Assembly (NCBI RefSeq): GCF_004341235.1
Contig: NZ_SLUP01000009.1
Span: forward strand, 124,001 to 188,000
Source: Mariniflexile fucanivorans
GTDB lineage: Bacteria; Bacteroidota; Bacteroidia; Flavobacteriales; Flavobacteriaceae
Direction of reading: 5' to 3'
Length of the DNA: 64,000 bases
The translations under genes were made by a program, and so were the position numbers. Below the pieces are notes generated by a model. It saw nothing but the letters and a program-made list of their open reading frames with translations. It was not told the DNA's origin and did no database searches. This document shows, piece after piece, positions 1 to 64,000 of the stretch (within the stretch, counting starts at the first letter, position 1; each line of letters opens with the position of its first letter).

Positions 1-1
1 G

Positions 2-310
2 GCAACACTTCAAAAGCCCGAAAAAGTGTATTTGGACAACCCAAATCTCGCCTATGCATTTTCAACATCAAGCCCAAATGTGGGGAATTTAAGAGAAACT
101 TATTTTATTTCCCAAGTTTCAGTAAGGCATAAAATTGCTTACCCAAAACAAGGAGACTTTTTAGTTGATAATACGTTTACTTTTGAAGTTGGAGGTAAAG
201 ATAAAACTAGCAAACAGATTGATTCTGTAAAAAACGGTTTTGTGGTTGCAGATGATGTTGAATTCCCCATAACTAAACTACCACTTTGGCTATTTGGATT
301 TTTGTATTAA
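2..310 (+). CDS. C-terminal part of an AAA-family ATP-binding protein with DUF4143 (5' end outside window)
   Basis: The frame is open from the window edge to a TAA at 308-310, so this is the tail of a longer gene. The roughly 100 visible residues show the typical end of the AAA_14/DUF4143 ATPase family: a nuclease-like fold with 'KVYLDNPNLAYA', 'LRETYFISQV', 'YPKQGDFLVD', 'FEVGGKDKT', 'FVVADDVEF' and the C-terminal 'LPLWLFGFLY'. These proteins couple an N-terminal P-loop ATPase (not visible here) to a restriction-endonuclease-like domain. Their cellular role is poorly known. They are abundant and often horizontally acquired in Bacteroidota. A GTG at 26 could be read as a start, but the reading frame and homology continue upstream of it, so it is unlikely to be one. 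Confidence 0.8.
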   Translation, partial: ATLQKPEKVYLDNPNLAYAFSTSSPNVGNLRETYFISQVSVRHKIAYPKQGDFLVDNTFTFEVGGKDKTSKQIDSVKNGFVVADDVEFPITKLPLWLFGFLY

Positions 311-481
311 TACCATAACACCTTACCAACTACCAAATCCCGTTAAATAACATCAAAGGATACTTGAAAGGTTAAAATAATGTTAAAAAGGGGCTAATTC
401 GGTGTCAGTAAAATTTTTACCCTCTGAAACCCCTTTAAAATAAGGGAATTTCATATTTTGGTTAGTTCCGCCTTGAGTACT

Positions 482-520
482 AAAAACGTAATCACCTTAT
501 AATAAGGTGGTTGCGTTTTT
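482..520. terminator. Hairpin terminator upstream of yicC
   Basis: The arms AAAACGTAATCACCTTA and TAAGGTGGTTGCGTTTTT pair with a very short loop and are followed by a T tract (516-522). The A tract on the other side would also serve as a T tract on the minus strand. It probably ends the ATPase transcript before yicC. Confidence 0.75.
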
Positions 521-600
521 TTGTTCATCATTTTTAAACTTTAAAATAGTGAATTCTGTGTTACACATTATAATGTGTTTCTTATACCTTAAGTTTTAAT

Positions 601-608
601 TACCTTTG
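601..608 (+). promoter_or_regulatory. Bacteroidota -7 element for yicC-gmk-nadD
   Basis: TACCTTTG matches the Bacteroidota -7 consensus TAnnTTTG exactly. It lies 21 bases before the ATG chosen for yicC, which would give a very short leader. No clear -33 TTG is seen at the usual distance. Confidence 0.6.
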
Positions 609-629
609 CAGAACTTAATACATACGTTT

Positions 630-1487
630 ATGATATATTCAATGACAGGTTATGGAAAATCTGTTTTGCAATTACCCACCAAAAAAGTAACGATAGAGTT
701 AAAATCGTTAAACAGCAAAAGTTTAGATTTAAATGCGAGAATGCCTTCTATCTACAGAGAGAAGGAATTGGCAATTAGAAAACTGCTAGCAGATAATTTG
801 GAACGCGGTAAAATAGACTTTTCTATTTATGTGGAAGCGACTGCGGAAGATACTTCAACACAAATTAACACCCCCGTTGTTAAACAATATATAGAGCAAT
901 TACGACAAGTAGTTGATGGCGATGCTATTGAATTATTAAAAATGGCGGTACGTTTTCCAGATGCCTTGAACACAGTACGTGAAGAAATTGACGAAAATGA
1001 ATGGGAATTGATTGCTTATGAAATTGATAACGCGATTAAAGATTTAAATAGCCACCGTTTAGATGAGGGGAAAGTATTAGAACAAGATTTTAATAAACGT
1101 GTGTCTATTATAGATAATTTATTAGACCAAGTGATTGCTATAGATCCTGAACGTATTGAAGGGGTTCGTGAACGCTTATTAAAAGGCGTTGAGGAATTAA
1201 AAGAGAAATACGACGAAAACCGTTTTGAACAGGAACTGGTATATTACATTGAAAAGTTTGATATTACAGAAGAAAAAGTGCGTTTAAAAAACCATTTGAA
1301 TTATTTTATTGAATGTACAAATTCCAAAGATTCCAACGGAAAAAAACTAGGGTTTATTAGTCAAGAAATGGGACGCGAAATAAACACCATCGGTTCAAAA
1401 AGTAATTATGCACCTATGCAACAGCTAGTAGTGCAGATGAAGGATGAATTGGAAAAAATTAAAGAACAATTATTGAACGTATTATAA
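630..1487 (+). CDS. yicC: YicC family endoribonuclease-like protein
   Basis: A 285-residue protein starting MIYSMTGYGKS, the hallmark N-terminus of the YicC family (PF03755), and ending in the conserved DUF1732 segment 'KKLGFISQEMGREINTIGSK' followed by 'APMQQLVVQMKDELEKIKEQ'. Work on E. coli YicC indicates an RNase able to degrade small RNAs such as RyhB. In other bacteria the gene is called stress-induced. The ATG at 630 is chosen over an upstream TTG at 606 because the TTG overlaps the -7 promoter element and the conserved N-terminus starts at 630. It is the first gene of a conserved Bacteroidota cluster with gmk (73 bases downstream) and nadD. Confidence 0.93.
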   Translation: MIYSMTGYGKSVLQLPTKKVTIELKSLNSKSLDLNARMPSIYREKELAIRKLLADNLERGKIDFSIYVEATAEDTSTQINTPVVKQYIEQLRQVVDGDAIELLKMAVRFPDALNTVREEIDENEWELIAYEIDNAIKDLNSHRLDEGKVLEQDFNKRVSIIDNLLDQVIAIDPERIEGVRERLLKGVEELKEKYDENRFEQELVYYIEKFDITEEKVRLKNHLNYFIECTNSKDSNGKKLGFISQEMGREINTIGSKSNYAPMQQLVVQMKDELEKIKEQLLNVL

Positions 1488-1560
1488 GCAATACGCTTTA
1501 TGTCAAACGCTGCTTTGCCTAAAGCATATAGTTTAGTTTACAGCCATAAATAAAGTATTC

Positions 1561-2151
1561 GTGACAAAACAAAACACCACAACAAAAGGAAAGCTTATTG
1601 TATTTTCTGCGCCATCAGGATCGGGAAAAACAACTATTGTTAGGCATCTATTAGGCTTAAAGGATTTAAACTTAGAGTTCTCTATTTCGGCAACTTCCAG
1701 AGAAAAACGCGGAACCGAAGTAGATGGTAAGGATTATTATTTTTTATCGTTGGAAGCGTTTAAAAACAACATTAAAAATGATTCCTTTTTAGAATGGGAG
1801 GAAGTATATCGTGATAATTTTTACGGCACTCTAAAAACCGAAGTGGAACGCATTTGGGCCATGGGCAAAAATGTAATTTTTGATATTGATGTGTCTGGGG
1901 GACTTCGTATTAAGCGTAAATTTCCTGAAGAAACCTTGGCTATTTTTGTGAAGCCGCCAAGTATTGATGAGTTGAAAATCAGACTTAAAAACCGTAAAAC
2001 GGAAACGGAAGACAAAATAAATATGCGTGTTGCCAAAGCATCGGCTGAATTAGCAACCGCACCACTTTTTGATGTTATTGTAGTGAACGACGATTTGGAA
2101 AAAGCACTTGCTGAAACTGAAAAATTGGTGAGTGATTTTGTTAATTCTTAA
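1561..2151 (+). CDS. gmk: Guanylate kinase
   Basis: A 196-residue P-loop kinase that phosphorylates GMP to GDP with ATP in cytosolic purine nucleotide synthesis. The Walker A motif 'APSGSGKTT' is at residues 17-25. The GMP-binding region follows with 'SATSREKRGTEVDGKDYYF', as in bacterial Gmk. Length is normal for the family. The best start is GTG at 1561, since no ATG precedes the P-loop in this frame; the exact start is less certain than the gene. It sits between yicC and nadD, with only 9 bases before the nadD ATG, so cotranscription is likely. Confidence 0.97.
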   Translation: MTKQNTTTKGKLIVFSAPSGSGKTTIVRHLLGLKDLNLEFSISATSREKRGTEVDGKDYYFLSLEAFKNNIKNDSFLEWEEVYRDNFYGTLKTEVERIWAMGKNVIFDIDVSGGLRIKRKFPEETLAIFVKPPSIDELKIRLKNRKTETEDKINMRVAKASAELATAPLFDVIVVNDDLEKALAETEKLVSDFVNS

Positions 2152-2160
2152 ACCAATCAC

Positions 2161-2739
2161 ATGAAAATCGGATTGTATTTTGGCTCTTTCAACCCCATAC
2201 ATATTGGGCATTTGGTTATTGCCAACTACATTGCGGAATACAGCGATTTAAATGAAGTTTGGTTTGTAGTAACACCACACAACCCGTTTAAAAAGAAAAG
2301 CAGTTTGCTGGATAATTTTCAGCGTTTGGAAATGGTGTACCGCGCTACTAAAGATTATACCAAACTAAAACCTTGCGATATAGAATTTAACTTGCCGCAA
2401 CCCAATTACACCATAAATACCTTAGTTTATTTACAGGAAAAATATCCCAATTACGAGTTTTCTTTAATTATGGGTGAAGACAATTTAAAGAGTTTTCACA
2501 AGTGGAAAAATTACGAGGTTATTTTAGAAAACCATCATATTTATGTATACCCACGGGTTTCTGATGAAAAAACCGAAACTCAGTTTGAAGGACACCCAAA
2601 AATTCATTCTGTTGATGCACCCATTATGGAACTCTCTTCTACTTTTATCCGAAACGCTATAAAAGCTGGTAAAAACATAAAACCGATGTTGCCAGAACAC
2701 GTTTGGGCGTATTTGGATGAAATGAATTTTTATAGGTAA
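2161..2739 (+). CDS. nadD: Nicotinate-nucleotide adenylyltransferase
   Basis: A 192-residue enzyme that joins nicotinate mononucleotide and ATP to make deamido-NAD, the step before NAD synthetase. The nucleotidyltransferase signature 'GSFNPIHIGH' (residues 8-17) contains the (H/T)xxH ATP-binding motif. Near the C-terminus 'ELSSTFIRNAI' matches the second family signature, SSTxIR. Length is normal. It is the last gene of the yicC-gmk-nadD cluster. The NAD pathway reappears at the right end of the window as nadA and nadB. Confidence 0.96.
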   Translation: MKIGLYFGSFNPIHIGHLVIANYIAEYSDLNEVWFVVTPHNPFKKKSSLLDNFQRLEMVYRATKDYTKLKPCDIEFNLPQPNYTINTLVYLQEKYPNYEFSLIMGEDNLKSFHKWKNYEVILENHHIYVYPRVSDEKTETQFEGHPKIHSVDAPIMELSSTFIRNAIKAGKNIKPMLPEHVWAYLDEMNFYR

Positions 2740-2793
2740 CTAATACCTGATTTGGTGAAAAAATCTACTACCTTAGTTTGAGTATATAAGCTA

Positions 2794-3678
2794 ATGAAAA
2801 CCAAATTGCATATTTTTAAAGTTGTTGCCAATCATTTAAGTTTTACAAAAGCTGCAGAACAATTGTATATTTCACAACCTGCTGTATCTAAAACCATTAA
2901 GAATTTAGAAGAAACTTATAAAATAACACTCTTTTCAAGAAAAAGAAACTCCATTGAGCTGACCAATGAAGGGAAGTCTTTTTTAATTTATACCAATAGA
3001 ATATTAGATATTCATACAGAAATGGAGAACCAGTTTTTACATCAAAAAACAATGGTTCCAGATTTAATAAATTTTGGTGTGAGCACTACAATCGCTAACA
3101 ATATTATTCCGAAAGTGGTTGCGAAATTTAGAATTCAATTTCCAAAAACATATTTTGAGATAATCAGTAAAAATTCTGAAGATATTGAAGAGCTCATCCT
3201 AAATCAAACCTTAGATTTTGGTATTACAGAAGGAAAAAATACACATCCTAAATTACAATTCAAAAAATTTATTAAAGATGAAATTGTACTTGTAACAAAT
3301 GCAAAAAACAACAGTTTCAAAAATGGTGTTATTTCCAAAGAAATATTGCAAGAACTACCCATTATTGGTCGAGAGATGGGTTCGGGAACGAGGGATATTA
3401 TTTACGATGTACTACATGATTTCAGTATAAAAAGACTTAATAATGTGGTCACCCTAAATAGTACAGAAGCTATTAAAAACTACTTGTATTATTCTGATAA
3501 TTATGCATTTATATCAATTCATGCCATCTCAGAAGATTTAATTAACAACAAATTAAAGATAATTGATATTAAGGAATTTGCTATTGAAAGATGGTTTTAC
3601 TTTGTATCAAGAACAGGTTATCAATCAAATGTAATGAGTTATTTTGAACAGTTTATTAAATCTAACTATAACTTTTAG
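2794..3678 (+). CDS. LysR-family transcriptional regulator, probably YeiE-like
   Basis: A 294-residue LysR-type regulator. Residues about 2-60 form the winged helix-turn-helix ('KAAEQLYISQPAVSKTIKNL', then 'LFSRKRNSIELTNEGK'). The rest is the periplasmic-binding-like effector domain, from about residue 90. The gene lies 77 bases upstream of, and on the same strand as, a YeiH-type transporter. In Enterobacteria the LysR protein YeiE neighbours yeiH and responds to sulfite. The same pairing here suggests regulation of the transporter, but the effector is inferred from context only. The generic LysR assignment is secure. Confidence 0.88.
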   Translation: MKTKLHIFKVVANHLSFTKAAEQLYISQPAVSKTIKNLEETYKITLFSRKRNSIELTNEGKSFLIYTNRILDIHTEMENQFLHQKTMVPDLINFGVSTTIANNIIPKVVAKFRIQFPKTYFEIISKNSEDIEELILNQTLDFGITEGKNTHPKLQFKKFIKDEIVLVTNAKNNSFKNGVISKEILQELPIIGREMGSGTRDIIYDVLHDFSIKRLNNVVTLNSTEAIKNYLYYSDNYAFISIHAISEDLINNKLKIIDIKEFAIERWFYFVSRTGYQSNVMSYFEQFIKSNYNF

Positions 3679-3700
3679 TTATTCTACATAGTAAATTACT

Positions 3701-3733
3701 TTGCTTAAAGGTTATGTTATAAATCTACATTTG
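3701..3733 (+). promoter_or_regulatory. Promoter of the YeiH transporter gene
   Basis: A TTG at 3701-3703 and an exact -7 element TACATTTG at 3726-3733 are separated by 22 bases, fitting the Bacteroidota vegetative promoter. The ATG follows 22 bases later. The transporter can therefore be transcribed separately from the upstream LysR gene. Confidence 0.7.
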
Positions 3734-3755
3734 TATCGGTTAAATATAAATCGAT

Positions 3756-4676
3756 ATGAAAGATGTGATTATAAAAGCAGTTTATTTAGTTATAGGAATT
3801 ATTGCTTTAACGGGATTAATTAATAGTCCAACTGCATTAATTCTTGGTTTTCTTTTTACTCTTATTTTTAAAAACCCTTTTAAAGCTTATAATCATAAAG
3901 TGATTAATTATCTTTTGAAAATTTCTGTAATAGGGCTTGGTTTTGGAATGTTTATTAAAGAGACTATTGAAACAAGTAAAGAAGGGTTTGTTTTAACCGT
4001 TTATTCTATAATATTAACAATCAGTTTAGGCTTTTTTCTAACTAAATTATTAAAAACAGATTTAAAATTAGGACATTTAATAGCCTCTGGAACTGCTATT
4101 TGTGGTGGTAGTGCCATTGCAGCAATATCACCTGTAATAAAAGCTAATGGTAAAAACATTAGTATTGCTTTAGGAGTTGTTTTTTTATTAAATTCCGTTG
4201 CTCTGTTTTTGTTTCCAGTTGTGGGTCACTTATTCCATTTAACGCAGGAACAATTTGGCCTATGGTGTGCCGTAGCCATACACGATACAAGTTCGGTTGT
4301 TGGTGCCGCCGTAGGCTATGGAGATGAAGCATTGCGTATCGCAACTACGGTAAAGCTTTCAAGAACCTTATGGGTTATACCTTTATCCATTTTTTCGATG
4401 TTTATTTTTAAAACAAAAGGAGAAAAAATTAGAATTCCATATTTTATTATTCTATTTATAATTGCCATAATTCTAAACAGTTACCATATTGTACCAGAAG
4501 CTGCTACGAATATTATTGTGGTAATTGCTAAAAGATTATTAATATTAACTCTATTTTTAGTTGGTTCCGTAATTTCAATAGAAGATATTAAATCTACTGG
4601 ACTAAAACCACTTGTGTTGGCATTGAGTTTATGGCTATTTATTTCCATTTTCTCTTTAATTTATATCATATTTTAG
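3756..4676 (+). CDS. yeiH: YeiH family (UPF0324) putative sulfate/sulfite exporter
   Basis: A 306-residue inner-membrane protein with about nine or ten hydrophobic segments. It has the signatures of the UPF0324/PF03601 family: 'GTAICGGSAIAAISPVI' (about residues 112-128) and 'AIHDTSSVVGAAVGYG' (about 173-188). Family members are annotated as putative sulfate exporters, and enterobacterial YeiH has been linked to sulfite tolerance. It has its own promoter and follows a LysR gene, as in the YeiE-YeiH pair. Substrate assignment is by family and context only. Confidence 0.85.
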   Translation: MKDVIIKAVYLVIGIIALTGLINSPTALILGFLFTLIFKNPFKAYNHKVINYLLKISVIGLGFGMFIKETIETSKEGFVLTVYSIILTISLGFFLTKLLKTDLKLGHLIASGTAICGGSAIAAISPVIKANGKNISIALGVVFLLNSVALFLFPVVGHLFHLTQEQFGLWCAVAIHDTSSVVGAAVGYGDEALRIATTVKLSRTLWVIPLSIFSMFIFKTKGEKIRIPYFIILFIIAIILNSYHIVPEAATNIIVVIAKRLLILTLFLVGSVISIEDIKSTGLKPLVLALSLWLFISIFSLIYIIF

Positions 4677-4873
4677 ACTGTTCTAATAAACTTTAGAATT
4701 TCAAAAGTAGATAAACGGCGATGTTATTTAAAAAACAGATTAAAACAAAAACCCCATGCTTCCATAAAACAGTTGGATATATTGGGATGAGATTAATTTT
4801 TCTCCAGTAAAAAGCACTTTATTTTTATATAAAATGTTTAACTTAAATTTTTAAATAAGTTATAAGCTTACCA

Positions 4874-6160
4874 ATGAAAAATAATAAAAACTATATTGGA
4901 ACAACATCATTGTTAATTTCAATTGTGGGGTTAATAGTGGTTCAAATCCTTATTTCTATAGGTTTTCTAGTCAATTCATATTGGCATATTTTATTGGCTG
5001 GGTTTGAGGCTGCAACTATAGGTGGTTTTGCCGATTGGTTTGCTGTACGTGCTCTTTTTTATGAAATTCCTATTCCAATTATTAGAAAACACACCAATAT
5101 TATAGTAAGAAATAGACAAAAATTAACTGAAGGCGTTGTAGATTTAGTGACTAATAAGTGGTTGTCTCCTGAAATAATTAATGAGAAATTATCGAATGTA
5201 CCTATCATCGAAGGTGTAGTAAAAACTTTAAAAACACCCGAGAACGCTAAAAAACTTATTGGTTTTCTAAAAGAAATCATTAACCGTTTAACATCAAATA
5301 TTGATGATCCTGAGGTTGCTAAAATGCTCCAATCTTTATTAAAAGAGCAAATTAAAGGCGTTGATTTGGCAACACCCTTAGGCGAATGGCTAAAAAAATC
5401 AATAGAAAAAGGAGATCACAATAAATTGTGGGATATCATTTTAGATGCTGCTGAAAAGAGCATTAATGATGAAACTACTCGGGAACTTTTATTAACTTCA
5501 ATTGAAAATCAAGTACAAGACTACAAACAAGAAGGTTTTTTTAAAAAAATATTTATAGGAATTGCTAAAGGTGTAGGCGCTATTGATAGTCCGTCTATTT
5601 TAGATAAACTTATAAGCTCCATCGATGATTTTATAAAGGAAGCCAAAGGCAATCCCAATCATGCTATTCGTGTTAAGTTTGATAAAAGCATTCTTGATTT
5701 TGCCAACAACCTTATAGAAGGCAATGAAGAATCAACCAAGATAATTAAAGATTTACAAGACAAGTTAATAGATAATACGGATGCAAATAGCATGATTCAA
5801 GTGATCCTGAATAATTTTAAAATTTCAATTAAAGCACAATTAGAAAAGGATGATACACCCTTTATAAATTTCCTTAGCGAAAATGTTAATAAGCTTTTAA
5901 ATGAGTTGGAAACAGATAAAGCTTCACAACTAAAAATTGATACATGGCTTAAATCTACTATTGAAGAATTAGTTACTAAATATCATCATGAAATTGGAGA
6001 AATGGTCAGGTTAAGCTTGACTAAATTAAATGATTTTGAATTAGTTAATCAAATTGAAGAAAAGGTAGGTAATGATTTGCAATATATTCGATTAAATGGT
6101 GCCGTTGTGGGCGGGTTTATAGGCATTATAATTTCAATAATTCGAATGATATTCTTATAA
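4874..6160 (+). CDS. DUF445 family membrane protein
   Basis: A 428-residue protein of the DUF445 (YjiN-like) family. A hydrophobic N-terminal segment (about residues 10-35) leads into 'HILLAGFEAATIGGFADWFA', the conserved DUF445 start. A long, mostly helical soluble region follows, and a C-terminal transmembrane helix (about 403-425) ends in IRMIFL. The layout is a large domain tethered to the membrane at both ends. The function of this family is unknown. It is flanked by the YeiH gene upstream, on the same strand with a 197-base gap, and by a convergent lipoprotein gene; neither neighbour suggests a role. Confidence 0.85.
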   Translation: MKNNKNYIGTTSLLISIVGLIVVQILISIGFLVNSYWHILLAGFEAATIGGFADWFAVRALFYEIPIPIIRKHTNIIVRNRQKLTEGVVDLVTNKWLSPEIINEKLSNVPIIEGVVKTLKTPENAKKLIGFLKEIINRLTSNIDDPEVAKMLQSLLKEQIKGVDLATPLGEWLKKSIEKGDHNKLWDIILDAAEKSINDETTRELLLTSIENQVQDYKQEGFFKKIFIGIAKGVGAIDSPSILDKLISSIDDFIKEAKGNPNHAIRVKFDKSILDFANNLIEGNEESTKIIKDLQDKLIDNTDANSMIQVILNNFKISIKAQLEKDDTPFINFLSENVNKLLNELETDKASQLKIDTWLKSTIEELVTKYHHEIGEMVRLSLTKLNDFELVNQIEEKVGNDLQYIRLNGAVVGGFIGIIISIIRMIFL

Positions 6161-6208
6161 AAAACATTATAGTTCGCCTTAAAAAGTTAGTTAATCCCCT
6201 AAAAAAAA

Positions 6209-6243
6209 GAAACCGCCTAAAGAATAAATCTTTAAACGGTTTC
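6209..6243. terminator. Convergent terminator hairpin
   Basis: GAAACCG (6209-6215) pairs with CGGTTTC (6237-6243), and TAAAGA (6218-6223) with TCTTTA. The run of A at 6201-6208 gives a U tract for the minus-strand lipoprotein transcript. It may also stop the DUF445 transcript from the other side. Confidence 0.75.
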
Positions 6244-6267
6244 TAAACTAAATAACCAACCAAACTT

Positions 6268-7209
6268 TTATAAAACCCTTGTGCTTTCTCTTGGGTTTTC
6301 TACTTTATCTTTTCTGTACTTACGCAATTTTTCCGTAGTTGCAGTTTTTCCTTTTGTATCTGTTGTTTTCATAAATTGTATGTATCCTTTGCCTACAAAC
6401 TCATAAGCTGTTCCCGATGCTGGGTGATACAATTCTATCTTTCCATCATTTATAACGCTCAATTCGAAATATTCATTGTCGAAGTAATCATAATCTAATG
6501 TTAAAGTTTTAAGCTTGTTGTTTCCTGTTACATTTCCAACACCATATAATCCTGTATAATCCCAATATACATTATTGATATTTTTTCCGTTTCCATCTTG
6601 TGAACTTTTAAACTCTGAGTCATTTCCGCCAGCTAAAAACTGTAAATAGTTTTCGTTATCGAACTCATTGATGGCACCGTAATTACTGGTATATACTTTT
6701 TCCCAACCATTGTATTCTTGCAAGAAATAATGAATGTTATCGTAAAACACAAAGTCGTAATCGAAATTGCTTCGTTGGTAACCGTCTAAAAAGTACGAGG
6801 TATCATTATTAGGGTTGTAAAGTTCAATCGTATTATTATCAATTTGATAAATATCATAGGTTTCAAAGCCATCAATTACATGGTATACATCTAAAATCAT
6901 ATCATAAGCATCATAGGTTCCAACTTTTATTCCAAAACCGTTACCTGTACTTCCTAAACCAACAATATTATTGTTTGCGTAAACACTACCATTTTTAAAC
7001 GACATGGTAAAAGCTTTCTGTAAAAATGGGGTTTCGCCATAGCCTTTGGTGGCATTAATATCTACATACCACAATTCATAGGAACCTAATAATTGGTTTA
7101 AAGATATTTGTGGGGTATTATCGTAATCGTCTATAACAACTTCTGTGTAACACGAAGTAAATAAGGTTGCTGTTAAGGCAAATGTTAAAAGTAATTTTAT
7201 AGTCTTCAT
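6268..7209 (-). CDS. Hypothetical lipoprotein, tyrosine- and asparagine-rich
   Basis: A 313-residue protein with a lipoprotein signal peptide: MKTIKLLLTFALTATLFTSC, lipid-modified Cys predicted at residue 20. The mature part is rich in Tyr, Asn, Asp and Gly and shows two similar halves ('GSYELWYVDIN', 'IELYNPNNDTSYFLDGY' and later 'IELYHPASGTAYEFVGKGY'), suggesting an internally repeated beta-rich domain. The C-terminus is basic. I do not recognise a functional family. The ATG at 7209 is preferred because it starts the signal peptide; the upstream in-frame codon at 7215 is TTG. It is convergent with DUF445 and divergent from gpsA. Confidence 0.7.
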   Translation of the reverse strand: MKTIKLLLTFALTATLFTSCYTEVVIDDYDNTPQISLNQLLGSYELWYVDINATKGYGETPFLQKAFTMSFKNGSVYANNNIVGLGSTGNGFGIKVGTYDAYDMILDVYHVIDGFETYDIYQIDNNTIELYNPNNDTSYFLDGYQRSNFDYDFVFYDNIHYFLQEYNGWEKVYTSNYGAINEFDNENYLQFLAGGNDSEFKSSQDGNGKNINNVYWDYTGLYGVGNVTGNNKLKTLTLDYDYFDNEYFELSVINDGKIELYHPASGTAYEFVGKGYIQFMKTTDTKGKTATTEKLRKYRKDKVENPRESTRVL

Positions 7210-7401
7210 AATCAAACATTTTTGGGTTTATACTTTAAAGGTTTTCAAAACGCGTGCCAAAAATTTTTAGTCGCAGTTTACGGTAACAGTCTCAGTGTTG
7301 TATTTCCGTTATCAAACATCGGTCTTCGGTCTTTATTCTAACTTCTATATTCTTGTTTCTTTTATATCCGTCCGTTTCTCGACACAGATAAATATTTTAT
7401 G

Positions 7402-7409
7402 TATTTTTG
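7402..7409 (+). promoter_or_regulatory. -7 element of gpsA
   Basis: TATTTTTG matches TAnnTTTG exactly and ends 24 bases before the gpsA ATG. No convincing -33 TTG is visible. Confidence 0.5.
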
Positions 7410-7433
7410 AAATATTAAACAACGAAACTATAT

Positions 7434-8435
7434 ATGAACAAACCTTTAAAATACGCGGTTTTTGGTGCAGGAAGTTGGGCAACGGCCATTGTAAAAATGC
7501 TTTGCGAAAATTTAGATGAAGTTGGTTGGTACATGCGCAGCGTTTATACCAAAGAACATTTATTAAGGGAATACCACAACCCAAATTATTTAAGTTCGGT
7601 TGAATTTCATATAGACCAATTAAAACTTAGCAACGATATAAATGAGATGGCTGAATATGCCGATGTGCTTATTTTCGTTATTCCGTCGGCATTTATTCAC
7701 GCAGAACTACAAAAAATGACAGCTGATATTTCTAATAAAATAATAGTTTCAGCAGTAAAAGGGATCATTCCAGAAACAGGTTTGTTGGTTGGCGAACATT
7801 TTCATGAAAACTACAAAACGCCTTATGAAGATATTGCCGTTATTGCAGGCCCTTGTCATTCGGAAGAAGTAGCTTTAGAGCGTTTATCGTATTTAACTAT
7901 TTCATGTTCAGATGCTAAAAAAGCACAAACTATTGCCGATGCTTTATCTAGCGATTATATAAAAACAAAAATAAGTGATGATATTATTGGTGTTGAATAT
8001 GCCGTAATGCTAAAGAATATTTATGCTATTGCTGCTGGTATTGCGCACGGTTTGGGGTATGGCGATAATTTCCAAAGTGTACTTATGAGTAATTCTATTC
8101 GCGAAATGAAACGTTTTATTAAGAAAATGCACAAAATGAAACGTAACATTAATAATTCGGCATATTTGGGCGATTTATTGGTAACGGGGTATTCCGTTTT
8201 TTCACGAAACCGGATGTTTGGAAACATGATTGGAAAAGGTTACACTGTAAAATCCGCACAAATGGAAATGAGTATGGTTGCCGAAGGCTATTACGCCACC
8301 AAAAGTGCCCACTTACTTAACGAAAAAAACAAAAGCAAAACCAAATTACCTATTATAAACGCCGTTTACGATATTTTGTACGAAGGAAAAGACCCTAAAA
8401 AAACATTTAAAAAATTGACTGATAAGTTGGATTAA
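7434..8435 (+). CDS. gpsA: Glycerol-3-phosphate dehydrogenase [NAD(P)+]
   Basis: A 333-residue cytosolic enzyme that reduces dihydroxyacetone phosphate to sn-glycerol-3-phosphate, the backbone precursor of phospholipids. The N-terminal dinucleotide-binding motif is 'VFGAGSWATAIVKML' (about residues 9-23). The family segments 'VIPSAFIHAEL', 'SAVKGIIPETGLLVGEHF', 'IAGPCHSEEVA' and 'EYAVMLKNIYAIAAGIAHGL' (catalytic Lys in 'MLKN') are all present. Length is standard. It is transcribed alone, divergently from the lipoprotein gene, with its own -7 element. Confidence 0.96.
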   Translation: MNKPLKYAVFGAGSWATAIVKMLCENLDEVGWYMRSVYTKEHLLREYHNPNYLSSVEFHIDQLKLSNDINEMAEYADVLIFVIPSAFIHAELQKMTADISNKIIVSAVKGIIPETGLLVGEHFHENYKTPYEDIAVIAGPCHSEEVALERLSYLTISCSDAKKAQTIADALSSDYIKTKISDDIIGVEYAVMLKNIYAIAAGIAHGLGYGDNFQSVLMSNSIREMKRFIKKMHKMKRNINNSAYLGDLLVTGYSVFSRNRMFGNMIGKGYTVKSAQMEMSMVAEGYYATKSAHLLNEKNKSKTKLPIINAVYDILYEGKDPKKTFKKLTDKLD

Positions 8436-8757
8436 GAACTTGCAGAAGTAATATTTTATTGTGGGCGTTACCCTATCGGGTCGGGCTATACGTTACAATC
8501 TTTTTAAAAGTCATTGCGAGGATTAAACGACGAAGCAAACTGCAGAATTCTAGTTCTTCACAATAATTAGTGCTGTCAAATTTTAAAAAGGATTTACACT
8601 GCTATCCCTAACGCAAACCCGTTTTCAAATAAAACCTGTTGTTATTTACAAAGTTTCATAAAACTTTAACGAACTTGCGTTGTAATTAAAATACGAACCA
8701 AGTATATTCGTTATAGTATTTCGCGTTGATTATCTTAGCGCCTCAATTAAAAAATGA
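8436..8757. repeat. Intergenic region carrying a dispersed-repeat-like sequence
   Basis: No gene is seen in this 322-base stretch. Bases about 8460-8545 (beginning GTGGGCGTTACCCTATCGGG, continuing with GTCATTGCGAGG and CGACGAAGCAAACTGC) differ from their surroundings in GC content. They resemble short intergenic repeats that I recall from flavobacterial genomes. Only one copy is present in this window, so the repeat status cannot be shown here. The remainder is AT-rich spacer before the deaminase gene. Confidence 0.4.
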
Positions 8758-9189
8758 ATGCCAGAAAAAAAACAGCTTAAATACGATAAAGCCTACTTAA
8801 GAATAGCACAAGAATGGGGAAAACTATCCTATTGTAAACGCCGTCAAGTAGGAGCACTTATTGTAAAAGATAGAATGATTATATCAGATGGATACAACGG
8901 TACACCATCGGGGTTTGAAAATTTTTGTGAAGATGATGAAGGGTATACCAAATGGTATGTACTACACGCCGAGGCAAATGCTATTTTAAAAGTGGCGGCA
9001 TCAACACAATCCTGTAAAGGTGCAACGCTTTATATTACCATGTCACCATGTAAAGAATGTAGTAAGCTCATCCATCAAGCAGGTATTGTAAAAGTGGTAT
9101 TTCATGAGGCTTACAAAGATGATTCTGGATTGAAATTTTTGGAAAAAGCAGGAATCGAGTTAAAACAAATTGAAGAATTAGAAGCCTAA
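8758..9189 (+). CDS. dCMP deaminase family protein (ComEB-like)
   Basis: A 143-residue zinc-dependent deaminase of the cytidine/deoxycytidylate deaminase fold. The zinc-binding signature is split as usual: 'HAEANAIL' (His ligand and catalytic Glu) and 'MSPCKECSKLIHQAGI' (PCxxC). The N-terminal 'RRQVGALIVKDRMIISDGYN' is typical of dCMP deaminases, which supply dUMP for dTMP synthesis. An ATG at 8754 overlaps out of frame; 8758 is in frame. Its stop codon overlaps the start of the S41 peptidase gene (TAATG), a translational-coupling arrangement. Confidence 0.9.
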   Translation: MPEKKQLKYDKAYLRIAQEWGKLSYCKRRQVGALIVKDRMIISDGYNGTPSGFENFCEDDEGYTKWYVLHAEANAILKVAASTQSCKGATLYITMSPCKECSKLIHQAGIVKVVFHEAYKDDSGLKFLEKAGIELKQIEELEA

Positions 9190-10781
9190 TGCCATACAAA
9201 AAAAAATATTTACCATTAATAATAGGCGTCGCCATTGCTGCGGGTATTTTTATTGGAGGCAAGCTAAATTTTAGCGATGTCCCCGATAAATTATTTTCAA
9301 AAAACAGCAAAAAGGATAAGCTTAACAGACTTATAGATTACATTGATTACGATTATGTTGACGATGTGAATACAGACAGCATCGTAGATGTTACAGTAAA
9401 TGGTATTTTAGAAAACTTAGATCCGCATTCGGTGTACATTCCTAAAGAAGACATGGAAAGTGTTGCCGAAAATATGAAAGGCGATTTTGTGGGTATTGGC
9501 GTTAGTTTTTATCCGTATCGCGATTCCATTGCGGTTATTAGAGCGATAGTTGGTGGCCCAAGTGATAAAGCAGGTATAAAAGGAGGCGACCGGATTGTTA
9601 TGGCAGATGGCGACACGCTTTTTGGCAATAAATTGAAAGATGGCGAATTAGTTAAAAAACTTAAAGGTCCATTAAACAGTAAAGTCCACTTAAAAGTATT
9701 TAGAAAAGGAGAACCAAAATTGCTGAATTTTACAGTAAAACGTTCCCACATTCCTATAAAAAGTGTGGATGCGGCTTATATGCTTACCAATAAATTAGGC
9801 TATATAAAAATTAACCGATTTGCTGAAAGCACTTATAAAGAGTTTAAAACAGGTTTAGATAAATTATTGGATTTAGGCGCTACAGAATTAACACTCGATT
9901 TGCGTGATAACCCCGGTGGTTTTCTAGGCATTGCCGAAGAAATTGTAGATGAGTTTTTAGAAGAAGATAAGTTAATATTATTTACAAAAAACAAACGTGG
10001 TAGTATTGAAAAAAGCTTTGCGACCGATAAAGGCGATTTTGAAAAAGGCAAGCTTTACGTTTTGATAAATGAAAACTCAGCATCGGCAAGTGAAATTGTT
10101 GCAGGTGCATTACAAGACAACGACAAAGGAATTATTGTTGGACGTCGTTCCTACGGAAAAGGGTTAGTGCAACGCGAAATGGATTTAGGTGATGGTAGCG
10201 CGGTTCGTTTAACAGTATCACGTTATTATACTCCAACAGGACGTTCCATACAACGACCATACAGCAAAGGAAATAAAGATTATTACGATGAGTATTTTGA
10301 GAGAATTGAGAGCGGAGAGCTTTTAGATCCAGAGAAAATTCAAGTAGCCGATTCTTTAAAATATAAAACCCCAAAAGGGAAAATTGTATATGGCGGAGGC
10401 GGTATTATTCCAGACTTATTCGTGCCCATTGATAGCGGTATGCAAAACGAAACATTATCCATTTTACAGCGACGAGGTTTTATTGGGTATTTTATTTTTG
10501 AAACTCTAGAGAAAAACAGAAAAATATATCAAGGTATTTCACGACAGGACTTCATTGATAAGTTTGAAGTTAGTGAAGCTATGGTTTATGAATTTCAAGA
10601 GTATTTAAACAAAAGAAACGAGTCTCAATTAACTTTTGTGGCTTACCACGAAGAGGTAAAGCAATATTTAAAAGCAACATTGGCCGATCAGCTTTATGGC
10701 TTAGGTGCGTTTGAAGAAGTATTTAATCAGCATGATCTTATGATTGAAGAGGTTATTGAGTTGAGTAAGGGAAAAAAATAA
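9189..10781 (+). CDS. S41 family C-terminal processing peptidase (CtpA/Prc type)
   Basis: A 530-residue membrane-anchored periplasmic protease. An N-terminal transmembrane segment (about residues 8-24) precedes a PDZ domain (about 85-175, with 'DKAGIKGGDRIVMADGD'). The S41 catalytic domain has the Ser-Lys dyad: the nucleophile region 'NSASASEIVAGALQD' (Ser297/299/301) and 'GRRSYGKGLVQ' with Lys324. 'LDLRDNPGGFLGIAEEIVDE' is the conserved oxyanion-region segment. An extra C-terminal region of about 130 residues follows. It overlaps the dCMP deaminase gene by one base, so the two are probably cotranscribed, without an obvious functional link. Confidence 0.93.
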   Translation: MPYKKKYLPLIIGVAIAAGIFIGGKLNFSDVPDKLFSKNSKKDKLNRLIDYIDYDYVDDVNTDSIVDVTVNGILENLDPHSVYIPKEDMESVAENMKGDFVGIGVSFYPYRDSIAVIRAIVGGPSDKAGIKGGDRIVMADGDTLFGNKLKDGELVKKLKGPLNSKVHLKVFRKGEPKLLNFTVKRSHIPIKSVDAAYMLTNKLGYIKINRFAESTYKEFKTGLDKLLDLGATELTLDLRDNPGGFLGIAEEIVDEFLEEDKLILFTKNKRGSIEKSFATDKGDFEKGKLYVLINENSASASEIVAGALQDNDKGIIVGRRSYGKGLVQREMDLGDGSAVRLTVSRYYTPTGRSIQRPYSKGNKDYYDEYFERIESGELLDPEKIQVADSLKYKTPKGKIVYGGGGIIPDLFVPIDSGMQNETLSILQRRGFIGYFIFETLEKNRKIYQGISRQDFIDKFEVSEAMVYEFQEYLNKRNESQLTFVAYHEEVKQYLKATLADQLYGLGAFEEVFNQHDLMIEEVIELSKGKK

Positions 10782-10971
10782 TATTTTTACTCTTTATTTA
10801 TATCACTTTGAAATTTGACGACTTTTGTTTTTATTGCATTTCTCAAATTCTTAACGGCAAATAAATATCAATTACTATTTCAAATTATAAACAGATTTTT
10901 TGTTTTAATTAACTATTACCCAAAATTTTACGCAACCATTTGTAAAAGTCAACATCTATAAATAAAAACAA

Positions 10972-11412
10972 ATGATAAACATAAAAAAATTTGGAATAGC
11001 ATTTTTATTTACATTTATATTATTAGGATGTGATAGTAATAGTGCCAATATAGAATTGGATAATGATAACCCAATAATAGGAAATTGGAAATTAGTTGAA
11101 TAGTACATTAGTGTTGGAGGCCCGCAATATTTGGTTACAATAGACAATGGAGAAGAATTTAAATTTTCCAAAAACGGAACTTTTACTTCAACTAAATATT
11201 CTAAATGTTCAGGAGGTAATTTCTCAATTGAATCCGATGAATTAAGATTAAAGTATAATTGTAAAGGATTTACAACTGGAATTGAAAATACTGAAGGATA
11301 TATAACATATAAAATAACATACGAATCATATAATTTAATTATGATCCCAACTAGTGTAATTTGTACAGAAGGATGTAGTTATATTTATAAAAAGGTATCT
11401 GACAAACAATAA
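10972..11412 (+). pseudogene. Lipocalin-like lipoprotein gene broken by an in-frame TAG
   Basis: An ATG at 10972 opens a frame with a lipoprotein signal peptide ending 'FILLGC' (Cys20), then 'NPIIGNWKLVE'. The frame is stopped by TAG at 11101-11103, codon 44. The same frame continues open to 11412 with 'YISVGGPQYLVTIDNG', 'EFKFSKNGTFTST' and a cysteine-containing beta-rich C-terminus. Small lipocalin-like lipoproteins of Bacteroidota often have a Trp after 'WKLV(E)', so the TAG probably arose from TGG by one substitution. I infer a recent nonsense mutation, since no frameshift is needed. Readthrough or a base-call error cannot be excluded. Confidence 0.7.
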
Positions 11413-11438
11413 AAACTGTTTGCGACTCTTGTAGTTAG

Positions 11439-11633
11439 TTATCTTCCATAATTGGAAACGATATTAATAATTTAGTTATAAATCCTGGAATTGGTAGAGT
11501 TCGAGATGAAATAAAAATAGGTTTGTATAGTATTTCAGAACAAGAGCATACTGTTTTTTACAGAATTCAAGAAAAACATCTTAGAATTGTCAGGGTACTT
11601 CATGGAAGTAAAGACATTTCCAAACATTTTTAG
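11439..11633 (+). pseudogene. Remnant of a ParE/RelE-family toxin gene
   Basis: The frame ending at TAG 11631-11633 encodes about 60 residues with the C-terminal features of ParE toxins: 'NPGIGRVRDEIKIGLYS' followed by 'TVFYRIQEKHLRIVRVLHGS' and 'KDISKHF'. A stop in the same frame at 11436-11438 and the lack of a start codon show that the N-terminal third is missing. No ParD-like antitoxin gene is next to it. It sits directly behind the broken lipoprotein gene, so this 700-base patch looks like decaying accessory DNA. Confidence 0.75.
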
Positions 11634-11687
11634 CCAAAATAGATAGTTTCCTTTGCCACTTTGTGTCTTTGCAGCTTTGAAACTTTT

Positions 11688-12293
11688 TCAACCAATCTTA
11701 TCATGCACCTTCACATGTTTCCCATCATTCCAAAGGGTTAAAATATCAGTCGCTACTTGTGCACCACTACCGGCGCAAATAGCAAATTGACTACGCCAAC
11801 CTGCTAAAGAACCTGCTACATACAGGTTTTCTTCAATTAAATGGTCTGTGTTTTTTAACCAAATACGGTCTTTTTCAATGTTTGATCTAGGGTGAGGCTC
11901 AATGAATTTCTCTAAACCTTTAATAGTCATTAAATTGGTATAACCAACAGCAACAACCGCTATTTTGGTTTTATAAATAAGTTTGTTCGTTTCAATAGTA
12001 AAACCATCTTTATGTTTTAAAATATCTAAAACCTTTTCGTTATCAATCTGTTCAACATGTGGGTATAAAGCTTTTAATTGCGCTTTACCACTTTCTAAAA
12101 TAGACGCACCCGTTGTTCGTGGTGCCAAACCTAGTACATTATTAAATAAAGCGGTTTGTAAATGTGAGGTTTTTTGATGCACAATAATGCCAATGCGTTT
12201 GTTTTCAGCAAAAGGCTTACCATGGGCAGATCCTAAAACTAAAGCACATTGTAAACCTGCGGCACCACCACCTATTATTAAGGCATCAAACAT
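11688..12293 (-). CDS. Small NAD(P)/FAD-dependent oxidoreductase (thioredoxin reductase-like fold)
   Basis: A 201-residue flavoprotein. The N-terminal FAD-binding Rossmann motif 'ALIIGGGAAGLQCALVLG' is at residues 4-21. A C-terminal FAD-contact segment 'EENLYVAGSLAGWRSQFAIC' resembles the end of thioredoxin-reductase-like proteins. It is much shorter than thioredoxin reductase (about 310) and has no CxxC pair and no separate NADPH domain. It may therefore oxidise a small substrate or depend on a partner. Its start overlaps the stop of the upstream 67-residue membrane protein gene by one base (TAATG), so the two are translationally coupled. Confidence 0.8.
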   Translation of the reverse strand: MFDALIIGGGAAGLQCALVLGSAHGKPFAENKRIGIIVHQKTSHLQTALFNNVLGLAPRTTGASILESGKAQLKALYPHVEQIDNEKVLDILKHKDGFTIETNKLIYKTKIAVVAVGYTNLMTIKGLEKFIEPHPRSNIEKDRIWLKNTDHLIEENLYVAGSLAGWRSQFAICAGSGAQVATDILTLWNDGKHVKVHDKIG

Positions 12294-12496
12294 TAACGGC
12301 GTCCTTTTACTTTTTCTTCGATGCGTTTAGAAATTCTAAGGATAGTCATTAATGCAATAGCACAAAGTCCTGCTAAAATAGTGATTAAAGCAATAATACT
12401 TTCGCCTTCAAAAGGTGCTTCAAAATTTACTTTTGTAAAGTTAAAAACAATAAGTGCTAAGGCAAGTACACTAATTATGATAGTTATAATTTTCAT
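12293..12496 (-). CDS. Small two-helix membrane protein of unknown function
   Basis: A 67-residue protein with two hydrophobic segments (about residues 3-20 and 34-52) and a basic C-terminal tail ending KRIEEKVKGRR. It is the middle gene of a minus-strand cluster, MarC - this gene - flavoprotein, with a 10-base gap upstream and a one-base overlap downstream. That tight packing supports it as a real gene. The family is not recognised. Confidence 0.65.
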   Translation of the reverse strand: MKIITIIISVLALALIVFNFTKVNFEAPFEGESIIALITILAGLCAIALMTILRISKRIEEKVKGRR

Positions 12497-12506
12497 CTAT
12501 AAAGGG

Positions 12507-13094
12507 TTAAATAATTTCAAATAAGGCTTTAATATTGTGGGCGAACAGTTTCACAGCAATGGCTAATAACACTACGCCAAACACTTTTCTAACAATGCTA
12601 ATACCGTTTTGCCCTAAAAAACGTTCAATGGTTTTAGATGTTTTCAAAACAATAAAAATAACAATAACGTTCAATATAATGGCAATTATAATGTTTTCTA
12701 TTTTGAATTCGGCTCTTAACGAAAGTAAGGTTGTTAAACTTCCTGGGCCTGCAATAAGCGGAAAAGCTAACGGAAATACCGAAGCTGTATCCGATGTATA
12801 TTCTTCATGTTTATATAGCGTAATGCCTAAAATCATTTCTAAAGCAATAAAAAACAAAATAAACGATCCTGCTACCGCAAAAGAGTTTACGTCAATACCA
12901 ATAAGTTTTAAAATGCTATTTCCTAAAAATAAAAAAGATATCATGATAACTCCCGAAATAATAGCAGCTTTCCTACTGTTAATATTTCCTACTTTTTTTC
13001 GTAAATCAATTATGATAGGAATATTGCCAACAATATCAACTACGGCAAATAATACCATAAAAGCAGTAAATATTTCTTTAAAATTAAGTTGCAT
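12507..13094 (-). CDS. MarC family integral membrane protein
   Basis: A 195-residue inner-membrane protein of the MarC/UPF0056 family with six predicted membrane segments. Family landmarks are 'FAVVDIVGNIPIIIDLRKK' near the start, 'FFIALEMILGI' and 'PLAFPLIAGPGSLTTLL', the conserved second-repeat segment. The family's function is unresolved; an early link to multiple antibiotic resistance was not upheld. The ATG at 13094 (MQLNFKEIF) is chosen over an upstream ATG at 13121 because a -7 element at 13119-13126 would place the transcript start downstream of that ATG. It heads the three-gene minus cluster. Confidence 0.9.
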   Translation of the reverse strand: MQLNFKEIFTAFMVLFAVVDIVGNIPIIIDLRKKVGNINSRKAAIISGVIMISFLFLGNSILKLIGIDVNSFAVAGSFILFFIALEMILGITLYKHEEYTSDTASVFPLAFPLIAGPGSLTTLLSLRAEFKIENIIIAIILNVIVIFIVLKTSKTIERFLGQNGISIVRKVFGVVLLAIAVKLFAHNIKALFEII

Positions 13095-13118
13095 GCGTGT
13101 GCTTTTAATATTTTGTTG

Positions 13119-13126
13119 CAAAAGTA
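13119..13126 (-). promoter_or_regulatory. -7 element for the marC cluster; decides the marC start
   Basis: On the minus strand the sequence reads TACTTTTG, an exact TAnnTTTG match 24 bases before the ATG at 13094. The longer possible reading frame from 13121 overlaps this element, which argues against that start. Confidence 0.55.
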
Positions 13127-13171
13127 TAAGATTGGATACAATATATATAGCATAAAAAGCTAAAGTTTAGT

Positions 13172-13179
13172 TATTTTTG
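13172..13179 (+). promoter_or_regulatory. -7 element of the DUF3109 gene
   Basis: TATTTTTG lies 23 bases before the ATG at 13203. It stands back to back with the marC promoter, about 45 bases away. No clear TTG lies at the -33 position. Confidence 0.5.
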
Positions 13180-13202
13180 CCCTTCATAAGATATTTAAAA
13201 AT

Positions 13203-13766
13203 ATGTTTCAATTAGGCAAAACCATCGTTTCAGAAGATATTATTGAAAAGGATTTTATGTGCAATTTATCGGCATGTAAAGGCGCTTGTTGTATAGATGG
13301 AGATGCCGGTGCCCCTTTAGAAAAAGAGGAAGCTGATATTTTAAAAGAAATTTATCCGAAAGTGAAACCTTTTTTGCGAAAAGAAGGCATTAAAGCGATT
13401 GAATCTCAAGGAGTGTATATAACCTCTGAAGATGGCGATTTAGAAACACCTTTAATTAATGGTGCCGATTGTGCTTATGTTATTTTTGATGAAAAAAAAG
13501 TAGCACTTTGTGCTATTGAAGAAGCCTATAACCAAGGTGAAATTTCTTGGAAAAAACCAGTTTCATGCCATTTGTATCCTGTAAGAGTGCAAGATTATTC
13601 CGAATTTTCCGCGGTCAATTATCATAAATGGGAAATTTGCGACGATGCCTGCACATTGGGGAAAGAATTACAAATTCCCGTTTATAAATTTGTAAAAGAA
13701 GCGTTGATTCGAAAGTTTGGAGCCGACTGGTATGCCGAATTAGAAAAGGTTGCTAACAAGTTGTAA
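13203..13766 (+). CDS. DUF3109 family cysteine-rich protein
   Basis: A 187-residue protein of the DUF3109 family, common in Bacteroidota. It has an N-terminal cysteine cluster 'CNLSACKGACCIDGDAGAP' (about residues 20-38). Further conserved Cys are in 'GADCAYVIF', 'ALCAIEEAY', 'SCHLYPVR' and 'CDDACTLGK'. The pattern resembles metal- or iron-sulfur-binding YkgJ-type proteins, so metal binding is likely, but no function is established. It is transcribed alone, divergent from marC. Confidence 0.88.
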   Translation: MFQLGKTIVSEDIIEKDFMCNLSACKGACCIDGDAGAPLEKEEADILKEIYPKVKPFLRKEGIKAIESQGVYITSEDGDLETPLINGADCAYVIFDEKKVALCAIEEAYNQGEISWKKPVSCHLYPVRVQDYSEFSAVNYHKWEICDDACTLGKELQIPVYKFVKEALIRKFGADWYAELEKVANKL

Positions 13767-14055
13767 TAACAAAAAATTAACGTCTAAAACACCTATAAAA
13801 TAAGGGTTTTAAAATTAAAAATCTATATTTTTTCTGTAAACTTTTCAATTTTTGAAAAAAGTTAAATAATTGTAAATCAATTTATTAATCTTTTTAATTT
13901 GTAAACTTCTCATACTAAGTGTTTTTGGTAATTGTTAAAAACTTCTTGACAATGTTTATAACTAAACCTTTCATTTTTAACATCATTTTTGAATCTTTGT
14001 TGTTCCCGAATTGACAATTTTTTTCGTCTAACTTAAATTAAAAATAAGAACAACA

Positions 14056-15036
14056 ATGTCTCAGTCTATCGAACCCATTTTACAAGAAAACAAAGATCGT
14101 TTTGTTATTTTTCCTATTCAACATCATGATATTTGGGAATGGTATAAAAAATCGGAGGCTAGCTTTTGGACCGCAGAAGAAATTGATTTACATCAAGATC
14201 TTACAGACTGGAAAAATAAATTAAATGATGACGAGCGTTATTTCATAAAACACATTTTAGCATTTTTTGCAGCTAGTGATGGTATTGTTAATGAAAATTT
14301 AGCTGAAAACTTTGTAAACGAAGTACAGTATAGTGAAGCGAAATTTTTCTACGGGTTTCAAATCATGATGGAAAACATCCACAGTGAAACCTATTCGCTT
14401 TTAATTGATACGTATGTAAAAGACGAAAAAGAAAAAGACTTATTGTTCAATGCCATTGACAATTTTCCTGCCATTAAGAAAAAAGCAGATTGGGCACTAA
14501 AATGGATTGAATCTCCAAGTTTTGCAGAGCGTTTAATTGCATTTGCAGCGGTTGAAGGTATTTTCTTTTCGGGTGCATTTTGTTCTATTTTCTGGTTGAA
14601 GAAAAGAGGCTTGATGCCAGGATTAACATTTTCAAACGAATTAATATCTCGTGATGAAGGGGTGCATGCCGATTTTGCAGTGCATTTACACAATAAACAT
14701 TTAGTAAATAAAGTGCCAAAAGCTAGAATTAAAGAAATTTTGGTAGATGCGTTAAATATTGAACGTGAGTTTATTACGGAGTCATTGCCAGCGAGTTTAA
14801 TTGGTATGAATGCTAAATTAATGTCACAATATTTAGAGTTTGTAACCGACAGATTATTAAGTGAATTGGATTGCGAAAAAGTATACAACACATCCAATCC
14901 ATTTGATTTTATGGATATGATTTCGTTACAAGGAAAAACCAATTTCTTTGAAAAACGTGTGTCTGAATATCAAAAAGCAGGTGTTCTTAACAAAGAAGAA
15001 GACAAAGATAAATTTACTTTCGATGCCGATTTTTAA
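14056..15036 (+). CDS. nrdB: Class Ia ribonucleotide reductase, beta (radical) subunit
   Basis: A 326-residue subunit that houses the diiron-tyrosyl radical used to make deoxyribonucleotides. Metal ligands and radical site line up with mouse R2 at a constant offset of 64 in the first half: Asp75 ('AASDG'), Glu106 and His109 ('MMENIHSE'), radical Tyr113 ('ETYSLL'). The second ligand set is Glu167 ('[10 protein letters not shown]'), Glu201 and His204 ('RDEGVHADF'). All are present, so this is a tyrosyl-radical enzyme rather than the class Ic type. The C-terminal tail, which docks into the alpha subunit, ends FTFDADF. nrdA follows 224 bases downstream. Confidence 0.97.
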
Positions 15037-15260
15037 TCATTAAAATCAATCAAAAGTAAAACTTTCTATAATTTATAAGGGTGTTGTTCTCATGCCCTTT
15101 CACTGAACTGGTTTCAGTAAAATGAGAAATAAACCAATTTTTATTAATCCAGCTGAACCCCTAAGCACTAATCCTAATTTATTAATTAGATAGTATTTGG
15201 AATAATATATGAACCGTTTTTCTGAAGGTGTATCAGGAAAACTTAAAAAAAGTGTAAAAT

Positions 15261-17738
15261 ATGTATGTAATAAAAAGAGACGGCAGAAAAGAACAAATCA
15301 TGTTCGATAAAATCACTGCAAGAGTGCGTAAATTGTGTTACGGATTAAATGAATTAGTAGATCCGTTAAAGGTAACCATGCGTGTTATTGAAGGTTTATA
15401 CGATGGTGTAACAACTAGCGAACTTGATAATTTAGCTGCTGAAATTGCTGCAACCATGACAACGGCACATCCAGATTATGCCCGTTTAGCCGCCAGAATT
15501 TCTGTTTCTAACTTACATAAAAACACAAAAAAGACATTCAGTGAGGTTATGCACGACCTTTACACATACGTGAACCCAAGAACAGGTAAAGATGCACCGC
15601 TTTTAGCCGATGACGTTTACGAGGTTATCATGAAAAATAAAGATGTTTTAGATTCTACTATCATCTATAACCGCGATTTTGGCTACGATTATTTTGGTTT
15701 TAAAACCTTAGAACGTTCATATCTTTTAAAGTTGAACGGAGTTATTGCTGAACGTCCGCAACACATGTTAATGCGTGTAGCTGTAGGTATTCATTTAAAC
15801 GATATGGAATCGGTTATTGAAACTTACGAGTTGATGTCTAAAAAGTTTTTTACGCACGCTACACCAACACTTTTCAATTCAGGTACACCAAAACCACAAA
15901 TGTCGTCTTGTTTTCTATTAACTATGAAAGAAGATAGTATAGATGGCATTTACGATACATTAAAACAAACCGCTAAAATTTCGCAATCTGCAGGGGGTAT
16001 TGGTTTGGCTATACACAACATTCGTGCAACAGGAAGTTATATTGCAGGCACCAATGGTACCTCAAACGGAATTGTACCAATGCTAAAAGTTTTTAACGAC
16101 ACAGCACGTTATGTGGATCAAGGTGGTGGAAAACGTAAAGGAAGTTTTGCGATGTATATTGAAACATGGCATGCCGATATTATGGACTTCTTAGATTTGA
16201 AAAAGAACCATGGTAAAGAAGAAATGCGTGCACGCGATTTATTTTATGCGATGTGGATTTCAGATTTATTCATGAAACGTGTTGAAGAAGACGGAAAGTG
16301 GACTTTAATGTGCCCCAACGAATGTCCAGGAATGGATGAGGTACACAGCGACGCTTTTGAAGCTTTATATTTAAAATATGAAGCAGAAGGAAAAGGTAGA
16401 AAAACCATTAAAGCACGAGAACTTTGGGAGAAAATATTAGAATCTCAAATTGAAACGGGTACACCATACATGTTGTATAAAGATGCTGCAAACCGCAAAT
16501 CGAACCAACAAAATTTAGGAACCATCCGTTCTTCAAATTTATGTACAGAAATTATGGAGTACACCTCCCCAGATGAGGTTGCTGTTTGTAATTTAGCATC
16601 CATAGCATTACCTATGTTTGTTAAAAATGGAGAGTTCGACCATAAAGAATTATTCCGTATTACAAAACGTGTTACAAAAAACTTAAACCGAGTTATTGAT
16701 AGAAATTACTACCCAGTAATAGAAGCCGAAAACTCAAATATGCGTCATCGTCCTATTGGATTAGGAGTGCAAGGGTTGGCAGATACCTTTATCCAATTAC
16801 GCATGCCTTTTACAAGTGAGGAAGCCAAAAAGTTAAATCAAGATATTTTTGAAACGCTTTATTTTGCTGCAGTTACTGCCAGTATGGAAGAAGCTAAGGC
16901 AGATGGACCATACCAATCATACGAAGGTTCTCCAATAAGCAAAGGTCAATTTCAACACAATCTTTGGAATTTGAAAGATGAAGACTTAAGCGGTATGTGG
17001 GAATGGGATAAGCTGCGTAAACAAGTATTAAAACACGGGGTGCGTAATTCACTTTTAGTAGCACCAATGCCAACAGCTTCAACCTCTCAAATTTTAGGAA
17101 ATAATGAATGTTTTGAACCTTATACATCAAATATTTACACACGCCGTGTATTATCGGGTGAGTTTATTGTGGTAAACAAACACTTATTAGAAGATTTAGT
17201 GGAATTAGGCTTATGGAACGATAGCTTAAAACAAGACATTATGAGAGCTAATGGCTCGGTTCAAGGCATTGATATCATTCCACAAGATATAAAAGAACTT
17301 TACAAAACCGTTTGGGAATTAAGTATGAAAGATATTATCGATATGTCTCGCCAACGTGGGTATTTTATCGATCAGTCACAATCGCTTAACCTGTTTATGG
17401 AAGGTGCTACCATGGCCAAATTAACCTCTATGCACTTTTACGCTTGGAAAAGCGGCTTAAAAACTGGTATGTATTACTTACGTACCAAGAGTGCGGTTGA
17501 TGCTATTAAATTCACGCTACAAACTTCTAAAAAAGAAGAACCAATAGCCGAAGAAACTATCGTAAATCAAGATATAGAACAAGAACAGAAAAAACATATT
17601 GCAGAAGCAAATGCCGCAAAATTCGCTAAGAAACAACAAGCTGTTGAAGTTGAGCCTATGAGTGCTGATGAAATGAAAGCATTAATAGCGCAAGCTAAAG
17701 CTGGTGAGGGGGATGATTGCCTTATGTGTGGGTCTTAA
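15261..17738 (+). CDS. nrdA: Class Ia ribonucleotide reductase, alpha (catalytic) subunit
   Basis: An 825-residue enzyme that reduces ribonucleoside diphosphates. An N-terminal ATP-cone ('[20 protein letters not shown]', residues 1-20, to about 90) suggests allosteric activity control by ATP/dATP. The catalytic barrel contains '[16 protein letters not shown]' (substrate-site Cys), '[15 protein letters not shown]', '[11 protein letters not shown]' with the thiyl-radical Cys in the NxCxE motif, and '[19 protein letters not shown]'. The C-terminal tail ends DDCLMCGS, the CxxC pair that is re-reduced by thioredoxin. It lies downstream of nrdB, the beta-then-alpha order. Confidence 0.97.
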
Positions 17739-17762
17739 GGTATTCGTTTAAAATACCTAAAT

Positions 17763-17902
17763 AAAAGAGGCTATCTGAAAAGTGTATTGTATTTACTTTG
17801 TAAGGTTGAGCTTGTCGAAACTGATATTGATTATCAGTAAGTCAAAATATTTCGACAGGCTCAATATGACACAGAATTACACTTTTCAGACAGCCTCTTT
17901 TT
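17763..17902. terminator. Long terminator hairpin containing a palindromic repeat
   Basis: The outer arms AAAAGAGGCTATCTGAAAAG (from 17763) and CTTTTCAGACAGCCTCTTTT (to 17902) pair almost perfectly. They form a convergent terminator between nrdA and ppnP. Inside it lies a second inverted repeat, GGTTGAGCTTGTCGAAA (17804-17820) against TTTCGACAGGCTCAATATG. The inner part shares its core with a repeat at 27751-27811. Confidence 0.8.
17804..17870. repeat. Dispersed palindromic element, copy 1 (core TTGAGCTTGTCGAA)
   Basis: Left arm 17804-17820 and right arm 17850-17870 share the core TGAGC(T/C)TGTCGAA with the element at 27751-27811. Both copies are intergenic and form a stem-loop, as expected for REP-like elements. 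This copy sits inside the nrdA terminator hairpin. Confidence 0.7.
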
Positions 17903-17922
17903 ATGCAGAAGTGTCAACACTG

Positions 17923-18204
17923 TTATTTATATTGACATAAATAAGATGTTTGTGTAGATACTTTAACTTGAAATTTTTTGTTGGCATCTATTTCATAAGC
18001 TTCACCAGCCTTATAGGTAACCCACTCCGAGTTACCAGGTAATTTAACAGTCATTTCACCTTCAATAACACGCATGGTTTCATGTTTAGAAGTCCCAAAT
18101 TCATACTCTCCAGGGTTCATAACACCTAAAGTAGAATTACCTGTAGCCGTTGTATAGCCTAAAGATTTTACATTACTATCAAAATACTCGTTTGCTGAAA
18201 TCAT
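17923..18204 (-). CDS. ppnP: Pyrimidine/purine nucleoside phosphorylase
   Basis: A 93-residue cupin-fold protein (PpnP, former DUF1255), close to the 94 residues of the E. coli enzyme. It phosphorolyses diverse nucleosides to base plus ribose-1-phosphate. Family segments visible are 'VKSLGYTTATGNSTLGVM', 'NPGEYEFGTSKHETMRVIEG' and 'VTYKAGEAYEIDANKKF'. It is transcribed alone on the minus strand from a promoter that overlaps the hairpin at 18250-18284. It converges on nrdA, another nucleotide-metabolism gene, although they are not cotranscribed. Confidence 0.93.
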   Translation of the reverse strand: MISANEYFDSNVKSLGYTTATGNSTLGVMNPGEYEFGTSKHETMRVIEGEMTVKLPGNSEWVTYKAGEAYEIDANKKFQVKVSTQTSYLCQYK

Positions 18205-18226
18205 TTTATTTTTATTTAAATTTATA

Positions 18227-18255
18227 CAAAAGTAAATAATTTAGAGAAACCACAA
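18227..18255 (-). promoter_or_regulatory. Promoter of ppnP
   Basis: On the minus strand a TTG (18255-18253) is separated by 18 bases from TACTTTTG (18234-18227), matching the Bacteroidota vegetative promoter. The -33 part lies in one arm of the hairpin 18250-18284. Confidence 0.65.
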
Positions 18256-18284
18256 AGCCATCTTAAACTAAGATGGCTTTGTGG
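18250..18284. terminator. Perfect 16-bp hairpin downstream of the phosphate transporter gene
   Basis: CCACAAAGCCATCTTA and TAAGATGGCTTTGTGG form a perfect 16-bp stem with a 3-base loop. It lies just past the stop codon of the minus-strand PiT gene and probably ends that transcript. The T-rich flank is stronger on the plus side than on the minus side, so its efficiency is uncertain. Confidence 0.65.
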
Positions 18285-18309
18285 TTTTCAACAGTTTTAA
18301 TTTTATATT

Positions 18310-20676
18310 TTAAGACTCTTTCGATTCTTCGGGTCCTGTAGAATCTAATGGTTTTGTTGATTTTGGTGTATTTACCATCACTGTAGCGGGTTTTACCGAG
18401 CTATCGTGTGCTTTATGATATTCTTCTAGAAGATTCATGGTCGCATTTAATAGATCTTTAGTTTCTAACAGTAAACTGAAATATAATGTTGTGTTTTTAG
18501 GACTCGATTCTTCGGTACGTGTACGTTCTACTTGTTTTTGGATTTTAGAAGTTACCAATCCTAAAATTTCTTGCTTTCTGCCTAAAATAATACCAATTTC
18601 TTCAAATGATCTAGAATCAAATGCTTTTTGGGTATTGTTGAAGAAGGTTTCAAAACGTTCATCGACTTCCTTTAATTCTTTTATTTGGTTGAATTTAAGT
18701 TTTTTATGATTGTTGTGTACGTGTTTGTAACTTACCTTCGTAATATATTCTAAAGATTGGGTCATATCTTGAAGATAGCCTAAAACATGGATGTAAAAAT
18801 TACTCGCCCCAAGACTCGATTCATCTAAATTTTTAATGAAATAGAAGATGTTATCTCGCAATTCATCAACTTCATCCGATAGTTTGACAATTTGTTTTTT
18901 ATTCTTTTTTAATAGTGTTAAATCTTGTTTTGCTAAACCATTTATAGCATTGGTATAAATTTTATTGCCACGCTTAACAACATTGGTGATATTTTTTGCG
19001 CTTTCGTGAATAACACCTTGAATGGAACTACTTTCAGCCTTTGTTAAGCTATCTTCAGCTTTAACTTCTTTTGATTTTTTATTATAAGAAATTGAACTTT
19101 TTATTATTAAAGCAAATGCTGTTACTAATAAGATAGGAAACATAACCGTAACGTTCAGGTTTAGTAAGAAAGCTACTAATGCTGCTGCGGTAAAAGCACT
19201 GAACGCGGTAAAAAACCAGCCTCCAATAACATTTAAAACACCAGCAACTCTATATACGGCACTTTCTGCGCCCCAAGCTCTATCTGCCAATGATGTTCCC
19301 ATGGCAACCATAAAGGTGACATAGGTTGTGGATAAAGGTAATTTCATTGAAGTTGCAATTGAAATTAAAACAGCAGCAACCATAAGGTTTACAGCTGCCC
19401 TAACTAAATCGAAAGCAGGTAGTTCGTATGTTTTGTCCTTTTTTAATTCAATAACAGGTTTTTCAAACTGTTTGTCAATTTTAGCTTGCCAAGAATTTGG
19501 TAATAAATATGATGTCATTTGAGATGATAATATAGCAAACCGAACAAACCCACGAGATAAAAAATTTGGTTGAAAACGTTCTTTTGTTTCTTCTTGACTC
19601 GATAAATCTAAAGATGTTTTTACCACATTTTTAGCTTTTGCAGAGAACCAAAGTGTTAAAACCATAATTAAACCAGCTATAAGTAATAAGGCTGTAGGTG
19701 TAGATGCTTTTGCCCCCAAACTATGCATAGAAAACTCATTTGCAGCTAGCCCTAAAGTGTTAACTTCAGGATTCATAAAATCTAAGTACGATTGATACGC
19801 TCCTATTGATGGTCCTATAAAATTAACCAAGTCGTTTCCTGCGAAAGCTAACGCTAATGAGAATGTACCGATAAGTATTATTAATTTATAAATATTGACT
19901 TTAGCAAATTGCATTAATGCATATGATACCAAAAACCAAAGCACAAAACTAAAAGCTAAAATGGTTAATGCTTGGTGTTTTAAAAAGTCTTTAATGGTTT
20001 CTCCGTTAGTAAAGTCATGTGTTTGTTTGGCAAAATCGGTACCTCCGATACCTTTCATGAATATGAAATAAACAAGTGATGTAATAGCTATGCCTCCAAA
20101 CAAAGCTCCTACCCATTTTGCTTTCTTTTCAAAATCATAAGAAAGTAAAAGTCTTGAGACCCATTGCACAAGAGCACCTAAAGAAAAGGAAAGTGCTACA
20201 GAGAGTAGTATGCTAGAAACAATTTCAGTGGCTTTAGAGGTGTTAATATAGTTAACTACATCACCAAAACTACCACCATCATGACCAATTTTTATAAGTG
20301 CGATAGCGACAGATGCACCAAGTAATTCAAAAACAATGGAAACCGTTGTAGAAGTTGGCATACCAAACGTATTGAAAAAATCTAGTAGCAAAATATCGGT
20401 TATCATAACCGCCATGAAAATAATCATGATTTCACTAAACATAAATTCGCCGGGGTTAAAAATACCATTTCGAGCAACTTCCATCATACCACTGGAAAAT
20501 AGAGCGCCTATGGCAATACCAAAACCTGCGACAATCATAATGGTATTAAATGAAATAGCCTTAGAACCAATAGCTGAATTTAAGAAGTTAACAGCGTCGT
20601 TACTAACCCCTACAACTAAGTCGGCAATTGCTAATACCGCAAGGGCAATAATCATTAAAAAGTAAATATTATCCAT
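18310..20676 (-). CDS. PiT-family inorganic phosphate transporter with C-terminal PhoU-like extension
   Basis: A 788-residue inner-membrane protein. The PHO4/PiT duplicated signature is present: 'GVSNDAVNFLNSAIGSKA' (residues 23-40) and 'AGNDLVNFIGPSIGAYQSY' (279-297), with 'GMPTSTTVS' after the first. Hydrophobic segments run to about residue 525. Residues about 550-770 form a soluble helical region with charged heptads, similar in character to PhoU-like domains fused to Bacteroidota PiT proteins. PiT carriers take up metal-phosphate or Na/phosphate with low affinity. An OprO/P-type porin gene lies 73 bases upstream, so the pair probably moves phosphate across both membranes. The PhoU-like reading is an inference. 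Confidence 0.92.
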   Translation of the reverse strand: MDNIYFLMIIALAVLAIADLVVGVSNDAVNFLNSAIGSKAISFNTIMIVAGFGIAIGALFSSGMMEVARNGIFNPGEFMFSEIMIIFMAVMITDILLLDFFNTFGMPTSTTVSIVFELLGASVAIALIKIGHDGGSFGDVVNYINTSKATEIVSSILLSVALSFSLGALVQWVSRLLLSYDFEKKAKWVGALFGGIAITSLVYFIFMKGIGGTDFAKQTHDFTNGETIKDFLKHQALTILAFSFVLWFLVSYALMQFAKVNIYKLIILIGTFSLALAFAGNDLVNFIGPSIGAYQSYLDFMNPEVNTLGLAANEFSMHSLGAKASTPTALLLIAGLIMVLTLWFSAKAKNVVKTSLDLSSQEETKERFQPNFLSRGFVRFAILSSQMTSYLLPNSWQAKIDKQFEKPVIELKKDKTYELPAFDLVRAAVNLMVAAVLISIATSMKLPLSTTYVTFMVAMGTSLADRAWGAESAVYRVAGVLNVIGGWFFTAFSAFTAAALVAFLLNLNVTVMFPILLVTAFALIIKSSISYNKKSKEVKAEDSLTKAESSSIQGVIHESAKNITNVVKRGNKIYTNAINGLAKQDLTLLKKNKKQIVKLSDEVDELRDNIFYFIKNLDESSLGASNFYIHVLGYLQDMTQSLEYITKVSYKHVHNNHKKLKFNQIKELKEVDERFETFFNNTQKAFDSRSFEEIGIILGRKQEILGLVTSKIQKQVERTRTEESSPKNTTLYFSLLLETKDLLNATMNLLEEYHKAHDSSVKPATVMVNTPKSTKPLDSTGPEESKES

Positions 20677-20749
20677 AATTATAAATAAAAATAAGTTTGC
20701 AAATATCTTATGTATTTTAAGATACTAAGTTACGTAATTGTTATGTTTT

Positions 20750-21940
20750 TTAGAAGTGTAATTCAAATTGTAATCTGTACATGAGTTCATTATTGCCATT
20801 TATAACTTCCAAGTGGCTAATATCGGTTTGAACCTTTAATTTATGTCCCACGATATATTTTGATACACCCAGTGTATATTGGCTTTCTGGTTCTTTTCCT
20901 GTAATGGTTTTATCTAATTCTGTATGTGTATAACGACCAGATATTTCTAGGTTATTTTTAAATAAATATCCTGTTTGCAGGTTTATACCTTTGCCAACCT
21001 GTACTTCATCACCAGTAAGTGAGCCGTCAGAGTTTTTTGCAAATGGATCTTTAGCGCTTCTATCGGCATATTCTGCCATTAGAGAAAAGCCATTGTACTT
21101 AAACATGGCATCTATAAAAAGTGTATTAATATTTGTTTCGTAATAACCAGTATCCGTTAACATGTAAGACCCTTGGTTACTTCTGGTTTTAACTGCATTA
21201 TTGTTATGGTCGTAACTAACACCGAAAGCTAATTTAGGAGTTTGTTCTCTTTTTAAATCGGCTCCAGAATAATCGCCTTCGCTGTCAAAATTTCCTAAAG
21301 GAAGCAATTCTAAACGACTGGTGTACTGATGTCCACCTAAATTTCCAGTGGTAACATTTCTCCCTTCTCCTTGAGATAAGGAGAAAATTTCTTTAATTAC
21401 AAATTGGTCTGAAACATTAAAGTGATGCCTTAGCTGAAATCCAAAATCCCTATCAATGGTAAATAGGCTGTTTAGTAACGACCGATCAACTTGTTGCAAA
21501 TTGCCCGAAGATATTACACGTTCTCTGTTTCCTGGTAATTTTCCTTGACCGAACCAAATTTCAAAATTTTTATAAAAATTCCATTTAAGTTGTGCATCTA
21601 AGATATATCTGGGTGCATTGCTAGTAAATTCTGAAGCTCCAGATTGGTCTCTATTTGATAAACCAAGTTCAATTTTGTATTCTAATTTCGGACTATAGGC
21701 ATATCCATCAAATTTTAACCTAGATCTTCTAACTAAAAAACTTGTTTGATTGCTTTGGCCTTCTTCCCAAGTGGACATTCCTAAAAGTTCAATTCTTAAA
21801 CCTACTTTCATAGTCCAAGAACTATCTTGTCCTACAATATTTAATAGCCCTTTACCAAATTTTGAACCTTTAATATCTTGCGCACTTAGTGAAGTAGTTG
21901 CATAAAATAATAATGCAACCAGTGAGATTTTAAATTTCAT
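20750..21940 (-). CDS. Phosphate-selective porin OprO/OprP family
   Basis: A 396-residue outer-membrane beta-barrel with a cleavable signal peptide (MKFKISLVALLFYATTSLSA, then QD). The barrel shows alternating hydrophobic strands, 'FLVRRSRLKFDGYAYSPKLE', 'SRLELLPLGNFDSEGDY' and a C-terminal strand ending 'YRLQFELHF' with a terminal Phe, as expected for outer-membrane insertion. The family (PF07396) includes the phosphate and polyphosphate channels of Pseudomonas. It is directly upstream of the PiT transporter gene on the same strand, which supports a phosphate role. TGTTA repeats with 11-bp spacing lie before it. Confidence 0.9.
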   Translation of the reverse strand: MKFKISLVALLFYATTSLSAQDIKGSKFGKGLLNIVGQDSSWTMKVGLRIELLGMSTWEEGQSNQTSFLVRRSRLKFDGYAYSPKLEYKIELGLSNRDQSGASEFTSNAPRYILDAQLKWNFYKNFEIWFGQGKLPGNRERVISSGNLQQVDRSLLNSLFTIDRDFGFQLRHHFNVSDQFVIKEIFSLSQGEGRNVTTGNLGGHQYTSRLELLPLGNFDSEGDYSGADLKREQTPKLAFGVSYDHNNNAVKTRSNQGSYMLTDTGYYETNINTLFIDAMFKYNGFSLMAEYADRSAKDPFAKNSDGSLTGDEVQVGKGINLQTGYLFKNNLEISGRYTHTELDKTITGKEPESQYTLGVSKYIVGHKLKVQTDISHLEVINGNNELMYRLQFELHF

Positions 21941-21982
21941 TAATCATTTTTAGTTTTTGTCACCGCAAAGAACCAAAAAGAA

Positions 21983-22000
21983 TGTTAATTGAATGTTACC
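21983..22000. promoter_or_regulatory. Candidate Pho-box-like direct repeat upstream of the porin
   Basis: TGTTAAT (21983-21989) and TGTTACC (21994-22000) are spaced exactly 11 bases apart, the layout of a PhoB box (7-bp half-sites, 4-bp spacers). A weak minus-strand -7-like GTTCTTTG lies at 21973-21966, so the repeat would cover the -33 region of the porin promoter. The half-sites are inverted relative to porin transcription. Confidence 0.4.
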
Positions 22001-22027
22001 TAATGATTAAATTTAACGCAAAAAAAA

Positions 22028-22050
22028 AGCTGCCTCGGCCAAAGGCAGCT
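22028..22050 (-). terminator. Strong orphan terminator on the minus strand
   Basis: AGCTGCCT and AGGCAGCT form an 8-bp GC-rich stem with a 7-base loop. On the minus strand it is followed by nine T (22027-22019). No minus-strand gene lies upstream of it before the divergent MORN gene, so it may end a small RNA or act as an attenuator in the porin leader. Confidence 0.7.
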
Positions 22051-22252
22051 CATTAGAAATCATGATAATGTAGTCGACAAAAACTAATAGATTATATGAA
22101 AAACTAATTGTTGTGTCTTAAGACTTTACGAATATCATTGTTTTAATTAAGGTAATTGTAATGTAAATATTAAATAATTATTAATTCCAATGTTAAGTTT
22201 TCAATTATTATTAGTTGTTAATGTATTGAATATCAATATAATGTATTTTCAA

Positions 22253-22281
22253 TGTTAAGCCAGTGTTAAGTAAGTGTTGTT
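22253..22281 (+). promoter_or_regulatory. Candidate Pho-box-like triple repeat before the MORN gene
   Basis: TGTTAAG at 22253, TGTTAAG at 22264 and TGTTGTT at 22275 have an exact 11-bp period. The last unit covers the place where a -33 element would be, 18 bases before the -7 element. This is the geometry of activator-dependent PhoB promoters. The assignment to PhoB is an inference. Confidence 0.5.
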
Positions 22282-22299
22282 TTAAAGTTACCAAATCCG

Positions 22300-22307
22300 T
22301 ATCTTTG
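22300..22307 (+). promoter_or_regulatory. -7 element of the MORN protein gene
   Basis: TATCTTTG matches TAnnTTTG exactly, 27 bases before the ATG at 22335. Confidence 0.6.
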
Positions 22308-22334
22308 ATGTATAATGTTAAAACCCCCATAATT

Positions 22335-22679
22335 ATGAAGAAGTTAGTATTTATTTTTGCCTTTTTAATTACTGTGGTTTCTTTTGGACAACAAAAGAGA
22401 GATTTAAAACTTAACAAAGACACTAATTTAATTGAAGTTGTTTATTATCATGACAATGGTGCTGTAAGCCAAACAGGAACTTACACAACAGATGGTAAAT
22501 TACAAGGTGAGTGGTTAAGTTTTGATACAGCAGGCAAAAAAACAGTTTCGGGAAATTATGATAATGGTAAAAAAGTCGGCAAATGGTTTTATTACACTAA
22601 TGAAACCATAAAAGAAGTAGATTATAAAGAAAACGTTATTGCTAGTTTAAGTGAAACTGAAATTAAAAATAATTTATAG
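22335..22679 (+). CDS. Small exported protein with MORN-like repeats (YwqK-like)
   Basis: A 114-residue protein with a signal peptide (MKKLVFIFAFLITVVSFGQ). Two MORN-type repeats follow: 'YYHDNGAVSQTGTYTTDGKL' with 'GEWLSFDTAGK', then 'SGNYDNGKKVGKWFYYTN'. Proteins of this type are often automatically called YwqK-family antitoxins, but nothing here supports a toxin-antitoxin role. The ATG at 22335 is used because it starts the signal peptide and follows the promoter. The gene is preceded by the 11-bp phased repeats and ends at a strong bidirectional terminator shared with the TonB receptor gene. Confidence 0.75.
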   Translation: MKKLVFIFAFLITVVSFGQQKRDLKLNKDTNLIEVVYYHDNGAVSQTGTYTTDGKLQGEWLSFDTAGKKTVSGNYDNGKKVGKWFYYTNETIKEVDYKENVIASLSETEIKNNL

Positions 22680-22700
22680 TTTTTACTTACTAGGGTAAAT

Positions 22701-22739
22701 AAAAATGGGTTTCAATTTTTAATTGAAACCCATTTTTTT
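22701..22739. terminator. Bidirectional terminator between the MORN and TonB receptor genes
   Basis: AAAATGGGTTTCAATT and AATTGAAACCCATTTT form a long stem with a short loop, with A and T tracts on either side. It can stop both converging transcripts. Confidence 0.85.
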
Positions 22740-22760
22740 ATGCTGTAAATTTTAGTTTAA

Positions 22761-25583
22761 CTAAAAACTCATACTATAACCCAAAGAGAAAGCAGTACCT
22801 GGTTGTCTTAATGAAAATGGTACTTTTTCTGCACCAAATGATTCATATAAACTTTGTCTTTTCTCATCTAGAATATTATCGATTTTTAAACTAATAGTTG
22901 AGTTTTTTTCTTTACCAATGGTTTTTGATACATTTAAATTTAAGCTATTAAACGGTTGCACAAATACATCTGGATTTTGACCAAACCCTACTACTTCTAG
23001 TGTTTTGCCTTGTACATTAAAGGAGATGGCAGATTCAAAACCCGTTGTTGGGTTTTCATAACTTAAGCCCGTATTAATTAAAAATGGGGATTGTCCTTGT
23101 AAAGCTCTAGTTTCTTTGATAGTTTCATTATCTCTAGCAAAAGCTTGTCTAGATTCATATTCTTCACCAGCTCCTTTAGCCATTTCAATTTCAGATTCAA
23201 TAATTGAAATATTCAAATTCAATTTTAAATTTTTAAGTCCTTCAGATATAAATCCAAAATGCTTTCTAGCTTCAAATTCTAAACCAAGAACCTTAGCTGA
23301 AGGTGAATTTCTTGGGGTGAATTGGTTTGGAGCAATTACAGAGTAGGCAACTAACTCAATAGGATCTACAAACTTTTTGTAAAAACTACTGATGGCAAAC
23401 ATTTCAGATTCATCACCAAAAACTTCCAATCTAAAATCAAAGTTGTCTATATAGGATGGTTTTAAATCGATGTTTCCAAGGAAAATAGTACCTGTTAATA
23501 AATCGGTAATTTGTACTAACGATTTTTCTTTAAAACTTGGTCTTGCAGTGGTTTTAGAATAAGATCCTCTAAAATTTATTTTTTCATTAAAGGCATAAAT
23601 TAAATTTGCTGATGGGAAAAAATCCAATTCATCAAGAAGTTGTGTGTTATTAAAAATAGCGCTTCCCGTATTGTTTTGTCCTGTAAAATATGAAGCAAAA
23701 TATTCAGCTCTTAGACCTAAAATGGTTCTTAATTTATCACCAATTTTAAATTCATTTGAAATATAACCTGATGCTGTATTTTGATTAGCATCAAACGAGT
23801 TTGCTGGTTCAAAATTACCACGAATGTAAGAACCACTATTACTGGAGCGCGTCCAAACATTATCGCTAGATAAAATGGCATCTGGATCGCCGTTAAAAAC
23901 TGTTGGGCTTATGTTTATAAAACCTACATCGTAGTTGTAAATTGAATATTCACGTTGCTTATAGCTATATAAACCACCAAATTTTAATGATGCTTTTTTA
24001 TTGAATAAGTTGTATTTCTTTGTGAAATCTAATTTTCCAACGGCATTAATTTCTTCTAAATCCCTCCAAACGCGTGATGGAAAACCAGCATCAGAACTAA
24101 TGGTGTAACCACCAAAATCATCTTCAATAAAAGTGGTTAATCTAACATCTTTATCATAAACCCTAGATAGTGATGGCGATAAATTCCATTCTGTAGTAAA
24201 TGAAGCATCTTCACTTGTATGGTAACCAGAAAGCAATATGTTCGATATAGAACGCTCGGTATATTCCAAGTTGTCTTTAACCACGTTTATGGCGTTAGAA
24301 ATTTCTGTTCTTTGATCAAATAAAGCCGCACGACTTTCACCATTTTGAATGTGCAGTAAATTTAATTTGTATTTTGATTTTTGAGTTTTGTATGTTAATC
24401 CTGTTAAAATAGAGGCTAATACATTGTTACTTCCTAAATCACCTTGCTGGCGTCTATCAAAACGTAAGTTGTATGAGTCGCGCTCTTCGGGTTTTTGGTA
24501 AATGCCATTTTCAAAACCTTCATAAAACGTAGTGGTGTTTTTATAATCAAGCGAGGCAATAACACCTAACTTGTTATCTCCCACTTCAAATTGATTTCCG
24601 TAGCTAAAACCGAAACTAAAATCAGGAGAACTTGTAGTTGTGCTAGTAGCTAGTTGCGGGTTAAAAGCACGGGTTATTGGCTCCAAAGAACTATTGTTTG
24701 TTGCAGCAGGATTAGGAATATTTTGTAATTTATTAATTGGAAGTGCTCTGGTTCCATCATCAAAACCTAAAAAATCGGTATTACTTCCTTTATAATTTAC
24801 GTAATTATCTTTAAAGTGCATAGTTGGGTTAAAACTACCTGACACAGAAAATTGCATTTGTTTTTTTGAAGGGAAATCTTTAGTTATGATATCTACAACG
24901 CCTCCGGTAAAATCGGCTGGTAATTCAGCAGATGCAGATTTTACAATGATGATATTTTCAAGGATATTGGTTGGAAAAATATCCATTTGAATGGTGTTTT
25001 TATCAGGGTCTAAACCTGGAATATCCATGCCATTTAAAATAGATTTTGTGTAACGATCACCTAAACCCCGAACAAATACAAATTTACCTTCTTGAACAGA
25101 AACACCAGGAACACTTTTTATAGCCGATGCTATGCTACTAGCTCCAGTTTTCTTAATGCTTTCAATGGATAATCCATCCATAAGTGTTGCAGAATTTTTT
25201 TGTAAGTTCAATACAGATTGTTCTGTATTTCTTCTAGCTGATGTTGTGATTACAACTTCACTTAACAACGCTGATGACGGACTTAATGAAACATTTAAAT
25301 CGACAACTTTTCCTTTTTCAACTTTAACCTCTGTTAGTTGTTTCGAGTCGTAACCAATAAACGAAAATATAATAGTGTAAGTTCCAGGATCAAGCTCTAA
25401 GGTATAGTTTCCATCAAAATCTGAGGTGGTTCCTTTTATTGTTCCCTTTACTAGTACGTTGGCAAAAGCTAGTACATCATTAAATTCATTATCGATAATT
25501 TTGCCAGAAATTTTGCCAGTTTGGGCTTGCAATACTTGCAAAGAAAATAAACAGACAATAATTAGAAATGCTTTGTTTAACAT
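22761..25583 (-). CDS. TonB-dependent outer-membrane receptor with CarboxypepD_reg-like N-terminal domain
   Basis: A 940-residue receptor. A signal peptide (to about residue 20, ending LQAQ) precedes a carboxypeptidase regulatory-like beta-sandwich (about 24-110: 'GKISGKIIDNEFNDVLAFAN', 'GTTSDFDGNYTLELDPGTYT'). Then come the plug domain (about 120-240: 'VPGVSVQEGKFVFVRGLGDR', 'ELPADFTGGVVDIITKDFP') and a 22-strand-type barrel ending 'TAFSLGYSMSF' with a terminal Phe. It imports an unknown large or scarce substrate using TonB energy. The gene follows a beta-helix lipoprotein gene with a 98-base gap. No SusD homologue is present, so this is not a standard SusCD glycan system. Confidence 0.93.
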   Translation of the reverse strand: MLNKAFLIIVCLFSLQVLQAQTGKISGKIIDNEFNDVLAFANVLVKGTIKGTTSDFDGNYTLELDPGTYTIIFSFIGYDSKQLTEVKVEKGKVVDLNVSLSPSSALLSEVVITTSARRNTEQSVLNLQKNSATLMDGLSIESIKKTGASSIASAIKSVPGVSVQEGKFVFVRGLGDRYTKSILNGMDIPGLDPDKNTIQMDIFPTNILENIIIVKSASAELPADFTGGVVDIITKDFPSKKQMQFSVSGSFNPTMHFKDNYVNYKGSNTDFLGFDDGTRALPINKLQNIPNPAATNNSSLEPITRAFNPQLATSTTTSSPDFSFGFSYGNQFEVGDNKLGVIASLDYKNTTTFYEGFENGIYQKPEERDSYNLRFDRRQQGDLGSNNVLASILTGLTYKTQKSKYKLNLLHIQNGESRAALFDQRTEISNAINVVKDNLEYTERSISNILLSGYHTSEDASFTTEWNLSPSLSRVYDKDVRLTTFIEDDFGGYTISSDAGFPSRVWRDLEEINAVGKLDFTKKYNLFNKKASLKFGGLYSYKQREYSIYNYDVGFINISPTVFNGDPDAILSSDNVWTRSSNSGSYIRGNFEPANSFDANQNTASGYISNEFKIGDKLRTILGLRAEYFASYFTGQNNTGSAIFNNTQLLDELDFFPSANLIYAFNEKINFRGSYSKTTARPSFKEKSLVQITDLLTGTIFLGNIDLKPSYIDNFDFRLEVFGDESEMFAISSFYKKFVDPIELVAYSVIAPNQFTPRNSPSAKVLGLEFEARKHFGFISEGLKNLKLNLNISIIESEIEMAKGAGEEYESRQAFARDNETIKETRALQGQSPFLINTGLSYENPTTGFESAISFNVQGKTLEVVGFGQNPDVFVQPFNSLNLNVSKTIGKEKNSTISLKIDNILDEKRQSLYESFGAEKVPFSLRQPGTAFSLGYSMSF

Positions 25584-25620
25584 GTTTAGAATTAGTTTTT
25601 TATAAAATATTTATAAATGA

Positions 25621-25661
25621 ATAAAATGCCCACTGCTTTATATTGCGAGTGGACATTTTAT
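25621..25661 (-). terminator. Intercistronic hairpin between the beta-helix lipoprotein and the TonB receptor
   Basis: ATAAAATGCCCACT pairs with AGTGGACATTTTAT around a 13-base loop. It lies in the 98-base gap between two cotranscribed-looking genes. It may partly terminate transcription or stabilise the upstream message, giving more lipoprotein than receptor. Confidence 0.55.
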
Positions 25662-25681
25662 TTAATAGCATTTTTTTCAGA

Positions 25682-26914
25682 TTAAAAAGCGTTTGCAGAT
25701 TTAGCAAAAGTCCAGCTAAATCCAGAAGTGTTAGCTCCTACAGTTGCTGCACTAGCAGCAGTAATAGCAGTAGCATTGTTAGTGAATTTTGTTTCATCAC
25801 CTGCATTAGCACCAGTTATTACACTTGATAAGACAACACCAGATGGTAATACAATTTCCCATTTTGAAAATGTGATTCTATCAGCAGCTAATTCAGCAAC
25901 AGAGTCAGCACCATTTACTTTAACAACAGAGTCAGCACCAAATCCATAAGCTAAAATATTATTCATATTAGCAATTAAACCGTCTCTTAAATCGGCATAT
26001 TTGCTTGCTGTTCCAGCACCTTTTAATGTTACATTATTAATAGTATAACCAGCTTCTGTTGCAGCAGAACCAGCAGGACCATCTAACTCAAAAGCAGAAT
26101 CAGAATCGGCACCCATAATAACCAATGCGTTATCTAAAGTTCCAGACCAAGCTTCATCAAGATCTATAGCATCATCTCCTTGAGCGTAAGTAATTATATT
26201 AGAAACATTTACAGAACCTCCAAATATTTCAATAGCATCATCTTGGTTTGCAACAATTTCAATTTGATTCACAAGTGTTTGTGAACCTACACCGCCAAGT
26301 GTTAAACCGTTAATTTCATTATCAGCACCAATAGTGATACCACCATGTCTGATTGAGATGTATTCTAATTTTCCAGAATAATCATCACTTACAGTTCCAC
26401 CGTATTGTCCGAAAGAATCTGTTGCAGGAATACCTTCAATTTGCTTAGTTTCTAAATCACCACTAACTGATATAGGCGCTTTTCCTAAAACAATTAAACC
26501 ACCCCATAAACCTACGTTGGCAGTAGTTAAATTAGACCCTTTTTTTTCACCTACAGCAATATTATCTAATTCTGAAGTAAAAATAATAGGCATATCAGCA
26601 GTTCCTTGAGCTAATAATATACCACCTTGATCAACCACTAAAGCAGAAGCTAATGAACCTTGACCTTCTTTACCTTTAATAATGGTTCCTGGGTTAATAG
26701 TAAGTGTTACACCTTCATTTACAACCACTTTTCCAGATAAAACATATATGTTATCAGCTGTCCAAGTTTCATTAGTAGTAATTAAACCAGCTTTTGTAAT
26801 AGTTGTTCCGCTTTCACCTTCACCACTATCAATTATAGCAGGATCATCACTAGAGCAGCCAGTTGCAAGACCTAAAGAGAAAATAGATATTAATAAATAA
26901 TTTAATTTTTTCAT
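25682..26914 (-). CDS. Surface lipoprotein, predicted right-handed beta-helix; TonB receptor partner
   Basis: A 410-residue lipoprotein (signal peptide with 'GLATGC', Cys at about residue 20, then SSDDPAIID). After 'WTADNIYVLSGKVVVNEGVT' the chain shows short repeating beta segments rich in Gly, Asp and Thr ('LTINPGTIIKGKEGQGS', 'DDAIEIFGGSVNVSNIITYA', 'DDAIDLDEAWSGTLDNALVI'), typical of a parallel beta-helix. Such lipoproteins often precede TonB receptors of this type in flavobacteria and are presumed surface binding proteins. No catalytic site is apparent. The TonB receptor gene follows directly, behind a hairpin. Confidence 0.75.
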   Translation of the reverse strand: MKKLNYLLISIFSLGLATGCSSDDPAIIDSGEGESGTTITKAGLITTNETWTADNIYVLSGKVVVNEGVTLTINPGTIIKGKEGQGSLASALVVDQGGILLAQGTADMPIIFTSELDNIAVGEKKGSNLTTANVGLWGGLIVLGKAPISVSGDLETKQIEGIPATDSFGQYGGTVSDDYSGKLEYISIRHGGITIGADNEINGLTLGGVGSQTLVNQIEIVANQDDAIEIFGGSVNVSNIITYAQGDDAIDLDEAWSGTLDNALVIMGADSDSAFELDGPAGSAATEAGYTINNVTLKGAGTASKYADLRDGLIANMNNILAYGFGADSVVKVNGADSVAELAADRITFSKWEIVLPSGVVLSSVITGANAGDETKFTNNATAITAASAATVGANTSGFSWTFAKSANAF

Positions 26915-27204
26915 TGTTTTTGAATTTAAAAGTTTTCGTTTTTATTAGTTTTTTAAACTGTCACAAAGAAACTGTAACCATGTAAAGTCGAGGTTATGTG
27001 AAGGTTAAAAGTGTTTCAAAAAACAGTTACTATAATGTTATGAGATAAGGTGTTTGAATAGCTGTTAGAAACATTAAATTAACATTGAATACAAGAGGTT
27101 GATTCAAGTTTTTAGAAAAAAAGTAGATAAGTGAAATGAAGATACTAGTTAAAGTAAAATCATTGATTTGTCAAGACTGAAGAGAAATTGTTGATTCAGG
27201 ATAA
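26915..27204. other. Intergenic region upstream of the beta-helix lipoprotein gene
   Basis: No gene is seen in this 290-base stretch. On the minus strand a -7-like TTTCTTTG (26971-26964) lies about 50 bases before the lipoprotein start. Several GTTA/GTAAC words are scattered nearby, but they have no strict 11-bp phase. Confidence 0.35.
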
Positions 27205-27591
27205 TTACTTTGCAGCAATAAAAGTGGTGTTATCGTTTTGAGCCACACTAGTAAGTGATGCCAAATCTCCAAACGAAATGGTACTTGCAGTTAAAGATAA
27301 TTTTACTTCAGCAGGTTGTAAAGCATCTACATGCACCTTAATTTCTTGAGTTTCATAACCAGCAAAACCACAAACTAAGGTGTAATCACCTGGTTCTAAG
27401 TTTTCAATGATAAAAAAACCACTTAAATCGGTATTTAAATCAATAGAAGTTCCCTTAATAGAAACATTAGCAAGTACTAACGGGGCGTTATTTAATTCAC
27501 TATCAAGTACTTTTCCGACTATAATGCCTGTGTTTTGTCCAAAAGAAAAAGCTGAGAAAAGAAAAAGTACTATATAGATTAAATGTTTCAT
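27205..27591 (-). CDS. Stand-alone carboxypeptidase-like regulatory domain protein
   Basis: A 128-residue secreted protein: a signal peptide (MKHLIYIVLFLFSAFSFGQ) followed by a single CarboxypepD_reg-like beta-sandwich ('GIIVGKVLDSELNNAPLVLA', 'FFIIENLEPGDYTLVCGFAGY'). It closely resembles the N-terminal domain of the TonB receptor encoded 1.6 kb downstream, but has no plug or barrel. It may be a detached signalling or binding domain of that system. It carries no transmembrane segment after the signal peptide. Phased TGTTACC repeats lie upstream at 27662-27690. Confidence 0.75.
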   Translation of the reverse strand: MKHLIYIVLFLFSAFSFGQNTGIIVGKVLDSELNNAPLVLANVSIKGTSIDLNTDLSGFFIIENLEPGDYTLVCGFAGYETQEIKVHVDALQPAEVKLSLTASTISFGDLASLTSVAQNDNTTFIAAK

Positions 27592-27661
27592 ATGGCGATT
27601 AAATTACACTGCAAAAAAAGCGAATCTATCTAAGTAGTGTGTTATGTAAACATTAAACAAC

Positions 27662-27690
27662 GGTCATTTTAATGTTACCGTAATGTTACC
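27662..27690. promoter_or_regulatory. Candidate Pho-box-like repeat upstream of the CarboxypepD_reg gene
   Basis: GGTCATT (27662), TGTTACC (27673) and TGTTACC (27684) follow each other at exactly 11-bp intervals. The TGTTACC half-site also occurs in the repeat before the OprO/P porin (21994-22000). Confidence 0.45.
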
Positions 27691-27750
27691 AAATTTTTTT
27701 TGTGGAAAATATTTTACTTTAAGTAGAACGTTGGCCAATTAATTCTAAAA

Positions 27751-27811
27751 TGTCAGTCTGAGCTTGTCGAAGACTTTTTATAAGAAGCACTTCGACAAGC
27801 TCAGTGTGACA
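27751..27811. repeat. Dispersed palindromic element, copy 2
   Basis: TGTCAGTCTGAGCTTGTCGAAG-type left arm (27751-27772) and its reverse complement (27790-27811, two mismatches) form a 22-bp stem with a 17-base loop. The core is shared with 17804-17870. It is intergenic and away from any terminator position. Confidence 0.75.
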
Positions 27812-27914
27812 TAGTATAAATATTTAGCCTAAGCATTGGTCATTTAATTTTCCTTTAAAAGAATACATTATATTTAAAGAAATTCTTTATTATCTTGCCA
27901 ACGCTTAAATTTTT

Positions 27915-29258
27915 ATGATGAACTGGGAACAATTATTATCTTTAAAACGCTTTGGCGACACCAATAAACGCATACGAAAAGAACAAGACGAGACCCGTTT
28001 GGGGTTTGAAGTCGATTACGATCGTGTTATTTTTTCATCAGAATTCAGAAGTTTACAAGATAAAACCCAAGTGATTCCTCTTTCGGAAACCGATTTTGTC
28101 CACACCCGTTTAACCCACAGTTTGGAAGTAAGTGTGGTTGGGCGTTCTTTAGGGCGCTTGGTTGGAAAAAAATTATTGGAAAAACATCCACATTTGCAAA
28201 ACGTACACGGCTATCAAGCCAACGATTTTGGTGCTATTGTTGCTGCTGCTGCATTGGCGCATGATATTGGAAATCCGCCTTTTGGGCATTCTGGTGAAAA
28301 AGCCATGGGCGAATTTTTTAAAACTGGTGAAGGACTTCAATATAAAAACCAATTAACCGAAAAAGAGTATCAAGATTTATGCGATTTTGAAGGCAACGCC
28401 AACGGCTTTAAAATTTTAACCGAAACAAGAGCGGGTAGAATAGGAGGTTTACGTCTCTGCTATGCCACCCTAGGTGCTTTTACAAAATACCCAAAAGAAT
28501 CGTTACCAAAAAAACCAACCAATCATATAGCCGATAAAAAATACGGATTTTTCCAAAGTGAAAAAGAGGCGTATGTTGATATTGCCAACGAACTTGGTTT
28601 ATTAAAACGTAGCGATAAACATATGAGCTATGCACGCCATCCGCTCGCTTTTTTAGTAGAAGCTGCCGATGATATTTGTTACACCATCATCGATTTTGAA
28701 GACGGTATCAATTTAGGTTTAATACAAGAAGAATTTGCTCTGGAATATCTATCCAAAATAATAAGAAGCAATATTCGTCCAGAAAATTATTATGCCCTTT
28801 CAGCCAAAGAAGACCGTATTGGCTATTTACGTGCCCTCGCCATTGGAAATCTTATAAACGAAGCTGTCGATATTTTCATGGAAAACGAACATGCTATTTT
28901 AAGTGGTGATTTCGATTGTGCTTTGTTGGACAAAAGTAAATACGACGCTCAAATAAAAGACATCATTAAAATAAGCGTAGAGAATATCTACCAATCCACC
29001 GAAGTGGTCGATAAAGAAATTGCTGGTTATGGCGTTATAAACACCCTACTAAACACCTACACAAAAGCTGTGAACAATTGTTACAACAATACCGCTTCCA
29101 ATTACGATAAACTCATTTTAAAAGGCTTACCAAAAACCATTAAAACAGATGCCGATAGTTTATATACTAGGCTTTCAAGTGTATGTTATTATGTATCATT
29201 GCTATCAGACAGCAAAGCCATTTTAAATTATAAAAAGATAAAAGGTATCGAGTTTTAA
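27915..29258 (+). CDS. dgt: Deoxyguanosinetriphosphate triphosphohydrolase (dNTPase)
   Basis: A 447-residue HD-domain enzyme that cleaves dNTPs to the nucleoside plus triphosphate. Metal ligands are visible: His68 in 'HTRLTHSLEVS', the HD pair His116-Asp117 in 'AAALAHDIGNPPFGHSGE' and a later Asp in 'EAADDICYTIIDFEDGI'. 'SSEFRSLQDKTQVIPL' is the family's N-terminal signature. The second ATG (27918) is equally possible as a start. Length suits a dGTPase-type enzyme. It lies alone; its substrate pool overlaps that of the ribonucleotide reductase in this window. Confidence 0.94.
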   Translation: MMNWEQLLSLKRFGDTNKRIRKEQDETRLGFEVDYDRVIFSSEFRSLQDKTQVIPLSETDFVHTRLTHSLEVSVVGRSLGRLVGKKLLEKHPHLQNVHGYQANDFGAIVAAAALAHDIGNPPFGHSGEKAMGEFFKTGEGLQYKNQLTEKEYQDLCDFEGNANGFKILTETRAGRIGGLRLCYATLGAFTKYPKESLPKKPTNHIADKKYGFFQSEKEAYVDIANELGLLKRSDKHMSYARHPLAFLVEAADDICYTIIDFEDGINLGLIQEEFALEYLSKIIRSNIRPENYYALSAKEDRIGYLRALAIGNLINEAVDIFMENEHAILSGDFDCALLDKSKYDAQIKDIIKISVENIYQSTEVVDKEIAGYGVINTLLNTYTKAVNNCYNNTASNYDKLILKGLPKTIKTDADSLYTRLSSVCYYVSLLSDSKAILNYKKIKGIEF

Positions 29259-29338
29259 GTTGTTTTTTGGAGTAAAGTCGAAGCGTTACCAATAAGATAA
29301 CCTACCAGAAAAAATTAGTTCAATCTCATTTTTCAGTA

Positions 29339-29365
29339 TTGTTTGTTTAAAACTTCATAAATTTG
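29339..29365 (+). promoter_or_regulatory. Promoter of the hydroxyacid dehydrogenase gene
   Basis: An exact -7 element TAAATTTG (29358-29365) is preceded by TTG (29339-29341) at 16 bases, slightly short. It lies 17 bases before the ATG at 29383. Confidence 0.5.
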
Positions 29366-29382
29366 TAGTCTAATAATTGTCC

Positions 29383-30318
29383 ATGAAAATACTTCACCTA
29401 GATACCAATCACGAATTATTAATTAATCAATTAAACGATTTAGGCTTTACCAATTGCGAAGATTATTCATCTTCAAAACAAGAAATCGAAGCCAAAATCA
29501 AAAATTATGACGGTATTATTTTAAGAAGTCGTTTTTCCATAGACAAACAATTTTTAGATGCTGCCACCAACCTGAAATTTATAGGTCGTGTAGGGGCAGG
29601 CTTGGAAAATATAGATTGCGATTATGCCATTTCTAAAGACATAGAATTAATTGCTGCACCCGAAGGCAACCGAAATGCGGTTGGTGAACATGCCCTTGGT
29701 ATGCTACTTTCCTTATTCAACAAACTAAATAAAGCAGATCGTGAAGTTAGAATAGGTAAATGGCAACGCGAAGCCAACCGAGGTATTGAACTCGATGGCA
29801 GAACCGTTGGACTTATTGGTTACGGTAACATGGGTAAAGCCTTTGCTAAAAAACTAAGAGGTTTTGATGTTGAGGTTTTGTGTTACGATATTAAAGAACA
29901 TGTTGGTGATGCCAACGCCAAACAAGTGTCGCTAAAAGAATTTCAAGAACAAGTAGAGGTTGTAAGTTTACACACGCCACAAACGCCTTTAACGTCAAAC
30001 ATGATTAATTCAGAGTTTATCAATCAATTTAAAAACCCATTTTGGTTTATTAATACTGCACGTGGCAAAAGTGTTGTGACTAAAGATTTGGTTTCGGCAT
30101 TAAAAACTGGTAAAATACTTGGAGCAGGTTTAGATGTTTTAGAATACGAAAAAGCTTCGTTTGAAGATATGTTCACTTCTACCATGCCCGAACCATTTCA
30201 ATATTTAATAGCTGCTGAAAACGTATTGCTAACTCCACATGTTGCAGGTTGGACTATTGAAAGTAAAGAAAAACTAGCACAAACCATTGTAGATAAAATT
30301 AAAGCAAAATTTTGTTAA
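29383..30318 (+). CDS. D-isomer-specific 2-hydroxyacid dehydrogenase (SerA-like)
   Basis: A 311-residue NAD-dependent dehydrogenase. The Rossmann motif is 'VGLIGYGNMGKAFAKKL' in the middle of the chain. Catalytic residues are the Arg in 'WFINTARGKSVV', the Glu in 'GLDVLEYE' and the His in 'LTPHVAGWT'. 'GRVGAGLENIDCDYA' is the conserved substrate-side segment. It resembles phosphoglycerate dehydrogenase-type enzymes but lacks the C-terminal ACT domain, so the substrate is uncertain. The ATG at 29383 is chosen over an upstream TTG at 29377. Confidence 0.88.
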   Translation: MKILHLDTNHELLINQLNDLGFTNCEDYSSSKQEIEAKIKNYDGIILRSRFSIDKQFLDAATNLKFIGRVGAGLENIDCDYAISKDIELIAAPEGNRNAVGEHALGMLLSLFNKLNKADREVRIGKWQREANRGIELDGRTVGLIGYGNMGKAFAKKLRGFDVEVLCYDIKEHVGDANAKQVSLKEFQEQVEVVSLHTPQTPLTSNMINSEFINQFKNPFWFINTARGKSVVTKDLVSALKTGKILGAGLDVLEYEKASFEDMFTSTMPEPFQYLIAAENVLLTPHVAGWTIESKEKLAQTIVDKIKAKFC

Positions 30319-30339
30319 CTTAACTTCAATATTGCTGGT

Positions 30340-31572
30340 TTATTTCTTGTACTCTGGAGAGCCTACTTTACCCATAAAACAAATAGAGCCTGTTTCTTTT
30401 TCGGTTATTGTAAATACAAAAGGCTTGTCTAAAACAAACTGTTTGGGTCCACCAGCAGAAGTAAGTTCAATTCCAACCACTGTTACCGCAGCAGCTTCCG
30501 TTCCTTTTTCGTTAACATCTATAAAAGTTTTTTGTAAAACAAATGAGATTTTTGTAGGCAAATCGCTCATGCCACTAAAATCAGCACGATCACTAAAGGC
30601 AATACCAAGCCCTAAGTTAGCTAAAGCATCATTAAATAATTTCTCATAGGAGAATGTAAACTTGGGCATGGTAATTTTTATACTTTGCAAATTATAGTTG
30701 TTTTCCCAAGTGGTCCAATTTTCATTACTCATCATTGCTATAATGTCACCTTCTGTTTTATTAGTATTTGGAAGCATCAAAGTCATGGTATATTTATCAT
30801 TTTTGTAGGGAAGTTGAACCGAAGAAAACACGTTGTTGGAGTAGTATTTTAAATCTTGTTCCATGCTCATCATATCTACATTTTTTGAAGAACCATCACT
30901 CAACTTAAAAGGTAAAGACTTGGTGTCTTTTACATCAAAACTAAATTTCCAATCACTTTTAAAATAAAGGGCATTAATGGCATAAAGTACTGCGTTAGGG
31001 TCAATTTCATTTAAAATTTTAGGAATTTTTCCATAGGTTTTATTCGACACCCAATTGTTTATGGCTCCTAAGGTTTCAGGATTACTAAAATCTTTGTTTT
31101 GTACTTCGGCTAAGTAGTATGTTTTGTTAGCTTCCAAAAACGTTTCTTTTACAGGAAATGTATTTTTTACCCAAAGCGAATTATCAATTTCGAAGGTTGT
31201 TCCAGAAGCGGTTTGTGTTAGGTTGGTAATAATATTTTGGTTTACCAGGTTTGTTTCATCTAAAGTAGCATCGCCATAATGAAACACATTTGCAAATGCT
31301 GTTTGGGTTTCTCCACTTGCCCCGTTATAAACCATACCTAAAGCTAATGAAGCACTCACTGGTGAAACCATATAATTAGTTTCAGTTTCAGTTTGTGCAA
31401 TTTCCTTGAACAAAGAAAAAGCAAAATCATTGTTTGCTGTAACTATTTGGCTTGACTTAGTGATAGATTCAAAAGGCTCTAAAGAAGGAGTGTCTGCATC
31501 AGATGTGCTACAAGATTGAAATATAATAACACTTATTGTAACAAAAATGGAAAGTGTATTTGATAATTTCAT
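30340..31572 (-). CDS. Lipoprotein serpin (predicted inhibitory serine protease inhibitor)
   Basis: A 410-residue serpin with an N-terminal signal ending 'FQSC', predicting a lipid-anchored envelope protein. Serpin core segments are intact: 'NYMVSPVSASLALGMVYNGA', 'INNWVSNKTYGKIPKIL', 'LYAINALYFKSDWKFSF', 'DKPFVFTITE'. The hinge of the reactive-centre loop reads 'EKGTEAAAVT', the small-residue pattern of inhibitory serpins. Counting against alpha-1-antitrypsin, whose loop has the same length, puts P1-P1' at Thr-Ser in 'IELTSAGG'; this is inferred from length only. It is convergent with the dehydrogenase gene. Start 31572 begins the signal peptide. Confidence 0.93.
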   Translation of the reverse strand: MKLSNTLSIFVTISVIIFQSCSTSDADTPSLEPFESITKSSQIVTANNDFAFSLFKEIAQTETETNYMVSPVSASLALGMVYNGASGETQTAFANVFHYGDATLDETNLVNQNIITNLTQTASGTTFEIDNSLWVKNTFPVKETFLEANKTYYLAEVQNKDFSNPETLGAINNWVSNKTYGKIPKILNEIDPNAVLYAINALYFKSDWKFSFDVKDTKSLPFKLSDGSSKNVDMMSMEQDLKYYSNNVFSSVQLPYKNDKYTMTLMLPNTNKTEGDIIAMMSNENWTTWENNYNLQSIKITMPKFTFSYEKLFNDALANLGLGIAFSDRADFSGMSDLPTKISFVLQKTFIDVNEKGTEAAAVTVVGIELTSAGGPKQFVLDKPFVFTITEKETGSICFMGKVGSPEYKK

Positions 31573-31699
31573 GGTATAAAGTTTATAGTCTTTAATTGTA
31601 GATGCAAAAACAACAAAAAGGTTGCGGAAATTCATTCAATAAATTTAAGATATAATAGTTGCAAATTTTTATTAATTTTAGAATTCTAAAGCTAAAAAG

Positions 31700-32155
31700 A
31701 TGCAGTACCAAGCCAATACACCTGAAGATTACATCAGTCAACTTCCAGAAGACCGACAGGAACCTGTAAAGAAATTGAGGGCAATCATCAAAAAAAACCT
31801 CCCAAAAGGGTTTGAAGAAACGATTAGTTATGGTATGATTGGTTATGTGGTGCCGCATTCTATATATCCCGATGGCTACCATTGCACACCAGAATTACCA
31901 TTGCCTTTTTTGAGTTTTGCTTCACAAAAAAATTCTATAAATGTATATCATATGGGCGTTTATGCTAAAAAAGAATTGTATGATTGGTTTGTAACAGAAT
32001 ATCCAAAACATTGCAAACGAAAATTGGATATGGGCAAAAGTTGCATCAGGTTTAAATATATTGACGATATTCCGTATGAACTTATTGGAGAATTGGCTTC
32101 AAAAATGACGGTTGCTGGATGGATTTCAATTTATGAACAAGCTTTTAAAAAATAA
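31700..32155 (+). CDS. DUF1801 domain-containing protein
   Basis: A 151-residue protein of the DUF1801 (YdhG-like) family, with 'TPEDYISQLPEDRQEPVKKL', 'EETISYGMIGYVVP' and 'LDMGKSCIRFKYIDDIPYEL' in family order. The fold resembles frataxin-related small domains. No enzymatic activity is established. It is transcribed divergently from the serpin gene, 127 bases away, and upstream of a TauE/SafE gene on the same strand (39-base gap). Confidence 0.85.
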   Translation: MQYQANTPEDYISQLPEDRQEPVKKLRAIIKKNLPKGFEETISYGMIGYVVPHSIYPDGYHCTPELPLPFLSFASQKNSINVYHMGVYAKKELYDWFVTEYPKHCKRKLDMGKSCIRFKYIDDIPYELIGELASKMTVAGWISIYEQAFKK

Positions 32156-32194
32156 ATTCTATTTTTACCAAATAACCTACAACCCACACTTTAA

Positions 32195-32959
32195 TTGAAT
32201 TATTTCGAAATTCTACAATCCTTTCACTTAACCGTATTGCAATGGACCGCTATTTGTTTTGCAGTATTTTTATTGGGCTTGTCAAAATCTGGTATTAAAG
32301 GTATTGGGATTATTATTGTCGTGATTCTGGCTTTTGTTTTTGGTGAAAAAACATCTACAGGCATACTCTTACCTCTATTAATTTTTGCCGATATTTTTGC
32401 CGTCATTTATTATAACAAACATGCACAATGGCATTACATAAAAAAACTGTTGCCAGCTATGGTCATTGGGGTTTTAGTAGGCGTTTGGGTGGGTAACGAT
32501 ATTTCTGAAGCGCTTTTTAAGCGCATCATGGCGATTATTATCATTGGGTCGGTATTTATTATGTTTTATATGGAAAACAGGAAATCTGCCACCATACCCA
32601 CTAGTAAATGGTTTTCTAATTCTGCTGGATTTCTTGCCGGTTTTACTACCATGGTTGGTAATTTGGCTGGACCTGTTTCCGATATCTATTTTCTTGCCAT
32701 GCGTATGCCCAAAAACGAATTTATAGGTACGGCGGCATGGTTATTCTTTATAATAAATGTGTTTAAATTACCCTTTCATATATTTATTTGGGAAACTGTT
32801 AGCTTTGAAACTTTGGTTTTAAATTCTGTATTAATACCTATGGTTATTTTAGGTTTTTTCTTAGGAGCATATATTGTAAAGCTCATATCCAACGTTAATT
32901 ACAGGCGTTTTGTACTTATAGTAACTGCCTTGGGTGGCATCATTATGTTGTTTAGATAA
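32195..32959 (+). CDS. Sulfite exporter TauE/SafE family membrane protein
   Basis: A 254-residue inner-membrane protein with about eight hydrophobic segments. TauE/SafE (PF01925) features include 'FLLGLSKSGIKGIGIIIVVI' near the N-terminus and 'WFSNSAGFLAGFTTMVGNLA' at the start of the second repeat. The family exports sulfite, sulfoacetate or other organosulfur anions; the substrate here is unknown. The start is TTG at 32195, because no in-frame ATG precedes the first membrane segment. It may be cotranscribed with the DUF1801 gene. Confidence 0.87.
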   Translation: MNYFEILQSFHLTVLQWTAICFAVFLLGLSKSGIKGIGIIIVVILAFVFGEKTSTGILLPLLIFADIFAVIYYNKHAQWHYIKKLLPAMVIGVLVGVWVGNDISEALFKRIMAIIIIGSVFIMFYMENRKSATIPTSKWFSNSAGFLAGFTTMVGNLAGPVSDIYFLAMRMPKNEFIGTAAWLFFIINVFKLPFHIFIWETVSFETLVLNSVLIPMVILGFFLGAYIVKLISNVNYRRFVLIVTALGGIIMLFR

Positions 32960-33024
32960 CAGATGTTTTACACAACCAATTCATTTTTTTATTACATTTA
33001 ACATCTAAACCATAAACCAATAAT

Positions 33025-33369
33025 ATGTCTGACAAAAAAAACTTAAACGACGCCGTAGATGGCGCTAAAGAATCTGCAAGAGAATTTACTCAAGGAGCTA
33101 ATGAAATTGCTGCTGGCGAAAACAAAAAAATATTAGCTGGTATTTTAGCTATTTTACTTGGTGCTTTTGGAGTTCATAAATTTATCTTAGGATATCAAAA
33201 AGAAGGTATTATTATGTTAGTTGTTACTATCATTCTAGGAGCTATCACTTGTGGAATTGCCGCTTCACTTGTGGGTGTAGTTGGTTTAATAGAAGGTATC
33301 ATATACTTAACTAAATCTGACGAGGAATTTTACAAAACCTACCAAGTAGGTAAAAAACCTTGGTTTTAA
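33025..33369 (+). CDS. TM2 domain-containing protein
   Basis: A 114-residue protein. A polar N-terminus of about 38 residues is followed by the TM2 domain: 'ILAGILAILLGAFGVHKFIL' with 'GYQKEGI', then a second membrane helix 'LGAITCGIAASLVGVVGLIE'. The 'G(A)FGVHKFILG' motif is diagnostic. The role of the TM2 family in bacteria is unknown. It is followed by a perfect hairpin terminator and convergent with the olsF-like gene. Confidence 0.9.
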   Translation: MSDKKNLNDAVDGAKESAREFTQGANEIAAGENKKILAGILAILLGAFGVHKFILGYQKEGIIMLVVTIILGAITCGIAASLVGVVGLIEGIIYLTKSDEEFYKTYQVGKKPWF

Positions 33370-33427
33370 TTTTTTTAATACCAAACAAGTGTTAATGGCT
33401 CTTTTTAGGGTAATCAACTCATTTAAA

Positions 33428-33464
33428 ACAAAAAGCTATTCTACAATATAGAATAGCTTTTTGT
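33428..33464. terminator. Bidirectional terminator
   Basis: ACAAAAAGCTATTCTA and TAGAATAGCTTTTTGT form a perfect 16-bp stem with a 5-base loop between the TM2 gene and the convergent olsF-like gene. Confidence 0.88.
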
Positions 33465-33488
33465 TTTTGTTATAATTTCGAATGAAAG

Positions 33489-35318
33489 TTATTCCTCATT
33501 ATTCTCCATAAATTTACGTTCCAATTCTGCTTGGAACTCTTCCATAACTGGTTTTACGGTGCTTTCGGGCAAGTCGGCAATTTTTATGTACATCAAACCA
33601 TCAACCGAATTGTTAAATAGCGGATCTACATTAAAAGCCACCAAACGCGCATTCTGTTTTATATATTTTTTAAGCAGTACAGGAAGGCGTAACGCTCCTG
33701 GTTCTATTTCATCAATAATTTTATCAAACTTAATTAAATCAGCTTCAGTTTCATCAAAAACAAAATCTTTATCAGCATCTTTCAATTTTACTTTAAACTC
33801 TTTTTTTGGATGCACATATTGTGCAATGTATGGGTCGTAGTAATGCGATTTCATAAACTCAATCATCAACGATTTTGAGAAGTTTGAAAACTGGTTACTA
33901 ATACTTACACCTCCAATTAAAAATTTATGTTCTGGGTAACGCAATGTAGTATGCACAATGCCTTTCCAAAGTAAAAATAAAGGCATTGGTTTTTGCTGGT
34001 ATTCTTTAATAATGAAAGCGCGCCCCATTTCTATAGATTGGCTCATCATTTTATGTAACTCGGGTTCAAACCTAAAAAGGTCTTGTAAATAAAAACCATC
34101 TATACCATACTGTTCGAAAATTTTAGAGCCTAAGCCCATTCTGTATGCACCCGCAAGTACATTTTTCTCGTTATCCCATAAAAACATGTGATGGTAGTAA
34201 TTATCAAAAGCATCTAAATCGATAGCTTCATTGGTGCCTTCGCCTACTTCTCTAAAAGTGATTTCGCGTAAACGCCCAATTTCTCGCAGAATATGAGGGA
34301 TTTTAGAAGCTTCTGCCAAAAACACTTCATAGTTTTTACTTTGCAATAATCTAGAATCGTCTTTACGTAGGGCTTCTACCTCAGTTATCATTAATGCATT
34401 ATCAACTGGAGTTACAATGCGTTTAGGCGATTTTGGTGTTTTTAAAGTAGATTGAATATTATCTAATATCTTCGGCTTGTCTTCAAAAGAATTGGAAAGC
34501 ATATAGGTTTTTCGTCTTAAAAATTCTGAGAATTCTTCAAGGGTTGTATATTCTTTTTGGTCTTCAACCGAAATAGGTCTTCCTATACGCACTTTTATGG
34601 TACGGCGTTTTTGGGTTAGCAATTCAGAGGGTAATTTGGCCGTTCTAAACGTATCGCTAATTTTTGAAAGCTTGTAAAACAATCTACTGTTTTTTGCATG
34701 GAAATAAATAGGAACTACCGGCACTTCGGCTTTTTTAACTAATTTCATGGCAGCTTCTTCCCAAGGGCGATCTACTACTAATTTACCATCACGATAGGTT
34801 GAAACTTCTCCAGCAGGAAAGAGCCCTAGGGGATGCCCATTGCGCAAATGTAGTATGGAATTTTTAAAACCTGATAGACTCGATTTTGCATCTTTTCTAT
34901 CCTCAAAAGGATTTACCGGCATAATATAAGGCTTCATGGGCTCGATACGATGCAATAAAAAGTTGGCTATTATTTTAAAATCGGTGCGCTGTTCAAGCAT
35001 TAATTTTAAAAGTAAGATACCATCTATTCCACCAAGCGGATGATTGGACACCGTAATGTAAGCTCCGTCTTTTGGGAGGCGTTTTAAATCTTCTTCTGGA
35101 ATTTCGAATTTAATTTGAAAATCATCTAAAATAGCATCTAAAAAAGGGAGATCGTTAAGGTGCTTATTTCGGTTGTATATTCTATTAAGTGTTGAAATTT
35201 TAAGCACCTTCATAAGTAACCATCCAATAAACGTGCCTATAAAGCCATAGTTATCTACGCTTATTGCTTTAGCCACTTCTTTAGCTGATACTAATCCTGA
35301 ATCTTGTTGTTTGGTCAT
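33489..35318 (-). CDS. olsF: Bifunctional ornithine (amino-acid) lipid synthase, OlsF-like
   Basis: A 609-residue two-domain acyltransferase. The N-terminal PlsC-type domain (about residues 70-270) has 'ITVSNHPLGGIDGILLL' as its His-Asp catalytic motif, 'LGLFPAGEVSTYRD' and 'EVPVVPIYFHAKNSRLFY'. The C-terminal part (about 320-580) is an OlsB-like GNAT N-acyltransferase ('REITFREVGEGTN', 'DLFRFEPELHKMMSQSIEMG'). This order matches OlsF, described in Serratia and Flavobacterium johnsoniae, which makes ornithine lipids by N- then O-acylation. The amino-acid head group is not shown by sequence. It is the last gene of the GNAT-lysC-olsF operon. Confidence 0.85.
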   Translation of the reverse strand: MTKQQDSGLVSAKEVAKAISVDNYGFIGTFIGWLLMKVLKISTLNRIYNRNKHLNDLPFLDAILDDFQIKFEIPEEDLKRLPKDGAYITVSNHPLGGIDGILLLKLMLEQRTDFKIIANFLLHRIEPMKPYIMPVNPFEDRKDAKSSLSGFKNSILHLRNGHPLGLFPAGEVSTYRDGKLVVDRPWEEAAMKLVKKAEVPVVPIYFHAKNSRLFYKLSKISDTFRTAKLPSELLTQKRRTIKVRIGRPISVEDQKEYTTLEEFSEFLRRKTYMLSNSFEDKPKILDNIQSTLKTPKSPKRIVTPVDNALMITEVEALRKDDSRLLQSKNYEVFLAEASKIPHILREIGRLREITFREVGEGTNEAIDLDAFDNYYHHMFLWDNEKNVLAGAYRMGLGSKIFEQYGIDGFYLQDLFRFEPELHKMMSQSIEMGRAFIIKEYQQKPMPLFLLWKGIVHTTLRYPEHKFLIGGVSISNQFSNFSKSLMIEFMKSHYYDPYIAQYVHPKKEFKVKLKDADKDFVFDETEADLIKFDKIIDEIEPGALRLPVLLKKYIKQNARLVAFNVDPLFNNSVDGLMYIKIADLPESTVKPVMEEFQAELERKFMENNEE

Positions 35319-35340
35319 GACTGTAAATGTACTAAATTGT

Positions 35341-36591
35341 TTATTTACTTACTACTTGAACAGTTTCTTGCGTTAATTGTTTTAATAACACGGTTTTACC
35401 TTCTTCAATTTGGTTAATTGCACCTTGTGTGTAATGACGAATCGTATAAAGTGATACGTTTTCGTGACAAGTTACTTTAAATTTTGCTTTTAAATGATGT
35501 AATAATTTGTCCAGATTATTATAAATATTATCCACACATACCGAAAAACTAATGGCCGAATTTTGAATTACATCTACCTTCATTTTATATAAATGTAGTA
35601 AATTAAAAATTTCACTAATATTTTCTTCCACTATATATGAAAAATCCAACGATGATAATGATATTAGAACTTGGTTTTTCTTCACAATGAAACAAGGCAC
35701 CATGGGATCTAAAGTAATATTTTTGCCAATTCTGGTTCCTGGAGCTTCTGGGTTTAAAAACGATTTTACATATAGTGGAATTTCTTTACCTTGTAAAGGT
35801 TGTAAGGTTTTGGGGTGAATAACCGAAGCACCATAAAATGCTAACTCAATAGCTTCGCGGTAGCTTATTTGGTTTAACAATTGGGCGTTTTCAAAATAAC
35901 GTGGGTCGGCATTTAAAACACCCGGAACGTCTTTCCAAATGGTTACATTATCGGCGTTTAAGCAATATGCGAAAATAGCAGCGGTATAATCGCTCCCTTC
36001 TCTACCCAATGTAGTTGTGAAATTATTGGCATCACTTCCTAAAAAGCCTTGGGTAATATTTAAAATAGATTTATTGAAATTTGTTGTAATTAATTGTTGA
36101 GTTTCTTCCCAATTAACATTGGCTCTTCTGTAATAACTATCGGTTTTAATGTGTTCGCGAACATCTATCCAGTTGTTTTTTAATCCAATAGCATTTAAAC
36201 ATTCACTAACAATAAGCGTTGAAATTAATTCGCCATAGCCAATAATTTGGTCGTAAACAAAATTATAATCGGGTGATTTGTTAGTTTCTAAAAACTGGTT
36301 AAGTTCATTAAAAAATCCTGTTACTTTTTTAAAAACTTGATGGTTTTCATTAGCAAATAAATCTAATAAAATTTCATTATGGTATTTTTTAACTTCTTGC
36401 AAAGCACTTTGTAATTCGGTTTTATTTTCAAAATAATTTTTAATTACAAGTTCTAATGCATTGGTTGTTTTCCCCATAGCAGAAACAACAATTAAAGTGT
36501 TTTTATAACCCACTTTTTGTAATAAAGAAGCAATATTCTTAACGCCATTAGCATCTTTAACCGATGCGCCACCAAATTTAAATACTTGCAT
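35341..36591 (-). CDS. lysC: Aspartate kinase
   Basis: A 416-residue monofunctional aspartokinase that makes aspartyl phosphate for Lys, Thr, Met and diaminopimelate synthesis. The N-terminal 'MQVFKFGGASVKDANGVKNI' is the family signature. 'LGREGSDYTAAIFAYCLNAD' and 'TIWKDVPGVLNADPRYF' are nucleotide and substrate loops. The C-terminal part (from about residue 300) carries divergent ACT-like regulatory repeats. It has no fused homoserine dehydrogenase. The upstream acetyltransferase gene stops 1 base before the lysC ATG, and olsF begins 22 bases after the lysC stop, so the three are one operon. Confidence 0.94.
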   Translation of the reverse strand: MQVFKFGGASVKDANGVKNIASLLQKVGYKNTLIVVSAMGKTTNALELVIKNYFENKTELQSALQEVKKYHNEILLDLFANENHQVFKKVTGFFNELNQFLETNKSPDYNFVYDQIIGYGELISTLIVSECLNAIGLKNNWIDVREHIKTDSYYRRANVNWEETQQLITTNFNKSILNITQGFLGSDANNFTTTLGREGSDYTAAIFAYCLNADNVTIWKDVPGVLNADPRYFENAQLLNQISYREAIELAFYGASVIHPKTLQPLQGKEIPLYVKSFLNPEAPGTRIGKNITLDPMVPCFIVKKNQVLISLSSLDFSYIVEENISEIFNLLHLYKMKVDVIQNSAISFSVCVDNIYNNLDKLLHHLKAKFKVTCHENVSLYTIRHYTQGAINQIEEGKTVLLKQLTQETVQVVSK

Positions 36592-36592
36592 A

Positions 36593-37072
36593 CTATAAGT
36601 TTGCTATATAATCTTTTATGCCTTGTTCGCTTAAATGAACTACATTCCAATCTTGTAAAACACGTGCGCCTTTTTTCTCGTATAAAGTTATGGCTGGTTT
36701 GTTCCAATTTAAAACTTCCCAATTAATTCGCTTAACCCCTAATTGATGCCCATATTTAATAACTTCATCTAAAAGGGCAGTTCCTAAACCGGCACCACGC
36801 ATCGATTCATTAACTATTAAATCTTCAAGGTGTAAAATTTTGCCTTTCCAGGTCGAGAAACGGTGAAAAACTATGGCAGTTCCTTCTACTTTGTTATTTA
36901 TTTCTGCAACAAAACATATAAATGCAGGCGTTTCGCTAAAGCCATCATTTTCTAAATCTTTTAGGGTAACTTCAACAGCGTCAGGTTCATTTTCAAACTG
37001 TGCTAACTGATTTATTAACAAAAGCACTTGTGGCATATCTTCTTTTTTTGCCTTTCTTATTGTGAAACTCAT
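36593..37072 (-). CDS. GNAT family N-acetyltransferase, SSAT-like
   Basis: A 159-residue acetyltransferase. 'LEDLIVNESMRGAGLGTALL' holds the acetyl-CoA loop (R/Q-x-x-G-x-G/A), followed by 'INWEVLNWNKPAITLYEKKG'. The combination 'STWKGKILHLEDLIV' and 'NWNKPAITLYEKKGA' resembles spermidine/spermine or thialysine acetyltransferases of the SSAT type, so an amine substrate is plausible but not proven. It is the first gene of the operon with lysC and olsF, behind a -7 element at 37091-37098. Length is typical for GNAT. Confidence 0.88.
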   Translation of the reverse strand: MSFTIRKAKKEDMPQVLLLINQLAQFENEPDAVEVTLKDLENDGFSETPAFICFVAEINNKVEGTAIVFHRFSTWKGKILHLEDLIVNESMRGAGLGTALLDEVIKYGHQLGVKRINWEVLNWNKPAITLYEKKGARVLQDWNVVHLSEQGIKDYIANL

Positions 37073-37090
37073 AATATTTTTAAATTATTT

Positions 37091-37098
37091 CAAAGATA
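37091..37098 (-). promoter_or_regulatory. -7 element for the GNAT-lysC-olsF operon
   Basis: On the minus strand TATCTTTG is an exact TAnnTTTG match, 18 bases before the ATG at 37072. fbp starts divergently 94 bases away. Confidence 0.55.
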
Positions 37099-37191
37099 AC
37101 TTAAAGTTGAACAAATAAAAGATTAATCTTAGGCGAAAACGTTGTAGTTCATTAAAAAATAATTGATATTTGTAGCACAAAAATCTAATTT

Positions 37192-38199
37192 ATGGCTCAC
37201 AAAAAGCAAACCTTAGGAGAATTTATTATTGAAAACCAAGCCGCATTTAAATATTCTTCCGGCGAATTATCAAGTTTACTTAATTCCATTAGATTAGCAG
37301 CCAAAATAGTGAACCACGAAGTTAACAAAGCTGGTTTGGTAGATATTATTGGTGCTGCAGGCGATACCAATATTCAAGGGGAAGACCAACAAAAATTGGA
37401 TGTTTACGCCAACGAAAAATTTATTCAAACACTTACAAAACGTAATATTGTTTGTGGTATTGCAAGTGAAGAAGAAGATGATTTTATATCAATCAATAGT
37501 CAAGATGAAAACCATCAGAATAAGTATATCGTTTTAATTGACCCACTTGATGGATCTTCAAATATTGATGTAAATGTATCTGTAGGTACTATTTTTTCAA
37601 TTTATAGACGTGTTACACCTGTTGGAACGCCTGTAACATCTGAAGATTTTTTACAAAAAGGTAGCCAACAAGTAGCTGCTGGATATATTGTATATGGTAC
37701 ATCAACCATGTTGGTTTATACTACTGGTGCTGGCGTAAATGGCTTTACATTAAATCCTGCTATAGGTTCGTTTTATTTGTCGCATCCAGATATGCAGTTT
37801 CCAGAAGATGGTAATATTTATTCCGTAAACGAAGGTAATTACCTTCAGTTTCCACAAGGAATAAAAGATTATATTAAATATTGCCAAAAAGACGAAGATG
37901 AGAGACCTTATACTTCAAGATACATTGGTTCTTTAGTATCCGATTTTCATAGAAATATGATTAAAGGCGGTATTTATATGTATCCACAAAGTTCAAAAAA
38001 CCCTAACGGAAAATTACGTTTGCTATACGAATGTAACCCTATGGCTTTTTTAGCAGAACAGGCTAACGGAAAAGCAAGCGATGGTTTTTGCAGGATAATG
38101 GATATAAAACCAACCGAACTGCATGAACGCGTTCCTTTTGTTTGTGGCAGCAAAAATATGGTTGAAAAGTGTGAGGAATTTATGAGAGCCGCAAAATAA
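37192..38199 (+). CDS. fbp: Class I fructose-1,6-bisphosphatase
   Basis: A 335-residue gluconeogenic enzyme that hydrolyses fructose-1,6-bisphosphate. Metal-site motifs are '[13 protein letters not shown]' and '[20 protein letters not shown]' (DPxDGxSN), followed by '[20 protein letters not shown]' and '[20 protein letters not shown]', the substrate-binding segments of class I enzymes. Length is standard. It is transcribed alone and ends at a perfect terminator. Together with ppc it points to gluconeogenic growth on amino acids or organic acids. Confidence 0.96.
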
Positions 38200-38211
38200 A
38201 TAAAGACCTTT

Positions 38212-38257
38212 AAAAACAAAAAACGCGAACTGATAAAAGTTCGCGTTTTTTGTTTTT
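38212..38257. terminator. Bidirectional terminator between fbp and the SulP gene
   Basis: AAAAACAAAAAACGCGAAC pairs perfectly with GTTCGCGTTTTTTGTTTTT (19 bp) around an 8-base loop, with T tracts in both directions. Confidence 0.9.
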
Positions 38258-38260
38258 AAA

Positions 38261-40111
38261 CTATATTTTAGGTTTAATATATTTAATACAATCGTTAAAG
38301 GTTTCGAAAATATGTTCTCTAGGCATTAAATCTGGAATAATGTCAATACGTTCCATCATGTATTTTGGTTGATCTAACAAATCGACAAAGTAAGCGGTGA
38401 TGTTGTTTTTGTTCAATTCCTGTAGCACATCTTCCATGGCATATAACCCTGACTGATCCATATATTGCATACGATCTAAACGAATAATAACCATTGATGC
38501 TGTACTTGGCACTTGAGCCGACAAGCTTTGAAACTCGCTTGTTGAACCAAAAAACAGAGGGCCTTTAATATGTTTGATAAATACCTTTTCTTTTAAATCT
38601 GTAGGGAAATCCAATTCATCCTTCCAAACTTCTTCTTTTAAAGATTTAACGTCAGAACGTTCAGCAGTTAAATCGCCTATTTTTTTCATAAACATTAAAG
38701 AAGCAATTACAAGCCCAATACCTACGGCATAAACTAAATTCCATAATGAAGAAAGTAATAATACGACAAACATAATGATCACTTCGGAACTTACTTTAAA
38801 AGGACCTATTTTTGCGTCTCTTGGTAAACTTGGTATGGCTTTAAGTCCTTTATAATCCATTACGCCTATTCCCACAGTAATTAAAATACCGGCAAGTACA
38901 GCCGCTGGAATTTGTGAAGCAATAGGGCCAAGTCCTAATAAAATAATAAGGAGCATAATACCTGCTATCATTCCAGAAAGTTTTGTTTTACCTCCAGAAT
39001 TAATATTTACAACCGTTCTTATGGTGGCTCCAGCTCCTGGCAGACCACCAAATATAGCACCTATGCTATTACCAATACCTTGACCAATTAGTTCCTTATT
39101 TGGTTTGTGCTTAGTTTTAGTCATATTATCGGCCACAACACTTGTTAATAAGGAATCGATGGCACCCAACAGGGCTAAAGTTAAAGCTGTAAAAACATAA
39201 GGTGTAATAGTTGCGATACTAAAACTTGTGAAAATTTCTAAATGTGGCATGGGAATACCACTCGGAATTTCTTCAATAGGTCTGTAATTTAATCCAAAAG
39301 CTATGGCCGCACCAGAAACGACCACCAAAGCCACCAAAGTACTTGGTATTTTGGTAGTGATTCGTTTAAAACCATAAATGATAAATATGGTTGAAAGTGC
39401 TAAAATTAACTCTAACCAATTAATACTTTGAATAGCTCTAGGCAATACTTTTAAGGTTCCTAAAACCCCAGAAGCTTCATTTTTTGCGAGTGTTTTCGAT
39501 TCTTTTAAAATATCATCTTCATTAATAAATTGGGCCCTCTCTACGGTTTCTTTAAAATTTTCTAAAACTAAAATGCCTTCACCTGCTTCTTCTTTTAATA
39601 TGTTTTCTAAAATTAATTCTTCGGCTTGTGGTCTAAATTGGTTTACAAACTCAATGTCTTCTTTTGGGTAATAACCTATAGAAGGTAAAACTTGTGTGAC
39701 TAAAATAATAACACCAATGGCCGTCATAAAACCAGAAACCACGGGGTAGGGAATGTATTTTATGTATTTACCAAGCCCCAGGACACCTAATCCAACTTGC
39801 ATAAAACCAGCTAATAAAAACACAAGAAGTATGGCAGGTAATGCTTTTTCAACATCGCCATCGTTTACAGCAATAATACCAGCAATTACCACCATACTTA
39901 CTGCCGTCATTGGTGCGGTGGGTCCTGAAATTTGCGTATTGGTTCCTCCAAAAAGTGCTGCAAAAAAACTTAAAAATATAGCACCGTAAAGTCCTGCACT
40001 AGGCCCTAAACCAGAGGACACACCAAAAGCTAGTGCTAATGGCAATGCTACGATACCCGCAGTAATGCCGCCGAAAGCATCACCTTTAATATTTGAAAAT
40101 AGATTTTTCAT
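38261..40111 (-). CDS. SulP family anion transporter with STAS domain (candidate bicarbonate transporter)
   Basis: A 616-residue inner-membrane protein. The membrane part begins 'GDAFGGITAGIVALPLALAF' and holds 'ISGPTAPMTAVSMVVIAGII' plus 'GLPGAGATIRTVVNINSGGK', SulP/SLC26 signatures. An insertion of about 75 residues (about 145-220) lies between membrane segments. The C-terminal STAS domain (about 500-610) includes 'VIIRLDRMQYMDQSGLYAME'. SulP proteins carry sulfate, bicarbonate or other anions. The cluster with carbonic anhydrase and a second SulP favours bicarbonate. It lies 185 bases after the DUF2490 gene, with two hairpins in the gap. Confidence 0.88.
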   Translation of the reverse strand: MKNLFSNIKGDAFGGITAGIVALPLALAFGVSSGLGPSAGLYGAIFLSFFAALFGGTNTQISGPTAPMTAVSMVVIAGIIAVNDGDVEKALPAILLVFLLAGFMQVGLGVLGLGKYIKYIPYPVVSGFMTAIGVIILVTQVLPSIGYYPKEDIEFVNQFRPQAEELILENILKEEAGEGILVLENFKETVERAQFINEDDILKESKTLAKNEASGVLGTLKVLPRAIQSINWLELILALSTIFIIYGFKRITTKIPSTLVALVVVSGAAIAFGLNYRPIEEIPSGIPMPHLEIFTSFSIATITPYVFTALTLALLGAIDSLLTSVVADNMTKTKHKPNKELIGQGIGNSIGAIFGGLPGAGATIRTVVNINSGGKTKLSGMIAGIMLLIILLGLGPIASQIPAAVLAGILITVGIGVMDYKGLKAIPSLPRDAKIGPFKVSSEVIIMFVVLLLSSLWNLVYAVGIGLVIASLMFMKKIGDLTAERSDVKSLKEEVWKDELDFPTDLKEKVFIKHIKGPLFFGSTSEFQSLSAQVPSTASMVIIRLDRMQYMDQSGLYAMEDVLQELNKNNITAYFVDLLDQPKYMMERIDIIPDLMPREHIFETFNDCIKYIKPKI

Positions 40112-40174
40112 GATATAATATTTATTGTTTTATTTATTGGTTATCTTAACAAGTTGTCAAGACTAGTTGGCGGT

Positions 40175-40209
40175 TATCACCCTAAAGGGTGATACTGTTT
40201 TTAACAGTA
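40175..40209. terminator. Two consecutive small hairpins between DUF2490 and SulP genes
   Basis: TATCACCCT/AGGGTGATA (40175-40194) is a perfect 9-bp stem. TACTGTT/AACAGTA follows directly (40193-40209). They may end the upstream transcript or shape the leader of the SulP message. The T tract is poor on the minus strand. Confidence 0.45.
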
Positions 40210-40296
40210 TGTTTAAGTTTCGAAGTTAATTATTTAAAATCAAGAAATAGAGCAATATTTAAAAAAGTATTCGTCTCTTTTTTTGAATAACTCTAT

Positions 40297-40953
40297 TTAA
40301 AAGGTTACAAAAGCGATTATATTAAATTGATCTCTACCAGAATTTTCAAAAAACTGGTTCATGTAGCCTGCTTCCAATTTTACGTTTTTATTTAAGTTAT
40401 AACCAATGCCTCCAAACACTCGATTTCTATCAAAAATGGCACTTTCAGTATTTAAAAAGATTTCGTTATAAGCCGAAACATAATAGTTGCTTGTTTCTGC
40501 AAAAGGAATGTTCAGTCCTAAAAAATAACGAAAACGCATTTTAAAATCGTCTTCAACAAAACGTTGCTCAAAACGGTAGCGATGGTTTAATGTAACACTT
40601 CCTATATTTTTTTTTGATGTAAATTGTTGAAAAATTCGGTGTTCATTTACGCTTGCTTTTTCGTCGGTTTCCCCTATATAATTTTCAGACAGGATATAGC
40701 CATATCCTAATAAAACATTGTTTTTACCTTCATTAAAAGTGTAACCTAAACCTGTTCTAATAAGTAATTGTTCTAAATCGCCAACGGCATTATAGTTTCG
40801 GTATTGGACTTCGTTATGAATGTTCCACTTTGAATTTATTTTTTTGTTTCCAATATAAATTAGCCAATTACCAAAATTACTGTCTTGGGCATTTATAAAG
40901 TTAGGCAGCACTAACGCTATTGTTAGTGCCACCATACTTATCCTCTTCTTCAT
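40297..40953 (-). CDS. DUF2490 domain outer-membrane beta-barrel protein
   Basis: A 218-residue exported protein (signal peptide MKKRISMVALTIALVLPNFI, then NAQD). It has the DUF2490 pattern of alternating strands: 'GNWLIYIGNKKINSKWNIHN', 'LGYGYILSENY', 'HRYRFEQRF', 'RNRVFGGIGYNLNKNVKLEA' and a terminal '..IIAFVTF' strand ending in Phe. The fold is an outer-membrane barrel of unknown function. It follows the carbonic anhydrase gene by 13 bases on the same strand, so it belongs to the anion/bicarbonate cluster and could be its outer-membrane component. Confidence 0.85.
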   Translation of the reverse strand: MKKRISMVALTIALVLPNFINAQDSNFGNWLIYIGNKKINSKWNIHNEVQYRNYNAVGDLEQLLIRTGLGYTFNEGKNNVLLGYGYILSENYIGETDEKASVNEHRIFQQFTSKKNIGSVTLNHRYRFEQRFVEDDFKMRFRYFLGLNIPFAETSNYYVSAYNEIFLNTESAIFDRNRVFGGIGYNLNKNVKLEAGYMNQFFENSGRDQFNIIAFVTF

Positions 40954-40966
40954 AATATTTTCTATT

Positions 40967-41596
40967 TTATTCAAAAAACACCACTTCACCTGTATTAATA
41001 TCATACATAGCACCAACAATGTCTATCTCATTATTATCTTCCATTTCTTTTAAAACAGGGCTTTGTTTTCGTATGTTTTCTATGGCCATTAATACGTTTT
41101 TCTCAGCCACACTATCAACAAACTCTAGGTTTTTAGAATTTCTTAAGCTTTTATCGGCAGGTTCTTCTACAGCCTCTACAGCTGGCTTAATTTTACCCAG
41201 CATATTAGTTAAATTGCCAAGTTTGGCATCGTCGCATGCCCCTTTAATGGCACCACAACTTGTATGGCCTAGTACCACTAGTAATTTTGTCCCGGCTATT
41301 TTAGATGCGAATTCCATGCTGCCTAAAATATCTTCATTAATAAAGTTTCCTGCGATACGAACACTAAATACATCACCTAAACCTTGATCGAAAATTAATT
41401 CGGCCGAAACTCTAGAATCTATACAGCTTAAAATGGTAGCAAATGGAAATTGCCCCTCGCTGGTATCGTTTACTTGTTCTAAATAGTTACGGTTTGCTTT
41501 TAAATTGTTTTGAAACCTTAAATTTCCTTCCTTTAAAAATTGCAAAGACTTTTGAGGCGTCATGGTTGCTTGCGTTTCTCTTGTGTGTGCTTTCAT
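40967..41596 (-). CDS. can: Beta-class carbonic anhydrase
   Basis: A 209-residue enzyme interconverting CO2 and bicarbonate. Zinc site residues are visible: Cys58, Asp60 and Arg62 in 'ILSCIDSRVSAE', and His111 and Cys114 in 'LGHTSCGAIKGAC'. A short N-terminal extension has no signal peptide, so the enzyme is cytosolic. It sits between a universal stress protein gene (43 bases upstream) and DUF2490, with SulP transporters at both ends of the cluster. That context suggests it works on imported bicarbonate or on trapped CO2. Confidence 0.94.
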   Translation of the reverse strand: MKAHTRETQATMTPQKSLQFLKEGNLRFQNNLKANRNYLEQVNDTSEGQFPFATILSCIDSRVSAELIFDQGLGDVFSVRIAGNFINEDILGSMEFASKIAGTKLLVVLGHTSCGAIKGACDDAKLGNLTNMLGKIKPAVEAVEEPADKSLRNSKNLEFVDSVAEKNVLMAIENIRKQSPVLKEMEDNNEIDIVGAMYDINTGEVVFFE

Positions 41597-41639
41597 AATA
41601 TCTTATTGTTTTAATTTGTTTATATTGTAAATACTAGTG

Positions 41640-42464
41640 TTATAATGAATAATTTCTTTTGCCCGTTAATAAGAGCGAAACATGAAGATTATTTACAATT
41701 AACTTCATGTTTTGTGTTGCTGTTTTTGATTTGCTTTTTGAAGGATCTTCATGCCTATTCACACACAACAAGTTAATGTTATTTTTAGTTAGGTAATTTG
41801 AAAGATTGCTAATCGTATTGTCATTTTCTTCAAACACATACTCTATAGTATTGCTGTTTGCAGAAAGATTAGTTTCTTCTGAAGTCTTCGATTTTTCAAC
41901 TATTTTAAATGATTTTATAGGCTCTTGCATATGGGCAAACAAATCTTCAGCTAAACTGCTATTAAATAGGGGCTCTATGCTATTTAATACACCTAACGAT
42001 AATTTTTCATTAGGTTCTAATGTGTTGTTGGCATCTGCAATTAGAATAGTGCCATCAAATTGTTTTAATACAAACTGAATAATTTTATCGCCACCCAAAC
42101 TTATAAGATTGTTTTTTTTCTTTCCTAAAACAATAATATCTGGTTGCTTTTGTTCAATGTAACTCGCTATTTCATGTTTAACATTACCAAACACAAACGA
42201 ATAGTTTATGTTTATTTGATGTTCATCTGCAATAGTTTTTACTATCTTTTTTATCTTCTTATCAGTCGCTGTGTAGTCGTGGTTAATGGCACGCATGGCA
42301 GATAATTGATTTTCTCTTTCAACTACATCTGAAGCACTTTTTACATAAAAAAAGTCTACCTCAGCATCAATCATTTTTGCCAGACTAACGGTACTTTGCA
42401 GCGTGGAGCTTGTCGATTTTTTTAAATCGGCAAGTATCAATATTTTATATTTATTTTTTTTCAT
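41640..42464 (-). CDS. Universal stress protein family, tandem-domain
   Basis: A 274-residue protein with two Usp-like halves. The first ('KYKILILADLKKSTSSTLQS', 'DIIVLGKKK') keeps the Usp core but with a modified nucleotide loop. The second half (from about residue 150, 'EKLSLGVLNSIEPLFNSSLA') is more divergent. Lys and Ser content is high. It lies 5 bases after the SulP gene and before carbonic anhydrase, so it is cotranscribed. Usp proteins next to SulP or other transporters are often thought to regulate them by nucleotide binding; that is an inference here. Confidence 0.8.
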   Translation of the reverse strand: MKKNKYKILILADLKKSTSSTLQSTVSLAKMIDAEVDFFYVKSASDVVERENQLSAMRAINHDYTATDKKIKKIVKTIADEHQININYSFVFGNVKHEIASYIEQKQPDIIVLGKKKNNLISLGGDKIIQFVLKQFDGTILIADANNTLEPNEKLSLGVLNSIEPLFNSSLAEDLFAHMQEPIKSFKIVEKSKTSEETNLSANSNTIEYVFEENDNTISNLSNYLTKNNINLLCVNRHEDPSKSKSKTATQNMKLIVNNLHVSLLLTGKRNYSL

Positions 42465-42469
42465 GATGA

Positions 42470-44062
42470 TTAACTTAAGCTTAAATTAGATTTTGGTCTT
42501 TCATTAAAGAACTTGATAAAACTTGATGGGTTTTCTACAACACCACGTTTTGAAACAAGATTAATATCAATGTTTCTTTCTTTGGCTTTAAATAGAAAAT
42601 CTTCAAGAATCTCTATAATATCATGGTCTAAATATCTGGTTTTAATTAGGTCGAGTTCTAAATAAGTATCTCTTGGTAAACTATCCAGTTCTTTAAGAAT
42701 AGCTCCCTTGTTGAAGAAGGTTACCTCCTCGGCAAGTGTCATTTTTATTTTATGTTTTCCATTACTTTTATCTTCAATATGAAGGAAATGTGAATTTTGG
42801 TAACTTTTTAATAATATAACCACAATTCCAACCAGAAGTCCTAAACCAATTCCAACTAGTAAATCGGTAAAAACGATACCTACAACAGTCGCTATAAATG
42901 GCACCCATTGTTTCCACCCCAACTTGTACATTTTTTTGAATAAAGATGGTTTTGCTAATTTAAATCCAACAATTAATAATACAGCGGCTAATACCGATAA
43001 TGGAATTTTGTTAAGTAAGGTAGGTATTAAAACAACCGAAATTAATAACAAGAACCCATGTAATATGGTTGATAATTTACTTTTTGCGCCAGATTGTACA
43101 TTGGCTGAACTTCTAACAATTACTTGTGTTATAGGCAAACCACCTATTAAACCAGAAACAATATTTCCAGCTCCTTGTGCTAATAGCTCTCTATTTGTTG
43201 GAGTTACATTTTTATCTGGGTCAATTTTATCAGAAGCTTCGACAGATAATAATGTTTCTAAACTGGCTACTAATGCAATAGTAAATGCTACAATCCACAC
43301 ATCGTGGTTTAAGATAATTGCAAAGTTTGGAAAACTAAATTGTCCTAAGAAAGATGTTACATCTTCAGGGATAGGCACACTTACCATATGTTGAGTTCCT
43401 ATTGAAAATAGTTCATGACCTTGAGTTACCGAGAAGAAAATAATACCTAAAACAACTACAACAAATGGTCCTGGAATTATTTCGAAAATCTTAGCTTTTT
43501 TACTTAATACTTTATCCCAAAATATCAAGATTAATAAACTTATAACCCCAATTAATAAAGCACCTGGTTGAATATTACTTAACATTCTGAATAATTCTGA
43601 AAAAGTATTACCTCCATCAATCTCAAAAAACTCAAGATCCCAAGCAGATTCTTCATCATAACCAAAAAAGTTTGGAATCTGTTTTAAAATGATGATGATT
43701 CCAATACCTGTTAACATCCCTTTTATCACAGAGGAAGGGAAATAATACCCAATGACACCTGCTTTTAATATTCCAAAAATTACTTGGATAATTCCACCTA
43801 ATACAACGGCGACAAGGAAATTCTCATAACCGCCTAAAGAGCCGATAGCAGTTAAAACAATAGCTGCTAAACCTGCGGCTGGACCACTTACTCCCACTTT
43901 AGAGCCACTTAAGCCTCCAACTACAATGCCTCCAACAATACCAGCAATTAAACCTGAAAACAGAGGCGCGCCACTAGCTAAAGCAATACCCAAACACAGA
44001 GGTAAAGCAACAAAAAATACAACGATACTTGCAGGCAAGTCGTTTTTAATAGATTTAAACAT
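42470..44062 (-). CDS. SulP family anion transporter, BicA-like (candidate bicarbonate transporter)
   Basis: A 530-residue membrane protein. The N-terminus 'NDLPASIVVFFVALPLCLGI' and 'VGVSGPAAGLAAIVLTAIGS' are SulP signatures, and 'GLIGGLPITQVIVRSSANVQ' is the conserved second-half loop. About ten to twelve membrane segments are followed by a short, divergent STAS-like end (about 430-520: 'TYLELDLIKTRYLDHDIIEI'). Length suits BicA-type SulP. It is the first gene of the SulP-Usp-CA-DUF2490 operon. In marine flavobacteria a SulP beside carbonic anhydrase has been proposed to feed anaplerotic CO2 fixation. Confidence 0.9.
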   Translation of the reverse strand: MFKSIKNDLPASIVVFFVALPLCLGIALASGAPLFSGLIAGIVGGIVVGGLSGSKVGVSGPAAGLAAIVLTAIGSLGGYENFLVAVVLGGIIQVIFGILKAGVIGYYFPSSVIKGMLTGIGIIIILKQIPNFFGYDEESAWDLEFFEIDGGNTFSELFRMLSNIQPGALLIGVISLLILIFWDKVLSKKAKIFEIIPGPFVVVVLGIIFFSVTQGHELFSIGTQHMVSVPIPEDVTSFLGQFSFPNFAIILNHDVWIVAFTIALVASLETLLSVEASDKIDPDKNVTPTNRELLAQGAGNIVSGLIGGLPITQVIVRSSANVQSGAKSKLSTILHGFLLLISVVLIPTLLNKIPLSVLAAVLLIVGFKLAKPSLFKKMYKLGWKQWVPFIATVVGIVFTDLLVGIGLGLLVGIVVILLKSYQNSHFLHIEDKSNGKHKIKMTLAEEVTFFNKGAILKELDSLPRDTYLELDLIKTRYLDHDIIEILEDFLFKAKERNIDINLVSKRGVVENPSSFIKFFNERPKSNLSLS

Positions 44063-44149
44063 ATTATAATATTATTTCACTCTTGATTATAAAACCAAAA
44101 GTTATTAAACGTAATTAATTGACTTTTATAAAAGTCTAAAAAACCGAGA

Positions 44150-44446
44150 TTATAATATGATGTGCTCTGGAGGAGGGGAAATTAAATTGAGATGAGGTTT
44201 AGGGTATTTTTTAAATTGATAACCAAAAAATCGATAATCTTTCAATTTAAAATTAGTTAAAACATCATTGTTTTGTAATGAAAATGGAGATACCAACTTT
44301 TTTACATGGCTGTTTTCCTCTTCTTCTGCTAAAGAATAAAACACAGAAGTATCAATAGCATCATCTAATATAACAATTACTGATGGCGCTACTATAAGAG
44401 CCATAAATAATGTTATAAAAAAAATTGCTATTGTTTTTTTAATCAT
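44150..44446 (-). CDS. Small membrane or exported protein with C-terminal SPPPEH motif, function unknown
   Basis: A 98-residue protein with an N-terminal hydrophobic segment (about residues 4-28) and an acidic patch 'SLAEEEENS'. A polar tail ends 'LISPPPEHIIL'. A similar short protein with a membrane anchor, an EEEE stretch and a terminal SPPPE motif is something I recall from other flavobacteria, but I know of no function. The ATG at 44446 is used; the codon before it is TTG. It has its own -7 element and lies 87 bases upstream of the SulP operon. Confidence 0.6.
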   Translation of the reverse strand: MIKKTIAIFFITLFMALIVAPSVIVILDDAIDTSVFYSLAEEEENSHVKKLVSPFSLQNNDVLTNFKLKDYRFFGYQFKKYPKPHLNLISPPPEHIIL

Positions 44447-44468
44447 CAAATAAAAATTATTTTGAACG

Positions 44469-44476
44469 CAAATATA
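44469..44476 (-). promoter_or_regulatory. -7 element of the SPPPEH protein gene
   Basis: On the minus strand TATATTTG is an exact TAnnTTTG match, 22 bases before the ATG at 44446. It may also drive the SulP operon downstream. Confidence 0.5.
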
Positions 44477-44581
44477 ATACTTAACACTTTTTAAAATGTT
44501 AAATAAATTTTAAAATGATTTAAAACTTAACGGTTTTGAGATTTGAATAATTTCAAAGGTTATTACTTACGGATATGGCAT

Positions 44582-44617
44582 AAAAAATCCCTTTACTACT
44601 ATTAATAAAGGGATTTT
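44582..44617. terminator. Terminator downstream of gltD
   Basis: AAAATCCCTTTA pairs with TAAAGGGATTTT around a 10-base loop. A T tract follows on the minus strand, fitting termination of gltBD. Confidence 0.8.
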
Positions 44618-44637
44618 CATAAAAATATGAATTAGTT

Positions 44638-46101
44638 TTATAATGCCACTAAATCGTCAATTTCGCTTTTAGTAGGCAAATCTGATTTGCCCATTAAATA
44701 AATATCCACTTGACGAGCAGCTTCACGACCTTCAGAAATTGCCCAAACAATTAATGATTGCCCTCTGCGCATATCGCCAGCTGCAAATATGTTAGGAATA
44801 TTGGTTTGGTATTTGCCATATTCAGCTTTATAGTTAGAACGAGCATCTTTTTCAATACCTAATTTATCTGCAATGGTGCTTTCTGGACCTGTAAAACCAA
44901 GAGCCAATAAAGCTAAATCGCATGGCCATGTTTTTTCTGTACCTGCAACCTCAATTAACTGAGGGCGCTCACCAGGAACCATTTTCCATTCAACATTTAT
45001 AGTTTTTAAAGCTGTTAACTTACCGTTAGCGTCCTTAACAAATTCCTTTGTGTTAATTAACCAGTTACGTTCCACGCCCTCTTCATGAGATGACGATGTT
45101 TTTAACTGTAATGGCCAAAAAGGCCAAGGGGTAGTAGGTGAACGGTGTCCTGGAGGTTTCGGCATAATTTCAAAATTCACTACAGATTTTGCTCCTTGAC
45201 GGTTTGATGTTCCAACACAATCCGATCCGGTATCTCCACCACCAATAACAATAACGTGCTTATCGGTTGCTAAAACTTGGTCTTTAACTTCTTTGCCAAA
45301 TAGCACTTTAGTTTGTTGGGTTAAAAAATCCATAGCTTGGACAACACCATCGGCATCGGCACCGGGCGTTGGTAAACTTCTTCTTAAAGTAGCGCCACCA
45401 CAAAGCACGACAGCATCAAACTTTTTAAGGTCTTTAACATCATAATTTACGCCAACGTTTACATTGGTTTTAAATGTAATGCCTTCAGCTTCTAATATGG
45501 CAACCCTACGGTCTATAATTCCTTTTTCCATTTTGAAATTAGGAATACCATAACGCAGTAAACCTCCAACTTCATCATCTCTCTCAAAAACAGTTACCGT
45601 ATGGCCAGCTCTATTTAATTGCTGAGCAGCGGCTAAACCAGCAGGACCAGAACCAACAACTGCTGTTGTTTTACCAGTTCTTACTTTTGGTGGTTGTGGT
45701 TTTATCCAACCTTCTTTAAAGGCACGTTCAACAATTTGTTTTTCGATGTTTTCAATAGAAACGGGGTCTTCAATAATACCTAATACACAAGACTTTTCGC
45801 AGGGAGCAGGACATAAACGACCTGTAAACTCTGGAAAATTGTTGGTAGCGTGCAATAACCATGAGGCTTTGTGCCATTCGCCTTGATGAACCATGTGGTT
45901 GAAATCTGGAATTAAGTTGCCAAGTGGGCAACCACTGTGGCAAAATGGAATTCCGCAATCCATACAACGCGATCCTTGTTTAGTGATTTCAGCTTCACTT
46001 AAAGGAATAGTAAATTCTTTATAATTTTTTACACGCTCTGGTACGGGCGCATTACTTTCATCTTGTCTTTCAAATTCTTTAAATCCTGTTACTTTTCCCA
46101 T
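44638..46101 (-). CDS. gltD: Glutamate synthase, small (beta) subunit
   Basis: A 487-residue FAD/iron-sulfur subunit that passes electrons from NAD(P)H to GltB. Two N-terminal cysteine motifs bind 4Fe-4S clusters: '[17 protein letters not shown]' and '[13 protein letters not shown]'. The FAD motif is '[20 protein letters not shown]' and the NAD(P)H motif is '[20 protein letters not shown]'. '[19 protein letters not shown]' is the C-terminal FAD segment. Length is normal. It starts 4 bases after the gltB stop, so the two are one operon. Confidence 0.97.
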
Positions 46102-46105
46102 GACA

Positions 46106-49100
46106 TTATGCTATTGTTAGTTCTTCTACCTGTTGTACTTCAGTTTCTAAGCGTATTAATGCTTTTTTGTATTCGGTAGGCATCACTTTTACAAAGTTTT
46201 TTAAACTAGTTTCCCAGTTTTCTAATAATTCTTTACCTCGGTTACTATTGGTGTATAGAACCTGTTTTTCAATTAATGATTTCAAATCTTGAGCATCTTC
46301 ATTTAAAATATCTTCAAATTCTATAGATTCTGTATTACACAATCCGTTTTTAAATTTATTTTCGGGATCGTAAACGTATGCAATACCACCGCTCATACCT
46401 GCTGCAAAATTTCTTCCTGTTTTACCAAGAACCACTACTTTTCCACCAGTCATGTATTCACAACCATGATCTCCAAGCCCTTCAACCACTGCAATGGCAC
46501 CAGAGTTTCTAACAGCAAAACGTTCACCAGCAATTCCGTTTATATAGGCTTCACCTTGAACAGCACCGAATAAACAAACATTACCAACAATAATGTTGTT
46601 CTCTGCAATAAAAGTAGCTTTAGCCGGTTTTTTGACGATTAATTTGGCCCCAGACAATCCTTTACCTAAATAATCATTCGTGTTTCCTTCCAAAATGAAT
46701 GTTAAACCATTGGCTCCAAAAGCTCCAAAACTTTGACCAGCAGATCCTGTGAAGTTTATATTTAAAGTATCTTCAGGCAACCCTAAATGACCATATATTT
46801 TTGAAATTTCGTTACTAACTATAGCACCCACCGTACGATCTGTATTGTGTATTGGGTAATCTAAAGTCATTTTTTCTTTTCTATATAAAGCTCTGTGAGA
46901 ATCTTTTAAGATTTTAAAATCAAGAACGTCATCTAAATTATGATCTTGTTTTTCGGTGTTTTTAACAGTCATAAGCTTATAGGCTTCTGGACGGTGTAAA
47001 ATAGCCGATAGATCTAAACCTTTTGCTTTATAATGTTTTATAGCTTTGTTTGCATTAATTTTATGGGTTTGACCAACCATTTCTGCCAAAGTTCTAAACC
47101 CTAATTGTGCCATAATACCTCTTAATTCCTCAGCAATGTAGTAGAAGAAATTAATAACGTGTTCTGGAGTTCCTTTGAAGTTTTTACGTAACTCTTTATC
47201 TTGAGTTGCGATACCTACTGGACACGTATTTAAGTGACACTTACGCATCATGATACAACCAGAAGCTACTAAAGGAGCGGTTGCAAAACCAAATTCTTCT
47301 GCACCTAATAAGGCTGCAATGGCAACATCGCGACCCGTTTTTAATTGGCCATCACACTCTACAACAATTCTACTTCTTAAGTTATTTAAAACCAAGGTTT
47401 GTTGTGCTTCGGCTAAACCAAGTTCCCAAGGTAAACCAGCGTGTTTTAATGATGTTAATGGAGAAGCCCCGGTTCCACCATCATATCCTGCTATTAATAC
47501 CACATCGGCTTTGGCTTTTGCTACACCCGCAGCAATAGTACCTACACCAACTTCAGATACAAGTTTTACGTTTATTCTTGCTTCGCGATTGGCATTTTTT
47601 AAGTCGAAAATCAATTGAGCTAAATCTTCAATAGAATAAATATCGTGATGCGGCGGCGGTGAAATTAAACCAACAAATGGGGTTGAGTTACGTGCCGCAG
47701 CAATCCATGGTAATACTTTTTCACCAGGTAATTGTCCACCTTCACCAGGCTTAGCTCCCTGAGCCATTTTTATTTGTATTTCCCTAGCATTGGTTAAGTA
47801 ATGTGATGTAACACCAAAACGACCAGAAGCTACTTGCTTAATAGCCGAGTTTCTGCTATCGCCATTTAAATCTGGGTGGAAACGTTTTCTATCTTCACCA
47901 CCTTCACCAGAGTTAGATTTACCTCCAATACGGTTCATAGCAATCGCTAAGTTTTCATGCGCTTCTCTAGAAATAGATCCATAAGACATCGCTCCTGTTT
48001 TGAAACGTTTCACGATTTCGGTCCAAGGTTCAACTTCTTCTAAAGGAATTGGGTCTAATTTATCAAATTCAAATAAACCACGGATGGTCATTAAATTTTC
48101 AGACTGTTCGTTGATGGCTTTTGCATACACATCGTAACTCGCTTGGTCACTTAATCGAACTGCTTGTTGTAATTTTGAAACAGTTGTTGGGTTAAACATG
48201 TGGCGTTCACCATTACGTCTCCATCTGTAATCGCCTCCAATATTTAATCCTAAACGTTTATCGATTAAATTATCTGGGTATGCGTATTTGTAACGCTCGG
48301 TAATTTCTTTTTCAATTTCATACAAACCAATACCTTCAATTCTTGAAGCTGTATATGGGAAGTATTTTTCAACAAAAGCAGAATTAAAACCAACGATTTC
48401 GAAAATTTGAGAACCTCTGTATGAATGTAGCGTTGAGATTCCAATTTTATTCATCACTTTTAATATGCCCGAACCAATAGCTTTATTGAAATTATTAACG
48501 GCCTTTTGCTCGTCCATCCCCGTAATAAAGCCTTCTTTTACTTGGGCTCTAATTATTTCGTTCACCATATAAGGGTTGATGGCACTCGCACCATAACCAA
48601 ATAAGGTAGCAAAATGATGTGGCTCACGTGGTTCTGCAGATTCAATAATAATATCGAAGTATGAACGTTTACGTAAGCGGTTCATTTGATGGTTTACATA
48701 AGAACATGCTAACAGTGCTGGAATAGGTGCGAAATCTTTATTTACACCTCTATCTGATAAGATAATGATATTTACACCATTATCTATTGCTTTAGATACT
48801 TGAATAATGATATCTTCCAAAGCATCTTCTAAACCGTTAAGACCTTGAGCTTTCGGGTATAAAATATGAATAGTTTCTGCTTTAAAACTTTCGATGGTAA
48901 TAGTTCTAATTTTTTCTAGATCGGCATTAGAAATTACAGGGTTTTGTATTCTTAATTTTCTACATTGTCTTTTAGTAATGCTGAAAATATTTCTGTCTTT
49001 ACCTAGATTTAAACTAATATCTGTTACAATTTCTTCGCGGATACCATCTAAAGGTGGATTGGTAACCTGTGCGAATAATTGTTTGAAGTAGTTAGAAATT

Positions 49101-50620
49101 AATTGTGGTCTATCTGATAATACCGCTAAAGGCGTATCAGTACCCATAGAGCCTAAGGCTTCTTTGCCAGAAACCGCCATAGGCGTAATTACTTCTTGAA
49201 TATCTTCAAATGTATAGTTAAATAAACGTTGTCTCGTTTTAACATCAATGGTTTCTATAGGGCAAGTTTCGTTGGTATAAGGGACATCTTTTAAATGTAA
49301 ACGTGTTTGGTCCAACCATTTTTTATATGGTCTTTCAGAAACAATTTTACTTTTTATTTCTTCATCTTCAATAATACGACCCTTGTTCATATCTACCAAG
49401 AACATTTTTCCTGGTTCCAATCTACCATGTCTTTCTACATCTTCAGGCGCAATATCTACGACACCAATTTCCGAAGCCATAATTAATTTACCACTTTTGG
49501 TAATAGTATATCTTGAAGGTCTTAGTCCGTTTCTATCTAATAAAGCACCAATATAATCACCATCTGTGAAAGGCACAGATGCAGGTCCATCCCAAGCTTC
49601 CATAATACAAGCGTTGTATTCGTAGAATGCTTTACGCTCTTCAGACATGGTTTTATGCTTTTCCCATGCTTCAGGAATCATCATCATCATGATTTCCGGT
49701 AACGATCTGTCGGTGTGTGTTAACAACTCAACCACCATATCCATAGAAGCAGAATCTGATTTTCCAGGTAAAATAATTGGGAATAATTTTTCAATTTGCG
49801 GGCCAAAAACGTCGCTTTTCATGATCTCTTCGCGTACACGCATTCTACTTACGTTGCCACGAAGGGTATTGATTTCACCATTTTGACACATAAAGCGGAA
49901 CGGTTGTGCCAGTTCCCAAGTAGGCATCGTGTTGGTAGAGAAACGCTGGTGTACTAACGCCAAACGCGTTACTAAGTCAATTTGTTGTAAATCGGTATAA
50001 TAAGGCCCAATATCTTCAGGCATGATAATACCTTTGTATATAAGGGTTGTTGTTGACAAACTTGGCACGTAAAAGTAGCCGCTTTCAGAAATTTTAGATT
50101 TTCTAATAGCATGTTCTGTTATTTTACGAGCAGCAAATAATTTTGCTTTAAAAACAGCTTCTGTTATATCTTCCGTTTTTCCAATAAATATTTGCTCTAT
50201 TTTAGGTTCCGATGCCAAGGCGATTTCCCCTAATTGAGAAGAATCTACAGGTACATGTCTCCATCCTAAAATAGCAAGTCCTTGTTCTTTTATTTCCTTT
50301 TCAAAAGTATCTTTACAGAATTGATATTGATTAGGCACTTTAGGCAAAAACACCATGCCCACCGCATATTCTCTTTGGGCAGGAATACTAAAATTACAAA
50401 CACGTTTAAAATAATCGTGAGGAATATCAATTAACAAACCAGCCCCATCACCGGTTTTTCCATCAGCACTTACACCGCCTCGGTGCTCTAACTTCACTAG
50501 AATTTCTAACGCATCGTGAATAATTTGATTTGTTTTCTCTCCTTTTAGATTACAAATAAAACCTGCACCACAATTTTCGTGTTCGAATTCAGGTAAATAC
50601 ATTCCTTGTTTCTTCAGCAT
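46106..50620 (-). CDS. gltB: Glutamate synthase, large (alpha) subunit
   Basis: A 1504-residue enzyme making two glutamates from glutamine and 2-oxoglutarate. The N-terminal class II glutaminase nucleophile is the Cys of '[12 protein letters not shown]', residue 17 from this start and exposed after removal of a short propeptide. The central and FMN domains follow ('[20 protein letters not shown]', '[14 protein letters not shown]'). The 3Fe-4S motif is '[17 protein letters not shown]', and the C-terminal GXGXG beta-helix includes '[19 protein letters not shown]'. ATG 50620 is chosen over a TTG at 50629; a further ATG at 50602 is possible. It assimilates ammonium in concert with the Amt transporters to its right. 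Confidence 0.97.
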
Positions 50621-51086
50621 AATCAACAAATATTGGTTTAAAACTTGAGTTGAAACGCTAAGATATGACCTTGTTTTTGAATAACAATAGAGGGGAATTC
50701 ATTATTTCGATTTTAGAAGCGAAGTTTAACTTAAAATAATGATATATCAATAATAATGACATTTTTTAACAAATATTCAACACCTATTATTATAGTATAA
50801 TTAAGAAATACTGAAATTATGTTAAGGAATTCTCATATTTATGTTAATAAAGCTATTAAAAATTAGAAAATACTGACAATACTTCAATTGAACAGTTTAC
50901 CAAAAAACCAAAAATTTAAAAAAAACACAAGACACCCTATAAAAAATAGGGTTAAAATTGAAATATTCACAAAAATATATCAAATACCCCTATTTTTTGA
51001 TGGGGTTATGTTTTTTTAATATAGTTTTGAGCCATTCTTAAGGAACATTAACCAATAAAAAATTAATAACTTAAAATTTAAACATT
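50621..51086. other. Divergent intergenic region between gltB and the porin gene
   Basis: This AT-rich 466-base region holds no gene. It contains two copies of an AAATACTGA core (50806-50814 and 50868-50876, the second as AAATACTGACAATA). It also has a small palindrome CCCTAT-AAAAA-ATAGGG (50935-50951), ACCCC/GGGGT arms around 50986-51007, and the porin promoter. A possible minus-strand -7, TATTTTTG (50977-50970), would give gltB a leader of about 340 bases; this is uncertain. Confidence 0.5.
50997..51029 (+). promoter_or_regulatory. Promoter of the porin gene
   Basis: TTG (50997-50999), 22 bases, then TAGTTTTG (51022-51029), an exact TAnnTTTG. TACCCCTA lies 4 bases before the TTG (50985-50992). 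The leader to the ATG at 51087 is about 50 bases. Confidence 0.7.
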
Positions 51087-52112
51087 ATGAAAAAATTAAT
51101 AACCCTTTCAATGCTTTTTATGGCTGCTGTAGTATTTGCACAAGAAGAGGATTCGAAAAAATTCACCATTAGTGGGTCAGTTGACGCTTATTATCAAACT
51201 TATTTAACCGCTCCTGATGATCAAGCCCCTTCATTCGGAACTGCTTTTGCAGGACAATCAGGTTTTTCTGTAGGTATGGGAAACATTATAGCTAGTTATG
51301 AAGGAGAAAATGTAGGTGCTGTACTTGATTTAGTAACTGGAGCAAGAGGAGCTGGTGCTACTTTTAACTCTGATATAGTTAATGGTATTGTTAATCAGGC
51401 TTATGTTTACTGGAATGTTTCAGAAGGAACAAAATTAACTTTTGGTAGATTTAACACGTTCTTAGGATATGAGGTTATTTCTCCTGCAGCAAATTTTAAC
51501 TATAGTACTTCTTATTTATTTTCAAGCGGACCTTTCTCTCATGTTGGTTTAAAAGCTGATTTTGCTTTATCTGAAGATTTTAGCTTAATGTTAGCAATAA
51601 CTAACCCGTGGGACACTAATGACACATCTTCAAGTGGAGAATATGCTTTAGGAGCTCAATTAGGTTATAAAGGACAGTTTTTAAATCTTTATTATGATAG
51701 TGGTAATAACGATGGTTTAGGGTTTGAAATCGACTATACAGGGGGGTTTGATATGACTGATAGCTTCTTCTTAGGTATTAATGCTGCTTATAATGATAAT
51801 GATGGTCAAGGTTTTTACGGTGCGGCTTTATATCCACAGCTAGCGACCTCTGATGCTTTCAGTATTGGATTAAGAGGTGAGTATTTCTCTCTTCATGGAG
51901 ATGGAGATGATTACCCAAGTGTTTTCGCTACAACTTTAACTGGAAGTTATACTATAGATAACTTAATAATTAAGCCAGAGATCAGATTAGATGCTTTATC
52001 GAATGCCGATGGAGGTATTTTTTATCCAGATGGTAGTAATGTAATAGATAATGATGGACTTCCTACAGATAGCTTAGCTGCATTTACTTTAGCTGCAATT
52101 CTTACTTTCTAA
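51087..52112 (+). CDS. Outer-membrane porin, BBP2 (OmpL-like) type
   Basis: A 341-residue beta-barrel with a signal peptide (MKKLITLSMLFMAAVVFA, then QEED). The first strand 'KFTISGSVDAYYQTYL' and the segments 'QAYVYWNVSEGTKLTFGRFN' and 'FNYSTSYLFSSGPFSHVGLK' are typical of the beta-barrel porin-2 family. The C-terminus is 'LAAFTLAAILTF', a membrane-insertion strand with terminal Phe. It is directly upstream of the first ammonium transporter and divergent from gltB, so it may provide the outer-membrane path for nitrogen compounds. That role is inferred from position. Confidence 0.87.
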   Translation: MKKLITLSMLFMAAVVFAQEEDSKKFTISGSVDAYYQTYLTAPDDQAPSFGTAFAGQSGFSVGMGNIIASYEGENVGAVLDLVTGARGAGATFNSDIVNGIVNQAYVYWNVSEGTKLTFGRFNTFLGYEVISPAANFNYSTSYLFSSGPFSHVGLKADFALSEDFSLMLAITNPWDTNDTSSSGEYALGAQLGYKGQFLNLYYDSGNNDGLGFEIDYTGGFDMTDSFFLGINAAYNDNDGQGFYGAALYPQLATSDAFSIGLRGEYFSLHGDGDDYPSVFATTLTGSYTIDNLIIKPEIRLDALSNADGGIFYPDGSNVIDNDGLPTDSLAAFTLAAILTF

Positions 52113-52146
52113 TAATGGAATAAATACACAACAAACAAACATGGAA

Positions 52147-52183
52147 AATAAAGCAATTCAAAATAAAATTGTTTTGCTTTATT
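52147..52183 (+). terminator. Hairpin between the porin and amt copy 1
   Basis: AATAAAGCAA pairs with TTGCTTTATT around a loop of 17 bases, 35 bases after the porin stop. It could end part of the porin transcripts and lower expression of the amt gene behind it. Confidence 0.55.
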
Positions 52184-52214
52184 CTCTCTAACTAACCCTT
52201 AAAAACTTTTTACT

Positions 52215-53519
52215 ATGTCAATATTTAACATGCCCCTAATAATTCAAGATGCCACAGCTGTTGAAGTACTAGCCGAATCTGTTAAAGGTGATATGGGAAT
52301 GCTATGGATGCTTATATCCGGTATTTTAGTATTCTTTATGCAAGCAGGATTTTTCTTAGTTGAATCTGGAATGACCGATTCAAAAAACGCTGTTAACATC
52401 GCCATGAAAAATTTCCTAGACATTGCAGTGGGCTCATTAGCCTTCTGGTTTGTTGGGTATTCTTTAATGTATGGAGCAGATGCTTCAGGAGGTTTCTTCC
52501 ATTGGGGAGGTTTTACCTTCTCTCAAGGTGCAGCCGATTTATTTTTCCAAACTGTATTTGCCGCTACTGCCGCTACTATAGTATCTGGAGCTATTGCAGG
52601 AAGAACTAAATATACAACATATGCTATTTTTAGTATCATCATGACGGCTCTTATCTACCCAATTGCTGGTGGATGGGAATGGAATGGTGGTTGGTTAAAT
52701 AATACTGATGGTATTATGCCTGCTGAATTTATTGATTTTGCTGGATCATCCATTGTGCACTCTGTTGGTGGATGGGCAGCTTTAGTTGCTGCTTGGATGG
52801 TTGGTCCTAGAATTGGTAAATTCTTAAACGGAAAACCAGTTGAAATGCACGGTCACAATCAAATGTATGCAACTTTAGGTGTATTCATCCTTTGGTTGGG
52901 ATGGTTCGGTTTTAACGGTGGTTCTCAATTAGCTTGGGGTGGCGATGATGCTACTGCTGCTTCACAAGTAGTGCTTGTAACCAATTTGGCGGCTTCTGCT
53001 GGTGCTATTGCTGCCTTACTGTTCACTTGGTTCAAAAATGGAAAACCAAATTTAGCAATGACGTTAAACGGTGCGCTAGCTGGTCTTGTAAGTATTACTG
53101 CTGGTTGCGGAAACATGACCGAAGGTGGTGCAATACTAGCTGGATTAATTGGAGGATTGCTCGTTGTTTTCTCTATTGGTTTTGTTGAAAGAACTTTGAA
53201 AATTGATGATGCTGTAGGTGCTATATCTGTACATGGTGTTGCCGGTGCTTGGGGAACTTTAGTTATAGGGCTTTGGGGTGTAGATGGCGATACTGGTATA
53301 GGCTTATTTAATGGTGGTGGTGCCGCTCAATTAGGTGCTCAAGCTATAGGTGTTTTGGCTTATGCAGTATGGTCCATAGGATTGTCATATATTTTCTTGC
53401 TTATTTTGAAAAAAGCAATAGGACTAAGAGTGTCTGAAGCTGAAGAAATTGCAGGTCTTGATATATCTGAGCATGGTTCCTTAGCTTATCATGGTAAAAG
53501 ACAAAGAGAAATAGACTAG
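52215..53519 (+). CDS. amt: Ammonium transporter, copy 1
   Basis: A 434-residue Amt/Rh channel in the inner membrane with about eleven helices. The conserved features of E. coli AmtB are present: the Phe gate in 'FFQTVFAATAATIVSG', Asp174 in 'FIDFAGSSIVHSVGG' (ammonium site) and the twin pore histidines His182 and His340 ('AISVHGVAGAWGTL'). 'LGWFGFNGGSQLAWGGDD' is the family signature. The C-terminal tail for PII contact reads 'LRVSEAEEIAGLDISEHGSL' and then diverges from copies 2 and 3. A PII gene follows 144 bases downstream behind a terminator. Confidence 0.96.
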   Translation: MSIFNMPLIIQDATAVEVLAESVKGDMGMLWMLISGILVFFMQAGFFLVESGMTDSKNAVNIAMKNFLDIAVGSLAFWFVGYSLMYGADASGGFFHWGGFTFSQGAADLFFQTVFAATAATIVSGAIAGRTKYTTYAIFSIIMTALIYPIAGGWEWNGGWLNNTDGIMPAEFIDFAGSSIVHSVGGWAALVAAWMVGPRIGKFLNGKPVEMHGHNQMYATLGVFILWLGWFGFNGGSQLAWGGDDATAASQVVLVTNLAASAGAIAALLFTWFKNGKPNLAMTLNGALAGLVSITAGCGNMTEGGAILAGLIGGLLVVFSIGFVERTLKIDDAVGAISVHGVAGAWGTLVIGLWGVDGDTGIGLFNGGGAAQLGAQAIGVLAYAVWSIGLSYIFLLILKKAIGLRVSEAEEIAGLDISEHGSLAYHGKRQREID

Positions 53520-53542
53520 CTCATAATTTTAAATAAAAATCG

Positions 53543-53576
53543 AAAAAAGCCTTATTAATTTTAATAAGGCTTTTTT
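53543..53576. terminator. Terminator between amt copy 1 and PII copy 1
   Basis: AAAAAAGCCTTATTA pairs perfectly with TAATAAGGCTTTTTT around a 4-base loop and ends in a T tract. It separates amt copy 1 from the first PII gene. Confidence 0.88.
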
Positions 53577-53663
53577 GGGTTCATAAAACTAAAATTATTT
53601 AAAAAAAGCTTTTTAAAGAGTTATTGAATTTGAATATAACTATTAAATAAATATATACTTATT

Positions 53664-54002
53664 ATGAAAAAAATCGAAGCGATTATTAGAAAATCCAAGT
53701 TTCGTGTGGTGAAAGAGGCATTGCATGAAGTTGGGGTAAATTTTTTCTCTTACTGGGATGTTACTGGTATAGGAAACGAAAAAGAAGGGCATGTTTACCG
53801 TGGCGTTTCTTATAGCACCAGTGATATTCAGCGTAGGCACTTGGCTATTGTTGTTAATGATGATTTTGAAGAAATAACCATAAAAGCCATCCTTAAGTCT
53901 GCAGCAACAGGTGAAGTTGGTGATGGTAAAATTACAGTATCAGATATTACAGAATGTTACAGAATTAGAACTGGGGAAAAAGGTGGAGAAACCTTAAGAT
54001 AA
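53664..54002 (+). CDS. glnK: PII family nitrogen regulator, copy 1
   Basis: A 112-residue trimeric signal protein that binds ATP/ADP and usually 2-oxoglutarate, and blocks Amt channels with its T-loop. The B-loop 'TGEVGDGKITVSD' and C-loop 'YRIRTGEKGG' are conserved. The T-loop (37-54, 'GNEKEGHVYRGVSYSTSD') is unusual: E. coli Arg38 and Gln39 are replaced by Asn and Glu. Gln39 coordinates Mg and 2-oxoglutarate. Tyr50 aligns with the uridylylated Tyr51. It is followed after 33 bases by amt copy 2, so this pair is probably cotranscribed. glnK versus glnB naming rests on the Amt linkage. Confidence 0.93.
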   Translation: MKKIEAIIRKSKFRVVKEALHEVGVNFFSYWDVTGIGNEKEGHVYRGVSYSTSDIQRRHLAIVVNDDFEEITIKAILKSAATGEVGDGKITVSDITECYRIRTGEKGGETLR

Positions 54003-54035
54003 CCCATTGCAATAATCAATTTAAATAATTTAATT

Positions 54036-55277
54036 ATGGAAGATATAGTAAAAAATATAGCCGAAATTAATGGAGTACTTGACATTATGTGGATACTAAT
54101 TGCAGGCGCATTGGTTTTCTTTATGCAAGCAGGCTTCACACTAGTAGAAACTGGATTTACCAGATCCAAGAATACTATAAACATCATCATGAAAAATTTA
54201 ATGGACTTCTGCATCGGGTCGGTTGGGTTTTGGTTAATAGGGTATGCACTTATGTACGGTGATGATATAAGTAGTTTTATAGGAACCCCTTCATTATTTT
54301 ATAACGAAGCAGGGGAAATGCATAATTTGTTTTTTCAAACCGTTTTCTGTGCAACTGCTGCAACAATAGTATCTGGCGCCATTGCAGAAAGAACCAAATT
54401 CACAACATATTTAGTGTTTTCATTGACTATGACCGTACTTATATATCCAGTCTCAGGACATTGGGTATGGCAAGGTGATGGTTGGTTAACCGATTTAGGG
54501 TTTATTGATTTTGCAGGTTCGAGCGTCGTGCATTCCGTAGGTGGTTGGGCAGCCTTGGTGGCAGCTATTATGGTAGGCCCTAGAATTGGAAAATACACCA
54601 ATGGAAAATCTAATGCCATACCAGGACACAGTATATTACTGGGCGCATTAGGTGTGTTTATCCTGTGGTTAGGTTGGTATGGATTTAATGGTGGTTCTCA
54701 GTTAGCGATTTCTGGCGAAAATGTAACCGCAGTATCAAATGTTATCATTACAACCAATTTAGCAGCAGCAGCAGGCGGACTTGCCGCTATGTTTTTTACA
54801 TGGATAAAATATGGGAAACCAGATGCATCCATGACATTAAATGGGGTGCTTGCAGGATTGGTAGGTGTAACCGCTGGTTGTGCCGTTGTAGATAATTTTG
54901 GAGCCATGGCAATAGGTATTATTTGTGGAATATTGGTTGTGCTTTCTATTGAATTTATAGACAAAAAATTAAAAGTGGATGACCCTGTAGGCGCGGTTTC
55001 GGTTCACGGAGTTTGTGGTGCTGTTGGTACATTATGTGTTGGTTTATTTGCAACTGATGGTGGATTATTCTACGGAGGTGGATTTGGGCAATTAGGCGCG
55101 CAAGCAGCTGGTGTTTTTGGAATAGGAGCTTGGGCTATAGCTACTTCATTCGTCGTTTTATTCATTCTTAAGAAAACTATGGGCTTAAGAGTTTCTGAAA
55201 AAGAAGAAGTAGAAGGTCTTGATATCCACGAACATGGTATGGAAGCGTATCCAGATTTCAGATTAAACGAACATTAA
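54036..55277 (+). CDS. amt: Ammonium transporter, copy 2
   Basis: A 413-residue Amt channel with 'MQAGFTLVETGFTRSKNTIN' at the start, the Phe-gate segment 'FFQTVFCATAATIVSGAIAE', Asp158 in 'FIDFAGSSVVHSVGG' and the twin histidines His166 and His324 ('AVSVHGVCGAVGTL'). It lacks the extra N-terminal 12 or so residues of copy 1. Its tail ends 'EHGMEAYPDFRLNEH', a sequence shared almost exactly with copy 3 and absent from copy 1. It lies 33 bases after PII copy 1 and is followed by a hairpin and a separate promoter for PII copy 2. Confidence 0.96.
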   Translation: MEDIVKNIAEINGVLDIMWILIAGALVFFMQAGFTLVETGFTRSKNTINIIMKNLMDFCIGSVGFWLIGYALMYGDDISSFIGTPSLFYNEAGEMHNLFFQTVFCATAATIVSGAIAERTKFTTYLVFSLTMTVLIYPVSGHWVWQGDGWLTDLGFIDFAGSSVVHSVGGWAALVAAIMVGPRIGKYTNGKSNAIPGHSILLGALGVFILWLGWYGFNGGSQLAISGENVTAVSNVIITTNLAAAAGGLAAMFFTWIKYGKPDASMTLNGVLAGLVGVTAGCAVVDNFGAMAIGIICGILVVLSIEFIDKKLKVDDPVGAVSVHGVCGAVGTLCVGLFATDGGLFYGGGFGQLGAQAAGVFGIGAWAIATSFVVLFILKKTMGLRVSEKEEVEGLDIHEHGMEAYPDFRLNEH

Positions 55278-55311
55278 CAATATCATATTTTATAAATAAA
55301 ATGTTTTTTTT

Positions 55312-55344
55312 AAAAGTATCCCTAATATTTTGGGGGTACTTTTG
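55312..55344. terminator. Terminator-like hairpin after amt copy 2
   Basis: AAAAGTATCCC pairs with GGGGGTACTTTT around about 9 bases. The T tract beyond is interrupted (GTTATTTTG), so termination may be partial. The right arm also contains a TACTTTTG sequence like a -7 element. Confidence 0.6.
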
Positions 55345-55382
55345 TTATTTTGTTATTTTTCATAACGTACACCCCTAGTATT

Positions 55383-55413
55383 TTGCCGACTTTGAATAAA
55401 TTTTATATTTTTG
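55383..55413 (+). promoter_or_regulatory. Promoter of PII copy 2
   Basis: TTG (55383-55385), 20 bases, then TATTTTTG (55406-55413), 30 bases before the ATG. ACCCCTA (55371-55377) sits 5 bases before the TTG, the same element as before the -33 of the porin promoter at 50986-50992. Confidence 0.65.
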
Positions 55414-55443
55414 GTTTTTTGAATTTTAAAATTTTTATTACAA

Positions 55444-55782
55444 ATGAAGAAAATTGAAGCAATTATTAGAAAATCTAAATATCGTGTCGTTAAAGAGGCT
55501 TTACATGAAGTTGGAGTGAACTTTTTCTCTTACTGGGATGTAACTGGTATTGGAAACGAGAAAGAAGGACATGTATATAGAGGTGTTTCTTATAGTACAA
55601 GTGATATTCAACGCAGACATATAGCAATTGTTGTAAATGATGATTTTGAAGAAGTAACGGTACAAGCCATTCTTAAGTCTGCCGGTACTGGTGAAGTAGG
55701 CGATGGTAAAATTTTTGTATCTGATATAAATGAGTGCTATAGAATAAGAACCGGAGAAAAAGGCGGAGATACTTTAAAATAA
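55444..55782 (+). CDS. glnK: PII family nitrogen regulator, copy 2
   Basis: A 112-residue PII protein differing from copy 1 at only about ten positions (for example Phe13 to Tyr, Lys74 to Gln, Thr91 to Phe). The T-loop is identical to copy 1, including Asn38, Glu39 and Tyr50. The B-loop 'TGEVGDGKIFVSD' and the C-loop are intact. Its tail is 'GGDTLK'. It has its own promoter and lies 32 bases before amt copy 3, so each PII gene forms a unit with the amt that follows it. The strong similarity points to duplication or gene conversion. Confidence 0.93.
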   Translation: MKKIEAIIRKSKYRVVKEALHEVGVNFFSYWDVTGIGNEKEGHVYRGVSYSTSDIQRRHIAIVVNDDFEEVTVQAILKSAGTGEVGDGKIFVSDINECYRIRTGEKGGDTLK

Positions 55783-55814
55783 TAACCATCTAAACAAAAC
55801 AATAAAATAAAATT

Positions 55815-57041
55815 ATGGAATTACTTACTACAAATAATGTATGGATGATGATCTGTACGGCACTAGTGTTTTTTATGCACCTTGGATTTTCACTTCTAGA
55901 AATAGGGTTAACAAGACAAAAAAATACGATAAACATATTATTTAAAAATATTTTTATCATTACCATTGGGTTGCTTCTTTACTGCTTCGTAGGCTTTAAT
56001 TTAATGTATCCAGGGGAATTTAACGGCTTTTTAGGATTTGCAGGATTTGGTTTAGATTCACCATTAACTGCTGAAGGTGCTTTAGATTTAACTTATAATC
56101 AAGGCTACACGTACTGGACAGATTTCTTATTCCAGGGTATGTTCGCAGCTACTGCTGCCACTATTGTTTCTGGAGCAGTTGCAGAGCGTGTTAAAATTGT
56201 ACCATTCATGATTTTTACAGTATTATATGTAGGGTTGGTTTATCCAATCGCTGGATCTTGGAAATGGGGTGGTGGATTTTTAGACCAAATGGGTTTTTAT
56301 GACTTTGCAGGTTCTACACTAGTACATTCTGTAGGTGGTTGGGCAGCCGTTGTAGCTGTTTGTTTATTAGGCCCACGTATAGGTAAATTTAAAAACGGAA
56401 AAGCACAAGCTATTCCTGGACATAACATTCCTTTGGCAACAGCCGGCGTATTAATCCTTTGGTTAGGATGGTTCGGTTTTAATGGAGGTTCTGTACTTTC
56501 AGCAGATCCAGGATTAACATCTTTAACACTTGTAACAACTTGTTTAGCCGCCGCAGCTGGTGGTGTAGTAGCTATGTTAGTTTCAACAGTTATGTATAAA
56601 AACTTAGATTTAACCATGTTCTTAAATGGTATATTAGGTGGTTTAGTTGGTATTACCGCAGGGGCCGATGTTGTTAGTCCAACAAGTGCCATTATTATTG
56701 GTGCAGTGGCGGGTACTTTAATTGTATTAGCGGTAAGTTTTATTGATAACAAATTAAAATTAGACGACCCAGTTGGAGCTATTGCAGTTCACTTGGTATG
56801 TGGTATTTGGGGGACTTTAGCCGTAGGTATATTTTCTACAAATCCAGAACATAGTTTCTTAACCCAATTAATAGGTGTTGCTTGTTATGCTGTTTTCTGT
56901 TTAGCGACATCATTTATTATCATATTTACGCTTAAGAAAACAATGGGAATACGTGTTCCTGAAAAAGAAGAATTAGAAGGATTAGATGCACATGAACATG
57001 GTATGGATGCTTATCCTGATTTCAGGTTGAATGAGCATTAA
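55815..57041 (+). CDS. amt: Ammonium transporter, copy 3 (divergent)
   Basis: A 408-residue Amt channel that keeps the key residues: Phe-gate segment 'FQGMFAATAATIVSGAVAE', Asp163 in 'FYDFAGSTLVHSVGG' and the twin histidines His171 and His326 ('AIAVHLVCGIWGTL'). It differs from copies 1 and 2 in the N-terminal helices ('MHLGFSLLEIGLTRQKNTIN', 'NIFIITIGLLLYCFVGFNLM') and carries a longer extracellular loop (about residues 66-100, 'FNGFLGFAGFGLDSPLT'). The tail 'EHGMDAYPDFRLNEH' matches copy 2. It may have a different affinity or partner. Confidence 0.95.
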   Translation: MELLTTNNVWMMICTALVFFMHLGFSLLEIGLTRQKNTINILFKNIFIITIGLLLYCFVGFNLMYPGEFNGFLGFAGFGLDSPLTAEGALDLTYNQGYTYWTDFLFQGMFAATAATIVSGAVAERVKIVPFMIFTVLYVGLVYPIAGSWKWGGGFLDQMGFYDFAGSTLVHSVGGWAAVVAVCLLGPRIGKFKNGKAQAIPGHNIPLATAGVLILWLGWFGFNGGSVLSADPGLTSLTLVTTCLAAAAGGVVAMLVSTVMYKNLDLTMFLNGILGGLVGITAGADVVSPTSAIIIGAVAGTLIVLAVSFIDNKLKLDDPVGAIAVHLVCGIWGTLAVGIFSTNPEHSFLTQLIGVACYAVFCLATSFIIIFTLKKTMGIRVPEKEELEGLDAHEHGMDAYPDFRLNEH

Positions 57042-57066
57042 CATATAAACTAATTATATAACATTG

Positions 57067-57108
57067 AAAAAGAGATGTTTTACTACCATGTAAAGCATCT
57101 CTTTTTTT
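57067..57108. terminator. Terminator after amt copy 3
   Basis: AAAAAGAGATG pairs with CATCTCTTTTTTT around an 18-base loop that itself can pair partly (TTTAC/GTAAA). A T tract follows. Confidence 0.82.
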
Positions 57109-57130
57109 GTATTATAAAATTGAACAAGTC

Positions 57131-57162
57131 TTGAAATACTGACAATATTTTATTTAATTTTG
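57131..57162 (+). promoter_or_regulatory. Promoter of PII copy 3, with an embedded AAATACTGACAATA element
   Basis: TTG (57131-57133), 21 bases, then TAATTTTG (57155-57162), 26 bases before the ATG. AAATACTGACAATA (57134-57147) lies between the two promoter elements; the identical 14-mer occurs at 50868-50881 in the gltB-porin gap. Confidence 0.65.
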
Positions 57163-57187
57163 ATAAAAACTATTAAATGGAGTTATT

Positions 57188-57526
57188 ATGAAGAAAATTG
57201 AAGCCATCATTAGAAAATCTAAATACAGTGCAGTAAAAGATGCTTTACATGAAATAGGTGTAAATTTTTTCACTTATTGGGATGTAACCGGTATTGGAAA
57301 TGAAAAACAAGGACATGTTTACAGAGGTATTTCGTATAGTACTAGCGATATTCAACGTAGGCAATTATCTATTATCGTGAACGATGATTTTGAAGAAATA
57401 ACTATTCAGGCTATTTTAAAATCGGCTGCAACTGGCGAGGTTGGCGATGGAAAAATCACGGTGTCAGATATAAACGAAACTTACAGAATACGAACTGGAG
57501 AAAAAGGCGGTAACACTTTAAGGTAA
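57188..57526 (+). CDS. glnK: PII family nitrogen regulator, copy 3
   Basis: A 112-residue PII protein, more divergent than copies 1 and 2 ('KYSAVKDALHEIGVNFFTYW'), but with the same T-loop features: Asn38, Glu39, Gln41 instead of Glu41, and Tyr50. The B-loop 'TGEVGDGKITVSD' and 'YRIRTGEKGGNTLR' are intact. It is the only PII gene here not followed by an amt gene; ppc converges on it. Its own promoter carries the 14-mer shared with the gltB-porin region, so it may be regulated together with those genes. Confidence 0.93.
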   Translation: MKKIEAIIRKSKYSAVKDALHEIGVNFFTYWDVTGIGNEKQGHVYRGISYSTSDIQRRQLSIIVNDDFEEITIQAILKSAATGEVGDGKITVSDINETYRIRTGEKGGNTLR

Positions 57527-57546
57527 CTAGCTTTCAAATTAAACAT

Positions 57547-57587
57547 AAAAAAGGCTGTCTGAAAAAAATCACGACAGCCTTTTTTTT
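57547..57587. terminator. Bidirectional terminator between PII copy 3 and ppc
   Basis: AAAAAAGGCTGTC pairs with GACAGCCTTTTTT around a 13-base loop, with T tracts in both directions. Confidence 0.88.
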
Positions 57588-57607
57588 ATAAAAATTCTAT
57601 TTTAAAC

Positions 57608-60196
57608 TTACGCCGAGTTTCTACTGGCGTTAATATTTCCAAATAAAGAACGTGTTACTATTTTTTCAAATATCTTTATTTTTTCTTCGTTGTTAACAGG
57701 GTCTTTTTCAAGTTCTTGAATCTTTTTAAGGGCGTATTGCTGTATCGTTAGCAACGGCAACACTATAGATTCTCTCACTTCAATCGAAGCTTTTCCGGAA
57801 GGTTCATTTTCCATCAATTCTTGGTAGCCTGTAAGTTTTAATAAAAGGGTTTTTGTTGTAACATATTCATTGTAAATAATAGTCCAAAAATCGCCAAACT
57901 CGGCATCTTTAGCCATGTATTTTGTTAAATCGAAAAAGGATTTAGACAATGCCATCATACTGTTTTCTAACAACGTCTTAAAGAATTTAGAATTCTTGTA
58001 TAGTTGTTCTACTTTATAAAACTCACCGCTATCTTCATATTTTTTTAGGGCAGCACCTACACCAAAAAATCCGGGTACATTTTGTTTTAACTGGCTCCAA
58101 GAACCTACAAAAGGAATGGCTCTTAAATCTGAAAACACTAATTTATCTGAACTACCTCTTTTTGACGGTCTGCTTCCAATATTAGTTTTCGCATAGTATT
58201 TTAAAGTACTCATGCGTTCTAAATAGGGGATGAACATAGCATGATTTTTAAAATCTTTATAGGCTTGGTAACTGGTTGTAGCCAATTCGTTCATAACCAC
58301 TCTATCATCATCAGACATGTCGTGTTTATTACTTCCCAATCGGTTAAACATACCAGAACTTATTAATTGTTCTAAGTTGTATTGCGATGAATCTAAAGTT
58401 CCGAAGTTTGAACTAATCGTTTGTCCTTGAATAGTAAGTTGAACTTCTTTATCTTCAATATTTGGGCCTAAAGAAGCGTAAAATTGATGTGTCTTTCCAC
58501 CTCCACGTGCTGGTGGTCCACCACGTCCATCAAAAAATATAGCAGTAATACCATATTTTCTAGACATTTCAGTAAGCATTTCTTTAGCGGTATAAATACC
58601 CCAGTTTGCCATTAAGTAACCACCATCTTTAGTTCCGTCAGAGAAACCTAGCATAATGGTTTGTTTGTTTCCACGGCTTTTTAAATGCTCCATATAAGCT
58701 GGGTTTTTATAAAGCTGCTCCATAACTGCTGGTGCATTTTCTAAATCGGGAATAGTTTCAAAAAGTGGCACCACATCAACAGGTAAACTATCTTTAAAAG
58801 CTACAATTTTAAGCATGGCGAAAAGTTGCATCATGTTTAAAGCTGTTTGGTTGTTACTAATAATATATCTATTAGCAGCACGCTCGCCGTTAGTTTCTTG
58901 TATGGTTTTTATAGCTTCAATAGTTTTTAAAGTGTTGGAAACCATTTCATCTTCAAAAACATTTACATCTACAGACACATTTTTAACTTCCGAAAGGATT
59001 TTAATTTGTTCCGCTTCGGTTAAATCGTGATAGTTTTTCGGGAACGATGGGTTTCCTGTACTAATAATATGGTCTATAACCGTTGTGAAAACTGAATGGT
59101 GAATTCGGCTATCTTGTCTTATATCTAAAGTTGCAAAATGATAGCCAAATAAATGAATTCTATTTATTAAACTATTTATTTCATTAACATAAAGTGATTG
59201 GAAATCTTTAACAATTAAATTTCTAATGCTTAATAATTCAGTAAGAAGTTCTTTTGCAGAAATAGCTTTCGAGTAATCTAAATTGATGCTGTTTTTGTAC
59301 AAAATAGTTTCTAAACGAACTATACGCTCTTCAACACCTCTAAAGGTAAGTTTACGTCTTAAGTTTTTTAAATCGCCATAATATTTTTTTAAAGCAGCTT
59401 GTCTAAGTTTTTTTGCTACACGAATGGTAGTGTCTGGTTTTACAAATGGATTTCCATCGCGGTCACCACCTGGCCAAAACCCAATATTAATAATTTCGTT
59501 ATGCTTCTTAGAATCGTCATAAATATTTTGTTGGATGTAATTATAAATTTCTCCAAAAGACTCATAAAATACGTTTTCTAAATACCAGATTAAACTTTTT
59601 GCCTCATCATAAGGCGTTGGTTTTTCGTGTTTAATAAAAGGTGTTTTTCCTAATTGCCCAAATAAATTGTGGATGTTTGAAAGGTTGTTGTCTTTTATAG
59701 CTTGTGTTAAATCGGTAATAATTCCTAAAACAGATCCAGGATAAAATTGGGTAGGGTGCGCCGTTAAAACGATACGAACCTTAAACTCTTCGAGATAACT
59801 TTGCAATTCCTCAAGACTGTTATTTGAAACAGCCGATTCTTTAAGGTTTCTTAAGGTACCTATCCCCTCCATATTGTTAACAATAGGGAAAGCGGCATCT
59901 TCAACAGCATCAAATAAAACCACTTGGCGTTCTATATATTGAATAAACCTGAAAAGTAAATTAATTTGACTTTGTGCGTCGCGTCTTGCTTGGTATTTTT
60001 TAAAAAAAAGATCGACTATGGTTGTTGGGTCATCGCCGTTTGCAAACCCCTTTTTACAAGTTTCATGAAACAACGGTAAAAGTACCCCTGTTTTTGTAAT
60101 GGAATCAAAAGGCAACGTCATAAATATACTATTGTATATTTGGTATTTTGCCAGTACATTTTGTTTAAATCGTGTTAATTTTGGTTCTACAGACAT
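57608..60196 (-). CDS. ppc: Phosphoenolpyruvate carboxylase
   Basis: An 862-residue cytosolic enzyme adding bicarbonate to PEP to make oxaloacetate, an anaplerotic reaction. The catalytic-His segment is 'IVLTAHPTQFYPGSV', with Gln where most enzymes have Glu. Other active-site segments are 'GFWPGGDRDGNPFVKPDTT', 'LGFSDGTKDGGYLMANWGIY', 'FFDGRGGPPARGGGKTH' and 'RAIPFVGSWSQLKQNVPGFF'. Length is near the 883 of E. coli. The C-terminus ends in RNSA rather than the usual NTG, a small deviation near the inhibitor site. It is transcribed alone. Its substrate links it to the SulP/carbonic anhydrase cluster. Confidence 0.95.
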   Translation of the reverse strand: MSVEPKLTRFKQNVLAKYQIYNSIFMTLPFDSITKTGVLLPLFHETCKKGFANGDDPTTIVDLFFKKYQARRDAQSQINLLFRFIQYIERQVVLFDAVEDAAFPIVNNMEGIGTLRNLKESAVSNNSLEELQSYLEEFKVRIVLTAHPTQFYPGSVLGIITDLTQAIKDNNLSNIHNLFGQLGKTPFIKHEKPTPYDEAKSLIWYLENVFYESFGEIYNYIQQNIYDDSKKHNEIINIGFWPGGDRDGNPFVKPDTTIRVAKKLRQAALKKYYGDLKNLRRKLTFRGVEERIVRLETILYKNSINLDYSKAISAKELLTELLSIRNLIVKDFQSLYVNEINSLINRIHLFGYHFATLDIRQDSRIHHSVFTTVIDHIISTGNPSFPKNYHDLTEAEQIKILSEVKNVSVDVNVFEDEMVSNTLKTIEAIKTIQETNGERAANRYIISNNQTALNMMQLFAMLKIVAFKDSLPVDVVPLFETIPDLENAPAVMEQLYKNPAYMEHLKSRGNKQTIMLGFSDGTKDGGYLMANWGIYTAKEMLTEMSRKYGITAIFFDGRGGPPARGGGKTHQFYASLGPNIEDKEVQLTIQGQTISSNFGTLDSSQYNLEQLISSGMFNRLGSNKHDMSDDDRVVMNELATTSYQAYKDFKNHAMFIPYLERMSTLKYYAKTNIGSRPSKRGSSDKLVFSDLRAIPFVGSWSQLKQNVPGFFGVGAALKKYEDSGEFYKVEQLYKNSKFFKTLLENSMMALSKSFFDLTKYMAKDAEFGDFWTIIYNEYVTTKTLLLKLTGYQELMENEPSGKASIEVRESIVLPLLTIQQYALKKIQELEKDPVNNEEKIKIFEKIVTRSLFGNINASRNSA

Positions 60197-60415
60197 ATGG
60201 TAGTTCTATTGAAAATTAAGCATAAATGTAAGGAAGGTTTAATTAAAGAAAGGTGTCTTGCTGAAATTTTATGGAATTTTTTAGTTTATCAAATACAAAT
60301 TGAGAATAATTAAATAAATTCACAACTTAACAACAATCTTAACAATAATAAGTTGTAGCTAAATATTTGCAACCAGTTTAAAATCACTTCTTTTCGGCTT
60401 GTGGACCGCTTGAAG

Positions 60416-60431
60416 TATGACAAATGTCATA
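60416..60431 (+). promoter_or_regulatory. CRP/FNR-like operator dyad
   Basis: TATGACA-AA-TGTCATA is a perfect 16-base palindrome of the form TGACnnnnGTCA, as bound by CRP/FNR-superfamily regulators. It is centred about 30 bases upstream of the -7 element, where the weak -33 region would be (no TTG is present). That suits an activator. Which regulator binds is unknown. Confidence 0.6.
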
Positions 60432-60452
60432 TTTTCAACTGTTATCAATCTA

Positions 60453-60460
60453 TACATTTG
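60453..60460 (+). promoter_or_regulatory. -7 element of the 609-residue protein gene
   Basis: TACATTTG matches TAnnTTTG exactly. The leader to the ATG at 60558 is about 90 bases. Confidence 0.6.
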
Positions 60461-60557
60461 CCACTTTTAATCTGTTTAAAATAACAACAAAAATAAGCGT
60501 ATTAATGTTGTAGGATATTAAAAACCAGTATATACGTTTGTTCTAAAATAAAAACAC

Positions 60558-62387
60558 ATGAAAAAAGCACATTCATTCCACATCCCAGTTATGGGTATTG
60601 GATTTACAATAGATTCGCCATTAAAGGTGGCACAATATGGTATTGATTCTGTAATTTCTTTGGTAGACGACATCTTACTTGAGAAATTAAGAAAAATGTA
60701 TAGCGAAAAATTCGAAATTCCTTATACCGAAATAACCGATAAAATTGATGATTTTAGAGCAAAACGCATCACTTCATACTTAAATATGATGAGCGATTTG
60801 GTTGATAAAAAATTTGAAGATTTAAAAAATGGTGTTTCAGAAAAAGGTGAAGAACTAAAAGCATACATAAATATGCTTCCTTCAAGTTCGGCAATTAAAC
60901 AAGAGTTTAATAAGCTAACAGAAAACGGATTTAATATTGCCGAGTTAAAAAACTGGGCGTCACAAAACCTAACAAAAGGGAGTATTGACGTTAACATAAT
61001 GACTAAAGTTGACAAAGACAATTATATTAAAAACGAAAAATTACCTGTTGAATATAACGATGCGCACGCTGCTTTAAGAGGGTTTGCCAATAGTAAGTTG
61101 AAATCTTCTATGGTATTATCGGCAGGAATGAATCCGCGTTTGTATGCCTATATGAGCCAGTTTGATGATTTTTATCCAAATGAATCTGGTGAGTTTGAAA
61201 AGAAAATCATTTTAAAAGTGAGTGATTATAGATCGGCTTTGATTCAAGGTAAATTTTTGGCAAAAAAAGGTTTATGGGTATCTGAATACCGTATAGAATC
61301 TGGACTTAATTGTGGTGGGCATGCGTTTGCTACCGATGGTTATTTACTAGGCCCAGTTTTAGCCGAATTTAAAGAAAAAAGAGAAGAATTACGAGCTTCT
61401 ATTGAAGCCATGGTGAATCAGGAATTGGAAAATCAAGGTCGTACCGTTTCAAAAAAACCGTTAGAAATAAAAATTTCTGCTCAAGGTGGTGTTGGAACTT
61501 ATGATGAACATGAGTTTCTTCTTAATGAATACCAATTGGATGCTGTTGGCTGGGGAACGCCCTTTTTATTAGTGCCAGAAGCAACAACGGTTGATGAAAA
61601 TACCATGAACAAATTGATGCTTGCCAAAGAAGATGACTTGTATTTAAGCGATATTTCTCCATTAGGCGTACCATTTAATAACCTAAGATCGAATACTAAA
61701 GATTTAGAAAAAGAAGCCTTAATCAACAAAGGCAGACCAGGAAGTGCCTGTCCTAAAAAATTCGTTGCCTTAAACAAAGAGTTTAAAGAATCTGGCCTTT
61801 GTACCGCATCAAGAGAATATCAACATTTAAAAATAAAAGAATTAGACGCTGCAGGTTTACCTTTGAAAGACTATCAAAAAGCGTTTAATAAAATAACCGA
61901 AAAATCTTGTACTTGTGTTGGTTTAGGTACTTCGGCGTTGTTGGCTTATAACTTAGATACTAAAGTGGAACGTGAAGGTGTTTCAATTTGTCCAGGTCCA
62001 AATATGGCATATTATTCAAAAATAATGACTTTAAAGAATATGACCGACCATATTTACGGTAGGGATAACATGATTTCAAGAACCGATCGTCCAAATTTAT
62101 TCGTAAAAGAACTTACTATTTACATCACTTATTTAAGAAATAAAATAGATGAAGTAAAAGCTACCATGACTAATAAAGAAGAAAAGTACTTATTAACTTT
62201 TACCAATAATTTAAAAGAAGGCATTTCTTATTACAAAACCTTGTTTAGCGAATTAAAAAACCCTTTTCAAGATATTAAAGAAGAAGTACTTAAAGCATTG
62301 GAAAACGGCGAAAAAACATTAAGCTTAATAGGTTTGGAAATTGAAGATATTTCAACTCAAAATTTAAAAATCCAAACAGCTGTTTAA
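60558..62387 (+). CDS. Conserved 609-residue protein of unknown function, cysteine-rich C-terminal half
   Basis: I do not recognise a characterised family, though the N-terminus 'HSFHIPVMGIGFTIDSPLKV' is something I recall from other Bacteroidota. There is no signal peptide or membrane segment. Gly-rich loops ('GLNCGGHAFATDGYLLGPVL' at 249-268, 'ISAQGGVGTYDE' at 306-317, 'LDAVGWGTPFLLVPEAT' at 327-343) resemble the phosphate/FMN-binding loops of TIM-barrel flavoproteins such as nitronate monooxygenase or the GltB synthase domain. Six cysteines are present: 252, 398, 415, 451, 453 and 478. The last five could ligate an Fe-S cluster. It lies 213 bases upstream of nadA, behind a CRP/FNR-like dyad. 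Function is open. Confidence 0.7.
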   Translation: MKKAHSFHIPVMGIGFTIDSPLKVAQYGIDSVISLVDDILLEKLRKMYSEKFEIPYTEITDKIDDFRAKRITSYLNMMSDLVDKKFEDLKNGVSEKGEELKAYINMLPSSSAIKQEFNKLTENGFNIAELKNWASQNLTKGSIDVNIMTKVDKDNYIKNEKLPVEYNDAHAALRGFANSKLKSSMVLSAGMNPRLYAYMSQFDDFYPNESGEFEKKIILKVSDYRSALIQGKFLAKKGLWVSEYRIESGLNCGGHAFATDGYLLGPVLAEFKEKREELRASIEAMVNQELENQGRTVSKKPLEIKISAQGGVGTYDEHEFLLNEYQLDAVGWGTPFLLVPEATTVDENTMNKLMLAKEDDLYLSDISPLGVPFNNLRSNTKDLEKEALINKGRPGSACPKKFVALNKEFKESGLCTASREYQHLKIKELDAAGLPLKDYQKAFNKITEKSCTCVGLGTSALLAYNLDTKVEREGVSICPGPNMAYYSKIMTLKNMTDHIYGRDNMISRTDRPNLFVKELTIYITYLRNKIDEVKATMTNKEEKYLLTFTNNLKEGISYYKTLFSELKNPFQDIKEEVLKALENGEKTLSLIGLEIEDISTQNLKIQTAV

Positions 62388-62600
62388 TATTCTATTAAGG
62401 TTGCTTTTCGTTTTATTAAATAAACAAGCCTTTGATTAAAAAGAATTTAAAAATTTAATAAAAAGACAAAGTCGCGTTTAATTCTTGTTCATTTTTTCTA
62501 TTAATCTCAGTTCAATAAGATTATAATTAAGATATTTGTAAAACAATTGAACCGCATAAGAAACTTTTCTTGTGTAAAATGTTGAAGATTTATAGAATTC

Positions 62601-63527
62601 ATGGATTTAGTAAAAGAAATAAAACGGCTTAAAGAAGAAAAAAATGCGGTTATATTAGCGCATTATTACCAAGTTGCAGAAATACAAGATATTGCCGATT
62701 ATGTTGGTGATAGTTTACAATTATCGCAAAAAGCAGCCGAAACCGATGCTGATATTATTGTATTTGCAGGTGTACATTTTATGGCAGAAACTGCTAAAAT
62801 TTTAAATCCAACCAAAAAAGTAGTGTTGCCAGATTTAAAAGCAGGTTGTTCATTAGCCGATTCTTGCCCGCCGGAAGCTTTTGAAAAATTCACCAAAGCA
62901 CATCCAGACCATGTGGTAATAACTTACGTGAATTGTTCTGCTGAAATTAAGGCATTAACCGATATTGTTTGTACGTCATCAAACGCTGTGAAAATAGTAG
63001 AATCGGTACCAAAAGACACTCCTATTATTTTTGCTCCAGATAAAAACTTAGGGCATTATGTTAGCAAACAAACAGGTAGGGATTTATTGCTTTGGGATGG
63101 TAGTTGTATCGTCCACGAAGCATTTTCTATCGATAAATTAATAGCACTTCATAAAAAATATCCAGATCATAAAATTATTGCGCATCCGGAATCGGAAGAG
63201 CATATTTTAAATACGGCTACATACATTGGTTCTACTTCTGGAATGATAAATTTTGTAAAAGCACATCCTGAAGAAAAATTTATTGTAGCAACTGAAGCAG
63301 GTATTTTACACAAGATGCAGCAGGAAATGCCTAACACAGAATTAATTCCAGCTCCAGCAGTTGAAGATAATACCTGTGCTTGTAGTGAATGTCATTTTAT
63401 GAAAATGAACACACTGCAAAAATTATACGATTGTTTATTAAACGAATCACCTCAAATAGAAGTGCCAGAACACATACGCAAACGTGCTTTATTACCTATT
63501 GAACGCATGCTAGAATTATCAAAATAA
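62601..63527 (+). CDS. nadA: Quinolinate synthase
   Basis: A 308-residue 4Fe-4S enzyme that condenses iminoaspartate with dihydroxyacetone phosphate to quinolinate, the NAD precursor. The three expected cluster ligands are visible: Cys83 ('[10 protein letters not shown]'), Cys169 ('[12 protein letters not shown]') and one of Cys259, 261 and 264 in '[11 protein letters not shown]'. Their spacing agrees with thermophilic NadA proteins (about 83/170/256). '[20 protein letters not shown]' is the conserved N-terminus. nadB begins 3 bases after the stop, so both form an operon. Confidence 0.96.
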
Positions 63528-63530
63528 AAA

Positions 63531-64000
63531 ATGATTGAAGCAAATTATTTAGTCATTGGTTCAGGAATTGCTGGATTAACCTTCTCGGTTAAAATAGCTG
63601 AAAAATTTCCTGACAAAAATGTTATTATTGTAACCAAAGCTAGTGAAGACGAATCCAACACCAAGTATGCACAAGGTGGCGTTGCGGTTGTTTTAGATGC
63701 TGAAAAAGATTCTTTTAAAAAACATATTAAAGACACTCTTATTGCTGGTGATGGTTTATGCGATAAAGAAGTGGTTAAAATGGTTATAACAGAAGGACCT
63801 AAACGACTTCAAGAACTCCTGCTTTGGGGCGCTAATTTTGATTTGGATGCTAGTGGTGAGTTCGATTTAGGAAAAGAAGGAGGCCATTCAGAATATAGAG
63901 TTGTACATCATAAAGACATCACGGGTTATGAAATAGAACGTGCCTTACTTAAACGTGCACATCAACTGCCAAATATTAGTATTTTACCACATCATTTTGC
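63531..64000 (+). CDS. nadB: L-aspartate oxidase, N-terminal part (3' end outside window)
   Basis: The frame from ATG 63531 is open to the window edge (156 codons). The N-terminal FAD motif is 'YLVIGSGIAGLTFSVKIAE', then 'SNTKYAQGGVAVVLDAEKDS' (AQGG is diagnostic of NadB), 'HIKDTLIAGDGLCDKEVV' and 'GKEGGHSEYRVVHHKDITG' (GGHS.RVVH). The enzyme oxidises aspartate to iminoaspartate, which NadA uses. The 3-base gap after nadA supports cotranscription and channelling of the unstable product. Confidence 0.95.
   Translation, partial: MIEANYLVIGSGIAGLTFSVKIAEKFPDKNVIIVTKASEDESNTKYAQGGVAVVLDAEKDSFKKHIKDTLIAGDGLCDKEVVKMVITEGPKRLQELLLWGANFDLDASGEFDLGKEGGHSEYRVVHHKDITGYEIERALLKRAHQLPNISILPHHF

Follow-up and report, generated by a model that had tools for sequence, protein, structure and literature searches.

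The 64,000-nucleotide stretch of Mariniflexile fucanivorans DNA that we analysed (the window) carries what we read as a long Flavobacteriaceae nitrogen-uptake locus, in which three old ammonium channels would share nearly equal PII proteins as a common pool; we give this reading a probability of roughly 0.7. Six genes, amt1, PII1, amt2, PII2, amt3, and PII3, lie in tandem at 52215-57526, in the order, at the coordinates and on the strand given by the initial annotation. It had also placed gltBD and a porin next to this array, and both adjoin it: the porin is a Pfam match, while gltB and gltD, like the PEP carboxylase gene on the other side, carry presumed names based on their ORF sequences. 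The features of the locus are as follows.

44638..46101, minus strand: gltD, presumed glutamate synthase small subunit, a neighbour that often adjoins the locus in relatives too (ORF, synteny)
46106..50629, minus strand: gltB, presumed glutamate synthase large subunit, divergent neighbour (ORF, synteny)
50630..51086, no strand: divergent regulatory region between gltB and the porin gene, holding two ACCC...GGGT palindromes at a spacing of 54 bp and a single AATACTGACAATACT palindrome
51087..52112, plus strand: BBP2 (OmpL-like) porin, opening the porin-amt1 unit (PF07642, E 4.3e-59)
52215..53519, plus strand: amt1, clade A1 ammonium channel (PF00909, E 1.1e-116; trees)
53543..53576, plus strand (listed on the minus strand by the scan): symmetric terminator-like hairpin 3' of amt1 (hairpin scan)
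53664..54002, plus strand: PII1 (glnK-like), opening the PII1-amt2 unit (PF00543, E 7e-19)
54036..55277, plus strand: amt2, clade A2 ammonium channel (PF00909, E 5.9e-131; trees)
55311..55344, plus strand: terminator-like hairpin 3' of amt2 (hairpin scan)
55444..55782, plus strand: PII2 (glnK-like), opening the PII2-amt3 unit (PF00543, E 6.2e-21)
55815..57041, plus strand: amt3, clade A3 ammonium channel (PF00909, E 9.6e-121; trees)
57066..57107, plus strand: terminator-like hairpin 3' of amt3 (hairpin scan)
57135..57149, no strand: AATACTGACAATATT palindrome upstream of PII3, whose start codon lies 38 nt away (palindrome comparison across relatives)
57188..57526, plus strand: PII3, lone trailing PII in a GlnB-like position (PF00543, E 7.7e-21; trailing-PII clade)
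57608..60196, minus strand: presumed PEP carboxylase, convergent neighbour (ORF, synteny)

All six amt and PII genes matched their Pfam families: the Amts cover positions 1-399 of the 399-position PF00909 profile with 390, 437, and 404 bits (cut-off 23.2), and PII1, PII2, and PII3, of ~112 residues, scored 68.5, 75.1, and 74.8 bits against PF00543 (cut-off 25). Pfam searches of the M. fucanivorans genome found no Amt or PII beyond these six. The AmtB residues F107, W148, D160, H168, W212, F215, S219, and H318, which supply the Phe gate, the twin histidines, and the Asp, Trp, and Ser positions of the pore, are conserved in all three Amts. Ammonium transport is predicted from family match and pore residues, and the kept residues would be compatible with differing affinities among the channels.

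The initial annotation saw repeated amt-PII pairs, and the alternation stands, but the repeating unit is PII-amt, with amt1 going with the upstream porin. Its proposed transcription units are borne out by gene order and gaps in relatives, with the refinement that they read porin-amt1, PII1-amt2, PII2-amt3, and lone PII3. Among 115 array-type Amts (31 A1, 20 A2, 64 A3; the amt1-PII-amt3 locus L064 is missing from these counts and from the Amt tree), a PII gene lies directly upstream of 19 of the 20 amt2-type, all 64 amt3-type, and none of the 31 amt1-type genes, a nearness that is partly by construction, as many of these loci came via a PII query, although the gene order is not. The porin gene directly precedes 30 of the 31 amt1-type genes. 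Gaps from PII to amt are short, with medians of 33 and 23 nt and, in the window, the 33 and 32 bases that had been claimed; gaps from Amt to PII are at least 106 nt, in a count that excludes a canonical pair separated by 38 nt. A terminator-like hairpin was found in 1/85 PII-to-amt gaps vs 37/50 Amt-to-PII gaps, by a rule that overlooks some AT-rich hairpins, for example in L006.

Scanning 50600-57700 on both strands gave 13 hairpin sites, mostly intragenic, vs a shuffle mean of 4.1. Some relatives that have no amt2 still carry the stretch around the hairpin that follows this gene in the window. TAnnTTTG, which we take to be the Bacteroidota-type -7 box, precedes PII2 and PII3, but the region upstream of PII1 has neither this motif nor a recognisable promoter box. 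Of the earlier suggestion that each later PII gene has its own promoter or an upstream terminator, the promoter part therefore holds only partly, with boxes before two of the three PII genes; terminator-like hairpins follow all three amt genes. None of the 27 porin-to-Amt gaps that span 60 nt or more contains TAnnTTTG.

The Amts differ as the initial annotation had claimed, with identities of 60.0% (Amt1/2), 49.1% (Amt1/3), and 54.2% (Amt2/3). A careful tree of 67 rows, hand-chosen from 116 with long rows omitted and labels taken from the first tree, placed A1, A2, and A3 each on one side of a branch with support of 99/99, 97/91, and 100/100, and the window contributes one copy to each. The first, quick tree of 116 rows, for which Amts that contained stops or had an atypical length were omitted (162 reduced to 152), left A2 in an open fork with A1. 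The three Amts thus fall in three old, distinct clades spread across Flavobacteriaceae. Amt3 does have a shorter N-terminus and a longer outer loop, the loop before the FFQ helix being ~16 residues longer (36 vs 19-20 in Amt1 and Amt2, counted on the alignment); its helices, of which the N-terminal ones had been described as different, still align. The AYPDFRLNEH tail common to Amt2 and Amt3 is real, and occurs in only 4/20 A2 rows.

PII1 and PII2 are nearly identical, as claimed, at 91.1% of protein positions (102/112), with 86.6% for PII1/PII3 and 83.9% for PII2/PII3. At 41 fourfold sites, however, PII1 and PII2 agree at only 39%, and they are therefore not recent copies; the range among the three PIIs is 26-39%. 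The protein likeness, and the finding of only one other three-Amt array, could suggest that interchangeable copies arose by a recent tandem amplification that served gene dosage. This explanation is very improbable: the Amts fall into deep clades, the low fourfold identities of the PIIs and of amt2 vs L006, L008, and L107 (37-44%) contradict recency, and remnants in relatives mark loss there and not gain in the window.

Relatives carry shorter forms of the locus, and congeners hold remnants of lost parts. L006 is the only other three-Amt array seen among the loci compared. The genome samples represent each genus by about one or two genomes; G188 is fragmentary, and the third Amt of G264 lies outside the L121 stretch. 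The five same-genus genomes searched lack amt2, which is 93.0% identical to the amt2 of another genus (L107, in G161) vs 84.2% for amt3 of that pair, and the PII tree places PII1 with PIIs of its own genus (support 94/85; 86/80 in a smaller set). These observations could point to horizontal acquisition of the PII1-amt2 module with the PII gene as recombination site. We consider this unlikely: the fourfold identity of amt2 with L107 (43.6%) resembles that of amt3 (41.2%), which argues against recent transfer, and amt2-side remnants are present in two congeners, one with both module ends. The remnants show that congeners lost the amt2 module and, in some, amt1 too. In the remnant search over 29 loci, a few other scores reached or just passed the shuffles, for example those of L109 and L119 for the PII2 gene and of L114 for the stretch downstream of amt2; this is expected from so many comparisons, and these scores were not taken as remnants. 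Because congeners carry scars of lost parts, the window appears to hold a long form, probably the ancestral one, of a known nitrogen-uptake locus and not a new kind of system.

The initial annotation had further raised a graded-affinity or load-sharing system with specific PII-Amt partnerships; under private partnership and graded affinity, each PII would gate its downstream Amt and the Amts would cover different ammonium ranges. Some observations agree with this: amt2 and amt3 each share a unit with a PII gene, Amt identities are 49-60% and the copies have different C-terminal tails and outer loops, seven trailing PIIs including PII3 form one clade (support 100/94), and the PIIs of L014, L116, and L120 cluster according to position, the pattern expected under partnership. 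In contrast, an AU test rejected the PIIs preceding A2 genes as one clade (p 5.5e-7, 18 rows), and the rejection was stronger with 19 rows and with trailing PIIs omitted; the nineteenth row, L116_P1, had entered the PII tree as preceding an A3 gene when its Amt, with an in-frame stop near the start, was filtered out, and the 19-row test corrects this. Among the 10 genomes with both kinds of unit, the two PIIs are direct sisters in three (L016, L018, L121). A local AU test among near relatives did not reject (p 0.24) that the window's PII1 belongs with the PIIs linked to amt2 in L006, L107, and L008. The PII tree omits the canonical PIIs of L088, L092, and L100 and loci L042-L083, including L043 and L064 of Flavobacteriaceae. 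With amt1 lacking its own PII, the T-loops of PII1 and PII2 the same in the alignment, and the shared tail so rare among A2 rows, specific partnerships are not supported, and the graded, private scheme is improbable. A common PII pool for distinct channels would fit better, and since seven trailing PIIs form their own clade, the pool may have two classes.

The T-loop arginine of PII plugs the Amt pore, and the GDGK and R-x-R residues of the B- and C-loops serve the ATP site. Both features are kept in 99/99 Flavobacteriaceae-type PII rows, as Arg46 (Arg47 in E. coli) and as G86, D87, G88, K89, R100, and R102, respectively. These roles are described in PMC3198391 (plugging by E. coli Arg47) and, for some of the ATP-site residues, PMC8395244. 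From their linkage to amt genes and the kept Arg46, PII1 and PII2 would be of GlnK type and are predicted to block Amts, while PII3 has no amt downstream.

The usual 2-oxoglutarate switch, as PMC3198391 and PMC8395244 describe it, uses Gln39 as Mg/2-oxoglutarate ligand together with Lys58. Position 39 is Glu in 98 of the 99 Flavobacteriaceae-type rows and Gln in one, and the Lys58 position is Arg in all 99 (the Salegentibacter row, L043, being grouped with 43 others); since the 80 named loci were the best 80 of 565 PII1 relatives, retrieved by patterns built on PII1, and Amt and PII genes guided the choice of the 55 fetched regions, such shares are not a census. The T-loop is one residue shorter than in E. 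coli GlnK. These replacements leave PII family membership intact, and the usual 2-oxoglutarate switch cannot be assumed. GlnD, taken as the marker of PII uridylylation, was not found in this genome: PF08335 had no match at 99.96% completeness, with the control positive in 3/14 genomes including E. coli. We tentatively suggest that array-type Flavobacteriaceae PII could be a rewired nitrogen sensor, with Glu39/Arg57 for Gln39/Lys58, a single GlnD-free pool gating three ancient Amt types at once, and PII3 on other targets. Gln39 and Lys58 of known GlnKs trade a hydrogen bond for 2-oxoglutarate; a Glu-Arg salt bridge in their place could give a firmer blocking state and an altered response to 2-oxoglutarate, ATP, and ADP. 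A search within one open-access library found no paper on Flavobacteriaceae triple Amt/PII arrays or Q39E PII.

ACCC...GGGT pairs spaced 50-58 bp occur in 32/44 gltB-porin-type regions and in none of 60 shuffling rounds, for a pattern that was defined after viewing the sequences and that related regions share by descent. Genome-wide, the double palindrome had a single other match, inside an ORF, and near single sites we recognised no nitrogen-assimilation gene when judging neighbour ORFs by eye. Twelve PIIs have an Amt gene before them and none after, among them one (L116) that is followed by another PII; 8 of these 12 carry AATACTGACAATATT, with up to 2 mismatches, 36-39 nt ahead of the start. 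As a genome-wide nitrogen operator this palindrome was rejected, with 24 places at up to 1 mismatch vs 14 for the reversed control; of the 15 places viewed in context, 2 are not within an ORF of 90 codons, including the site upstream of PII3, and therefore no regulon was seen. An Rfam search over 50500-57800 gave nothing near gathering score.

We propose that the locus is used to scavenge ammonium under ample carbon and scarce nitrogen, and we infer its nitrogen induction in the M. fucanivorans strain. The three PIIs, kept nearly equal, would most likely form one pool that plugs any channel at sufficient nitrogen. A PII gene in front of amt2 and amt3 would let regulator and channel be made together, amt1 would rely on the pool, and PII3, alone behind its own promoter, may be the best candidate for non-Amt targets. 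Matched pairs are the usual reading of linked PII and Amt genes. In this locus the regulators stay alike beside deeply divergent channels, and with module loss in congeners, shared vs private PII control becomes testable in one locus. The array also points to a bacterial group in which PII is missing the glutamine regarded as central to 2-oxoglutarate sensing.

Confluentibacter sediminis (L006) has the same full array, gltB, porin, amt1, PII, amt2, PII, amt3, PII, and PEP carboxylase, with its trailing PII in one clade with PII3; it differs in a gltB of another type (67% identical) and in two amt-linked PIIs that fall elsewhere in the tree. The L105 locus has porin-amt1-PII-amt3 beside gltBD, with two Amts and one PII, and the window additionally has the PII1-amt2 module and trailing PII3. 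In the homologous locus of Formosa strain B (FORMB_11920 region), according to PMC6246565, the porin shares an operon with one ammonium transporter, and glutamate synthase genes, P-II, and a further ammonium transporter lie alongside, as in the window; this cluster is reported as induced by glucose or laminarin, its proteins being found with these and not with peptone alone. E. coli glnK-amtB (NC_000913.3) likewise has a PII gene directly before amt, pore residues, and T-loop Arg, but it is a single pair, its GlnK carries Gln39 and Lys58, with a T-loop longer by one residue, and E. coli has a GlnD domain, unlike the window's genome. Haloferax mediterranei, according to PMC3831643, has two Amt/GlnK pairs transcribed in pairs, with GlnK1 and GlnK2 86% identical and both pulled down by AmtB1; it differs in being archaeal, with two pairs in amtB-glnK order. 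Archaeoglobus fulgidus, as PMC3198391 describes it, also has three Amts and an accompanying GlnK gene in the operon of each, but its GlnK3 binds 2-oxoglutarate and its GlnK2 does not, whereas PII1, PII2, and PII3 of the window have the same residues at the ligand positions compared.

Gene order and Pfam assignments confirmed the alternating row of three amt and three PII (glnK-like) genes described in the initial annotation, and placed a BBP2 porin gene ahead of it.

Left of array, divergent from it: presumably gltB and gltD
51087-52112, + strand: BBP2 porin (Pfam)
52215-53519, + strand: amt1 (Pfam Amt)
53664-54002, + strand: PII1 (Pfam PII)
54036-55277, + strand: amt2 (Pfam Amt)
55444-55782, + strand: PII2 (Pfam PII)
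55815-57041, + strand: amt3 (Pfam Amt)
57188-57526, + strand: PII3 (Pfam PII)
Right of array, convergent: presumably PEP carboxylase

Pfam searches of the whole genome (99.96% complete) found three PII and three Amt genes, every one of them in the array. The E. coli AmtB pore residues that were compared are kept in all three Amts, as are the ATP loops and the pore-plugging arginine in all three PIIs.

The Amt copies had been said to differ, and phylogeny bore this out. A quick tree built from 116 Amts set off 64 rows of the amt3 type (A3; 99*) by a branch of ~1.3 changes per column and grouped the 31 amt1-type (A1) rows together (99*), leaving the 20 amt2-type (A2) rows in an unresolved fork with A1. 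A careful tree of 67 rows picked from these 116, long rows excluded, placed A1, A2 and A3 each on one side of a branch (support 99/99, 97/91 and 100/100, respectively). The two trees agreed on the closest neighbours: same-genus copies for amt1, the copy of L086 (a congener) for amt3, and the copies of L107 (genome G161), L006 and L008 for amt2. The three Amts are thus old paralogues.

The PII1-to-amt2 and PII2-to-amt3 gaps measured 33 and 32 bases, as initially reported, and the gaps downstream of amt1, amt2 and amt3 (144, 166 and 146 bases) each contain one hairpin. Among relatives, a terminator-like hairpin occurred in 1/85 PII-to-amt gaps compared to 37/50 Amt-to-PII gaps, and PII lay directly upstream of 19/20 amt2-type and 64/64 amt3-type genes. 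These borders support the proposed PII-amt units. Amt1-type genes had a porin directly upstream in 30 of 31 cases and a PII in 0/31. When intergenic gaps were scanned for the -7 box TAnnTTTG against shuffled sequences, none of the 27 porin-to-Amt gaps contained it (shuffled mean 0.9, maximum 4); given the porin upstream and these box-free gaps, porin and amt1 are best taken as one unit in which amt1 comes second. A porin and ammonium transporter operon is likewise proposed in a Formosa study (PMC6246565). The box was found in 11/12 Amt-to-PII gaps with no amt behind the PII (shuffled mean 2.0, maximum 5), 12/31 amt1-to-PII gaps (4.0, 9), 4/6 amt2-to-PII gaps (0.8, 5) and 16/39 gltB-porin regions (2.5, 7). 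In the window, no TAnnTTTG box was found upstream of PII1, so that the promoter part of the idea that each later PII gene has its own promoter or an upstream terminator is only partly borne out.

Other elements were observed in these regions. A hairpin in the porin-amt1 gap (52146-52184, AAAGCAATT...AATTGTTTTGCTTT), also seen in congeners, persists in two loci without amt1 (L084 and L015), and may hold amt1 levels below those of the porin. Upstream of the porin (50932-51007) lie two ACCC...GGGT palindromes with a spacing of 54 bp. Of 44 regions between gltB and a porin or PII gene, 32 contained such a pair 50-58 bp apart, and 60 shuffling rounds gave none, the pattern having been devised after inspection of the same regions; its one match elsewhere in the genome is within an ORF. 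It is possibly a double operator of some regulator. Palindromes resembling AATACTGACAATATT are present at 50869-50883 in the gltB-porin region and at 57135-57149 before PII3, and with up to 2 mismatches in 20/44 of the gltB regions (shuffled mean 1.9, maximum 5), and may link PII3 to gltBD expression.

PII1 and PII2, initially called near-identical, share 91% protein identity. They agree at only 39% of 41 fourfold sites and therefore are not recent copies; their likeness points to selection on the protein, with old gene conversion perhaps also contributing. In a tree of 99 PIIs, the 18 rows labelled as A2-linked (directly upstream of an amt2-type gene) needed 13 label changes, at least 9 on starred branches alone, and forcing them into one clade was rejected (AU p 5.5e-7), and still more strongly so both with one label corrected (19 rows) and among the 83 rows of PIIs preceding an amt. 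Among 10 genomes with both unit kinds, the two PIIs were sisters in L016, L018 and L121, grouped by position in L014, L116 and L120, and fell in weakly resolved parts of the tree in the remainder, window included. PII1 lay within PIIs of its own genus (94/85; 86/80 in the near set), and its grouping with the A2-linked PIIs of L006, L107 and L008 was not rejected in the near set (p 0.24). Seven trailing PIIs, which follow an Amt and precede none, formed a clade including PII3 (100/94), but joining all 11 trailing PIIs from the near set into a single clade gave p 0.044.

The locus is real and well conserved, and its three-Amt form looks old and is uncommon in our samples. In a sample of 249 family genomes, 181 carried PII, 194 Amt and five three Amts. 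The window's genome has them in one row; the third Amt belongs to a separate pair in G022 and G089 (L092, L100) and lies outside the array-bearing stretch in G264 (L121), and the G188 assembly is too fragmentary to tell. One of the 80 named loci, which are the top 80 out of 565 confirmed, had the same full array (L006, Confluentibacter sediminis). The five congeners searched carried porin-amt1-PII-amt3-PII (three), porin-PII-amt3-PII (one) or porin-PII-amt3 (one). Loci L008, L107 and L140 have the window's near kind of amt2 with amt3 and without amt1, L008 and L140 with a trailing PII; in 397 family genomes, amt2 matches of at least 80% identity besides the window's were G161 (93%) and G349 (87%), the next being 79%. 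Tandem PII genes separate the Amts (porin-PII-amt-PII-PII-amt) in L014 (Wenyingzhuangia gilva), L116, L120 and L149. The presumed gltB (46106-50629) occurs in two types, ~69% identical, and G161 (L107) and G349 (L140), of one genus, carry different types beside similar arrays, which suggests gene replacement.

Remnants were sought, scored against shuffles, in 29 loci with amt1-PII but no amt2. The 90 bases 3' of amt2 were recognised in the amt1-PII gap of four (L086, L089, L101 and L103), above every shuffle. The gap of L089 (same genus) holds ~12 bases preceding a PII start, 50 bases of the PII gene start, then some 70 bases of amt2 gene end and its downstream region; the PII-amt2 module was thus deleted there. 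The porin-amt1 leader survives, with amt1 gone, in the congener L084 and in L015 of Confluentibacter citreus; L015 also retains, weakly, the amt2-downstream stretch (score 47, shuffle maximum 42). No amt2-side trace was found in L087, and neither that nor an amt1-leader trace in L096, L085, L009 and L010. Both genera with a full array thus also hold shorter, remnant-bearing arrays, and the simplest reading would be that an older long array underwent repeated pruning.

The PIIs, which lack Gln39, are the most interesting loose end of the locus. In A. fulgidus GlnK3, Gln39 acts as an Mg ligand together with ATP and 2-oxoglutarate (PMC3198391; see also PMC8395244) and exchanges with 2-oxoglutarate on Lys58 (PMC3198391). 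All three window PIIs lack both residues. The rows compared were collected through their resemblance to PII1 or through the array, and their residue shares are no census. Among them, 99 Flavobacteriaceae-type PIIs had Glu (98) or Gln (1) at position 39 and Arg in 99/99 at position 57 (E. coli 58); Gln39 was found in 0/43 other rows (Ser 18, Ala 13, Glu 6, Thr 5, Met 1). In 142/145 rows the T-loop was one residue shorter, the three with a longer T-loop and Gln39 being PIIs of separate canonical pairs. These pairs (L088, L092 and L100), amt before PII, accompany an array in G004, G022 and G089, and their PIIs also have Gln in place of Tyr51. No GlnD domain was found in the window's genome.

The Formosa study (PMC6246565) reports that, in strain B, nitrogen-metabolism proteins encoded beside the porin were detected with glucose or laminarin and not detected with peptone alone, and its authors suggest peptide uptake by the porin. 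Haloferax AmtB1 bound both Haloferax GlnKs, according to PMC3831643. Taken together, the locus would most likely raise the uptake of ammonium and the synthesis of glutamate under nitrogen limitation, with three channel kinds under one common PII pool. Gene layout, clades, conserved features and remnants are direct observations; a shared pool, induction in this strain and the part played by PII3 are inferences. Locus L105 is a short form of the window's locus, which is itself an extended variant of a kind already described.
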